A DNA stretch of 34,533 bases from the IMG/VR virus record IMGVR_UViG_3300027749_000302, positions 1 to 34,533 of that record. One strand, written 5' to 3'. Positions within the stretch are counted from its first letter, which is position 1, and each line of letters begins with the position of its first letter. Shown here one piece after another: positions 1-34,533 of this stretch. The DNA is from a virus. A model generated the notes under the pieces. It did no database searches. It was not told where the DNA came from and saw only the letters and a program-made list of their open reading frames with translations. The position numbers were made by a program, and so were the translations under genes.

Positions 1-263
1 ACCATAGTCAACCTTTGATCATCTAGAATTGAAACCCAATCCTTGATTACTGGATCAGTATCAACAGCAGAATAGATTGCAACTCTTTCTGTTGATGTAA
101 ATCTCAATTTAAAAGAGATTGTACTGGTGGTGTTAATTGGTTGTGGTACTGGTCCTGTGTGTGGTCTAATTGTGCAACCTTCTGGAGGAGTCCAATCATT
201 TATATTATCAAGAACAATAGTGTTGATAACATTACCATTTGAATCTAATACGTCATATAACAT
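1..263 (-). CDS. Partial small fibre-region protein, paralogue of the 131-aa protein at 4701-5096
   Basis: The reading frame starts with ATG at 263 behind a strong Shine-Dalgarno (TAAAGGAGTT at about 271-280 read on the minus strand) and runs off the left edge, so only the first 87 residues are visible. Residues about 45-85 (FKLRFTSTERVAIYSA, then DPVIKDWVSILDDQRL) align closely with FKLLFTSEERVSIKSA and DPVIDDFFDIIDDPRL of the protein at 4701-5096, so the two are paralogues. The first part is a short 'DSNGNVINTIVLDN' strand-like segment followed by a proline-rich linker. This type of protein recurs among phage tail-fibre genes; a fibre-assembly or fibre-cap role is inferred from position only. 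No enzyme motif is seen. Confidence 0.75.
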   Translation of the reverse strand, partial: MLYDVLDSNGNVINTIVLDNINDWTPPEGCTIRPHTGPVPQPINTTSTISFKLRFTSTERVAIYSAVDTDPVIKDWVSILDDQRLTM

Positions 264-280
264 TTTTTAAAACTCCTTTA

Positions 281-745
281 TTAAACCCACCAAGAAACGA
301 TGCAGTAACCTGGTTTGGCAGCTGTTCCTTGTGATGTCCCGGCCGCACCGATGGTAACTGTGACGTTTGCTGATACTGGAACCCAAGTTTCTACTAGTTG
401 TCCACAACCTCCGGCTCCTCCACTCATATAGGCGCCGCTGGCGCCGGAACCGCCAGAACTTCCTTGGCCTCCCACCGACGAAGAAGAACCGTAGTTACTG
501 CCGTTTTGACTTCCGCACCCACCGGAACCACCAGCCGCAACTATTGATCCAAAAGAAGTATCTCCACCATTGACTCCTTGGGTGGCGCCGCTACCACCTC
601 CTCCACCACCTCCAGACATAGAAACAAACACCCTTGTGACACCAGCTGGTTTAGTCCAAGTACCAGAAGTCGTAAATACTTGTTGATTTAATACTTTATT
701 TGTATCAACACCATTTACAGGATAAAAATCAGTTAATTTACTCAC
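281..745 (-). CDS. Glycine-rich tail-fibre adhesin (Gly_rich_2-like)
   Basis: Residues about 25-45 carry the typical entry strand of phage glycine-rich tip proteins (FTTSGTWTKPAGVTRVFV). A stretch of about 80 residues dominated by Gly and Ser follows (a run of seven Gly, then GGSGG, GGQGSSGG and GGAGGCG), and a last beta-rich segment ends in SWWV. Such domains are known or assumed to sit at fibre tips and bind receptors, packing as glycine-helix sandwiches. I chose the GTG start at 745 rather than the in-frame ATG at 760. A GGAGG lies eight bases before the GTG but after the ATG, and the GTG overlaps the upstream stop as GTGA, the usual coupling arrangement. The product is then 154 residues. 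It follows the 135-aa fibre module and probably works with it. The receptor is unknown. Confidence 0.8.
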   Translation of the reverse strand: MSKLTDFYPVNGVDTNKVLNQQVFTTSGTWTKPAGVTRVFVSMSGGGGGGGSGATQGVNGGDTSFGSIVAAGGSGGCGSQNGSNYGSSSSVGGQGSSGGSGASGAYMSGGAGGCGQLVETWVPVSANVTVTIGAAGTSQGTAAKPGYCIVSWWV

Positions 746-1149
746 CAGACAATCCTCCATCCATTAGTTGAATCTGAATATACTAAGTTAAAAGTAGTAT
801 TTGAAACATCACAAACCAGATTTGAAGCCTGTGACATTATATTTTTACCATTATAATAAACGGTTAAATTATTTGCTGCAAAAGTTCCTGATGTATCGAC
901 CACATAAATTTGTGAACCTAATGTGGGTGACGCGGGTAATGTTAATGTCCAAGCTCCACTCGCAGTATTTGCTAGAACAGCATCACCAGCAACGGCAGTA
1001 TATGCACTAGTTTTAATTACCCAGTTCAATCCACCATTGTTGGCACTGGTAATTCTACCTTGGCCATCCACGGTTATTAATGCACTATTATAAGTTCCCG
1101 GTGTAACAGCAGTATTTGCTAATACCGATCCTGTGACCTTTGTTGTCAT
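742..1149 (-). CDS. Small tail-fibre module with C-terminal NG..I..GW motif
   Basis: A 135-aa protein without enzyme motifs. The first 40 residues (VTPGTYNSALITVDGQGRIT) match the repeat-like strand often found in phage fibres. The rest forms a beta-rich module with TLTLPASPTLGSQIYVVD, ending in YNGKNIM...LVCD...NLVY..STNGWRIVW. That ending (NG..I, L..D, L.Y, GW.I) is shared with the products at 7767-8096 and 6341-6796 in this window, so the three are probably paralogous. It is preceded by a perfect late-promoter octamer at 1190-1197, which makes it the likely first gene of a short late transcript, and it overlaps the glycine-rich adhesin by four bases (GTGA). A role in carrying or capping the adhesin is inferred from this coupling. 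Confidence 0.75.
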   Translation of the reverse strand: MTTKVTGSVLANTAVTPGTYNSALITVDGQGRITSANNGGLNWVIKTSAYTAVAGDAVLANTASGAWTLTLPASPTLGSQIYVVDTSGTFAANNLTVYYNGKNIMSQASNLVCDVSNTTFNLVYSDSTNGWRIVW

Positions 1150-1189
1150 TATTTTCTTCCTTTTGCTAAGAAATTGTTAAACTATTTAG

Positions 1190-1197
1190 TATTTATA
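1190..1197 (-). promoter_or_regulatory. T4-type late promoter for the 742-1149 fibre gene
   Basis: The minus strand reads TATAAATA, a perfect match to the T4 late-promoter -10 octamer recognised by sigma-gp55. Transcription would begin near 1184, giving a leader of about 35 bases before the ATG at 1149. It lies in the 62-base gap between the sulfotransferase and the fibre module, the only real gap in this part of the window. Confidence 0.65.
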
Positions 1198-1211
1198 ATA
1201 TTAAAAATGCA

Positions 1212-1991
1212 TTATTTCCATACCGAAGGAAAGTTTCTTTCAACCATTTGAATTAATTCTGGAGGTATAATCATATCCTTTTCAATATAACTTACAACTT
1301 TTCTTGTTGTATGTAAATTTTTCAAATGAATTTCCTCATCAAACTCTTGGTATGAAGCCTCAACATCATTATAATTATGTTCAAAATATTCTTCTCCAAT
1401 AAAATCATAAAGATTTTTTATTATATATTCTGGATTTCTTGCTAACTCTTCATATTCAATGAGCATAATAGAATTTGTATGTTCTGATGTAATTCCTTGT
1501 TTTGTTGCAGCATATGCATAAGGAATCATTCCATTTGGACCCAGCAACGATTCACATCTAGTATATACATTTAGATTTTCTCCCTGTGGGAATATTGTAG
1601 TGAATTCATATGGTTGTTTACGCACCAACCACTCAAAAGAATTTAATATTTGGACTATATCTCTGACACAAAGTATTAATTTCGCATCAGGATACATGTC
1701 TTTAATTGTATGAAGGAGTAAAGGAGTTCCTCGATTCGAATGAAAGAAAACTTCTTTACTTGTATCATCATAATAATTATCAACGATACCCATCATAATT
1801 TTCTTTCTTTTTTGCTCTGGACATTCAATGCGATGACCACCCTGAGAGCAGGATTCTTGAATTATTGCTCTAATAAACCTCATTAAAGGTCCAGAAACCG
1901 ATGCCTGGAACTTTGGATTTTGATTAAGTATTGTAGATAGAAGCGTAGAACCGGACCTTGGAAGTCCGGCTATAAAATGTATTTTTTTCAT
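1212..1991 (-). CDS. PAPS-dependent sulfotransferase family protein
   Basis: A 259-aa cytosolic protein. The N-terminus carries the PAPS-binding loop of sulfotransferases (GLPRSGSTLLSTIL, residues 9-22), and residues about 106-122 carry the 3'-phosphate-binding segment (ILCVRDIVQILNSF, with Arg110 and Ser118). The C-terminal part contains LHTTRKVV, as in phage and bacterial members of this family. The expected reaction is transfer of sulfate from PAPS to a hydroxyl of a sugar, lipid or tyrosine; the acceptor cannot be read from sequence. Its ATG overlaps the stop of the carbamoyltransferase as ATGA, so the two are translationally coupled. The length is normal and nothing is missing. Position inside a fibre-gene block suggests a virion or host-surface glycan as acceptor, but that is inference. 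Confidence 0.85.
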   Translation of the reverse strand: MKKIHFIAGLPRSGSTLLSTILNQNPKFQASVSGPLMRFIRAIIQESCSQGGHRIECPEQKRKKIMMGIVDNYYDDTSKEVFFHSNRGTPLLLHTIKDMYPDAKLILCVRDIVQILNSFEWLVRKQPYEFTTIFPQGENLNVYTRCESLLGPNGMIPYAYAATKQGITSEHTNSIMLIEYEELARNPEYIIKNLYDFIGEEYFEHNYNDVEASYQEFDEEIHLKNLHTTRKVVSYIEKDMIIPPELIQMVERNFPSVWK

Positions 1992-3739
1992 AATTTTGAT
2001 TTCTTCTCAATTAAAATACCCAATTCGGGCAAATACAAATAATTCATTCTAGAATTAAATATAGTATACATAGCATCATCAATAGTTTCTACCAAGGGAT
2101 CTCCAGCTAAGTTGAAACTAGTATTAAATAGAATTGGGACTTCTGTAATATCATTAAATGATTTAATTAAATTATAATAATGTAAATTTTGTTCAGCGTT
2201 AACAGTTTGTATTCTACAAGTTCCATCAACATGAGTTATATTTGGAATTTCTTCAATCTTATCTTTTAAAACATCAACCGCATACATCATAAAGGGAGAT
2301 GATTCCAATCCCGCCATATCAAACCAATCATTAGCACATTCTTCTAGAATTGAACCAGCAAATGGTCTGAACCATTCTCTACCTTTTACAGTATTGACAA
2401 AATCTTTACCATTTGGATCTCTTGGATCATATAGAATAGAACGATTGCCAAGAGCTCTCGGTCCTGCTTCTGACCTTCCTTGATACATAGCAACAATATT
2501 TCTTTCTGAAATTAATTTTGCTACATCATCGTAAGAAACTTCGTTAATAATAATATCATCTTTATATTGAAACAATCTATGTTTGATATATTTCGGATCA
2601 TATTCTGGTCCGTGATATAAAGTTTTTTGTGGGTATTTCTTTATTTGGTCGTGAGTTTCACAACCACCTCCACAACAATCTTGTAGTCGATACCAACCAT
2701 ATTTTGCCAATCCTATTGCTGTTCCACCATCATGTGCAGCTGGTTCACAATATAGATTAATATCTGGGAACCTTTTCTTTAGATAGTAGTTGGCAACACA
2801 ATTCAATCCATAACCACCAGATAAACAAACATTATTAATTCCTGTTTTTTCAATAGCAAATTGGATAAGATCCCCAACTTTTTCTTGGGTTTCTTGTTGA
2901 ACTTTCCAAGCAAGATTCTTTTCAAACTCTGTCAATTTTTCTGGGTTATTATGCCATTGTTTTGGGTTATTTTCTGGATATGTTAATTTTGCTCCAGCTG
3001 GATAGTTTTGTATGAAGATATTTTTATCTCCTCTATTACCGATGAATAAATTTTGAATATTTGGATCTTCTTTTCCGTAAGAAGATAACCCCATAGTTTT
3101 TCCTGCTTCAATATATCCAAATCCTAGATAATCAGAAACTCCTTCGTATGCCTTTGCTGTAGTAATTCCACAACCAAAATCAAAAAAATCATTAGAATAT
3201 TTTACCGAATCATTACTTCCAAAATACTTTTTCAACAATGTAATCTTTGCAGGATATTCAAAAACATAGATAGACTCTGATTCAAATCCATAAACAAAAC
3301 TATCTATTTCAGTTTGTTTAAACTGGCTCCCCATAAACAATTTTCCCAGAGGAAAAGATTTATATGATCCAGAACCATCAACAACGATTGAAATTGCCTT
3401 ATCAAATCCAGAATTATAAAAAGAACAGGCTGCATGACTTATATGGTGGTCTGCGCCGAAATTAGTAATTTTTACATTTGGATAGAATTTTCTTACCAAT
3501 GCAGAATATGGATCTTCCCCGGTCCAAGGTAATTCTGGTAAATCTTCTCTTGTTCCACCAATAATAATTTCATCAACTTTCCATTTTGACATGATGTCCA
3601 ACATAGCACGGAAAGGATTTCCATCATATTTTGATCTTGATAATCTTTCCTCTTCAATATAATATGCCAACTCACCATCAATAGTTAATGCTGCAGAACC
3701 ATTGTGTCCTGGATTAATTCCTAGAATATTATATGTCAT
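1988..3739 (-). CDS. NodU/CmcH-type O-carbamoyltransferase
   Basis: A 583-aa two-domain enzyme of the NodU/CmcH/TobZ family, which makes carbamoyl-adenylate from carbamoyl phosphate and ATP and then carbamoylates a hydroxyl, often of a sugar. The N-terminal Kae1-like domain shows GINPGHNGSAAL (7-18), EEERLSRSKYDG (29-40), the metal-binding ADHHISHAACSFY (96-108), DGSGS (121-125), GKTMGLSSYGK (213-223) and LSGGYGLNC (306-314). The C-terminal domain shows GRSEAGPRALGNRSI (421-435), GREWFRPFAGSIL (453-465) and FNTSFNLAGDPLVET (538-552). Full length and all main motifs suggest it is active. Oddities are HN in place of the commoner HD in the first motif and a DCCGGGC cluster (354-360) in the interdomain region. 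It sits two bases after the glycosyltransferase and overlaps the sulfotransferase. Confidence 0.93.
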   Translation of the reverse strand: MTYNILGINPGHNGSAALTIDGELAYYIEEERLSRSKYDGNPFRAMLDIMSKWKVDEIIIGGTREDLPELPWTGEDPYSALVRKFYPNVKITNFGADHHISHAACSFYNSGFDKAISIVVDGSGSYKSFPLGKLFMGSQFKQTEIDSFVYGFESESIYVFEYPAKITLLKKYFGSNDSVKYSNDFFDFGCGITTAKAYEGVSDYLGFGYIEAGKTMGLSSYGKEDPNIQNLFIGNRGDKNIFIQNYPAGAKLTYPENNPKQWHNNPEKLTEFEKNLAWKVQQETQEKVGDLIQFAIEKTGINNVCLSGGYGLNCVANYYLKKRFPDINLYCEPAAHDGGTAIGLAKYGWYRLQDCCGGGCETHDQIKKYPQKTLYHGPEYDPKYIKHRLFQYKDDIIINEVSYDDVAKLISERNIVAMYQGRSEAGPRALGNRSILYDPRDPNGKDFVNTVKGREWFRPFAGSILEECANDWFDMAGLESSPFMMYAVDVLKDKIEEIPNITHVDGTCRIQTVNAEQNLHYYNLIKSFNDITEVPILFNTSFNLAGDPLVETIDDAMYTIFNSRMNYLYLPELGILIEKKSKL

Positions 3740-3741
3740 AA

Positions 3742-4680
3742 TTAACCTGCTTTCTTTTCAATATCTTTAACGATTAATGAATAAATAGTTTCCAAATCTT
3801 TAATAGAATAATCCATACAATCATTATTAATTCTATCTGCCATCTTACAATCCATCATATTGATTCTTAATGGTGAGTATACCCTGGTTTCTTTATTTTT
3901 ATCAATAATATTAAACCAATTCGGATATGAAACATTTTCTGGAAAAGAAGATCCAAAAATAATAGTTCCTGGTTTATCAAATGCTCTTGCCATATGTTGA
4001 CCAACAGAATCACAACCAACAAAGTAATCAGCTGCATCAATTGCTGACATATGTGTCCTTAAATCGGCATTTAATTTATATGAAAAGTTATCTTCTTCAA
4101 AATGAAATTGTTTATCTGAGAATAGAATAATATTATATTTTTCTGCTAATTTCTTAACCAAGAAAGAATACATCAATAGTGTAAATGACCTGTTACTATC
4201 ATCAATAACATCATCATTTCCTGGAATAGATTCAAACCTTGCGGTGCTACCATATGGTTGGACAACAATAGTTTTTTCTTTCTTTTGATATTTCTTCACA
4301 TCATCAATAATTTTTAAACCGAAGGTCTTTTCTGAATTTGACAAATATAAATTTGGTTTTAATAATTTTGAATTATCACCATTAATAATAATATCAAATG
4401 CTTCAATTAATGAAACTTTTTGCTTGAAATACTCTGGTAAAATATATGGTTCTGGTCTAATGACTTCATCTGCATATTTAATATGGTTATCAAACACACC
4501 CTTATCATCAAGATTAAATGTACGGTCTTGAAGTAATTTGTTACTCCAAAATAAAGAATCCCACCCAGCAATAAAGATTTTTATGTCTTCTTCTGGGTGG
4601 GATTTGATATATTTTTCTAATGCTGGAATGGCAGTGATTACTCTTCCGGCTCCACCATCAATAATAAAAACTTTTTTCAT
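3742..4680 (-). CDS. GT-B glycosyltransferase, GT9/heptosyltransferase-like
   Basis: A 312-aa protein that resembles ADP-heptose:LPS heptosyltransferases. It begins with a Rossmann-type strand and glycine loop (FIIDGGAGRVITAIPAL, residues 5-21). It has the inter-domain KTIVVQPYGST (about 136-146) and the donor-domain signature YFVGCDSVGQHMARAF, then IIFGSSFPEN. The family adds a sugar from a nucleotide donor to a glycan acceptor. A few residues of the canonical nucleotide site differ from the bacterial enzymes, so the donor is open. It is the first gene of a run with the carbamoyltransferase (gap two bases) and sulfotransferase (4-base overlap). The three together look like a glycan-building and decorating set. 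No membrane segment is visible. Confidence 0.75.
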   Translation of the reverse strand: MKKVFIIDGGAGRVITAIPALEKYIKSHPEEDIKIFIAGWDSLFWSNKLLQDRTFNLDDKGVFDNHIKYADEVIRPEPYILPEYFKQKVSLIEAFDIIINGDNSKLLKPNLYLSNSEKTFGLKIIDDVKKYQKKEKTIVVQPYGSTARFESIPGNDDVIDDSNRSFTLLMYSFLVKKLAEKYNIILFSDKQFHFEEDNFSYKLNADLRTHMSAIDAADYFVGCDSVGQHMARAFDKPGTIIFGSSFPENVSYPNWFNIIDKNKETRVYSPLRINMMDCKMADRINNDCMDYSIKDLETIYSLIVKDIEKKAG

Positions 4681-4700
4681 TCAATCACCAAAAATATAGT

Positions 4701-5096
4701 TTATTGTGGAAAATTATTCAATATTTGATTCTTTCTTTCTTCTGTAATTAATTTTTTTGTTACAAAATATGACAGAGCATCAATAGTAGAATTTAATTGT
4801 AAATTAACTTCTGATAATCTTGGATCATCAATAATATCAAAAAAATCATCAATTACCGGATCAGAGGTTCTTGCTGATTTAATTGATACCCTTTCTTCTG
4901 ATGTAAATAACAATTTAAATTGAACCGGAGAAATTATATAAAAATCTGTATTGATCGGTTCAACTGGTTCTGTGGGAACAGTAGGAACAACTTCTACAAT
5001 TTCATCATATTGATCCTTAATTTGATCAATAAATGATTGGTCTGCTTCAATGGTATTTACTACCACTCCGTTTTTAATTAAGTTATATGTTGCCAT
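4701..5096 (-). CDS. Fibre-region small protein (paralogue of the partial gene at 1-263)
   Basis: A 131-aa protein. It opens with a short beta segment (TYNLIKNGVVVNTIEAD), followed by a Val/Pro/Glu-rich linker (residues about 36-48) and a helical domain. That domain contains FKLLFTSEERVSIKSA (59-74), DPVIDDFFDIIDDPRL and a terminal LITEERKNQILNNFP. The FTSEER segment and the acidic D-x-R-L ending are shared with the partial protein at 1-263. Proteins of this shape are common next to phage fibre and accessory genes, and their function is unknown to me. The start is supported by AAAGGT six bases ahead. It lies between the oxygenases and the glycosyltransferase, all on one strand with gaps under 21 bases. 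Confidence 0.75.
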   Translation of the reverse strand: MATYNLIKNGVVVNTIEADQSFIDQIKDQYDEIVEVVPTVPTEPVEPINTDFYIISPVQFKLLFTSEERVSIKSARTSDPVIDDFFDIIDDPRLSEVNLQLNSTIDALSYFVTKKLITEERKNQILNNFPQ

Positions 5097-5105
5097 TTTT
5101 TACCT

Positions 5106-5675
5106 TTATTTTTTAATTCCTAAACATCTTCTTCCATCAAAAATTCTATTAGAATATGGACCATTCTCATCCACATAGTGTAAAAATGTTTGAAGATACC
5201 AAGCTTGTGTGAATGATTTTCTCCAATGATACATAGTGTTTCCCATATATATACACAAATCACCTTCGTCTAACAACAATTCAGTAACACTGGAACCATC
5301 TTCATATTTAGAAAAATATATAGGACTAATTTCCTCTTTTGATGGTCTACCCAAACATAATGTGGCAGAATATTGACATTCTTCCCTATCTCTGTAAATT
5401 TTTAATTCGTCACCTTTTCCATATATTCTTGTATATGAATATGTAGGTAGTAAAGAAATCTCTGTTAATTCTGATAATTTTTTCAATGATGATAATAGGA
5501 TTGTTTCCGTAAAAGCATCACCATAAAAACTTTTAGATTCCTGACATTGGACATCTATACTATAATCTAAAGTATCTTGTCTAATCTTAAAGTATGTCTT
5601 AGCGAAATCACAAAGTTCTTTTGGTATAAAATCTTTTATAACCAAAAAACCATTTTTTTCAAATTGTTTATTCAT
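5106..5675 (-). CDS. 2OG-Fe(II) oxygenase-fold protein with the proximal iron-binding His replaced by Tyr
   Basis: A 189-aa protein of the cupin-like dioxygenase type found in aquatic phages and bacteria. Recognisable parts are GFLVIKDFIPKELC (9-22), LPTYSYTRIYGKGDELKIYR (76-95), DREECQYSATLCLG (96-109), GDLCIYMGNTMYHWRKSF (138-155) and LQTFLHYVDENGP (161-173). In the family pattern I remember, the 'L-K-x-H-x-D-R-x-x-C' segment supplies the first His and Asp of the iron triad. Here it reads LKIYRDREEC, so Asp96 and the distal His150 remain but the proximal His is Tyr94. The protein could be inactive, structural, or use another ligand. It starts eight bases after the next oxygenase gene, with no clear ribosome site, so it is probably coupled to it. 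Confidence 0.7.
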   Translation of the reverse strand: MNKQFEKNGFLVIKDFIPKELCDFAKTYFKIRQDTLDYSIDVQCQESKSFYGDAFTETILLSSLKKLSELTEISLLPTYSYTRIYGKGDELKIYRDREECQYSATLCLGRPSKEEISPIYFSKYEDGSSVTELLLDEGDLCIYMGNTMYHWRKSFTQAWYLQTFLHYVDENGPYSNRIFDGRRCLGIKK

Positions 5676-5683
5676 ATTTAAAA

Positions 5684-6328
5684 TTATCTAAATTTTGGTC
5701 CGTGCGTCCAACCAACTAACGCACACCTCTTTCCTTTTGTGACCGGAGTAACTTCATGTAATACATATGATGGAAAGAAATTTATACAACCAATGTCTCT
5801 ATTAGCAATCATTGGATTTCCTTCATTATACAAGAACAAATCTCCACCTTCATAAAGATTTGGATCTGTCAGTTGAATAGAAAAACTTAATTTTCTATGA
5901 GAATTTGGTTGTCTTGAAGTTGTAAATTTATCAATATGTTTTGTGTAGTTTCCTTCATATTCACTATGATATTCGGTGAACTGGAGGTTTTCTATTGAGT
6001 GCAAATCAAATTCAAAATGATGGTTTATATCAATAATATGTGATTGAATTTTTTGATATATCCAATTGGTAATTTCACATGGAGGTAACCAAGAATTCAT
6101 ACTCTTTCTTGTTTCAGAAAATTGTCTACCATCACCGGTTTTGGATTCCTTTATATCAAAGTGCCTTCCGATTTTTAATATTTCTTTACATTCATCAATA
6201 GTAAACGCATTTGGAATATATCTATACTCTTCTAAACTATCGTTTTTTAATGCCCAATAGGAATTTATTGGCATATTATATTCAGAAGGCTTGGAATAAT
6301 CAATTTCAGGCAAGTTTAAATTTTTCAT
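5684..6328 (-). CDS. 2OG-Fe(II) dioxygenase (prolyl-4-hydroxylase/PKHD type)
   Basis: A 214-aa enzyme with an intact iron and 2-oxoglutarate site. His131 and Asp133 lie in NYTKHIDKF, the distal His191 in SYVLHEVTPV, and the 2OG-binding Arg201 in KGKRCALVGW. Between them are LSFSIQLTDPNLYEGGDLFL (147-166) and GCINFFPS, typical of PKHD-type hydroxylases. The reaction would be oxidative hydroxylation of a protein or small-molecule substrate with release of CO2 and succinate. Such genes are frequent in cyanophage and pelagiphage structural regions, where the substrate is not established. It is followed by the degenerate oxygenase, so the two could act as a pair, one catalytic and one accessory. 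Confidence 0.9.
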   Translation of the reverse strand: MKNLNLPEIDYSKPSEYNMPINSYWALKNDSLEEYRYIPNAFTIDECKEILKIGRHFDIKESKTGDGRQFSETRKSMNSWLPPCEITNWIYQKIQSHIIDINHHFEFDLHSIENLQFTEYHSEYEGNYTKHIDKFTTSRQPNSHRKLSFSIQLTDPNLYEGGDLFLYNEGNPMIANRDIGCINFFPSYVLHEVTPVTKGKRCALVGWTHGPKFR

Positions 6329-6340
6329 ACTATTATATAG

Positions 6341-6796
6341 TTAACAAATAATCCAACCGTCTATATCTCCTCCAAAAACTAGTTTAAGAGACATAAAAGG
6401 CATATCACAAACTAGAGGTTCATCTAATCCCATTATACGATTTCCATTTCCGTATAATTTTATTCTGGTTAATTTATCAAAGGAAACAATGGCTGCCGAT
6501 GTTGATTGTTCATAAAATAAAACAACAAAATCCATAAGATTTGGATTTTTTGGTAGGATCATATCTGTATTTTCTGGAAGATGTTCCAAACAATAAAGTT
6601 CATTTGGTTTTGTTAGTTCAACGGTTCCATCAGAAAAAAAGAAAAGATTTATTTGATTTGTTTTTTGAGAAACTTCAGATAAAATCTTTCTCTTTTTCTG
6701 GTAGGATAATACATTGGATGATAGTTCAAACACATTCATTCTAGAATATGTCCGAACATTATCATCCTCTTCCGATAATAATAAAGTGTTAAACAT
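6341..6796 (-). CDS. Fibre-associated protein ending in the shared NG..I..GW motif
   Basis: A 151-aa protein. The start is placed at the ATG at 6796 rather than upstream in the same frame. This ATG overlaps the stop of the glycine-rich adhesin as TAATG, and a GGAAG sits just before it, whereas the longer version would lie inside the adhesin gene. The first two-thirds is a mix of strands and charged helices without a recognised domain (LSYQKKRKILSEVSQKT, then LFFFSDGTVELTKP). The end, YGNGNRIMG..EPLVCDMP..SLKLVF...DGWIIC, matches the last 35-40 residues of the 742-1149 and 7767-8096 products. It is probably a late structural component or assembly partner of the adhesin just upstream. Exact function unknown. 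Confidence 0.65.
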   Translation of the reverse strand: MFNTLLLSEEDDNVRTYSRMNVFELSSNVLSYQKKRKILSEVSQKTNQINLFFFSDGTVELTKPNELYCLEHLPENTDMILPKNPNLMDFVVLFYEQSTSAAIVSFDKLTRIKLYGNGNRIMGLDEPLVCDMPFMSLKLVFGGDIDGWIIC

Positions 6797-7734
6797 TACT
6801 TCCAGTATTCTACCGCAACAAATCCGTTGCCGCCACACACATTTGTTTGCGGTGATATGCAGTAGCCACCACCGCCGCCATAACCATCAGGGACGGTACA
6901 AGCAGCGAATATCCAATCATGTCCTCCACCACCACATCCCGCGAGGATTTGAGTTGAACAAAGTCCTCCTGAACCTCCACCAAACCCAGCTGCGTATCCA
7001 TTAGATCCACCACCTCCGGCACCCGCAGCATAATAAACATTTGTGTTTTTTAATCCAGCTCCACCACCAGAAGCCGATAAGAATGTTTTTGCTTGTGATA
7101 ATTTCCCATTCAAGTTATAACTGACTGAATATCCTGGAGTTCCAACCTCACCGTTTAAACCGGGCCCGCTTGGTGATCCGAGTCCGGCTCCACCAAAACC
7201 TGAGTTCCAACCTCCACCTCCACCGCTACCAAATCCACCACCGGCAAGGGTCTGAGCGTTTCCACCATTACCCATCAGTCCTCCAGCACCTCCTCCCGCA
7301 TAAATATAACAACAATAATACCACCGAGGATAGGTGCAACTGACCACATAATAACATGAACCAATACCGCCACATGTATTAATTAAACCACAATATCCAA
7401 TACCACCGACCCCAGTAGACAATCCACCAGTAGCACATATTGTTGTTGGTCCTCCAGAAACAATTGAGGTTCCACCATTTGCTCCTGCCGATCCTACAGT
7501 AACGGTTAAATTGAATGGAGAGGCACAATTTACCGCACCTTCCCACCAAGAAAATCCTCCGCCGGTTGCACCGCACCGGTTAACGCAACTACCTCTAGCA
7601 CCAGCACCCATTGCGCCATATGCAATATAAGTGACATCAGATGGAACTGTTAATGATCCGGATGTTCCGAAATATGATACTCCACCCGCACCACTTGATG
7701 CAGCTGAGTTGAAAAATTGACTTAATGTACTCAT
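6796..7734 (-). CDS. Cysteine-rich, glycine-rich tail-fibre adhesin
   Basis: A 312-aa protein of low complexity. About 30 N-terminal residues (MSTLSQFFNSAASSGAGG) lead into the typical YFGTSGSLTVPSDVTYIAYG entry strand of glycine-rich tip proteins. Glycine blocks then run to the C-terminus (GGGAGG, GGGFGSGGGGG, GGGAGL, GAGGGGSNG, GCGGGGHD, GYGGGGGY), closing with GFVAVEYWK. I count 15 cysteines, including a tyrosine/cysteine patch CYYVVSC...WYYCCYIY in the middle, which is unusual for this class. The closest functional analogue is the gp38-type adhesin, which binds host outer-membrane receptors through glycine-rich loops. It is flanked by a fibre module upstream and the 151-aa protein downstream (TAATG overlap). 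The glycine blocks are prime sites for host-range variation. Confidence 0.8.
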   Translation of the reverse strand: MSTLSQFFNSAASSGAGGVSYFGTSGSLTVPSDVTYIAYGAMGAGARGSCVNRCGATGGGFSWWEGAVNCASPFNLTVTVGSAGANGGTSIVSGGPTTICATGGLSTGVGGIGYCGLINTCGGIGSCYYVVSCTYPRWYYCCYIYAGGGAGGLMGNGGNAQTLAGGGFGSGGGGGWNSGFGGAGLGSPSGPGLNGEVGTPGYSVSYNLNGKLSQAKTFLSASGGGAGLKNTNVYYAAGAGGGGSNGYAAGFGGGSGGLCSTQILAGCGGGGHDWIFAACTVPDGYGGGGGYCISPQTNVCGGNGFVAVEYWK

Positions 7735-7766
7735 TTCCTATTTTTCCTTTTTTTGTTATTCTAGAA

Positions 7767-8096
7767 TTAAAAAATAATCCAACCTTGACTTGAATTGGTA
7801 TACTGTAAATAAAATGAAGCATTCTTAACATCAACCTTCAGGTCTTGTGTTATTCCATTAATGTTTGAACCATTTGCAGCAATAATACAATTTACACTAC
7901 CGGATTGATTGGAAAAACCAATAATATCACCAGTTAATGGTGAGGATGGTAATGATAATGTTATAGTTGAATTTGCTACATAGTTAAAACCAGCTGAAGC
8001 ATTTGTGTTCGCTGAAATAACAAAGTTTGTCATTCTATAGTTGGATAATCTTCCAACATTATCTATTACGGTTTTTGTACCTACGATAACGGACAT
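7767..8096 (-). CDS. Small tail-fibre module (paralogue of 742-1149)
   Basis: A 109-aa beta-rich protein. Its layout mirrors the 135-aa protein at 742-1149: a short strand-rich N-terminus, then NSTITLSLPSSPLTGDIIGF, and a C-terminus reading NGSNINGITQDLKVDV...YLQYTNSSQGWIIF. It also sits directly upstream of a glycine-rich adhesin, as its paralogue does. This repeated pairing of module and adhesin suggests that the small protein attaches the adhesin to the fibre or helps it fold. The sequence contains no catalytic signature. The intergenic 32 bases before the adhesin gene contain AGGAAA for translation but no promoter octamer. Confidence 0.72.
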   Translation of the reverse strand: MSVIVGTKTVIDNVGRLSNYRMTNFVISANTNASAGFNYVANSTITLSLPSSPLTGDIIGFSNQSGSVNCIIAANGSNINGITQDLKVDVKNASFYLQYTNSSQGWIIF

Positions 8097-8129
8097 TCTA
8101 TTTTCCTATATTGAGTGGAGTTATATTGG

Positions 8130-9284
8130 TTATTTATTCTTTATAGCATCTAACTCATTTTTCAATTCTTTAATGGATTCTATCAACAAAGGAATTAATC
8201 TTTCATAATGAACAGTCAAGTATTGATCATCAATTGGTGCTGGAGCAATAATTTCAGGTAGTACTGCTTCCACTTCTTGTGCTGAAACACCAACTTCTCT
8301 TTTTAGTGTATAACCTAATTTTTGTGCAATATCATTTGGTTCATAATAAAAACCATTTAATAACATTACTTTATCTAGAGCGGATTCGATATTACCTATT
8401 TTATTCTTTAATCTTTCATCGGAATAGTTGGTTGTTATGTTACCTGTTGCAGTAATAAAACCATTAACACTATGTGATCCTGAAGTGATCGTTCCTGTTG
8501 CAACGATACTTCCCGTATTGGCGAAATCAGCCGCAACTCCAACTCCTACAGAACTGAATTGTACATTACCTGATAGTGGTGCCTTTCTAGTTTCCAAATC
8601 TTGTAATGCCAACTGTATAGTGTTGGCTGTTGAAATAATGCTACCAAATGGTGCGGTGAATGCTATATTATTAGCATAATATACATAATTTGTATAACCG
8701 TCCACTTCAAGTAGTACTATGTCACCGGAAGCTGTTCCTGATGTTAATGTAACTACTGTATTGGATGTTTCGGTATAATCAGTATTAAACTGTCTCACAC
8801 CATTAACATAAACTCTTAGTTGTGATGCACCAACAACATAAGTTGGTGTTGAGAATATTGTTTGTCCTGCATTAACCGTTGGATAAATTCTTGTTGAATT
8901 AATTGTTGTGCCCGGCGCAGCACTACCGCCGCCACCTGAACCACCAGCAGCCCAATAATATGTTCCTGGACCACCTGTTGCAAGCACATAACCCGCAGGT
9001 GTTGTTAAATTTGATGGTAATAAATTAGTTAACGCTTGTACGGATGTTGTTGCACCGGTACCGCCACTAGTAACTGGTAATGGTGCACCAAGTGTTAATC
9101 TTCCTATTGATGCATTATTTGCAACTTGTAAACCTAATGTTGGGTCATTAAGGTATAAAGTTCCGGTTTGTTTGATATATGCATTTGCTGCGAGATTGTT
9201 GTTCTCAACTACTAATGCATTGGTTGATATAACCCAATCACCAAATGTATTATTGTAATTAATGGTGGAAACTATATTAGCCAT
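8130..9284 (-). CDS. Tail fibre with C-terminal S74 self-cleaving chaperone domain
   Basis: A 384-aa fibre protein. The N-terminus is beta-rich (FGDWVISTNALVVENNNLAA), then LPVTSGGTGATT (69-80, common in phage fibres) and a GGSGGGGS linker (114-121). A receptor-domain-like segment with LRVYVNGVRQFNTDY (156-170) follows. The last 100 residues are an intramolecular chaperone of the S74 type: NYSDERLKNKI (286-296) holds the Ser288/Lys293 pair used for autocleavage, and VGVSAQEVEAVLPEI (331-345) and a final coiled helix (IESIKELKNELDAIK) complete it. Such domains trimerise the fibre and then cut themselves off before Ser288. It follows the small coiled-coil gene with a one-base gap, with AAGGG ahead of its ATG. 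Confidence 0.9.
   Translation of the reverse strand: MANIVSTINYNNTFGDWVISTNALVVENNNLAANAYIKQTGTLYLNDPTLGLQVANNASIGRLTLGAPLPVTSGGTGATTSVQALTNLLPSNLTTPAGYVLATGGPGTYYWAAGGSGGGGSAAPGTTINSTRIYPTVNAGQTIFSTPTYVVGASQLRVYVNGVRQFNTDYTETSNTVVTLTSGTASGDIVLLEVDGYTNYVYYANNIAFTAPFGSIISTANTIQLALQDLETRKAPLSGNVQFSSVGVGVAADFANTGSIVATGTITSGSHSVNGFITATGNITTNYSDERLKNKIGNIESALDKVMLLNGFYYEPNDIAQKLGYTLKREVGVSAQEVEAVLPEIIAPAPIDDQYLTVHYERLIPLLIESIKELKNELDAIKNK
8131..8138 (-). promoter_or_regulatory. Possible weak late promoter for 7767-8096
   Basis: The minus strand reads AATAAATA, one mismatch from the late octamer TATAAATA. It is centred about 40 bases before the ATG at 8096, which is the spacing seen for the better promoters in this window. 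It overlaps the stop codon region of the S74 fibre gene. The match is weak in such AT-rich DNA. Confidence 0.3.
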
Positions 9285-9285
9285 T

Positions 9286-9510
9286 TTAACCCTTATTAAG
9301 TAATAATTGTAATAATTCTTTTATTTCACTGATGTCATTATTTATATCGTTTAATTCCGACTTGATAGTATTTAGTTCTTCTTTCTGGTTGGTCATATAC
9401 ATACGTCTTCTGTTGTATTCTTCCAAACCATTTTTGTCTTTGCTTATCAAAGCCATATTTTCTGAGTCACGATATAAATTCGAGACATCTTGTACTTTAA
9501 GTAACGTCAT
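9286..9510 (-). CDS. Small coiled-coil protein of unknown function
   Basis: A 74-aa protein. The first half (LKVQDVSNLYRDSENMALIS) contains a conserved-looking 'VSNLYRD' segment. The second half (EELNTIKSELNDINNDISEI, then KELLQLLLNKG) has hydrophobic residues every three or four positions, as in a coiled coil. Small proteins of this layout occur next to the giant virion protein in T4-like aquatic phages, as far as I recall, without known function. It lies between the giant protein (two-base gap) and the S74 fibre (one-base gap), so it is part of the same structural operon. It could be a trimeric connector or chaperone. Confidence 0.7.
   Translation of the reverse strand: MTLLKVQDVSNLYRDSENMALISKDKNGLEEYNRRRMYMTNQKEELNTIKSELNDINNDISEIKELLQLLLNKG
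9339..9346 (-). promoter_or_regulatory. Late promoter inside the coiled-coil gene, driving the S74 fibre
   Basis: The minus strand reads a perfect TATAAATA within the coding part of the 74-aa protein. Start of transcription would be near 9333, giving a leader of about 49 bases before the S74 fibre ATG at 9284. It would let the fibre block be made independently of the long baseplate transcript. It codes for Asp-Ile-Asn-Asn, so chance cannot be excluded. Confidence 0.45.
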
Positions 9511-9512
9511 TA

Positions 9513-12500
9513 TTAGAATACCGTTGGAGTGATAACATTAGCAGGCATTGCAATGGCACGAATGTCAGTCAAGTAAGGAACAAATGTACTATCTGTTGAT
9601 ACTGTTACAACCTTTATTGCAAATTGACTGAAAGAGTTATAGATTTGGCCATTAGTACTCGTATATGTTACATATCCTTGTGGTGTACCTAACGTACCAG
9701 GAGAGAATGTATGTTCATACATATCGGTTCTTGTTTGTGAGAACACAGTAGAACCGTTATTGGTCATGGTCATTAACTGCCAAGAACCAACATCAAATAA
9801 CTGAGTATCATTTCTACTGAGTAACTTATAATACACGTAAATGTCTGTATTTACAGGACGATATGCGGTTAGATATACTACTAAATCACCTGAATCGAAT
9901 CCATCAGCAAGAACAACTTTCTTTGATAAGTATCTTGTTTCTGCTGGCCCGCCACCTTTTGATGTTTCACCTGTAACAATTGCTGTTGCACCATTTCCTG
10001 GTGTACCACTTATATCTGTAATTGTTATTGTTGGTGTTTGGTTATAACCAGAACCAACATTTGTGAAATACACAGATGAAACCACACCATTAACAACATT
10101 TGCTTTAGCATATGCTTGTTGAGCATATGAACCTGTTGGTGATGAAACTGTAACAAATGTATTTGCTGGAGTATATCCAGAACCACTTGCGGTCAAAGTT
10201 ATCAAACTATTTGATAACTCACAATTATTTATGTTCCATTTAATTGTGTATGCTGTTAACCCTGCATCAGATATTAATGGACTAACGGCTACGTCATTAG
10301 AACTTATTTGGCCATACATTGAGAATGATGTATTTGAATTTGCAGATAATATTCTACTACCTCTACCATCATTCAAATAAATGTTATCATACATTGATGT
10401 TGCATACTTGGCAGGATTTACCGAAGTTGGTGTGGACATACTTCCACCATTCAACATTGCACTATAATAATAATTGATGTTTGTTGATGATGGAACAAAA
10501 TCGGTGGTTGTTAAATTAAATGCATCAGCATAATCATCATTGTATGACAATGAAGGTATTAAACTTGATACATTGTTTGCATTATTGTAATAATCCAAAC
10601 TTTGGTCAACAAGTGTTCTCTGTGGTAGATACCTAGGAATTACATACTGAATAGCAGGTGCCACGGAAATATCAAATTGACATCTATCAATAACAAACAT
10701 CAAACTCTGATTTTGGTCAGCTGTCCATGTTTGTGAGTTCTGTGAAATGAACAGAGCACCAACATAAGGAGCCGTAGTAATTTTTGTTGATGTAGATGGA
10801 TTCGGATCAGTATAGTTATTCTTTACTGATGATAATAATGCAGTATCGTTCAACGATGCGGTCCATAGGTTATACTCTTTAGATGGAGATTTCAATATCA
10901 ATGAGTAGAGAACACCAGGTTGAATATAAACAGGAACATCGAAATTAAATACAGTGTAAGTATTTGGATTCAAATAATGTGGGTTTTCAGATATATTAAT
11001 ATCATTCTTACTCACAGTCACAATTGAATTATCTAATGTTTGACCATTTGGATAACCATTTAAAGTGCCAACAACAGAAAGTGTTACTGGTGAATTGTCA
11101 ATTGTAGGTTTGGTTCTGAAGAACAATTTTACAGAACTCAAGAACATACCATTTGGGAAATTGACATTATCTACAATAAATGTTTGTGCAACAGGGTCAT
11201 ACGGACATGTATACAACCATTTATTTTGAGACTGTGACACTGAGGTTTCAACAGTCTGTCTATTATTATATGACGTAACGGTGTTCTTTGCACCGGATGG
11301 TGATGCACCAAAATCAATTTGTTGTGATTGTACACTTAGGCCAGAAGCATAAAAAGTTCCTTCTGCATAAGATGTTGAAGTATCTTTGTTTCCGTTGATA
11401 CTATTGTCAATACGGAATACCCTTTCGCCCGTATGGAAGGTCGCACCTGGTAGATTAAAGATGCCGTATACAGCACCACTTTCATCGGTGGAAATTCCAC
11501 CTATAGAGTAAAATTCACCCGAGGATGCCGTAATATTAGAATTAAGATGTGCAATCTTATATGTTCCATCATACGAAATAATGGTAGCTGATGCAGTGAT
11601 TCCTGTACGAGCAACTAAATTGATTGTGTTGCCCACATAGTAATTATCAACAGAAGATGCCATTGGTGCAAGTTTTAATGAATTAACACTGGTATTAACA
11701 AGAATTGTTCCATCATTTGCAGCAGGAACATTTCCAGCAAAATGCTGTGAAGAAACTAACGTTCCCGAACTTACATATGGTGATGTACCAGGGAGAAGAC
11801 CAATAACTACACCACCTGGTGATGTATAGTACCTTAAACTTACTATAGTGCCGTTTGTTGTATATGTTTGGTTATAACCATCTGATATTACATATAATGT
11901 AGTATTATTACTTCCACTGACAGTATTTGCTTGTTCAAATACACCTATTACAATAGCTGTTGCGTGAAATTGGTTACCAATATCAACGTATCCAATAGTA
12001 TCTTCTTCATAGAATTTTCCAGTAACGTTAGTTAATTTTAAAATATTAGATTTTCTAAAATTACCAGAAACAATTTGTCCATCAAAGAAAGCAGTCATTG
12101 GTGAATTAATCAACAACGCTTTTGATTTGATTGTGATTTGCTGTGCTCTTATATATGGAAGAATACTGATATCGGTAATGTACCCGTTATTGAGTGAGTA
12201 GGTATTGCCAATATTACTATAGTATCCACTAACAACTTGCTGTTGTTGATTTGTTATGGTTGTCAGCGTTGTGGTTGCCGTATCCGTTACTTGGTGTAAA
12301 GCAAGTCCTACACCTATATTTGATTCTCTTCCTTGAAATACTGGTTCATTTAACCACCAATTTGCATCCGTATGGTTTTGCAATCCAAATATTTGTTGGT
12401 CGGTTGATGATACTTTAACTGTTCCTTCGGTTGTACTCGAAACAGTTTGCCAGTCACCCATATAGAATGTACTGTAGTTATCTGATGCTCTGAATACATT

Positions 12501-15500
12501 AAGGTTTTTATCGGTAATCAAAAGAGCTGGAAGTTCATGTCTATCTACCCAGTTATCAACGTTTGGTGTTAACGCTAAAGAACCTTCAAAATTTGCTACG
12601 GAGAATGGATTGAGGTTTACAACTCTACTTGCCAAGTATTGTACAATCGCAGTATTTGAGGTATGTGGTAATGTGTAGTAGTTCACATAGCCACTTTTAT
12701 GTACTGCATATTGTAGATTGTTTTGGTTTTCTGGAGTTAATATTCCTGTATTGTATACGGTGTCTAATGACTTTAATGGATAATTATCGACAATTTGACT
12801 TGATGTCATTTGCTTTGTTCTTTTATTGATAGTAGCAAAGTATGTCAAATTGTAAGCATCAGATGTTGCATAACTAGAGAAGTCATCAGTCATAATACCA
12901 TTTTTGAATCTGTTCAATCCAAAAGTATCTGATATTTGCATAGATTGTGCATTCTTTTCCAGATTATTTAATGAAGTATAGTACTCCATTTGACTAATCC
13001 TGCTCTCCAATCCTGAAATGTCCTGCATGGTATATCTCTTATGCAGAACTTTATTGAAAGACAAATCAAAATAACTGTATGGTGATCTTTCGGTTGGAAT
13101 GAAAGATGTATACGGCAAATGACTAAGTTGTGCAATAACCAATGATGCATCTGGTTGAGTTGGTAATAAAGGAATTACAGATGGAGAACCTTCAATAATT
13201 GTAACATTCCTGTCCTTTGTTATTACCAATAAATCTTTTCTTCCCAGATAATATGAATAATCGGAAGTATAAGTTGTTGAATCGACTGGTTGGTAGAAAC
13301 CATGTCTTGTATCAGATGAGTTTGAATATCTAAAAATAGAAGCAGTTTGTGCATTTAATCTTGCTGGTCTAAAATCCAAACAATCTCTTAAATTATAATA
13401 TGTTCCATTTTTACTTGTATATGATGGAATCAATCTATAATCTTCTGGTAAAGATGACACACCTGTGTGCATATACGATCTTGCATTGAAGTATCCATCA
13501 CCACCAACGTGTTGATAATAATCAACAAGAACCAATATATTACCTTGTGGCTTTTGTGCTCCTGGTATTAATTTGATACTTGCGTGGTCATAGAAATTAT
13601 CTCTTTGTCCATTATCTAATGTAAACCTATTGGTTATATCATATGATATATCGGTTAACATTGCTGCTGTTGGTGTGGTATTTGCTGAACCAGTATCAAT
13701 AACTTTTCTAATATACTTTACATCTGAGAGATATAAAGTTTGATTTTGTCCTGGAGATACTATACCAGCATTTCTAATATAAACCTGTCCTGTTGATGTT
13801 AAAGGAGTATCATCAACATAAGTGTAGGTGTTTACTTGAGTTCCACTAATATTAACTGTTGTTGTATTTGCAACAATCTTGTTCTTTCCTTTTAGTACAT
13901 GGCCTGTGTTGTCGCCATTTACAACAAATACTTTCGCGACAATTGTTGCAGTAAATGGTGTCAAATCTGATGCATTGAATGTTGCAATTGAAGAATCGGT
14001 ATCAAGAGTGACTGTTCTACCTGAGGTGACCCAAGGAATTACATCACCAACATTAATTGATGCGTTAGCACCTTTATCAGTTACAACAACAGTATAATTC
14101 TGTTTAACTAAGTCGGTTGATAATGTACTGAGTGGTGTTCCGAAGTGACGAATAATATTTGTATATGAACCTTCATAATTCAACTGCGCTGAAATTCCAC
14201 TACCAGTAGTGGTGAAAGCAATACTTCTGAATGTTTGTGATGTGGTATAAGATGAATTTACAACATTTGCAACATATGGATTGCCAACTCTCCATAACAT
14301 TTCCGGCAATGTTGGATTTTGTATAGACACATCACCATTATTCACGCCTCCATTTTTACTTTGCGGATCAATTGATGCCTTACCAACAATTGATGCAGGA
14401 TAAGATGTTTTTGTTGCAGCAATTAGTGATTCGGTATCTTTAACATCGAATAATAAACCGAAAATTGAATTTGCATTGGGAACTGTTGTCCAATTTTGAC
14501 TTATGTTTGCAACTTTCGTGGTGCCATTATAGGCAGAAATTGTTCTAAACTGTCCGGCGCCGGTACCAGATTGAATTGTTACAATGATATTATTGTATGC
14601 ATTAGTTGTTGCGGAGAAATAACTCGGTAAAGTTATAGTATTTGCATTGGCTGAAACAACATTTGCAGAAATTACGTTATTCTGTACATCATTAATATAA
14701 GCCTTATACACATAACTTGCAGTATTTGCATCGGTTGTACTGTGGTCATACACAAGACCTCTAATATATGCAGAAGCTACAAGTGTTGAGTTATATGAGT
14801 TTGCAGTAGAAGTATTTACATAATTTCTATCTACACAATGCAAATCAATTTGTTGACTTGTGGTAACATCAAAGAAAGCTGTGTTAGCTCCACTAACAGA
14901 ATTAACATACAGGTAACTACCGAAATCCATAAACACTGGATTATTATTTTGTGATTCTGTTGTTCTTGCTCTGTTTGAAACAATATCAATAGGATATTGG
15001 GTTTCTATTCTATAACCATGCACATATGCAATACCCTTACCGACACTCAATGTGTACGTTGATGCGTCATCATTAACTTTTGGAGTTAATTTGAAATCAC
15101 TAACAACATAGTCACCGTTTGTTTCATAATCTCTCTTGGCAAAATAATCACCGATAACTGAATAAACAGAATCATCTGTCATTTTGAAAACTTTACCGTT
15201 TTCTATTCTCACAAGTTCAATGAATGTAGAATCGTCACCTAATGATAATGGTCTTGTTTCTAGTTTAAGATTGATAACATATCTGTCTGCACCTGGTGCT
15301 TGATAATTTGAAGCACCGATAGCTGGGTCTAAAAGTGATGGATCTTCAATGTACGACTGGATTGATTCGGAGATATTTAAACCTACACGAACACTGGGTG
15401 CATTTGAATATTTACCCAAAATAGTTGTTTGTGGATTAACCTGTACGAATGTGCCATTTGAAATGACTTCACCGGTATCTTTTGTGGTGTTACTTGAAAT

Positions 15501-16016
15501 ATAAAAAACACCTTGTGCAATAGAAGAAACGGAACTTGTTCCTGTAGCACCGACCAATAATAATTGAGCAGTTAAATTTGATTCTGTATCATAAATTATG
15601 TCACCATCCACAAACTGAATTCCTGACTTATATGTAAGAATCAGTGTATCTGGATCACCAGTGCCATCTGCTGATGTGATTGCTGCAACTGCAAGTACTC
15701 TGGCCAGTATAGTACCAGTAGCATTTTGAATTAATTTTCCATTCCAATCATTAACGTCAATTTGTATACCGTTATAGGTTGATTGTAGTTTGATATAAGA
15801 ACAATTTAAGTTTGTGGTTATTTGTCCACCAGTAACAGCAGAATTCTGTTTGAATATATGATCGGCAAATTTTGTAATTTGGTCTTGAAGAATCGACTGT
15901 GTTTGTGTCAATTCTCTAGCTTGAACCGCGTTCCCTGGTTTGAATAGAATTCTGTGGAAATTCTTTGCTGGATCAAAGTCATCGAAATACGGAGAAGTGT
16001 TAAAGTTCAATGCCAT
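9513..16016 (-). CDS. Giant virion structural protein with DUF4815-type N-terminus
   Basis: A 2167-aa protein, the largest in the window. The N-terminus (SPYFDDFDPAKNFHRILFKP, then GNAVQARELTQTQSILQDQI) is the signature of DUF4815 virion proteins. Residues about 1000-1030 (KRYTMQDISGLESRISQMEY) are a heptad-like segment also typical of the family. A central part contains VNLNPFSVANFEGSLALTP and DISILPYIRAQQITIKSKAL, followed by FFDGQIVSGNF, as in very large structural proteins of cyanophage-like myoviruses. Residues about 1936-2016 carry two copies of a GSGYT/GSGYN repeat shared with gp6, gp7 and gp8. The C-terminus (YLSKKVVLADGFDSGDLVVY) is a conserved beta domain. By position after gp8 it is probably a baseplate-periphery or fibre-network component. 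Confidence 0.85.
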   Translation of the reverse strand: MALNFNTSPYFDDFDPAKNFHRILFKPGNAVQARELTQTQSILQDQITKFADHIFKQNSAVTGGQITTNLNCSYIKLQSTYNGIQIDVNDWNGKLIQNATGTILARVLAVAAITSADGTGDPDTLILTYKSGIQFVDGDIIYDTESNLTAQLLLVGATGTSSVSSIAQGVFYISSNTTKDTGEVISNGTFVQVNPQTTILGKYSNAPSVRVGLNISESIQSYIEDPSLLDPAIGASNYQAPGADRYVINLKLETRPLSLGDDSTFIELVRIENGKVFKMTDDSVYSVIGDYFAKRDYETNGDYVVSDFKLTPKVNDDASTYTLSVGKGIAYVHGYRIETQYPIDIVSNRARTTESQNNNPVFMDFGSYLYVNSVSGANTAFFDVTTSQQIDLHCVDRNYVNTSTANSYNSTLVASAYIRGLVYDHSTTDANTASYVYKAYINDVQNNVISANVVSANANTITLPSYFSATTNAYNNIIVTIQSGTGAGQFRTISAYNGTTKVANISQNWTTVPNANSIFGLLFDVKDTESLIAATKTSYPASIVGKASIDPQSKNGGVNNGDVSIQNPTLPEMLWRVGNPYVANVVNSSYTTSQTFRSIAFTTTGSGISAQLNYEGSYTNIIRHFGTPLSTLSTDLVKQNYTVVVTDKGANASINVGDVIPWVTSGRTVTLDTDSSIATFNASDLTPFTATIVAKVFVVNGDNTGHVLKGKNKIVANTTTVNISGTQVNTYTYVDDTPLTSTGQVYIRNAGIVSPGQNQTLYLSDVKYIRKVIDTGSANTTPTAAMLTDISYDITNRFTLDNGQRDNFYDHASIKLIPGAQKPQGNILVLVDYYQHVGGDGYFNARSYMHTGVSSLPEDYRLIPSYTSKNGTYYNLRDCLDFRPARLNAQTASIFRYSNSSDTRHGFYQPVDSTTYTSDYSYYLGRKDLLVITKDRNVTIIEGSPSVIPLLPTQPDASLVIAQLSHLPYTSFIPTERSPYSYFDLSFNKVLHKRYTMQDISGLESRISQMEYYTSLNNLEKNAQSMQISDTFGLNRFKNGIMTDDFSSYATSDAYNLTYFATINKRTKQMTSSQIVDNYPLKSLDTVYNTGILTPENQNNLQYAVHKSGYVNYYTLPHTSNTAIVQYLASRVVNLNPFSVANFEGSLALTPNVDNWVDRHELPALLITDKNLNVFRASDNYSTFYMGDWQTVSSTTEGTVKVSSTDQQIFGLQNHTDANWWLNEPVFQGRESNIGVGLALHQVTDTATTTLTTITNQQQQVVSGYYSNIGNTYSLNNGYITDISILPYIRAQQITIKSKALLINSPMTAFFDGQIVSGNFRKSNILKLTNVTGKFYEEDTIGYVDIGNQFHATAIVIGVFEQANTVSGSNNTTLYVISDGYNQTYTTNGTIVSLRYYTSPGGVVIGLLPGTSPYVSSGTLVSSQHFAGNVPAANDGTILVNTSVNSLKLAPMASSVDNYYVGNTINLVARTGITASATIISYDGTYKIAHLNSNITASSGEFYSIGGISTDESGAVYGIFNLPGATFHTGERVFRIDNSINGNKDTSTSYAEGTFYASGLSVQSQQIDFGASPSGAKNTVTSYNNRQTVETSVSQSQNKWLYTCPYDPVAQTFIVDNVNFPNGMFLSSVKLFFRTKPTIDNSPVTLSVVGTLNGYPNGQTLDNSIVTVSKNDINISENPHYLNPNTYTVFNFDVPVYIQPGVLYSLILKSPSKEYNLWTASLNDTALLSSVKNNYTDPNPSTSTKITTAPYVGALFISQNSQTWTADQNQSLMFVIDRCQFDISVAPAIQYVIPRYLPQRTLVDQSLDYYNNANNVSSLIPSLSYNDDYADAFNLTTTDFVPSSTNINYYYSAMLNGGSMSTPTSVNPAKYATSMYDNIYLNDGRGSRILSANSNTSFSMYGQISSNDVAVSPLISDAGLTAYTIKWNINNCELSNSLITLTASGSGYTPANTFVTVSSPTGSYAQQAYAKANVVNGVVSSVYFTNVGSGYNQTPTITITDISGTPGNGATAIVTGETSKGGGPAETRYLSKKVVLADGFDSGDLVVYLTAYRPVNTDIYVYYKLLSRNDTQLFDVGSWQLMTMTNNGSTVFSQTRTDMYEHTFSPGTLGTPQGYVTYTSTNGQIYNSFSQFAIKVVTVSTDSTFVPYLTDIRAIAMPANVITPTVF

Positions 16017-16025
16017 TTTTATACC

Positions 16026-17378
16026 TTAAAATTCTATTACTACTTTAAATTGTTCAATACCATCTTCATTTCTTATAATGCTGGTACGATTATCTACATA
16101 ACCAACATAACCTGATAGTGCAACAAAATCTGAAGAACTATTTGATGTTAATGTTCTGGTTGTTCTTGATATATCACCAAAAACAGGATAATTTAATATT
16201 AAACTACCTTTTGTATTTATTGTGTGTATTATGTTGTTGGATGAGTCAAAATCCAAAACTCTAGCACTAAATGTAGAAGTTTCTAATGAATCTCCTTGAA
16301 AAACCATTTCATTTTGTATATAGTCACCGAAACCAGAAGAAACAATCAAATCTGTTGTGGTTTTATAAATTGTTCCATTGGCTTTATTGCCTGTACTGGA
16401 CAATACCGGATCAATAAGAATACCCAATTGATGATATGATATATTTGTTGGTATTAAACCAGATTCGGAACTGTTGAATTGTGAAGTCATCATAACATGA
16501 GAACAACCTAATTCACTGATTGGATCACTACCGTGGCCACCAACAGGAGAGACCGGAGCAATTGCTGTTGCATTTGATCCAGTGGATGAGGTGATTATGA
16601 CATTTGCATAGGTATAATTTGTACCAGAAGATGTAACAGTAATGTCAGTTATTGCACCATTAGACTTTACTACTGTTCCTGATGCACCTGTGCCATCTCC
16701 GGTGATTGTTATTGTAACATCAGTGTTATAATTGACACCACCATTTGTCACATTGATTACATCTATGTTTCCGTAACCAGCTGATTTATTCAATGGACTT
16801 GCTGATTCAATTGATGCGGGGATAGGCATCCAAGATGAATCCATAAATTTAACTTTTTCAGCTGAGTTTATGGTGTAAATATATTTCCATTTATAACCAT
16901 CCGAACCATAGTAAATATTATCAGATAAAAATTTACCTGGTTCAAATACTGGTTCTTCGGTCGAGGCCTCTCCGTTATTGTTCCATAGACATTTGAATAC
17001 TTGGTCGTAAACATTCTTCACATAAAATGTATATAATGGCACCTTATTAATATCTTGGGCCACCATATCAATATCATCTCGATAGAAATCATAAACCGTA
17101 TTATATGTCCAATCTATTCTTCTTAATACGGGAGATATATCATTAACATTGATTCGTTTTGCAACAAAAATATTCTTCTGTACTTCCTTTAGATATTTTT
17201 GTGATCCATTAGGAATAACTATATTGTTGTCATCCCAAGGATAATCATTAGATAGAAAACAGTATATGGATGACAGTGACCCAGAACTATTTGGAATACT
17301 AACTATTGGAGAGAAATAGGTTTGTTCTACCGAAAAAACTTTTAATCCGTATGTTAATAGTGTTGTTATATTTGCCAT
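16026..17378 (-). CDS. 8: Baseplate wedge protein, gp8 homologue with an inserted repeat
   Basis: A 450-aa homologue of T4 gp8 (334 aa), a dimeric wedge subunit that binds gp10, gp7 and gp6. Matching points are the N-terminal FLSNDYPWDDNN (T4 'PWSSNE' region), LRRIDWTYNTVYDF (85-98, T4 PRRDW), QVFKCLWNNNGEAS (126-139, T4 YRCL), EEPVFEPGKF then DGYKWKYIYTI (160-170, T4 DGYVWEYLFEI) and the final FKVVIEF (T4 INILFTF). The extra length comes largely from residues about 201-275, a pair of glycine-rich repeats (GGVNYNTDVTITITGDGTGA and ITDITVTSSGTNYT) also seen in gp6, gp7 and the giant protein. It follows a fibre-like gene and precedes the giant protein with a nine-base gap. Confidence 0.85.
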   Translation of the reverse strand: MANITTLLTYGLKVFSVEQTYFSPIVSIPNSSGSLSSIYCFLSNDYPWDDNNIVIPNGSQKYLKEVQKNIFVAKRINVNDISPVLRRIDWTYNTVYDFYRDDIDMVAQDINKVPLYTFYVKNVYDQVFKCLWNNNGEASTEEPVFEPGKFLSDNIYYGSDGYKWKYIYTINSAEKVKFMDSSWMPIPASIESASPLNKSAGYGNIDVINVTNGGVNYNTDVTITITGDGTGASGTVVKSNGAITDITVTSSGTNYTYANVIITSSTGSNATAIAPVSPVGGHGSDPISELGCSHVMMTSQFNSSESGLIPTNISYHQLGILIDPVLSSTGNKANGTIYKTTTDLIVSSGFGDYIQNEMVFQGDSLETSTFSARVLDFDSSNNIIHTINTKGSLILNYPVFGDISRTTRTLTSNSSSDFVALSGYVGYVDNRTSIIRNEDGIEQFKVVIEF

Positions 17379-17389
17379 AGTTTTATTTA

Positions 17390-19114
17390 TTATGAATAAT
17401 TGACAGATACAAAGGTATTTGCTAAATCGCCATCAATACTGAAATATCTCAGGTATGCAGAATGCAGTGATGATAATGTGAAAGACGCTGCACCTATTGT
17501 AGAATTGTTTGCATAACAACCGTGAGTGATTGTGTGATTTGACCCAACACCAGTATCAACATTTGTTAACCAAACTTCTACAACTTTACCCGCAGAATAT
17601 CCATTTAAATTTATTGTCGTGGTTGCATTACAATTAAATTTATATAATGAATTATTTGCAATATCAATATTTAATGTGTTAATTATACCAGAAATAACAT
17701 TTGGATTATAGATGAATCCCTTTTGTGGATTAACAACACCACTGAATATTGCTGATGATCCATTGAAGGATGCAATCTGTGTTTGAGTATTAGTTCCTGC
17801 GGTTGTGGTAAAGAATTGTATCTGTGTTGCTCTTGCGGCATCAGTAAAGTTTTCTGTTGCAACAATATCAATTCTACCACTTCCTAATGTGGAAAATTTG
17901 GTAGTACCATAACCATTACCAGACATTCTCATTAGAATATCACCGTTTGCTACTGCTTGGGGTGCAATAGGAGTACCTCTTGCAGTTCTACCAGCAACAA
18001 CAACATAGGTATTTGCACCATACGAGTCAAATACGATTCTGGAGGACACATTCTGTTTACCGGAAATGTGTAACATGTATCCATCATTGGATGGTAATTG
18101 AACATCACCGATAGGACATGCTGCAATAGTTAATGCTGATTCGGTTGCAGTAAACTGTGTATTTGCAAATATTACAGAACCATTAACATTCAGTTTATCG
18201 GTGATGTTCAATGCCCCTGCAAAAGTATTTCCATTTGTATTGGCCAAGAATTTACCATCAGTATAAGACTTCAATTGGGTATTAGCTGAAGCTATAGCAC
18301 CATCAGTATAAGACTTCAATTGGGTATTGGCTGAACTAATAGCTCCATCAGCATATGCTTTTAATTGAGTATTGGCTGCTGTTACAATACCATCAGTATA
18401 AGACTTCAATTGGGTATTAGCATTTACTATATTGGTATTTGTTTGATTTAATGCACCAAACAAATAGATGGTATTAGCACTTGCTGAATTTGCAATATTT
18501 CTGGTTGCAATGGAATAAGCATTGGTGGCGGCCGCCGTACTTTGTGTTGTTCCATCACCAAATGTAAATGATGTATTTTGGTTTAAAACAAAACCATTGC
18601 TCGTCATATAACCAATAATATCATTGGATTTTGTACCACCAACAATAAATTTTATGTTTGTGTTTGATGTCGATGTACCAATTATTAAATTTCCATCATT
18701 CGAGTTGGATGATGTACCTTGAACATACAGATATCCATCATAAGGATACATTGCTGAAAAAGTCGGATCACTATAACCAGAATTGTTTATACCCAAATCA
18801 ATATATCGGGATGAGTCAGAACCAGTATCAGCTGTCACCACAAAATCACCAGAACCACTTGATGTATAGTTCTGCATATTAACTTGTAAATAACTTGCAG
18901 AATTGCCAGAGAACTGACCCACAGAATTAGGAAAAAATACCTGATTATAACCAACCTTCAATGGATTTTCTGAATATAATCCTTCTGCGAGTGTCGTTAT
19001 TGATATTTTTCCGGTTATATCAGATAATAAATCAACACCAACTAATACAGTTTGGTCGGTGTTTATATTTAAATGATTTATTTCCGATAATTGAGAAATT
19101 TTTACTGAACTCAT
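17390..19114 (-). CDS. Fibre-like virion protein with tandem 15-residue repeats
   Basis: A 574-aa protein. The N-terminus (VKISQLSEINHLNINTDQTV) resembles the attachment segments of phage fibre or neck proteins. Four 15-residue repeats follow (pattern ANTQLKSYTDGAIAS), encoded by 45-bp direct repeats and predicted to be helical, probably a coiled-coil shaft. The C-terminal half is beta-rich and contains VVVAGRTARGTPIAPQAVAN and GNGYGTTKFSTLGSGRIDIV, a pattern frequent in receptor-binding or fibre domains, and ends in an all-beta tip domain. It takes the place between gp7 and gp8. I cannot match it to T4 gp9, gp10 or gp12 by sequence. It is best described as a short-fibre or baseplate-associated fibre protein. 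Confidence 0.75.
   Translation of the reverse strand: MSSVKISQLSEINHLNINTDQTVLVGVDLLSDITGKISITTLAEGLYSENPLKVGYNQVFFPNSVGQFSGNSASYLQVNMQNYTSSGSGDFVVTADTGSDSSRYIDLGINNSGYSDPTFSAMYPYDGYLYVQGTSSNSNDGNLIIGTSTSNTNIKFIVGGTKSNDIIGYMTSNGFVLNQNTSFTFGDGTTQSTAAATNAYSIATRNIANSASANTIYLFGALNQTNTNIVNANTQLKSYTDGIVTAANTQLKAYADGAISSANTQLKSYTDGAIASANTQLKSYTDGKFLANTNGNTFAGALNITDKLNVNGSVIFANTQFTATESALTIAACPIGDVQLPSNDGYMLHISGKQNVSSRIVFDSYGANTYVVVAGRTARGTPIAPQAVANGDILMRMSGNGYGTTKFSTLGSGRIDIVATENFTDAARATQIQFFTTTAGTNTQTQIASFNGSSAIFSGVVNPQKGFIYNPNVISGIINTLNIDIANNSLYKFNCNATTTINLNGYSAGKVVEVWLTNVDTGVGSNHTITHGCYANNSTIGAASFTLSSLHSAYLRYFSIDGDLANTFVSVNYS
18255..18421. repeat. Four 45-bp direct repeats in the fibre-like gene
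   Basis: The plus strand shows CCATCAGTATAAGACTTCAA starting at 18255, 18300 and 18390, with a diverged copy (CCATCAGCATATGCTTTTAA) at 18345. This gives an exact 45-bp period. Each unit codes for 15 residues (ANTQLK.Y.DG plus a variable tail). Copy number could change by slippage without breaking the frame, altering shaft length. Confidence 0.9.
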
Positions 19115-19124
19115 TTGGTATCCT

Positions 19125-22055
19125 TTAACCTAGTAGTATTATTGATCCGGATTCTGTAAGTATTGTTAAACCATCTTCTGTTGTCAATTCTGGAATATAT
19201 TGAGTTCCAACTGAATTCCATATTGTGACATTCGTTGAATTAATTGTTCTATTCACACTTATATAACCATAAGAATTCTGTGTAAATACTGAATTAACAT
19301 ATATTTTATTATTTAAAATATCAGCATTTGTCACCGTCATAACGGTGTTGTTTGGTACACTAATTAAGTCGCCGGCAAACACAACATCAAGTAATGGATA
19401 ATATGGATTACTATATTCTCCATTGTTTACAATATCGTAAGCTCCTGTTGTTGATATTATATTTATAACATTAGATCCAGAATTTGCTTGTATGATAGCA
19501 ACATTAGGATAAGTTAACCAAACTTTATCTTTTAATATTATGTTCCTCAGATTGCTGTTGACACTAACAACTTCACTCTTTATATTTGGTCCAGTGGGTG
19601 TTGTTATTTCAATTACACTATTAGAAAATATAAACTCACCGATATCAGCTCCAGCCAAACTAATAAATTGCACAACATTGCTATAATTTGTTCCTCTTGG
19701 TAGTACAGTAAATGCATTTGCTAATGTGGAAGTAACATTTGCCGAACTATTTGCTGTTAAGAAATCATAAGCAAAACTATTAATTTTATAATTCTCAGCC
19801 GGAAAAATATAATCAGTGATATACTCATCTGTTTCAAATGGTGTAAACACCCTTGCGTAACTTGCTGGATAACTAGTATAATATTTTAATGAATGACCTG
19901 AAAAATTAGAACTGATACCTTCAATATTGAATGATGTGTTTGAACTTATTATGAATTTTCCTAATGCTCTTGTTCCTGTTGGATGTATTAAATTCAATAG
20001 AACATTTTTATAACGAGCAATTTCTTTTTCTACCGTAACTTGATATGTGTAATTATTATACAACTCACTTTCAAGTACATCATAGGAACTTAAATGGCCT
20101 TTTTGGTCCAAGTATCTTCCTTCACCATAGAATAGTCCATTAATAATAGATGCATTAGCTCTTGCTCTGCCGTCACCATAATACCTAACACCAAATGAAT
20201 TATAATTTTCATTGAATGCGGAATTTGCCATTGTTAATGTATTATTTTTATTCAACAATTTCAATGTTTTTGCTGGATCCGGATTAGATGTATAGTTAAA
20301 TACTCTTAAATTATATAATGATTGTTGTGTATTAGGATATTCTTGCAATAAAGATATTGAGTTTACTGAAGCGCTATATGAAATGACATTTAGTGTTGAA
20401 TTTTGGTAAACAACATCACCTTTCACGGGTAAATTATTATAATCTACATTGCACACCACAATATCTTGAACCACCAAGGAAACATTAGGTGTGGTAATAT
20501 AATCTTCACCCGTCGAAAGTAGGTTAATAGATTTTACTTGGCCAATTCTACTAACAATAGGTGAAAATGTTGCACCTTTACCTAATATTCCAGTTACAAC
20601 AAGAGTAGCATTTGATGCTAGTACATTGGATGAAATTACACTGAGTGTTGGTAGATTGTTTATGTCATATCCGTTTCCACCCAAAGACGCTACCAGGCTT
20701 CCTTGCACATAAGAAACAGATGTGATTGCACCATTACTGGAAACATTTATTACATTTGCATATGCACCGAAACCTGAAGTACCATCAGAAAAAATAATTC
20801 TATCGTTTGCTCTGTATCCGCGGCCACCATTTACAATCTTTATTGGACCCAAAATACCCAATTGTGATAAATCGGTTTGATAACCTGATGTTGTTGTATA
20901 AACAGATGTTGCTGTTATTGTTGGATTTTGATTACCATTTGATCCTGGGGATGTCACCAAGATTGATGATATTGGATATGTTGTAAATGATGTAAAACTC
21001 AGTGCATCAATTAACGGTGTGTTTATATTTGCAGTTGGATGTGCAGTAAAGAACGAATAAACATTACCTACCCAAGAGTTAACTGATAACGAGATACTAT
21101 CAATTGATATATTAGTTACATTTGCAATTAGGTGTGGATCAGGATTTACAGTACCCACTTTTGCTGTGGCGCCATCCACATTTGTTACTGTTATTATGGT
21201 ATTTGGATCTGGCCTGTATCCAAATCCACCATTCACAACATTAATTCTATCTAGAGAACCTGTTGTGGTATCAGCAACAGTTGCAGTTGCACCAATACCA
21301 TTTGATGCACTTAGTCCGCCATAAACAATTACAGGGTCACCAGGACGATATACCAGACCTCTATTGTTCGGATCAATCGTAATTTTGTTTACCTGACCTA
21401 CAATCTTTGCTCTGACCGGATTGCCATTAACAAGAACACTTTGATTATTTGCATATAATAATCTTACATATTCTCCTGAATGAAAACTTCTTTCAACATT
21501 ATTAATGTAAGAAATATAAACATCAGTTTTATCGCCGTTTAATATAGAATTTTCTACAACAGCAATAGATTTGGTTGTTTCTCCAAAAATTCTATAGTCT
21601 TCTGCATTAAGAAAATTTTCATCATTGGTTAATAACTTTAAACTTTTTGGTACAAACCAATTGCCGTTTGATGGTTTTAATATCAGGTCTTTGGTTAATA
21701 AAAATTCAAAGTCGGAATCAAATAATATTCTGAATAGAAACTTATATGAAGATGGAGTTCCTTTACTGGAATATAATTCCTTTGCTGCTTTGATAGCAGT
21801 ACTTTTACTGATTAATGCATCTTTAGGAAAATATTGTAAAAAATCATTAATGAAATATTCTAAGAATTGGTCTGTTGTTTTATCAACATCAAAGAAATCT
21901 AGAATATTACCTTCTAAATCCAATACATTTTGATTTTGTTCTAACCATTCATAGTATGATTGTAGAAACAATACAAAATTTGTGGTATTTTCGTCATACC
22001 TTATCCAATCAGGTAACTGAAAGGGGACTAAAGTGGAAGTTTTTACTCTATTCAT
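19125..22055 (-). CDS. 7: Baseplate wedge protein, gp7-like
   Basis: A 976-aa protein in the place of T4 gp7 (1032 aa), directly after gp6. The N-terminal helical domain (NTTNFVLFLQSYYEWLEQNQ, about 23-42; DQFLEYFINDFLQYFPKDAL, 62-81; ELYSSKGTPSSYKFLFRILF, 93-112) is the conserved hallmark of this wedge protein in aquatic T4-like phages. Residues about 220-540 contain several glycine-rich GGxGYRxxD/P repeats shared with gp6, gp8 and the giant protein. The C-terminal part contains YKNVLLNLIHPTGTRALGKF, which also looks family-typical. In T4, gp7 ties gp10, gp8 and the gp6 dimers in the wedge. The assignment to gp7 rests mainly on order and size, because gp7 is poorly conserved in sequence. Confidence 0.7.
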   Translation of the reverse strand: MNRVKTSTLVPFQLPDWIRYDENTTNFVLFLQSYYEWLEQNQNVLDLEGNILDFFDVDKTTDQFLEYFINDFLQYFPKDALISKSTAIKAAKELYSSKGTPSSYKFLFRILFDSDFEFLLTKDLILKPSNGNWFVPKSLKLLTNDENFLNAEDYRIFGETTKSIAVVENSILNGDKTDVYISYINNVERSFHSGEYVRLLYANNQSVLVNGNPVRAKIVGQVNKITIDPNNRGLVYRPGDPVIVYGGLSASNGIGATATVADTTTGSLDRINVVNGGFGYRPDPNTIITVTNVDGATAKVGTVNPDPHLIANVTNISIDSISLSVNSWVGNVYSFFTAHPTANINTPLIDALSFTSFTTYPISSILVTSPGSNGNQNPTITATSVYTTTSGYQTDLSQLGILGPIKIVNGGRGYRANDRIIFSDGTSGFGAYANVINVSSNGAITSVSYVQGSLVASLGGNGYDINNLPTLSVISSNVLASNATLVVTGILGKGATFSPIVSRIGQVKSINLLSTGEDYITTPNVSLVVQDIVVCNVDYNNLPVKGDVVYQNSTLNVISYSASVNSISLLQEYPNTQQSLYNLRVFNYTSNPDPAKTLKLLNKNNTLTMANSAFNENYNSFGVRYYGDGRARANASIINGLFYGEGRYLDQKGHLSSYDVLESELYNNYTYQVTVEKEIARYKNVLLNLIHPTGTRALGKFIISSNTSFNIEGISSNFSGHSLKYYTSYPASYARVFTPFETDEYITDYIFPAENYKINSFAYDFLTANSSANVTSTLANAFTVLPRGTNYSNVVQFISLAGADIGEFIFSNSVIEITTPTGPNIKSEVVSVNSNLRNIILKDKVWLTYPNVAIIQANSGSNVINIISTTGAYDIVNNGEYSNPYYPLLDVVFAGDLISVPNNTVMTVTNADILNNKIYVNSVFTQNSYGYISVNRTINSTNVTIWNSVGTQYIPELTTEDGLTILTESGSIILLG

Positions 22056-22061
22056 TGCTTA

Positions 22062-24143
22062 CTACTTAGTAAACACATTAACAAGAACAGAATTTGGATC
22101 ATAAACATCCATTGTTAATATTCTATTAAACGATGATGATATTAATGTTGATGTTGGTGTTGCCGAGATTGTTAATTGACCTAAATCATTATCCACCTGT
22201 ATTGGACCGAAATTATTTAATGTCAATACACCATTTTCATAATCAATTATTCCAGCATTACTATTTAACACCGTTTTTACATTATTTGAATTATAATAGA
22301 ATGTTCTTAATGTTCCATATTTGCCTTGTAAATTAACGATAGCCACACCATTTTTTCCTGTTGTGTCATATGGATCTGGTGTAATGGTTGCAACGGCGCT
22401 GGTATAATTATTACCAGATGATGTAACTGTTATACCAGTAATTTGGCCTATTGTGTTAATTGTAGATGTTGCTGTTGCTCCAGATCCATCACCAAGAATA
22501 GTTACAGTTGGTGGATATTGGTATGCAAAACCAGGGTTGGCTATGTAAATTGAATCTACACCTGAGGTGAATTGTGGAATTTCTTCGAGATATACACCAT
22601 TAATAGTATTTGCTCTATCGGATTTATTGGTAAATCTAATGGCCGGATAACTATTTACAGAACCTTGAAACATGCCTTTCTTTAAGGATGTTCCATATTG
22701 TAGATTGTATGTTCTTGGTGTAACTAAATTCGGATAGAATTTCTTTTGCACCTGTATATTTATTTCGTTAGTTATAATCGAAGTATCTACAGAAGAAATT
22801 GCATCAGTCAATTTACTTGACATGAAACTTGAATTGAAAGTATTCAGTGTTGAAGTGGAAAAACTTTGAATTGCTGTTCTGACTTTTTCCTTGATTTGAC
22901 TAGAATTCAAATTGGTCTTATCTGGATCATACACAACATTTGCTACAACTCTGATATAAGTATAATCTGGATCAACCATTGTTGGTGTTACCGTCATGAT
23001 TGAAACGGGATTCAAAGTTTCTTCTATCAATCTTTGTTTTTGTGTGTTATTGAGTGTGTAAGAACCTGTAGGTTTCACACAAATGAAAACTTGACCGTAT
23101 GCTGGTGGTACATTCTCCTCGCCTCCCCAGACGTTCACCGCATCGAAAGATATACCAAGACTGTTCTGATTGATTAGAGCAATATAGTCTGTCTTAGTCA
23201 CTCCCCTATTCTGAGAAGCATAAAGTTTTGGTGCTTGGAACTTGATTGAATCTATGGATTCTTTTCCACTTCCATGTCCTGCTGGTAATTTTCCTGATAT
23301 CGTAACATCAGTCAAACCAGGTAAAGTATCCATCAATACAAAATTGTTTGCACCGATTGCAGCTTTACCTTGAGTAATAATATAAGAAACCTTAACTAGA
23401 TTACCATCTACTAATTTCTTTCCTAGTATTCCGTTGCCAAAAGTAATTTCATAATTACCATTGACAGATTCGGCGATAAAAAATACTTCACTGGTACCAT
23501 CTAGAGTTAAGTACTTATTAGAAACAGTGTAGGTTGAAGAATATGTATTTGAACTAGATTGTTGTACCATTACTCTAACAGTACTGGAATCAACAGAAGA
23601 ATCAGGTAATTCGAAAACGTAAGTTGGGTTTGATGTTGAATCAACAGTAAATGTATAATTTACAGGAATACCTTCCTTTATTATAATATCATTAAAAATA
23701 ACTGATTGTGTTAGTGGGTCGGTATTTAAAGTAACTGAATCCACAGTAACAAAGTTATAATTGATTTTATTTATTGCCTCTGATAAAAAATTAGTGTAAG
23801 CTGGAAGTGTTACACTGGTATCAGTAACATTATTCGCCGTAATATTAATTATAGCTGCCGGAGCAGTTGCAGATTTGGGTGTATAATTTAATAATTTTGC
23901 ATGAGATACCACAGAGGATCTTTGTAATGAAGTGTCTAAGAACATTTCATTAGCAACCATATTTAAATAGAAAGCATTATACTGCGTATTATATGCTAAT
24001 ACATCGAGTAATACTGAAAGTCCTGATCCATCAAAATTGTAATCCTTGAAAACATCTTGTGACTTTAAGTATGTTTTTAGGTTATTTTTGATTACATCAA
24101 AGTCTAAACCTACTAGACTTATATTGGAATTAGCTCCGGCCAT
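22062..24143 (-). CDS. 6: Baseplate wedge protein gp6 (baseplate_J-like)
   Basis: A 693-aa homologue of T4 gp6 (660 aa), which forms the dodecameric inner ring of the baseplate. The N-terminus (DFDVIKNNLKTYLKSQDVFK, 14-33; GSGLSVLLDVLAYNTQYNAF, 39-58; EMFLDTSLQRSSVVSHAKLL, 66-85) is the strongly conserved gp6/baseplate_J entry region. The middle has ITFGNGILGKKL (233-244) and LYASQNRGVTKTDYIALI (307-324), also family landmarks. Residues about 530-603 are a repeat pair (GFAYQYPPTVTILGDGSGA, ITVTSSGNNYT) close in protein and DNA sequence to the insert of gp8. The gene ends seven bases before gp7 and has its own promoter-like octamer upstream. Confidence 0.93.
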   Translation of the reverse strand: MAGANSNISLVGLDFDVIKNNLKTYLKSQDVFKDYNFDGSGLSVLLDVLAYNTQYNAFYLNMVANEMFLDTSLQRSSVVSHAKLLNYTPKSATAPAAIINITANNVTDTSVTLPAYTNFLSEAINKINYNFVTVDSVTLNTDPLTQSVIFNDIIIKEGIPVNYTFTVDSTSNPTYVFELPDSSVDSSTVRVMVQQSSSNTYSSTYTVSNKYLTLDGTSEVFFIAESVNGNYEITFGNGILGKKLVDGNLVKVSYIITQGKAAIGANNFVLMDTLPGLTDVTISGKLPAGHGSGKESIDSIKFQAPKLYASQNRGVTKTDYIALINQNSLGISFDAVNVWGGEENVPPAYGQVFICVKPTGSYTLNNTQKQRLIEETLNPVSIMTVTPTMVDPDYTYIRVVANVVYDPDKTNLNSSQIKEKVRTAIQSFSTSTLNTFNSSFMSSKLTDAISSVDTSIITNEINIQVQKKFYPNLVTPRTYNLQYGTSLKKGMFQGSVNSYPAIRFTNKSDRANTINGVYLEEIPQFTSGVDSIYIANPGFAYQYPPTVTILGDGSGATATSTINTIGQITGITVTSSGNNYTSAVATITPDPYDTTGKNGVAIVNLQGKYGTLRTFYYNSNNVKTVLNSNAGIIDYENGVLTLNNFGPIQVDNDLGQLTISATPTSTLISSSFNRILTMDVYDPNSVLVNVFTK

Positions 24144-24173
24144 GAATAGTAACCTTTAAAATGTTTATTGTTA

Positions 24174-24181
24174 TATTTATG
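24174..24181 (-). promoter_or_regulatory. Late promoter-like octamer upstream of gene 6
   Basis: The minus strand reads CATAAATA, a single change from TATAAATA. Transcription would start near 24168, 25 bases before the gene 6 ATG. It lies in the 56-base gap between genes 25 and 6, which is large for this packed operon. Confidence 0.5.
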
Positions 24182-24199
24182 TGATGAATGGACAATATA

Positions 24200-24589
24200 T
24201 TATCTGGAACGTTTTAAAACCAAAGTAATTCCTGTCGGTTCTGCTTTATTACCAATATAAACGTACATTGTAACTTTGTAACCATTTTCATCCGGTGATG
24301 CTTGCACATCAAGTGATGCAATAGTTGCTCTGGGTTCCCAGTTGGTAACCACTCTTGTTACTTCTTGTTTAATTTGATTACCCGTTAAACCAGTAATTGG
24401 TTCAAACAAATAAAAATCAATTAATGAGGAGAGTTCTGGATTGAACAATCTTTCATATGGTCTGGTCAATAACAAATTTTTAATTGAACGCAAAACAGCA
24501 TTTTCATCGTAACTAATTGGTATATCCTTAGAAACGGGTTGCGATTTGAATGTTAAATCTATATCTGAGTATATTTTGTTTAGTGACAT
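24200..24589 (-). CDS. 25: Baseplate wedge protein gp25
   Basis: A 129-aa homologue of T4 gp25 (132 aa), the lysozyme-like but non-enzymatic wedge protein that, with gp6, starts sheath polymerisation. Key segments are NAVLRSIKNLLLTRPYERLF (30-49), with its conserved arginine and RPYER/RLF pattern, and the EPR core motif at residues 85-87 (NWEPRATI). GYKVTMYVYI is the terminal strand. Size and full motif set indicate a functional copy. It stands between the gp5 needle piece and gene 6, as in many phage and contractile-injection systems. Confidence 0.95.
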   Translation of the reverse strand: MSLNKIYSDIDLTFKSQPVSKDIPISYDENAVLRSIKNLLLTRPYERLFNPELSSLIDFYLFEPITGLTGNQIKQEVTRVVTNWEPRATIASLDVQASPDENGYKVTMYVYIGNKAEPTGITLVLKRSR

Positions 24590-24619
24590 TTTTTTTATTA
24601 AGATTTTGATTATATGAGC

Positions 24620-25618
24620 CTACAAAACCGGCGGTGAAGTAACACTTGGACCCGGCATTACTCCTCCATGTACATGTGTCAATAATGTTACCCCTGGAGC
24701 AAGTACATCTATACCCGCTACCACCGAACCGGCCGCTGTAATAGAGGTACCACCGATAATAGCACCAGCAACTATTAAATTCCCTGTCATTTTCGTTAAT
24801 GCAGCAACATGAGTTACTAACGGAGTTGTTAATGTTATAGTTGCCCCGGCTACCCCTGTTATTGCGGTGCCTGCAATCATAGATATATTAATTCCAGCCT
24901 TTTCTGATATAAATGTGCCGGCTGTCATGCTAATATAAGCTGGTACCAAAATATCAACAAAACCTACAGTTGGAGTTGGATATATTACAGCTGGTGGTCC
25001 AATAAAAAGAGCACCTGGTGACCTAATACTCAATAATCCCATAACAACTTGATTTGAAGTAATATTACCTTGTGCTACTATTGATTGTTGGCAACCTATG
25101 TCTCCCTGTACATAAAAATCTCCACCCACATTGAGAGTTTTACAAGTTAATTCTATATCATCACCTGAAGAAATTTTCAATTCTTTATTCGCAGTGAGAT
25201 TCATGTCACCTTTACTGGTTATATTACATGTGCCATTAACAATACCTGTATAATTTCCTTTGACACTTGAATATGAATCTCCTTTAACTTCAATTGCAGC
25301 ATTACCATCTATGTGTATACTACATGATCCTTTGACTGATACTTTTTTATTTTTTAAAATAATTTCATATCCATCACCATAAATCTTATGAACCTCATCA
25401 CCCTTTGGATGCATTTCCAGAAAAGTTCCATCTCTATGGTGTAATCTAAGTCTTTCACGTTTAGGTGTATCATCCATTTCAAATGAATGTCCCGATTCAG
25501 TTTGAATTACATTATTATATGGATAAACTGGTCGTGTACCTTCCTGTGCATCGGCCACAGAAGGTGGTTCCATTATTGTATTCCAATCACTGGAAGTTTT
25601 TCCGTTTGTGTATGCCAT
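24620..25618 (-). CDS. 5: Tail needle: gp5 C-terminal beta-helix piece as a separate gene
   Basis: A 332-aa protein corresponding to the C-terminal needle of T4 gp5 without the OB and lysozyme domains. Residues 30-85 contain the entry segment typical of needle proteins (IQTESGHSFEMDDTPKRERL, then HHRDGTFLEMHPKGDEVHKI). From residue 95 there are six successive octads of the VxGxxxxx type (VKGSCSIH, IDGNAAIE, VKGDSYSS, VKGNYTGI, VNGTCNIT, SKGDMNLT), the hallmark of the gp5 triple beta-helix. A glycine/alanine/threonine-rich second half follows, and the C-terminus shows THVHGGVMPGPS, as in many needle or PAAR-less spike proteins. It would form the trimeric membrane-puncturing tip below the gp27 hub. 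Confidence 0.88.
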   Translation of the reverse strand: MAYTNGKTSSDWNTIMEPPSVADAQEGTRPVYPYNNVIQTESGHSFEMDDTPKRERLRLHHRDGTFLEMHPKGDEVHKIYGDGYEIILKNKKVSVKGSCSIHIDGNAAIEVKGDSYSSVKGNYTGIVNGTCNITSKGDMNLTANKELKISSGDDIELTCKTLNVGGDFYVQGDIGCQQSIVAQGNITSNQVVMGLLSIRSPGALFIGPPAVIYPTPTVGFVDILVPAYISMTAGTFISEKAGINISMIAGTAITGVAGATITLTTPLVTHVAALTKMTGNLIVAGAIIGGTSITAAGSVVAGIDVLAPGVTLLTHVHGGVMPGPSVTSPPVL

Positions 25619-25626
25619 ATTATATG

Positions 25627-26445
25627 TTAACTCATTATTGTTGAAGCATTTGCAGTATTAGGACATTTAAATGGAGCACATTGTAATATTCCACCAAATG
25701 ATGATCCTAACGATGATGCCATATCCTTTAATGAATTCATAATATTACTCAAAAAACTAGAAATACATTCCATCAGATAACCAACAAATCTGACCGGTAA
25801 TGTTACAATCCAGGTTATTATTGCGGTTATTGCGGTTATAGTTGATAAGATACAAGTAATCATTTCTTTAATGAAACAAATTATTTTCATAATTTGTTTT
25901 AAAACTCTACAAACTTGTTCCACAAAATTTCTAATATGGTCTAATATTGGCATACTTGAAGCCGCTAGAAACCATGCATATCTAACTAATCTATAAGTTC
26001 TTACTTCAATAGATTTTTGAAATTTAAATAAACATGAATCGATGTTTATAGCACTAACGAAATTACAATTAAATGATAGATTTAAATTTGCAACACCAAC
26101 GCCAGTTTCACAATTAACACCTCTAAAATATGTTCCCGGTCCACTTGGAGCTCCCTTTTTTGGTCTGTCATTGGTTGATTTTTCTGGAGGTTGAGGAGGA
26201 TTTGATTCTTTAATTGTAAATCCACTACCTGTAACCCATTGGTCGACAGGTGTAGCATAAAAAGGTTCAACTTTACTGTTACATTTATCTCCGGCTGATG
26301 TGCTTGCATTTTGAGCACTATTAACCGCAGCACCCAATTCATCCGAGTTTACTTTAACACCTTTGAGTTGATAATCACCTGGTACTTTTGTATTATTGAC
26401 CTGGTTTATTGAAGAACCCAAACCAGCTATATCCAAATTGGCCAT
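25627..26445 (-). CDS. Hydrophobic, cysteine-rich protein between the two gp5 pieces
   Basis: A 272-aa protein I cannot match to a family. The N-terminal 110 residues are soluble and end in a proline-rich stretch (NPPQPPEKSTNDRPKKGAPS). The following part carries NCETGVG. From residue about 150 to 250 it is helical and hydrophobic (VLKQIMKIICFIKEMITCIL, 181-200; TITAITAIITWIVTLPVRFV, 202-221), with at least one good membrane-span candidate. It has ten cysteines. The gene sits exactly where T4 gp5 has its lysozyme domain, with short gaps to the OB-fold gene upstream (11 bases) and the needle gene downstream (eight bases). A membrane-acting component of the tail tip, released or inserted at infection, is a reasonable hypothesis. 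A tail chaperone or unrelated insert is the alternative. Confidence 0.65.
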   Translation of the reverse strand: MANLDIAGLGSSINQVNNTKVPGDYQLKGVKVNSDELGAAVNSAQNASTSAGDKCNSKVEPFYATPVDQWVTGSGFTIKESNPPQPPEKSTNDRPKKGAPSGPGTYFRGVNCETGVGVANLNLSFNCNFVSAINIDSCLFKFQKSIEVRTYRLVRYAWFLAASSMPILDHIRNFVEQVCRVLKQIMKIICFIKEMITCILSTITAITAIITWIVTLPVRFVGYLMECISSFLSNIMNSLKDMASSLGSSFGGILQCAPFKCPNTANASTIMS

Positions 26446-26456
26446 TTTGCAACCTT

Positions 26457-26771
26457 TTAATTGTTATTATCTTGTTTTATACCGGGTAAAACACCCATCA
26501 TTATTGGAAATTGTGCCGATTCACCATCCATAAAGAATCCAACAACCCATTCACCCGGCATTGGTGCCTGCCAAGTTTTTGATGCATTGACAGGATACAT
26601 TGGTTGTGACCAAGGTAAATCTTTAGTTGGCAATAATGCTTGGTTATCAGTATGCCATCCAAATATTCTAACCTGACATCTTCCCATATTCAATGGGTCC
26701 ATCCTATTCTCTATGATTCCCACCCACCAAACAAAGCCATTTAATCCTATAAAATTATTTTTATCTATCAT
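26457..26771 (-). CDS. 5: gp5 N-terminal OB-fold domain as a separate small gene
   Basis: A 104-aa protein that aligns along its whole length with the first domain of T4 gp5. FVWWVGIIENRMDPLNMGRC matches T4 'FVGVVEDRMDPLKLGR', QVRIFGWH matches VRVVGLH, and TKDLPWSQPMYPV matches TEKLPWMSVIQPI. PGEWVVGFFMDGESAQFPIM then MGVLPG matches the domain end. In T4 this OB domain plugs into the gp27 trimer. The reading frame stops after it, with no lysozyme domain, so the hub adaptor has become an independent polypeptide. It lies six bases after gene 27. Confidence 0.9.
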   Translation of the reverse strand: MIDKNNFIGLNGFVWWVGIIENRMDPLNMGRCQVRIFGWHTDNQALLPTKDLPWSQPMYPVNASKTWQAPMPGEWVVGFFMDGESAQFPIMMGVLPGIKQDNNN

Positions 26772-26777
26772 ATTAAA

Positions 26778-28151
26778 TTACTTCCAAGGGCCGGCCGAAT
26801 TTTCTGATATTCTTGTATCTTTTGAGAGTTCAACTACTGTTATATATCTCGTTAAATTAATTATATGACGAACCGCGGTAATTAAATAATTACCACTTAA
26901 AATACGGTCATTGTCTTTTTCACCGTTGTTGTAATCAACTTCTGTATTAAGTATATTTATTTTAACAACTTTACCAGCAATTAAATTTGAATTTCCCGGA
27001 ACCATAATCTTAATCTTTGTGTATGATGATAATTCAAGTTGTGCTATTCTATTAATAATATATTTTTCAACAAAAATATCATTAGTTAAAGCACCAGGTT
27101 TATTATTTTGTTTTAAATATTCTTGATTTAATTGTGTAGAATTGGATAACATCAATCTTAATGGGCCAGCTTCAAAATTACTTGGAACTGGATCATTTAG
27201 TTTTTTTCCAAATCTGTCCTTGTAAATGCCATCGGTGTCATCAGGAACATTTATTATTTTATCATCATTTAATTTTTTGGACTGTTCGTAATATTCATCA
27301 TAATCAAAATCTTTATTTGTATCTTTATTGTAATATTTTCTTGTCAATGGATCAAAAGATATTATTCTATTATAATAGGTACCTTTCATAACACCATTTA
27401 AGGTGTCCATATTACTTAAAATTTCAAGTTTAAATATTGTGAAAAAATCAATAAAACCTTCACCTGATAGAGATGTTACATTTTTTGCACTATAAAAATA
27501 TTCATCAATTGGACTTTGTTGATATAATGTTTGTAGTGATTTGAATTTATAACCATTATAATTTTGAAAGAATAACATATCAGCACCAGGCGCACCATTA
27601 TTAGGTAAAGCATAAGTGGCCAACCAATTAATTGTCTCGTAAATTTTTTTATTGGGTAATACAAAATCATATAAACCAATAGTATTTTCTATATCAATAT
27701 TATTTGGAGTATTTAAAAAATTCTTCAAAACATCGTTTATGATACTTGAAATGGAAGATTTTTTATATGATTTACAAACTCTATATCTTTCCGACATTAT
27801 CAAATCTTCATCACAGAAATTTATAGTATATGTTTCAAAATTAGTACTTTTGTCATAATGTCTATCTGATATTGAAAATACGAAAAAAGTACCAGTTATA
27901 GGATCACCACCTAGAGCTCTAGTAAAACTAATTTTTACTTTTTCATAACCTTGCATTGCATCAATATTACCCACAGCATCGGATATAGCTATTCTTCCCG
28001 ACACAGAATTATTAAAAATATCTTCATAATAATTCAACTCAACGAAGTAATTTTTTAATTCCAAAACTTCTTTGTTGTTGGCATCTATAAGTGTAATTGT
28101 TTCTAAAGTATAATCAGTTGATTGTTTAATATCAGTAATCGCAGCAGTCAT
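26778..28151 (-). CDS. 27: Baseplate hub protein, gp27-like
   Basis: A 457-aa protein. The N-terminal half forms the hub barrel-like domain (YFVELNYYEDIFNNSVSGRI, 35-54; GTFFVFSISDRHYD). The C-terminal part has LIAGKVVKINIL and ILSGNYLITAVRHIINLTRY, then VVELSKDT, which is the recurrent end of gp27/gpD-type hub proteins. T4 gp27 (391 aa) forms a trimer joining the sixfold tube to the threefold gp5. The gene is placed between gp53 and the OB-fold piece of gp5, as expected for hub assembly. A middle region rich in Asp, Lys, Asn and Tyr (residues about 265-310) is probably a surface insertion. Confidence 0.8.
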   Translation of the reverse strand: MTAAITDIKQSTDYTLETITLIDANNKEVLELKNYFVELNYYEDIFNNSVSGRIAISDAVGNIDAMQGYEKVKISFTRALGGDPITGTFFVFSISDRHYDKSTNFETYTINFCDEDLIMSERYRVCKSYKKSSISSIINDVLKNFLNTPNNIDIENTIGLYDFVLPNKKIYETINWLATYALPNNGAPGADMLFFQNYNGYKFKSLQTLYQQSPIDEYFYSAKNVTSLSGEGFIDFFTIFKLEILSNMDTLNGVMKGTYYNRIISFDPLTRKYYNKDTNKDFDYDEYYEQSKKLNDDKIINVPDDTDGIYKDRFGKKLNDPVPSNFEAGPLRLMLSNSTQLNQEYLKQNNKPGALTNDIFVEKYIINRIAQLELSSYTKIKIMVPGNSNLIAGKVVKINILNTEVDYNNGEKDNDRILSGNYLITAVRHIINLTRYITVVELSKDTRISENSAGPWK

Positions 28152-28152
28152 A

Positions 28153-28791
28153 TTACTTACTCATTAACTTGGCAAATTGATTTTCTGTACTGGGTATATA
28201 ATCACTATTCAAAAGATATATTCTTCTTTTTGATTCATTTAGTTCTTGTTCGTAAATATAAATTGAAACCGCTCGTTTCTCTGTAGTTTTTGTTACATGT
28301 ATCATTGTATTTGCATCACCATAATAACTATTTGTAACAGAACCTTCAACTAGTGTATTATAAGTATCATGGTCAATTTGTGTTGTTATTTTTTGAATTT
28401 CTTCGTCAAAATCATTTGATATGCTTATGGTCTGTTCATAATGATGATTTGTTATTTGGCTGTATTCCAAACCGGATATATTGTTTGCATTATTTTTGTA
28501 TGCATTATTCAAGTGATTAATGAATTGTTGATTTGTTAATGGCCACGAATCTTGTGGATCAACAATACTATTTGCATACAATACCGTCCAATATCTATAT
28601 GTGTCATTATAATATTTGTAAGAAATAATCTCCGGAGTATCTGTATCCTGGATATCGTATTGATAGAATGCTAATACATTCCTGAGTAAAGAAGGTAAAA
28701 AATAAGCTCGGGTTATGATATTATTAATAGTTATATCATTATTATTAAAATCTTTTTGAGTTATTAATGGAAGTGTATTGAAATATTTCAT
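28153..28791 (-). CDS. 53: Baseplate wedge protein gp53
   Basis: A 212-aa homologue of T4 gp53 (196 aa), which clamps neighbouring wedges together in the inner baseplate. The LysM-like core is visible at residues 50-85: TPEIISYKYYNDTYRYWTVL, then ANSIVDPQDSWPLTNQQF, with the typical 'Y-x-D-x-x-x-W' and 'D-P-x-x-x-W-P-L' pattern. The C-terminal half has YIYEQELNESKRRIYLLNSD, also family-like. It begins 11 bases after gene 48 and ends two bases before gene 27. Confidence 0.88.
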   Translation of the reverse strand: MKYFNTLPLITQKDFNNNDITINNIITRAYFLPSLLRNVLAFYQYDIQDTDTPEIISYKYYNDTYRYWTVLYANSIVDPQDSWPLTNQQFINHLNNAYKNNANNISGLEYSQITNHHYEQTISISNDFDEEIQKITTQIDHDTYNTLVEGSVTNSYYGDANTMIHVTKTTEKRAVSIYIYEQELNESKRRIYLLNSDYIPSTENQFAKLMSK

Positions 28792-28802
28792 TTAAAAACT
28801 CT

Positions 28803-29822
28803 TTATGATCCAATTGAATTTAAGGATTTCAAGAATGATGATCTTGAACTTTTTTGTAATAATACATTCTTATCAACAATATCAGTTTCTTTAAAATTTA
28901 AAGTCATTCTAGTTTGAATAGGACTGCCATCCGTATAAGCAGCCCACCCATTCGGTGCATAATCAACAGTCATATTAGTTAACACACAAGGATGATAAAT
29001 TTCACATACTTTTGCTGGACCTAATTCGGACGGTGTTATATTCATTCCTAATTTGCTGAAGAAGTTGGAAACAATACCGGTCAAACCTGTATCACCAGTA
29101 AATCCAAAACTAATTTCAAAAACTTCCGGAGGTTTTAAAAACTGATGACTTTTTGCACCCAATGTTTTTGGTACAGAATAATAAGTAAATGATTGAATAA
29201 TCTTATCCACCGACTCAGCTTCTTTCTTTGAATTAGGTGTGAATAAAAATTCAAATTGAAATTCTCTTAGACCTATTGATTTATACAACATCTGCAATTG
29301 TGGATTTGGCACCTGTTTAAAAGCATTTGCTGCCAGTTTTCCTCCTGTACCTACTATACCATCGCCACCCTTTGATAAATAATTTGCTGCTTCTGTACCT
29401 ACAGCTGATGGCCAACTGATTTGATTACCGGTGTCCACATTTGTGCCATTTTTACCAAACATACCATCCGAAACGACTGCTGCACCAAACATAATTGGAC
29501 CAAGTTGTTCAGTCAAACTCACCTGTGTCCAATCGTGGTTGAAAGAAGTAAACAGTGTGTCGGGCATATATAAAGATAAGGTCGATAGTGTATTTTCAGT
29601 TACTCCGGGCTTCAGTGAACCTGATAGGTTTGTTGGATCCAAATTATATTTAAATTCCTTTACACGAAATTGTATTGCATGTCCATAAATTGGGTTTGTG
29701 GCCAAATCTATTGGATACGACAGGTTTGTTGGTTGCAAAGGATTTGAAAATAATTTATATAACAAATTCATTGGCACCGCAACGCCATTTACTGCAAGTG
29801 GTATTAATTCGATATTGGCCAT
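28803..29822 (-). CDS. 48: Baseplate tail-tube cap protein gp48
   Basis: A 339-aa protein close in length to T4 gp48 (364 aa). The conserved core is LREFQFEFLFTPNSKKEAES (185-204 region), IIQSFTYYSVP, then FEISFGFTG and a terminal VLTNMTVDYAPNGWAAYTDG with PIQTRMTLNFKETDIV. This pattern is the gp48/gp54 type tube-fold protein that sits on the hub and starts tube growth. It is the first gene of the long minus-strand baseplate operon and is served by a perfect late promoter at 29857-29864, giving a leader of about 29 bases. gp54 is the nearest alternative identity. Confidence 0.8.
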   Translation of the reverse strand: MANIELIPLAVNGVAVPMNLLYKLFSNPLQPTNLSYPIDLATNPIYGHAIQFRVKEFKYNLDPTNLSGSLKPGVTENTLSTLSLYMPDTLFTSFNHDWTQVSLTEQLGPIMFGAAVVSDGMFGKNGTNVDTGNQISWPSAVGTEAANYLSKGGDGIVGTGGKLAANAFKQVPNPQLQMLYKSIGLREFQFEFLFTPNSKKEAESVDKIIQSFTYYSVPKTLGAKSHQFLKPPEVFEISFGFTGDTGLTGIVSNFFSKLGMNITPSELGPAKVCEIYHPCVLTNMTVDYAPNGWAAYTDGSPIQTRMTLNFKETDIVDKNVLLQKSSRSSFLKSLNSIGS

Positions 29823-29825
29823 TTT

Positions 29826-29833
29826 TATAAATA
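29826..29833 (+). promoter_or_regulatory. Plus-strand late promoter octamer, pointing at the gene 4 relic
   Basis: A perfect TATAAATA, with expected transcription start near 29838, about 26 bases before the ATG of the broken gene 4 fragment. It directly faces the minus-strand promoter at 29857-29864, so transcripts would overlap. It may be a leftover from a once-functional plus-strand gene 4. Confidence 0.45.
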
Positions 29834-29856
29834 TCTCGTTTTGCTGAGTTTATACA

Positions 29857-29864
29857 TATTTATA
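29857..29864 (-). promoter_or_regulatory. Late promoter of the baseplate operon (gene 48 onward)
   Basis: The minus strand reads a perfect TATAAATA. Transcription would start near 29851, 29 bases ahead of the gene 48 ATG at 29822. Its position at the head of about 20 kb of same-strand structural genes makes it the main candidate promoter of the region. Confidence 0.65.
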
Positions 29865-29940
29865 TGAGTTATAAAGGAAAATTTACACCAAGAAATCCAC
29901 AAAAATAGATAACACATAATGCAATTAATATTATATGTCA
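29864..29940 (+). pseudogene. Decayed inverted copy of the start of gene 4
   Basis: From ATG at 29864 the plus strand codes for MSYKGKFTPRNPQK followed by TAG. The intact gene 4 on the minus strand (start 30395) begins MAYMGKFTPKNPQK. The first 42 bases are about 80% identical. After the stop, in-frame similarity goes on with one extra codon to 'INIIC' against 'TNIVW' near 29937, after which it ends at the 3' end of intact gene 4. The fragment is therefore a truncated, stop-interrupted second copy in inverted orientation. It keeps a perfect late promoter upstream (29826-29833). It cannot make a working protein but could give a 14-residue peptide. Confidence 0.8.
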
Positions 29941-29945
29941 ATATA

Positions 29946-30395
29946 TCATCTCTTCACTCCGACTGATATCAATTCATCTTCTGTTAAAATTTTAAATTTC
30001 CACCCTCGATCTGATGCATATTCCTCGGCCGCTTTCCATTTTGCTGAATTTATTCCCCAAGTGTAAACTTCATTTATATACTTTTTGGTAATTTTAGTTT
30101 TCTTTATTGGTTCTATTGTCTGGTATTTTGGTTTTATTTCTATGAGATAGGTGTCTATCTTGTTATCTTTATTTCTAATCTGCACATAAAAATCAACAAA
30201 ATATCTTCTAGTGTGACCCCGTAAAGGATCTTTGTAGGGAATTACAATTTCTTCACTTGACCAACTTACGACACTATCTGTTTTATCCAACCAAGACATA
30301 TACTTACATTCCCATGTTGATCTCCACACAATATTAGTATGATTACCTTTATATTTTTGTGGATTTTTTGGTGTAAATTTACCCATATATGCCAT
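29946..30395 (-). CDS. 4: Head completion protein gp4 (PD-(D/E)XK nuclease fold)
   Basis: A 149-aa homologue of T4 gp4 (150 aa). Nearly every block aligns: MAYMGKFTPKNPQKYKG (T4 MAYSGKWVPKNISKYRG), WRSTWECKYMSWLDKT (T4 YRSNWEKFFFEWLDKN), RRYFVDFYV, then YLIEIKPK, and NEVYTWGINSAKWKAAEEYA (T4 NEIYTWSVNTDKWKAAQSLA), ending FKILTEDEL. VDFYV and IEIKPK hold the Asp and Glu-x-Lys of a PD-(D/E)XK nuclease core. gp4 is needed to finish filled heads so tails can join. I chose the ATG at 30395, 15 codons inside the longest frame, because GGAGG precedes it and it matches the T4 N-terminus. It follows the zinc-finger gene on the minus strand. Confidence 0.95.
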   Translation of the reverse strand: MAYMGKFTPKNPQKYKGNHTNIVWRSTWECKYMSWLDKTDSVVSWSSEEIVIPYKDPLRGHTRRYFVDFYVQIRNKDNKIDTYLIEIKPKYQTIEPIKKTKITKKYINEVYTWGINSAKWKAAEEYASDRGWKFKILTEDELISVGVKR

Positions 30396-30476
30396 GTTTC
30401 CTCCATTCTCTTTTATGAGTCTAACTCTAGATGTGGACATTTTTTCTAAAGTTTCATTTTTGTGTTTTTTATTTTT

Positions 30477-30881
30477 CTATGAAGGAGGGGGATGATTTAA
30501 AAATCTATCCAATACTTTTTTTGTTCTAGGATATTCATTTTTATTTTTTGATCCTTTTGGCCTACCAACACTAAAATTGTTATTTAACATCTGTGTACTC
30601 AATTTAATTTTTCGTATTTGTCCTTTTTCACCGGACCATTGTTTATCTGCGCTCAATTTACTTGCACAAGAATGACAGTTTGTAGTATAACCCTTTATAA
30701 ATCCTTTATATGGTGTGCAAATTCCACACACATTACAAAATTCTTCTCCACCTTTCTTCAAATATTTGTCATAATAAGATTTCGAATTCAGATTATGTGA
30801 TTTTAGGTGATTTGTTAGTGCATTATGATGATGAAATTCTTTATCACAAATAAGACATTTGAATGGTGAATAAATACTCAT
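30477..30881 (-). CDS. C2H2 zinc-finger protein with AT-hook-like tail
   Basis: A 134-aa protein. The N-terminus is a canonical C2H2 finger (C-x2-C-x12-H-x3-H: CLICDKEFHHHNALTNHLKS, residues about 9-28, last His 29). A second cysteine set follows, CNVCGICTPY...TNCHSC, which looks like a treble-clef or zinc-ribbon module. Near residue 105 is GRPKGSKNK, an AT-hook-like DNA-binding motif, and the chain ends HPPPS. These parts are typical of DNA-binding ends of phage homing endonucleases, but no HNH or GIY-YIG nuclease core is present. It may be a remnant or a stand-alone DNA-binding regulator. The ATG at 30881 is preferred to the longer frame, with AGGAG seven bases before it. A perfect late octamer lies about 60 bases upstream. 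Confidence 0.75.
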   Translation of the reverse strand: MSIYSPFKCLICDKEFHHHNALTNHLKSHNLNSKSYYDKYLKKGGEEFCNVCGICTPYKGFIKGYTTNCHSCASKLSADKQWSGEKGQIRKIKLSTQMLNNNFSVGRPKGSKNKNEYPRTKKVLDRFLNHPPPS

Positions 30882-30939
30882 GCTGATACTCCTGTATAGT
30901 GTTAGAATGGGTAAGGACGGCAATCCTGTGACCCATACC

Positions 30940-30955
30940 TATTTATACATAAATA
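30940..30955. promoter_or_regulatory. Back-to-back late promoters forming a palindrome
   Basis: The plus strand reads TATTTATACATAAATA. The left half is a perfect TATAAATA on the minus strand, directed at the zinc-finger gene (30881). The right half is CATAAATA on the plus strand, directed at the gp2-like gene (30961). The arms TATTTAT and ATAAATA are perfect inverted repeats around AC. Plus-strand transcription would start close to 30961-30966, leaving almost no leader if the ATG at 30961 is used. Confidence 0.55.
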
Positions 30956-30960
30956 CAGAT

Positions 30961-31557
30961 ATGACATCAAAACTCACACAATTAACACAACAAAAGACCG
31001 CGGCTCAATTACAAACAATGAGTCGGGAATCTTATTCGTGGTTGAAAAATAAAATTTCTGACCTTAGAAATCCTTCAGCAATACCAAGAACAATAAATGC
31101 TGAAAGAGATAGACACACCACAAAATTTTTACTCGGTGGTCTGTATTATTTTTATTATGATCCAAAATTTAAGAATGAATTGCCATATTATGATAAATTT
31201 CCACTAGTATTAACTTTAGAAAGGTACGGAGATGGTTTTCTTGGTTTAAATTTGCACTATTTACCAATTAAGTATCGGATTGCATTTATGGATAAGTTAT
31301 TACCATTTGCATTGTATAATGATGAAGATGAAATTAAAAGATTGAGGGTGACATATGACATTCTAAATGCATCTAGGAGATTTAGAGAATTTAGACCTTG
31401 TATAAAAAGGTATTCATATTCTCACATTAGGTCAAAGATATTAAAAGTTCAACCTAATGAATGGGATGTTGCAGTAATGTTGCCTGTACATCAATTTAAA
31501 AAAGCACAACCAAAAGAAATCTGGCAAGATTCAATTAACGAGATTAAGGACTCATAA
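30961..31557 (+). CDS. 2: Probable DNA end protector / head completion protein gp2-like
   Basis: A 198-aa protein from the ATG at 30961. Core segments are KFLLGGLYYFYYDPKFKNEL, then PYYDKFPLVLTLERYGDGFL and GLNLHYLPIKYRIAFMDKLL. This 'YYDP...LPYYD.FPLV...GFLGLNLHYLP' pattern is widespread in T4-like and other phages, usually labelled DNA end protector or hypothetical. In T4, gene 2 is next to gene 4, and here the two are separated only by the zinc-finger gene, which supports gp2. It would bind packaged DNA ends and protect them from host RecBCD. The longer frame from 30880 overlaps the divergent gene and lacks a ribosome site. A start at 31018 is also possible. Confidence 0.6.
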   Translation: MTSKLTQLTQQKTAAQLQTMSRESYSWLKNKISDLRNPSAIPRTINAERDRHTTKFLLGGLYYFYYDPKFKNELPYYDKFPLVLTLERYGDGFLGLNLHYLPIKYRIAFMDKLLPFALYNDEDEIKRLRVTYDILNASRRFREFRPCIKRYSYSHIRSKILKVQPNEWDVAVMLPVHQFKKAQPKEIWQDSINEIKDS

Positions 31558-31559
31558 AG

Positions 31560-32147
31560 ATGTCAAGAGCAAATGTAAGGGATTTTGTTGCAAGTTTTAA
31601 TAAAGATTTAGCTAAAACAGCTAGATTTGATGTTTTTATTCCTGTTCCTTTTGTTATGGCACCATTCTTTTCTGACATGGGTACAAAATTGACATTACGT
31701 TGCGAAAGTACTCAAATGCCAGGTAGAACATTTGCAACAGCAGATAGAAAGATTGGTTCAGTACCAATACAAAAACTTCCATATCAAACAACATATAACG
31801 ATATATCAATGACATTTATTGTTGGTGGAGATATGAAAGAAAAATTGTTTTTTGACCAGTGGCAAGAACTTATGAATCCTGCTGCAAATTACAATTTTAG
31901 GTATAAATTTGATTACACCACGGAAATTGCAATTAATCAATATGACCACCAAAATAATATGGTGTATCGTGCTGTATTAATTGATGCATTTCCTTTGGCA
32001 GTCAATGAAATGGAACTTGATTGGTCTTCTGAAGGACACCACAAACTTACCGTTTTATTTGGATATTCAAGTTGGCAACTTGGAGAAATCAAAGGAATAT
32101 TAGAAAATGCTGGTCTGAACCTTATAGAAACTTTTATAGGTGGATAA
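31560..32147 (+). CDS. Tail-tube-fold protein, gp19/gp54-like
   Basis: A 195-aa protein with the T4 gp19-type tube fold. LRCESTQMPGRTFATADRKI, then PIQKLPYQTTYNDISMTFIV and EKLFFDQWQELMNPAANYNF form the early strands and loop. INQYDHQNNMVYRAVLIDAF, then PLAVNEMELDWSSEGHHKLT with VLFGYSSWQ, give the closing strands. gp19 makes the tail tube, and gp54 (same fold, 320 aa in T4) initiates it on the baseplate. The length is closer to gp19 (163 aa), but the location beside gp26 rather than the sheath gene points to a baseplate-tube initiator. The gene begins two bases after the gp2-like gene, with AAGGA 11 bases ahead. Confidence 0.75.
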   Translation: MSRANVRDFVASFNKDLAKTARFDVFIPVPFVMAPFFSDMGTKLTLRCESTQMPGRTFATADRKIGSVPIQKLPYQTTYNDISMTFIVGGDMKEKLFFDQWQELMNPAANYNFRYKFDYTTEIAINQYDHQNNMVYRAVLIDAFPLAVNEMELDWSSEGHHKLTVLFGYSSWQLGEIKGILENAGLNLIETFIGG

Positions 32148-32179
32148 TTTTAAACAAACTGATTTGAAGGAGATATAAA

Positions 32180-32905
32180 ATGGCATTGCCAAAAATAGAT
32201 ACACCAATTTTTTACATTAAGTTGCCCTTATCAAAAAAGGAAATTAAATTTAGGCCTTTCCTGGTGAAGGAACAGAAGAATCTTTTGATGGCTCTTGAGG
32301 CTGATGACAAAGAAACTATTGAAAGAAACATCAGACAGATTTTGCATAATTGCACACTAACCGAAAATATCAACATTGATAAATTACCTGTTGTTGATGT
32401 TGAATATTATTTCATCAATCTTCGTGCAAAATCTGTTGGTGAAATTGTGGAAAACAATTACATCTGCAATAATGAAGTTGAAGGTGAAAGGTGTGGAAAT
32501 AAAATGAAAGTTGAAATCGACTTGAATGAAATTCAGGTTGGTGAAGTTAACGATGACGATTCCAATATTCAACTTACAAATAAAATATCAATTAAGTTAA
32601 AGTATCCAGAATTTTCTATTATAGAAAAATTAACCGAAAGTGAAAATTCTGTAGAAACTGCATTTAAAATTATTGTGGATTCTATTGAACATATTTTTGA
32701 TGGTGACCAGTATTATTATGCAAATGAATCCACACCGCAAGAATTGATGGATTTTTTAGAGTCATTGAACCAAGACCAATTTGTGAAATTAGAAAAATTC
32801 TTTGATACAATTCCAAAGATTAGAAAGGATGTTGAAATTAAATGTAATAAATGTGGATTTGACCACAGTATTACAGTGGAGGGACTTGAAAATTTTTTCG
32901 GATAA
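32180..32905 (+). CDS. 26: Baseplate hub/tail assembly chaperone gp26 (zero-frame product)
   Basis: A 241-aa protein of the T4 gp26 family (T4 208 aa). KEIKFRPFLVKEQKNLLMAL (residues 20-39) is its well-known N-terminal signature, followed by INIDKLPVVDVEYYFINLRA. A zinc-binding-like site is CNNEVEGERCG...CNKCG. The domain ends GLENFF before the stop at 32903. A strong ribosome site (GAAGGAGATATAAA) precedes the ATG. gp26 is needed for hub assembly, and its gene order before the tape-measure region parallels the G protein of lambda. The last codons contain a slippery run that leads into a -1 frame extension. Confidence 0.88.
   Translation: MALPKIDTPIFYIKLPLSKKEIKFRPFLVKEQKNLLMALEADDKETIERNIRQILHNCTLTENINIDKLPVVDVEYYFINLRAKSVGEIVENNYICNNEVEGERCGNKMKVEIDLNEIQVGEVNDDDSNIQLTNKISIKLKYPEFSIIEKLTESENSVETAFKIIVDSIEHIFDGDQYYYANESTPQELMDFLESLNQDQFVKLEKFFDTIPKIRKDVEIKCNKCGFDHSITVEGLENFFG
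32890..32899 (+). promoter_or_regulatory. Predicted -1 ribosomal frameshift slippery site
   Basis: The sequence AAATTTTTTC at the end of gene 26 holds two overlapping X-XXY-YYZ heptamers in the zero frame, A-AAT-TTT (32890-32896) and T-TTT-TTC (32893-32899). The zero-frame stop follows at 32903, and the -1 frame is open from 32890 to 33084. No strong downstream hairpin or pseudoknot was spotted by eye. Confidence 0.7.
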
Positions 32906-33084
32906 TTTTTCGTCATGATAACTTGAGTAATTATTATAAAACAAATTTCTCTTTGATGCAACACCATAAGTACAGTCTTACTGAATTGGAAGCAATGATA
33001 CCTTGGGAAAGAGAAATTTATGTGACCTTATTGATACAATATATCGAACAAGAAAATGAACGGATAAAACAACAGAAACGATAA
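32899..33084 (+). CDS. Frameshift extension of gp26 (GT-like tail chaperone domain)
   Basis: The -1 frame, read after the slippery site, adds 61 residues: RIIFRHDNLSNYYKTNFSLM, then QHHKYSLTELEAMIPWEREI and YVTLLIQYIEQENERIKQQK, ending at TAA 33082. A fused product would have about 301 residues. The 'YSLTELEAMIPWEREIYV' block is what follows gp26-type chaperones in phages of this class and resembles the T domain of lambda GT. It has an internal ATG at 32956 but no ribosome site there, so production by frameshift is more likely than as a separate gene. The stop overlaps the lysozyme ATG as TAATG. Confidence 0.75.
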   Translation, partial: RIIFRHDNLSNYYKTNFSLMQHHKYSLTELEAMIPWEREIYVTLLIQYIEQENERIKQQKR

Positions 33085-34533
33085 TGGCATATTTACCAAC
33101 AGTAAATGAATTTCCTGAATCAGTAGATAAGGATTTGGTTAAAGAAAAGATAAACAAAATTGTCAAATCACTTAAAATGAGATTTGATGTTTCCACTTTG
33201 TCTACAAAAATAGTAACTGCATATCCAAAATTGAATGAAGAAATTAAACCAGCATCGATTAAGAAAGAAGGCATCAATGTTAATATACTGAAAAGATTAT
33301 ATGCATTTATTGTTAGTGATGAATATGCAAAAGAACAGACTTTAAAATTTGAAAAAAAGGAAAAGGAAATAACCGAAAAGGAAGATGAAGAAAGGGAATT
33401 AACAATTATAAAGTATGTTGCTGTTGAAGGTGAAAAGGAAAATGAAGAAAAAGAAGAAGGTATTTTAAGCAAACTATTCCGTTATTATTCATATTATAAA
33501 ATGGGAAAGTTTGCTTATGATCATTGGTCCCAAATTGAAAAGTTTTTGGGTATAGAGGGTCTTTCTACAACTATAAGCAATATCAGCAAAGAGTTAGGTA
33601 TTGACAAAATAATTGATAGTATTTCCCACACGATTAATGATATTATGAAAGGTTTTTCTGAAAGAACAGGAATAAATTTAGGCAGTTTTGGTGGTTCTGC
33701 GGGGTCCGATTACGTTCCTGATGGATTGACCAAAAATGAAAGATCCAAAGAAGCTATGAAATTTTTTATGTCTAAGGGATGGACAAAAGAACAATCCGCA
33801 GGCATTGTTGGTAATTTAATGGTCGAATCTGGTGGTTTTAGTGAAGGTGTTATTTCCGGCAAAAAGAAAGGTGACAGTGGAAAAGCCGTGGGTATTGCCC
33901 AATGGCATCCTGATAGACAAGAAAATTTTAAGAAAAGATATGGAAAGTCAATTGAAGGTTCATCATTCAAAGAACAATTGGATTTTGTCAATTATGAACT
34001 AACTCAGGGTCAAGAGAGAGGTGCAGGTAAACAAATTAAGGCAACTACATCAGCTGAAGAATCAGCAAGAGTCACCGATATAGCGTATGAGCGATCATCT
34101 GGAGAACATAGAGGCAAAAGAGTAGGATATGCCAAAGCACTGGTTTCTGAAGATTTAACCACAACCACACCAGCAACTACTCCAGTAACAACCACACCAG
34201 CAACTACTCCAGTAACAACCACACCAGCAACTACTCCATCAACACCAGCAACTACTCCAGCAACACCAGCAGCAACACCAGCACCAGCAACACCAGCACC
34301 AGCAACACCAGTATCACAAACATTTCCTGTCACAGATACAGGAAAAGCAACAAGAGTACCAAAGACACCTTCCGGACCACTAGATTTAGCTCAATCATTT
34401 TTGGGTAAAAGTGAAGGAAATGCAGATGATGAATTAAATGCATTTATCGGACAGAACTTTGGATCGTTTAATGTTAAGAAAACACCTTGGTGTGCAGCAT
34501 TTGTAAATTCTGTACTACACGCTTCCGGTTATA
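33084..34533 (+). CDS. Large tail protein with tail-lysozyme and CHAP-like (TIGR02594) domains, cut by window edge
   Basis: The frame is open from the ATG at 33084 to the window end (483 codons, no stop). Residues 1-195 are helical and charged, with a KKEKEITEKEDEE stretch. Residues about 215-355 are a phage-tail-lysozyme domain: MKFFMSKGWTKEQSAGIVGN, then MVESGGFSEG with the presumed catalytic Glu248, and GIAQWHPDRQENF. A Thr/Pro/Ala linker spans about 358-412. Residues about 436-483 begin a second domain like TIGR02594, PWCAAFVNSVLHASGY, with the conserved Cys. It would cut peptidoglycan during DNA entry. Its place behind the gp26 frameshift pair is where a tape measure usually lies, so it may be the tape measure itself or a hub lysozyme. 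No ribosome site precedes the ATG, so coupling through TAATG is likely. Confidence 0.82.
   Translation, partial: MAYLPTVNEFPESVDKDLVKEKINKIVKSLKMRFDVSTLSTKIVTAYPKLNEEIKPASIKKEGINVNILKRLYAFIVSDEYAKEQTLKFEKKEKEITEKEDEERELTIIKYVAVEGEKENEEKEEGILSKLFRYYSYYKMGKFAYDHWSQIEKFLGIEGLSTTISNISKELGIDKIIDSISHTINDIMKGFSERTGINLGSFGGSAGSDYVPDGLTKNERSKEAMKFFMSKGWTKEQSAGIVGNLMVESGGFSEGVISGKKKGDSGKAVGIAQWHPDRQENFKKRYGKSIEGSSFKEQLDFVNYELTQGQERGAGKQIKATTSAEESARVTDIAYERSSGEHRGKRVGYAKALVSEDLTTTTPATTPVTTTPATTPVTTTPATTPSTPATTPATPAATPAPATPAPATPVSQTFPVTDTGKATRVPKTPSGPLDLAQSFLGKSEGNADDELNAFIGQNFGSFNVKKTPWCAAFVNSVLHASGY
34162..34314 (+). repeat. 27-bp repeats coding a Thr/Pro/Ala linker
   Basis: Three 27-bp units (beginning ACAACCACACCAGCAACTAC) start at 34162, 34189 and 34216, the third diverging at its end. 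They grade into shorter CCAGCAACA and CCAGCACCA repeats up to about 34314. They code for TTPATTPV-type units joining the lysozyme domain to the CHAP-like domain. The linker length is probably variable between relatives. Confidence 0.88.

Follow-up and report, generated by a model that had tools for sequence, protein, structure and literature searches.

We analysed a window of 34,533 nucleotides, which is the whole of the viral DNA considered here. Gene 26 (32180..32905, + strand) encodes gp26, a protein of 241 aa read in the 0 frame, which would be the short, TAC-N or G-like form of a chaperone. Gene 26 has a good ribosome site, with the SD sequence AAGGAGA at 32167-32173. In a profile search gp26 was a member of the T4_baseplate family (PF12322, 8.5e-59, exceeding the gathering score), and it also matches phrog_150 (baseplate hub) at 2e-66. 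A sequence search for a solved-structure relative of gp26 found none.

The 3' end of gene 26 reads GAA AAT TTT TTC GGA TAA, with the stop codon at 32903-32905. The -1 frame is open from 32890 only, following a TGA at 32887-32889, and continues to a TAA at 33082-33084. Because this TGA is the last -1-frame stop upstream and the gene 26 stop lies downstream, a -1 shift is confined to the 13 bases between them, and this interval contains the slippery run. Two heptamers overlap here on the + strand, A_AAT_TTT (32890..32896) and T_TTT_TTC (32893..32899). A slip on T_TTT_TTC adds 61 codons (RIIFRHDNL...QQKR), the same count as in the preliminary description of this locus, and the predicted fusion is 301 aa long. 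The extension (32899..33084 with its stop, + strand) is homologous to gp51 (phrog_634, baseplate hub assembly catalyst, 1.3e-29) and would form the gp51-like C-terminal domain of a GT-like, or TAC-NC, fusion.

Conservation of the slippery site and the -1 frame

We fetched 80 relatives from IMG/VR and retained 42 as non-redundant, at a DNA difference above 10%. Each of the 42 carries T_TTT_TTC in frame just 5' of the gene 26 stop and encodes the gp51 extension in frame -1. Away from this site, only 10/169 (6%) of the Phe-Phe codon pairs in the loci had the form T plus TTTTTC, which excludes chance as the reason for 42/42 at the site. The heptamer is also present in 60/60 distinct S-PM2-like loci and, across several phage families, in Aeh1, OLIVR5, KVP40, P-SSM4, S-SRM01, BUCT608 and Ci1. 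Melnitz and phiN3 carry T_TTT_TTT variants. The preliminary description had proposed aligning related T4-like phages to learn whether heptamer and -1 frame go together, and in close and distant relatives alike both are conserved. That description had also pointed to both overlapping heptamers. Both are indeed in frame, but only T_TTT_TTC is conserved: the codon before TTT TTC is AAT in 13 of the 42 relatives, AGT in 28 and GAT in one. Because A_AAT_TTT occurs in just 13/42, T_TTT_TTC is likely the functional site.

A T-rich run could also produce a fusion if transcriptional slippage on the T6 run added or removed an mRNA base, the product then being made by standard decoding. The six T's, and the nine in Melnitz, speak for this explanation. 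However, six T's are short for transcriptional slippage, nearly all relatives have exactly T6C and keep the T_TTT_TTC codon phase, and the hairpins or SD-like elements of relatives, described below, are typical of ribosomal frameshifting. We consider transcriptional slippage very improbable.

Frameshifting is probably not universal in the gp26/gp51 family, as the canonical heptamer is found in 0/14 Ackermannviridae, although the -1 frame is kept. In Ackermannviridae (L182-L199, L006, L097 and L100) gene 26 ends in a near-invariant ATT TTC AT[TC] TAA, which contains no X_XXY_YYZ heptamer. The stop context in this family is TAATG in the Dickeya phage relatives and TAATT in those that are Kuttervirus-like.

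Among the relatives, the 19 codons that separate the heptamer from an ATG at 32956 have a pN/pS of 0.159 when read in frame -1, indicating purifying selection, compared with about 1.15 in the other two frames. After this first ATG, pN/pS is 0.129 in the -1 frame and above 1 in the others. The preliminary description had noted that the internal ATG lacks a ribosome site; this ATG belongs to the -1 frame, and we likewise found no SD for it. Nor is it conserved as a start codon, since 7/42 relatives carry ATA, ATT or GTG at this position. An ATG or GTG between the heptamer and the position of 32956 is present in 3/42 relatives only, and the -1 frame of the window has none 5' of 32956. Across the 42 relatives, then, the -1 frame is selected as a protein for which no separate start codon is conserved.

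These data bear on the possibility that gp51 is a separate small gene, translated by internal initiation or by termination-reinitiation after the gene 26 stop, with TTG 32923, ATG 32956 or some non-standard codon close to the stop as candidate starts. Public records do annotate gp51 as a CDS of its own, and TAATG occurs at the gene 26 stop in KVP40 and some Ackermannviridae. Against this, the window offers neither an upstream ATG or GTG in frame nor an SD, and low pN/pS before 32956, loss of the ATG in some relatives and the scarcity of upstream starts make an independent start a poor explanation in this clade. A separate gene would also leave the invariant heptamer unexplained, and we judge it improbable.

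The fused form does exist as a single frame in T4-type phages, which would fit a -1 frame left over as a remnant, or a once-continuous gene interrupted by a sequencing error. Comparison with relatives refutes both: 42 non-redundant contigs, and cultured phages too, show the same frame relation, kept under strong purifying selection, and we assign this explanation practically no weight. An HMM of the relatives' fusions matches the single-frame T4-type gp51 colinearly through the junction. The gp51 of RB27 matched at 4.4e-9 (model 140-284) and that of Aes012 at 2.2e-17 (model 163-293), both E-values being for an 11-sequence set, and the extension alone matches the C-termini of these two proteins by HMM. 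Because the HMM match spans the junction, T4-type gp51 looks like a gp26-like domain plus the extension.

Candidate stimulatory elements

The preliminary description had suggested folding the 60 bases after 32899, and these fold no better than shuffles (z = +0.37). Compared with dinucleotide shuffles, neither 60 nor 100 nt of downstream sequence in the window gave a stem-loop signal, and the ungapped 42-sequence alignment yielded no consensus RNA structure. On the upstream side, an SD-like GGAGGG (32878..32883, + strand) lies 9-10 nt 5' of the slippery heptamer. Its anti-SD pairing of -9.8 kcal/mol ranks within the top 2% when the encoded peptide is recoded synonymously. The position of GGAGGG resembles that of the stimulatory SD of E. 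coli dnaX, and the element may stimulate frameshifting in the window. It is clade-specific, being strong in 13/42 relatives (about a third) with a bimodal distribution. As a universal stimulator the SD-like element was rejected, because it is not enriched on average (mean rank 0.45).

Marine relatives have hairpins just 3' of the heptamer, with z < -1.5 in 41/56 sequences, a few of these 56 perhaps having misplaced sites. The strong hairpins of marine cyanophage relatives start about 5-10 nt after the heptamer. With mononucleotide shuffles, z was -6.0 for S-PM2, -5.5 for AG-345-L05 and -5.1 for Agrobacterium phage OLIVR5. We set aside the idea that a stronger SD goes with less downstream folding, since the relation was weak (Spearman -0.27, p = 0.08, uncorrected for relatedness). 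Stimulators seem to differ between lineages.

The downstream gene

The next gene (33084..34533, + strand) extends past the end of the record and encodes a tail protein with a Phage_lysozyme2 match. A near-identical contig, L007, holds a complete copy, 696 aa long, which combines tail lysozyme and CHAP domains. We regard this gene as a tape-measure candidate: the tape-measure/tail PHROG matches of the window ORF fall mainly on its lysozyme domain, and hydrophobic segments and similarity to KARL-1 gp29 (T4-type) gave nothing for tape-measure identity.

The same gene position is occupied by differing peptidoglycan hydrolase domains in relatives L007 (lysozyme2 + CHAP), L010 (SLT + M15) and L037 (M23). 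In the window, a Thr/Pro/Ala-rich linker of TPATTP-like repeats (34160-34320) lies between the lysozyme and CHAP domains. The gp5 hub/needle seems to be split at 24620-26771 on the - strand: 26457-26771 matches the gp5 N-terminus, 24620-25618 matches the C-terminal trimer part, and a 272-aa ORF (25627-26445) lies in between. No lysozyme domain was found in this split gp5 region; the ORF at 33084 carries one instead.

The next gene has no SD, and its start codon overlaps the gp51-frame stop (TAATG) at 33084. In 41/41 close relatives the distance of its ATG from the gp51-frame stop is -1 to +6 nt, again without an SD, and mean SD pairing is -0.9 kcal/mol for this gene versus -6.05 for gene 26. 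About 90% of next-gene starts in a wider set of 69 fall within 10 nt of the gp51-frame stop, and a few members of that set (Aeh1, Melnitz and phiN3) have an SD at this start. The slipped ribosomes would be those able to reinitiate at the next gene, and the long chaperone and the tape-measure candidate would then be made in step. This packing suggests that one slip could fix the stoichiometry of chaperone and ruler. That frameshifting may in addition govern how much of the next tail protein is made is a tentative proposal, which we hold to be possible rather than probable.

A probable frameshifted chaperone gene and its known counterparts

We modelled gp26 with AlphaFold2 from 58 sequences, and the model was confident (pLDDT 88.6). 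Foldseek matched the model to many predicted viral baseplate hub proteins, and nothing in the PDB was significant. With VIA-align, the top solved matches to gp26 residues of about 1-91 were 3fgx (Z 7.5), 3klu (YqbN, 7.4) and 2ob9 (6.8), followed by 5ir0 (Z 5.8) and then by a row at 4.2. Of these, 2ob9 is the HK97 tail assembly chaperone, and YqbN belongs to the XkdN-like chaperones. The Z values to TAC folds (6-8) are middling yet above those of unrelated rows. The model thus supports, without proving, a TAC-like fold for the N-terminal domain of gp26, resembling the HK97 tail assembly chaperone.

The preliminary description had proposed a programmed -1 frameshift in gene 26, and the invariant heptamer, the selected -1 frame and the colinear single-frame gp51 all support it. 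The lack of RNA structure above chance 3' of the site in the window, the patchy SD-like element, the Ackermannviridae and the middling Z values count against it. We conclude with high confidence that gene 26 and the -1-frame gp51 extension belong together, in a T4-like phage, as a single frameshifted gene for a tail-assembly chaperone. We infer both the slip itself and its efficiency: most ribosomes would stop at 32903 and release gp26 as the short form, while a minority would slip back one base on T_TTT_TTC, the two Phe-tRNAs pairing anew with UUU, and read on as far as 33084, producing the 301-aa gp26-gp51 fusion as the long form. If lambda G/GT and T4 gp26/gp51 are a guide, gp26 and the fusion would act in assembly, where both forms together may hold the tape measure or hub protein in a state competent for assembly and bring in tail tube/hub subunits.

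The comparison with lambda G/GT had also been made in the preliminary description, and as an analogy it is a good one, given the conserved heptamer and -1 frame, an extension in which no start codon is conserved, the colinearity with gp51 and an N-terminal domain resembling the HK97 chaperone. Lambda gpG/gpGT comprise a short form and a rare -1 fusion made near the short-gene stop, and act as non-virion assembly chaperones (PMC5009743). The window phage likewise has a predicted short form and a -1 fusion, with the shift near the short-gene stop, but here the next gene is a tape-measure candidate. Lambda slips on GGGAAAG whereas the site here is T_TTT_TTC, and the likeness proposed is one of mechanism.

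T4 gp26 and gp51 are listed among hub assembly chaperones (PMC3004832). Their domains are homologous to those described here, with gp26 matching the short form and gp51 aligning with the fusion through the junction. T4-type phages differ from the window phage in having two separate genes and no frameshift; in RB27, Aes012 and KARL-1 the two are encoded on opposite strands.

At the TAC locus of Vandenendeviridae (phage Adele), TAC-N has a conserved -1 slippery GTTTTT, and the extension is often annotated as a separate gene (PMC12846349). The window locus likewise has a conserved -1 slippery run and an extension that is often annotated separately, but Adele belongs to another phage family and has another chaperone sequence. 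In the public annotations that we viewed (L001, L005, L088, L089, L091 and L093), gp51 has a separate start, which often truncates the conserved N-terminal part, and none marks a frameshift. The fusion is usually missed in public annotations, and gp51 is given a false start.

The frameshifted TAC-N/TAC-NC of T4-like phages are the subject of Vladimirov, Gautam and Davidson (2022, Virology 566:9-15), as cited in PMC10885494 and PMC12846349, and the second of these citing papers describes a poly-T -1 signal in the TAC-N genes of T4-like phages. This kind of gene is thus already described for T4-like phages, and the window phage is a further example with the same gene pair (26 and 51). It differs in being uncultivated and in having no clear 3' hairpin and an upstream SD-like element. 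The abstract of the earlier study reportedly concerns genes 26 and 51, with frameshifting kept in several T4-like groups, and T4 itself is said there to have separate genes 26 and 51. Our independent data from uncultivated phages support the conclusion that in many T4-like lineages gp26/gp51 forms a single frameshifted chaperone gene; they also support the two-gene arrangement of T4 as a variant of this frameshifted gene.
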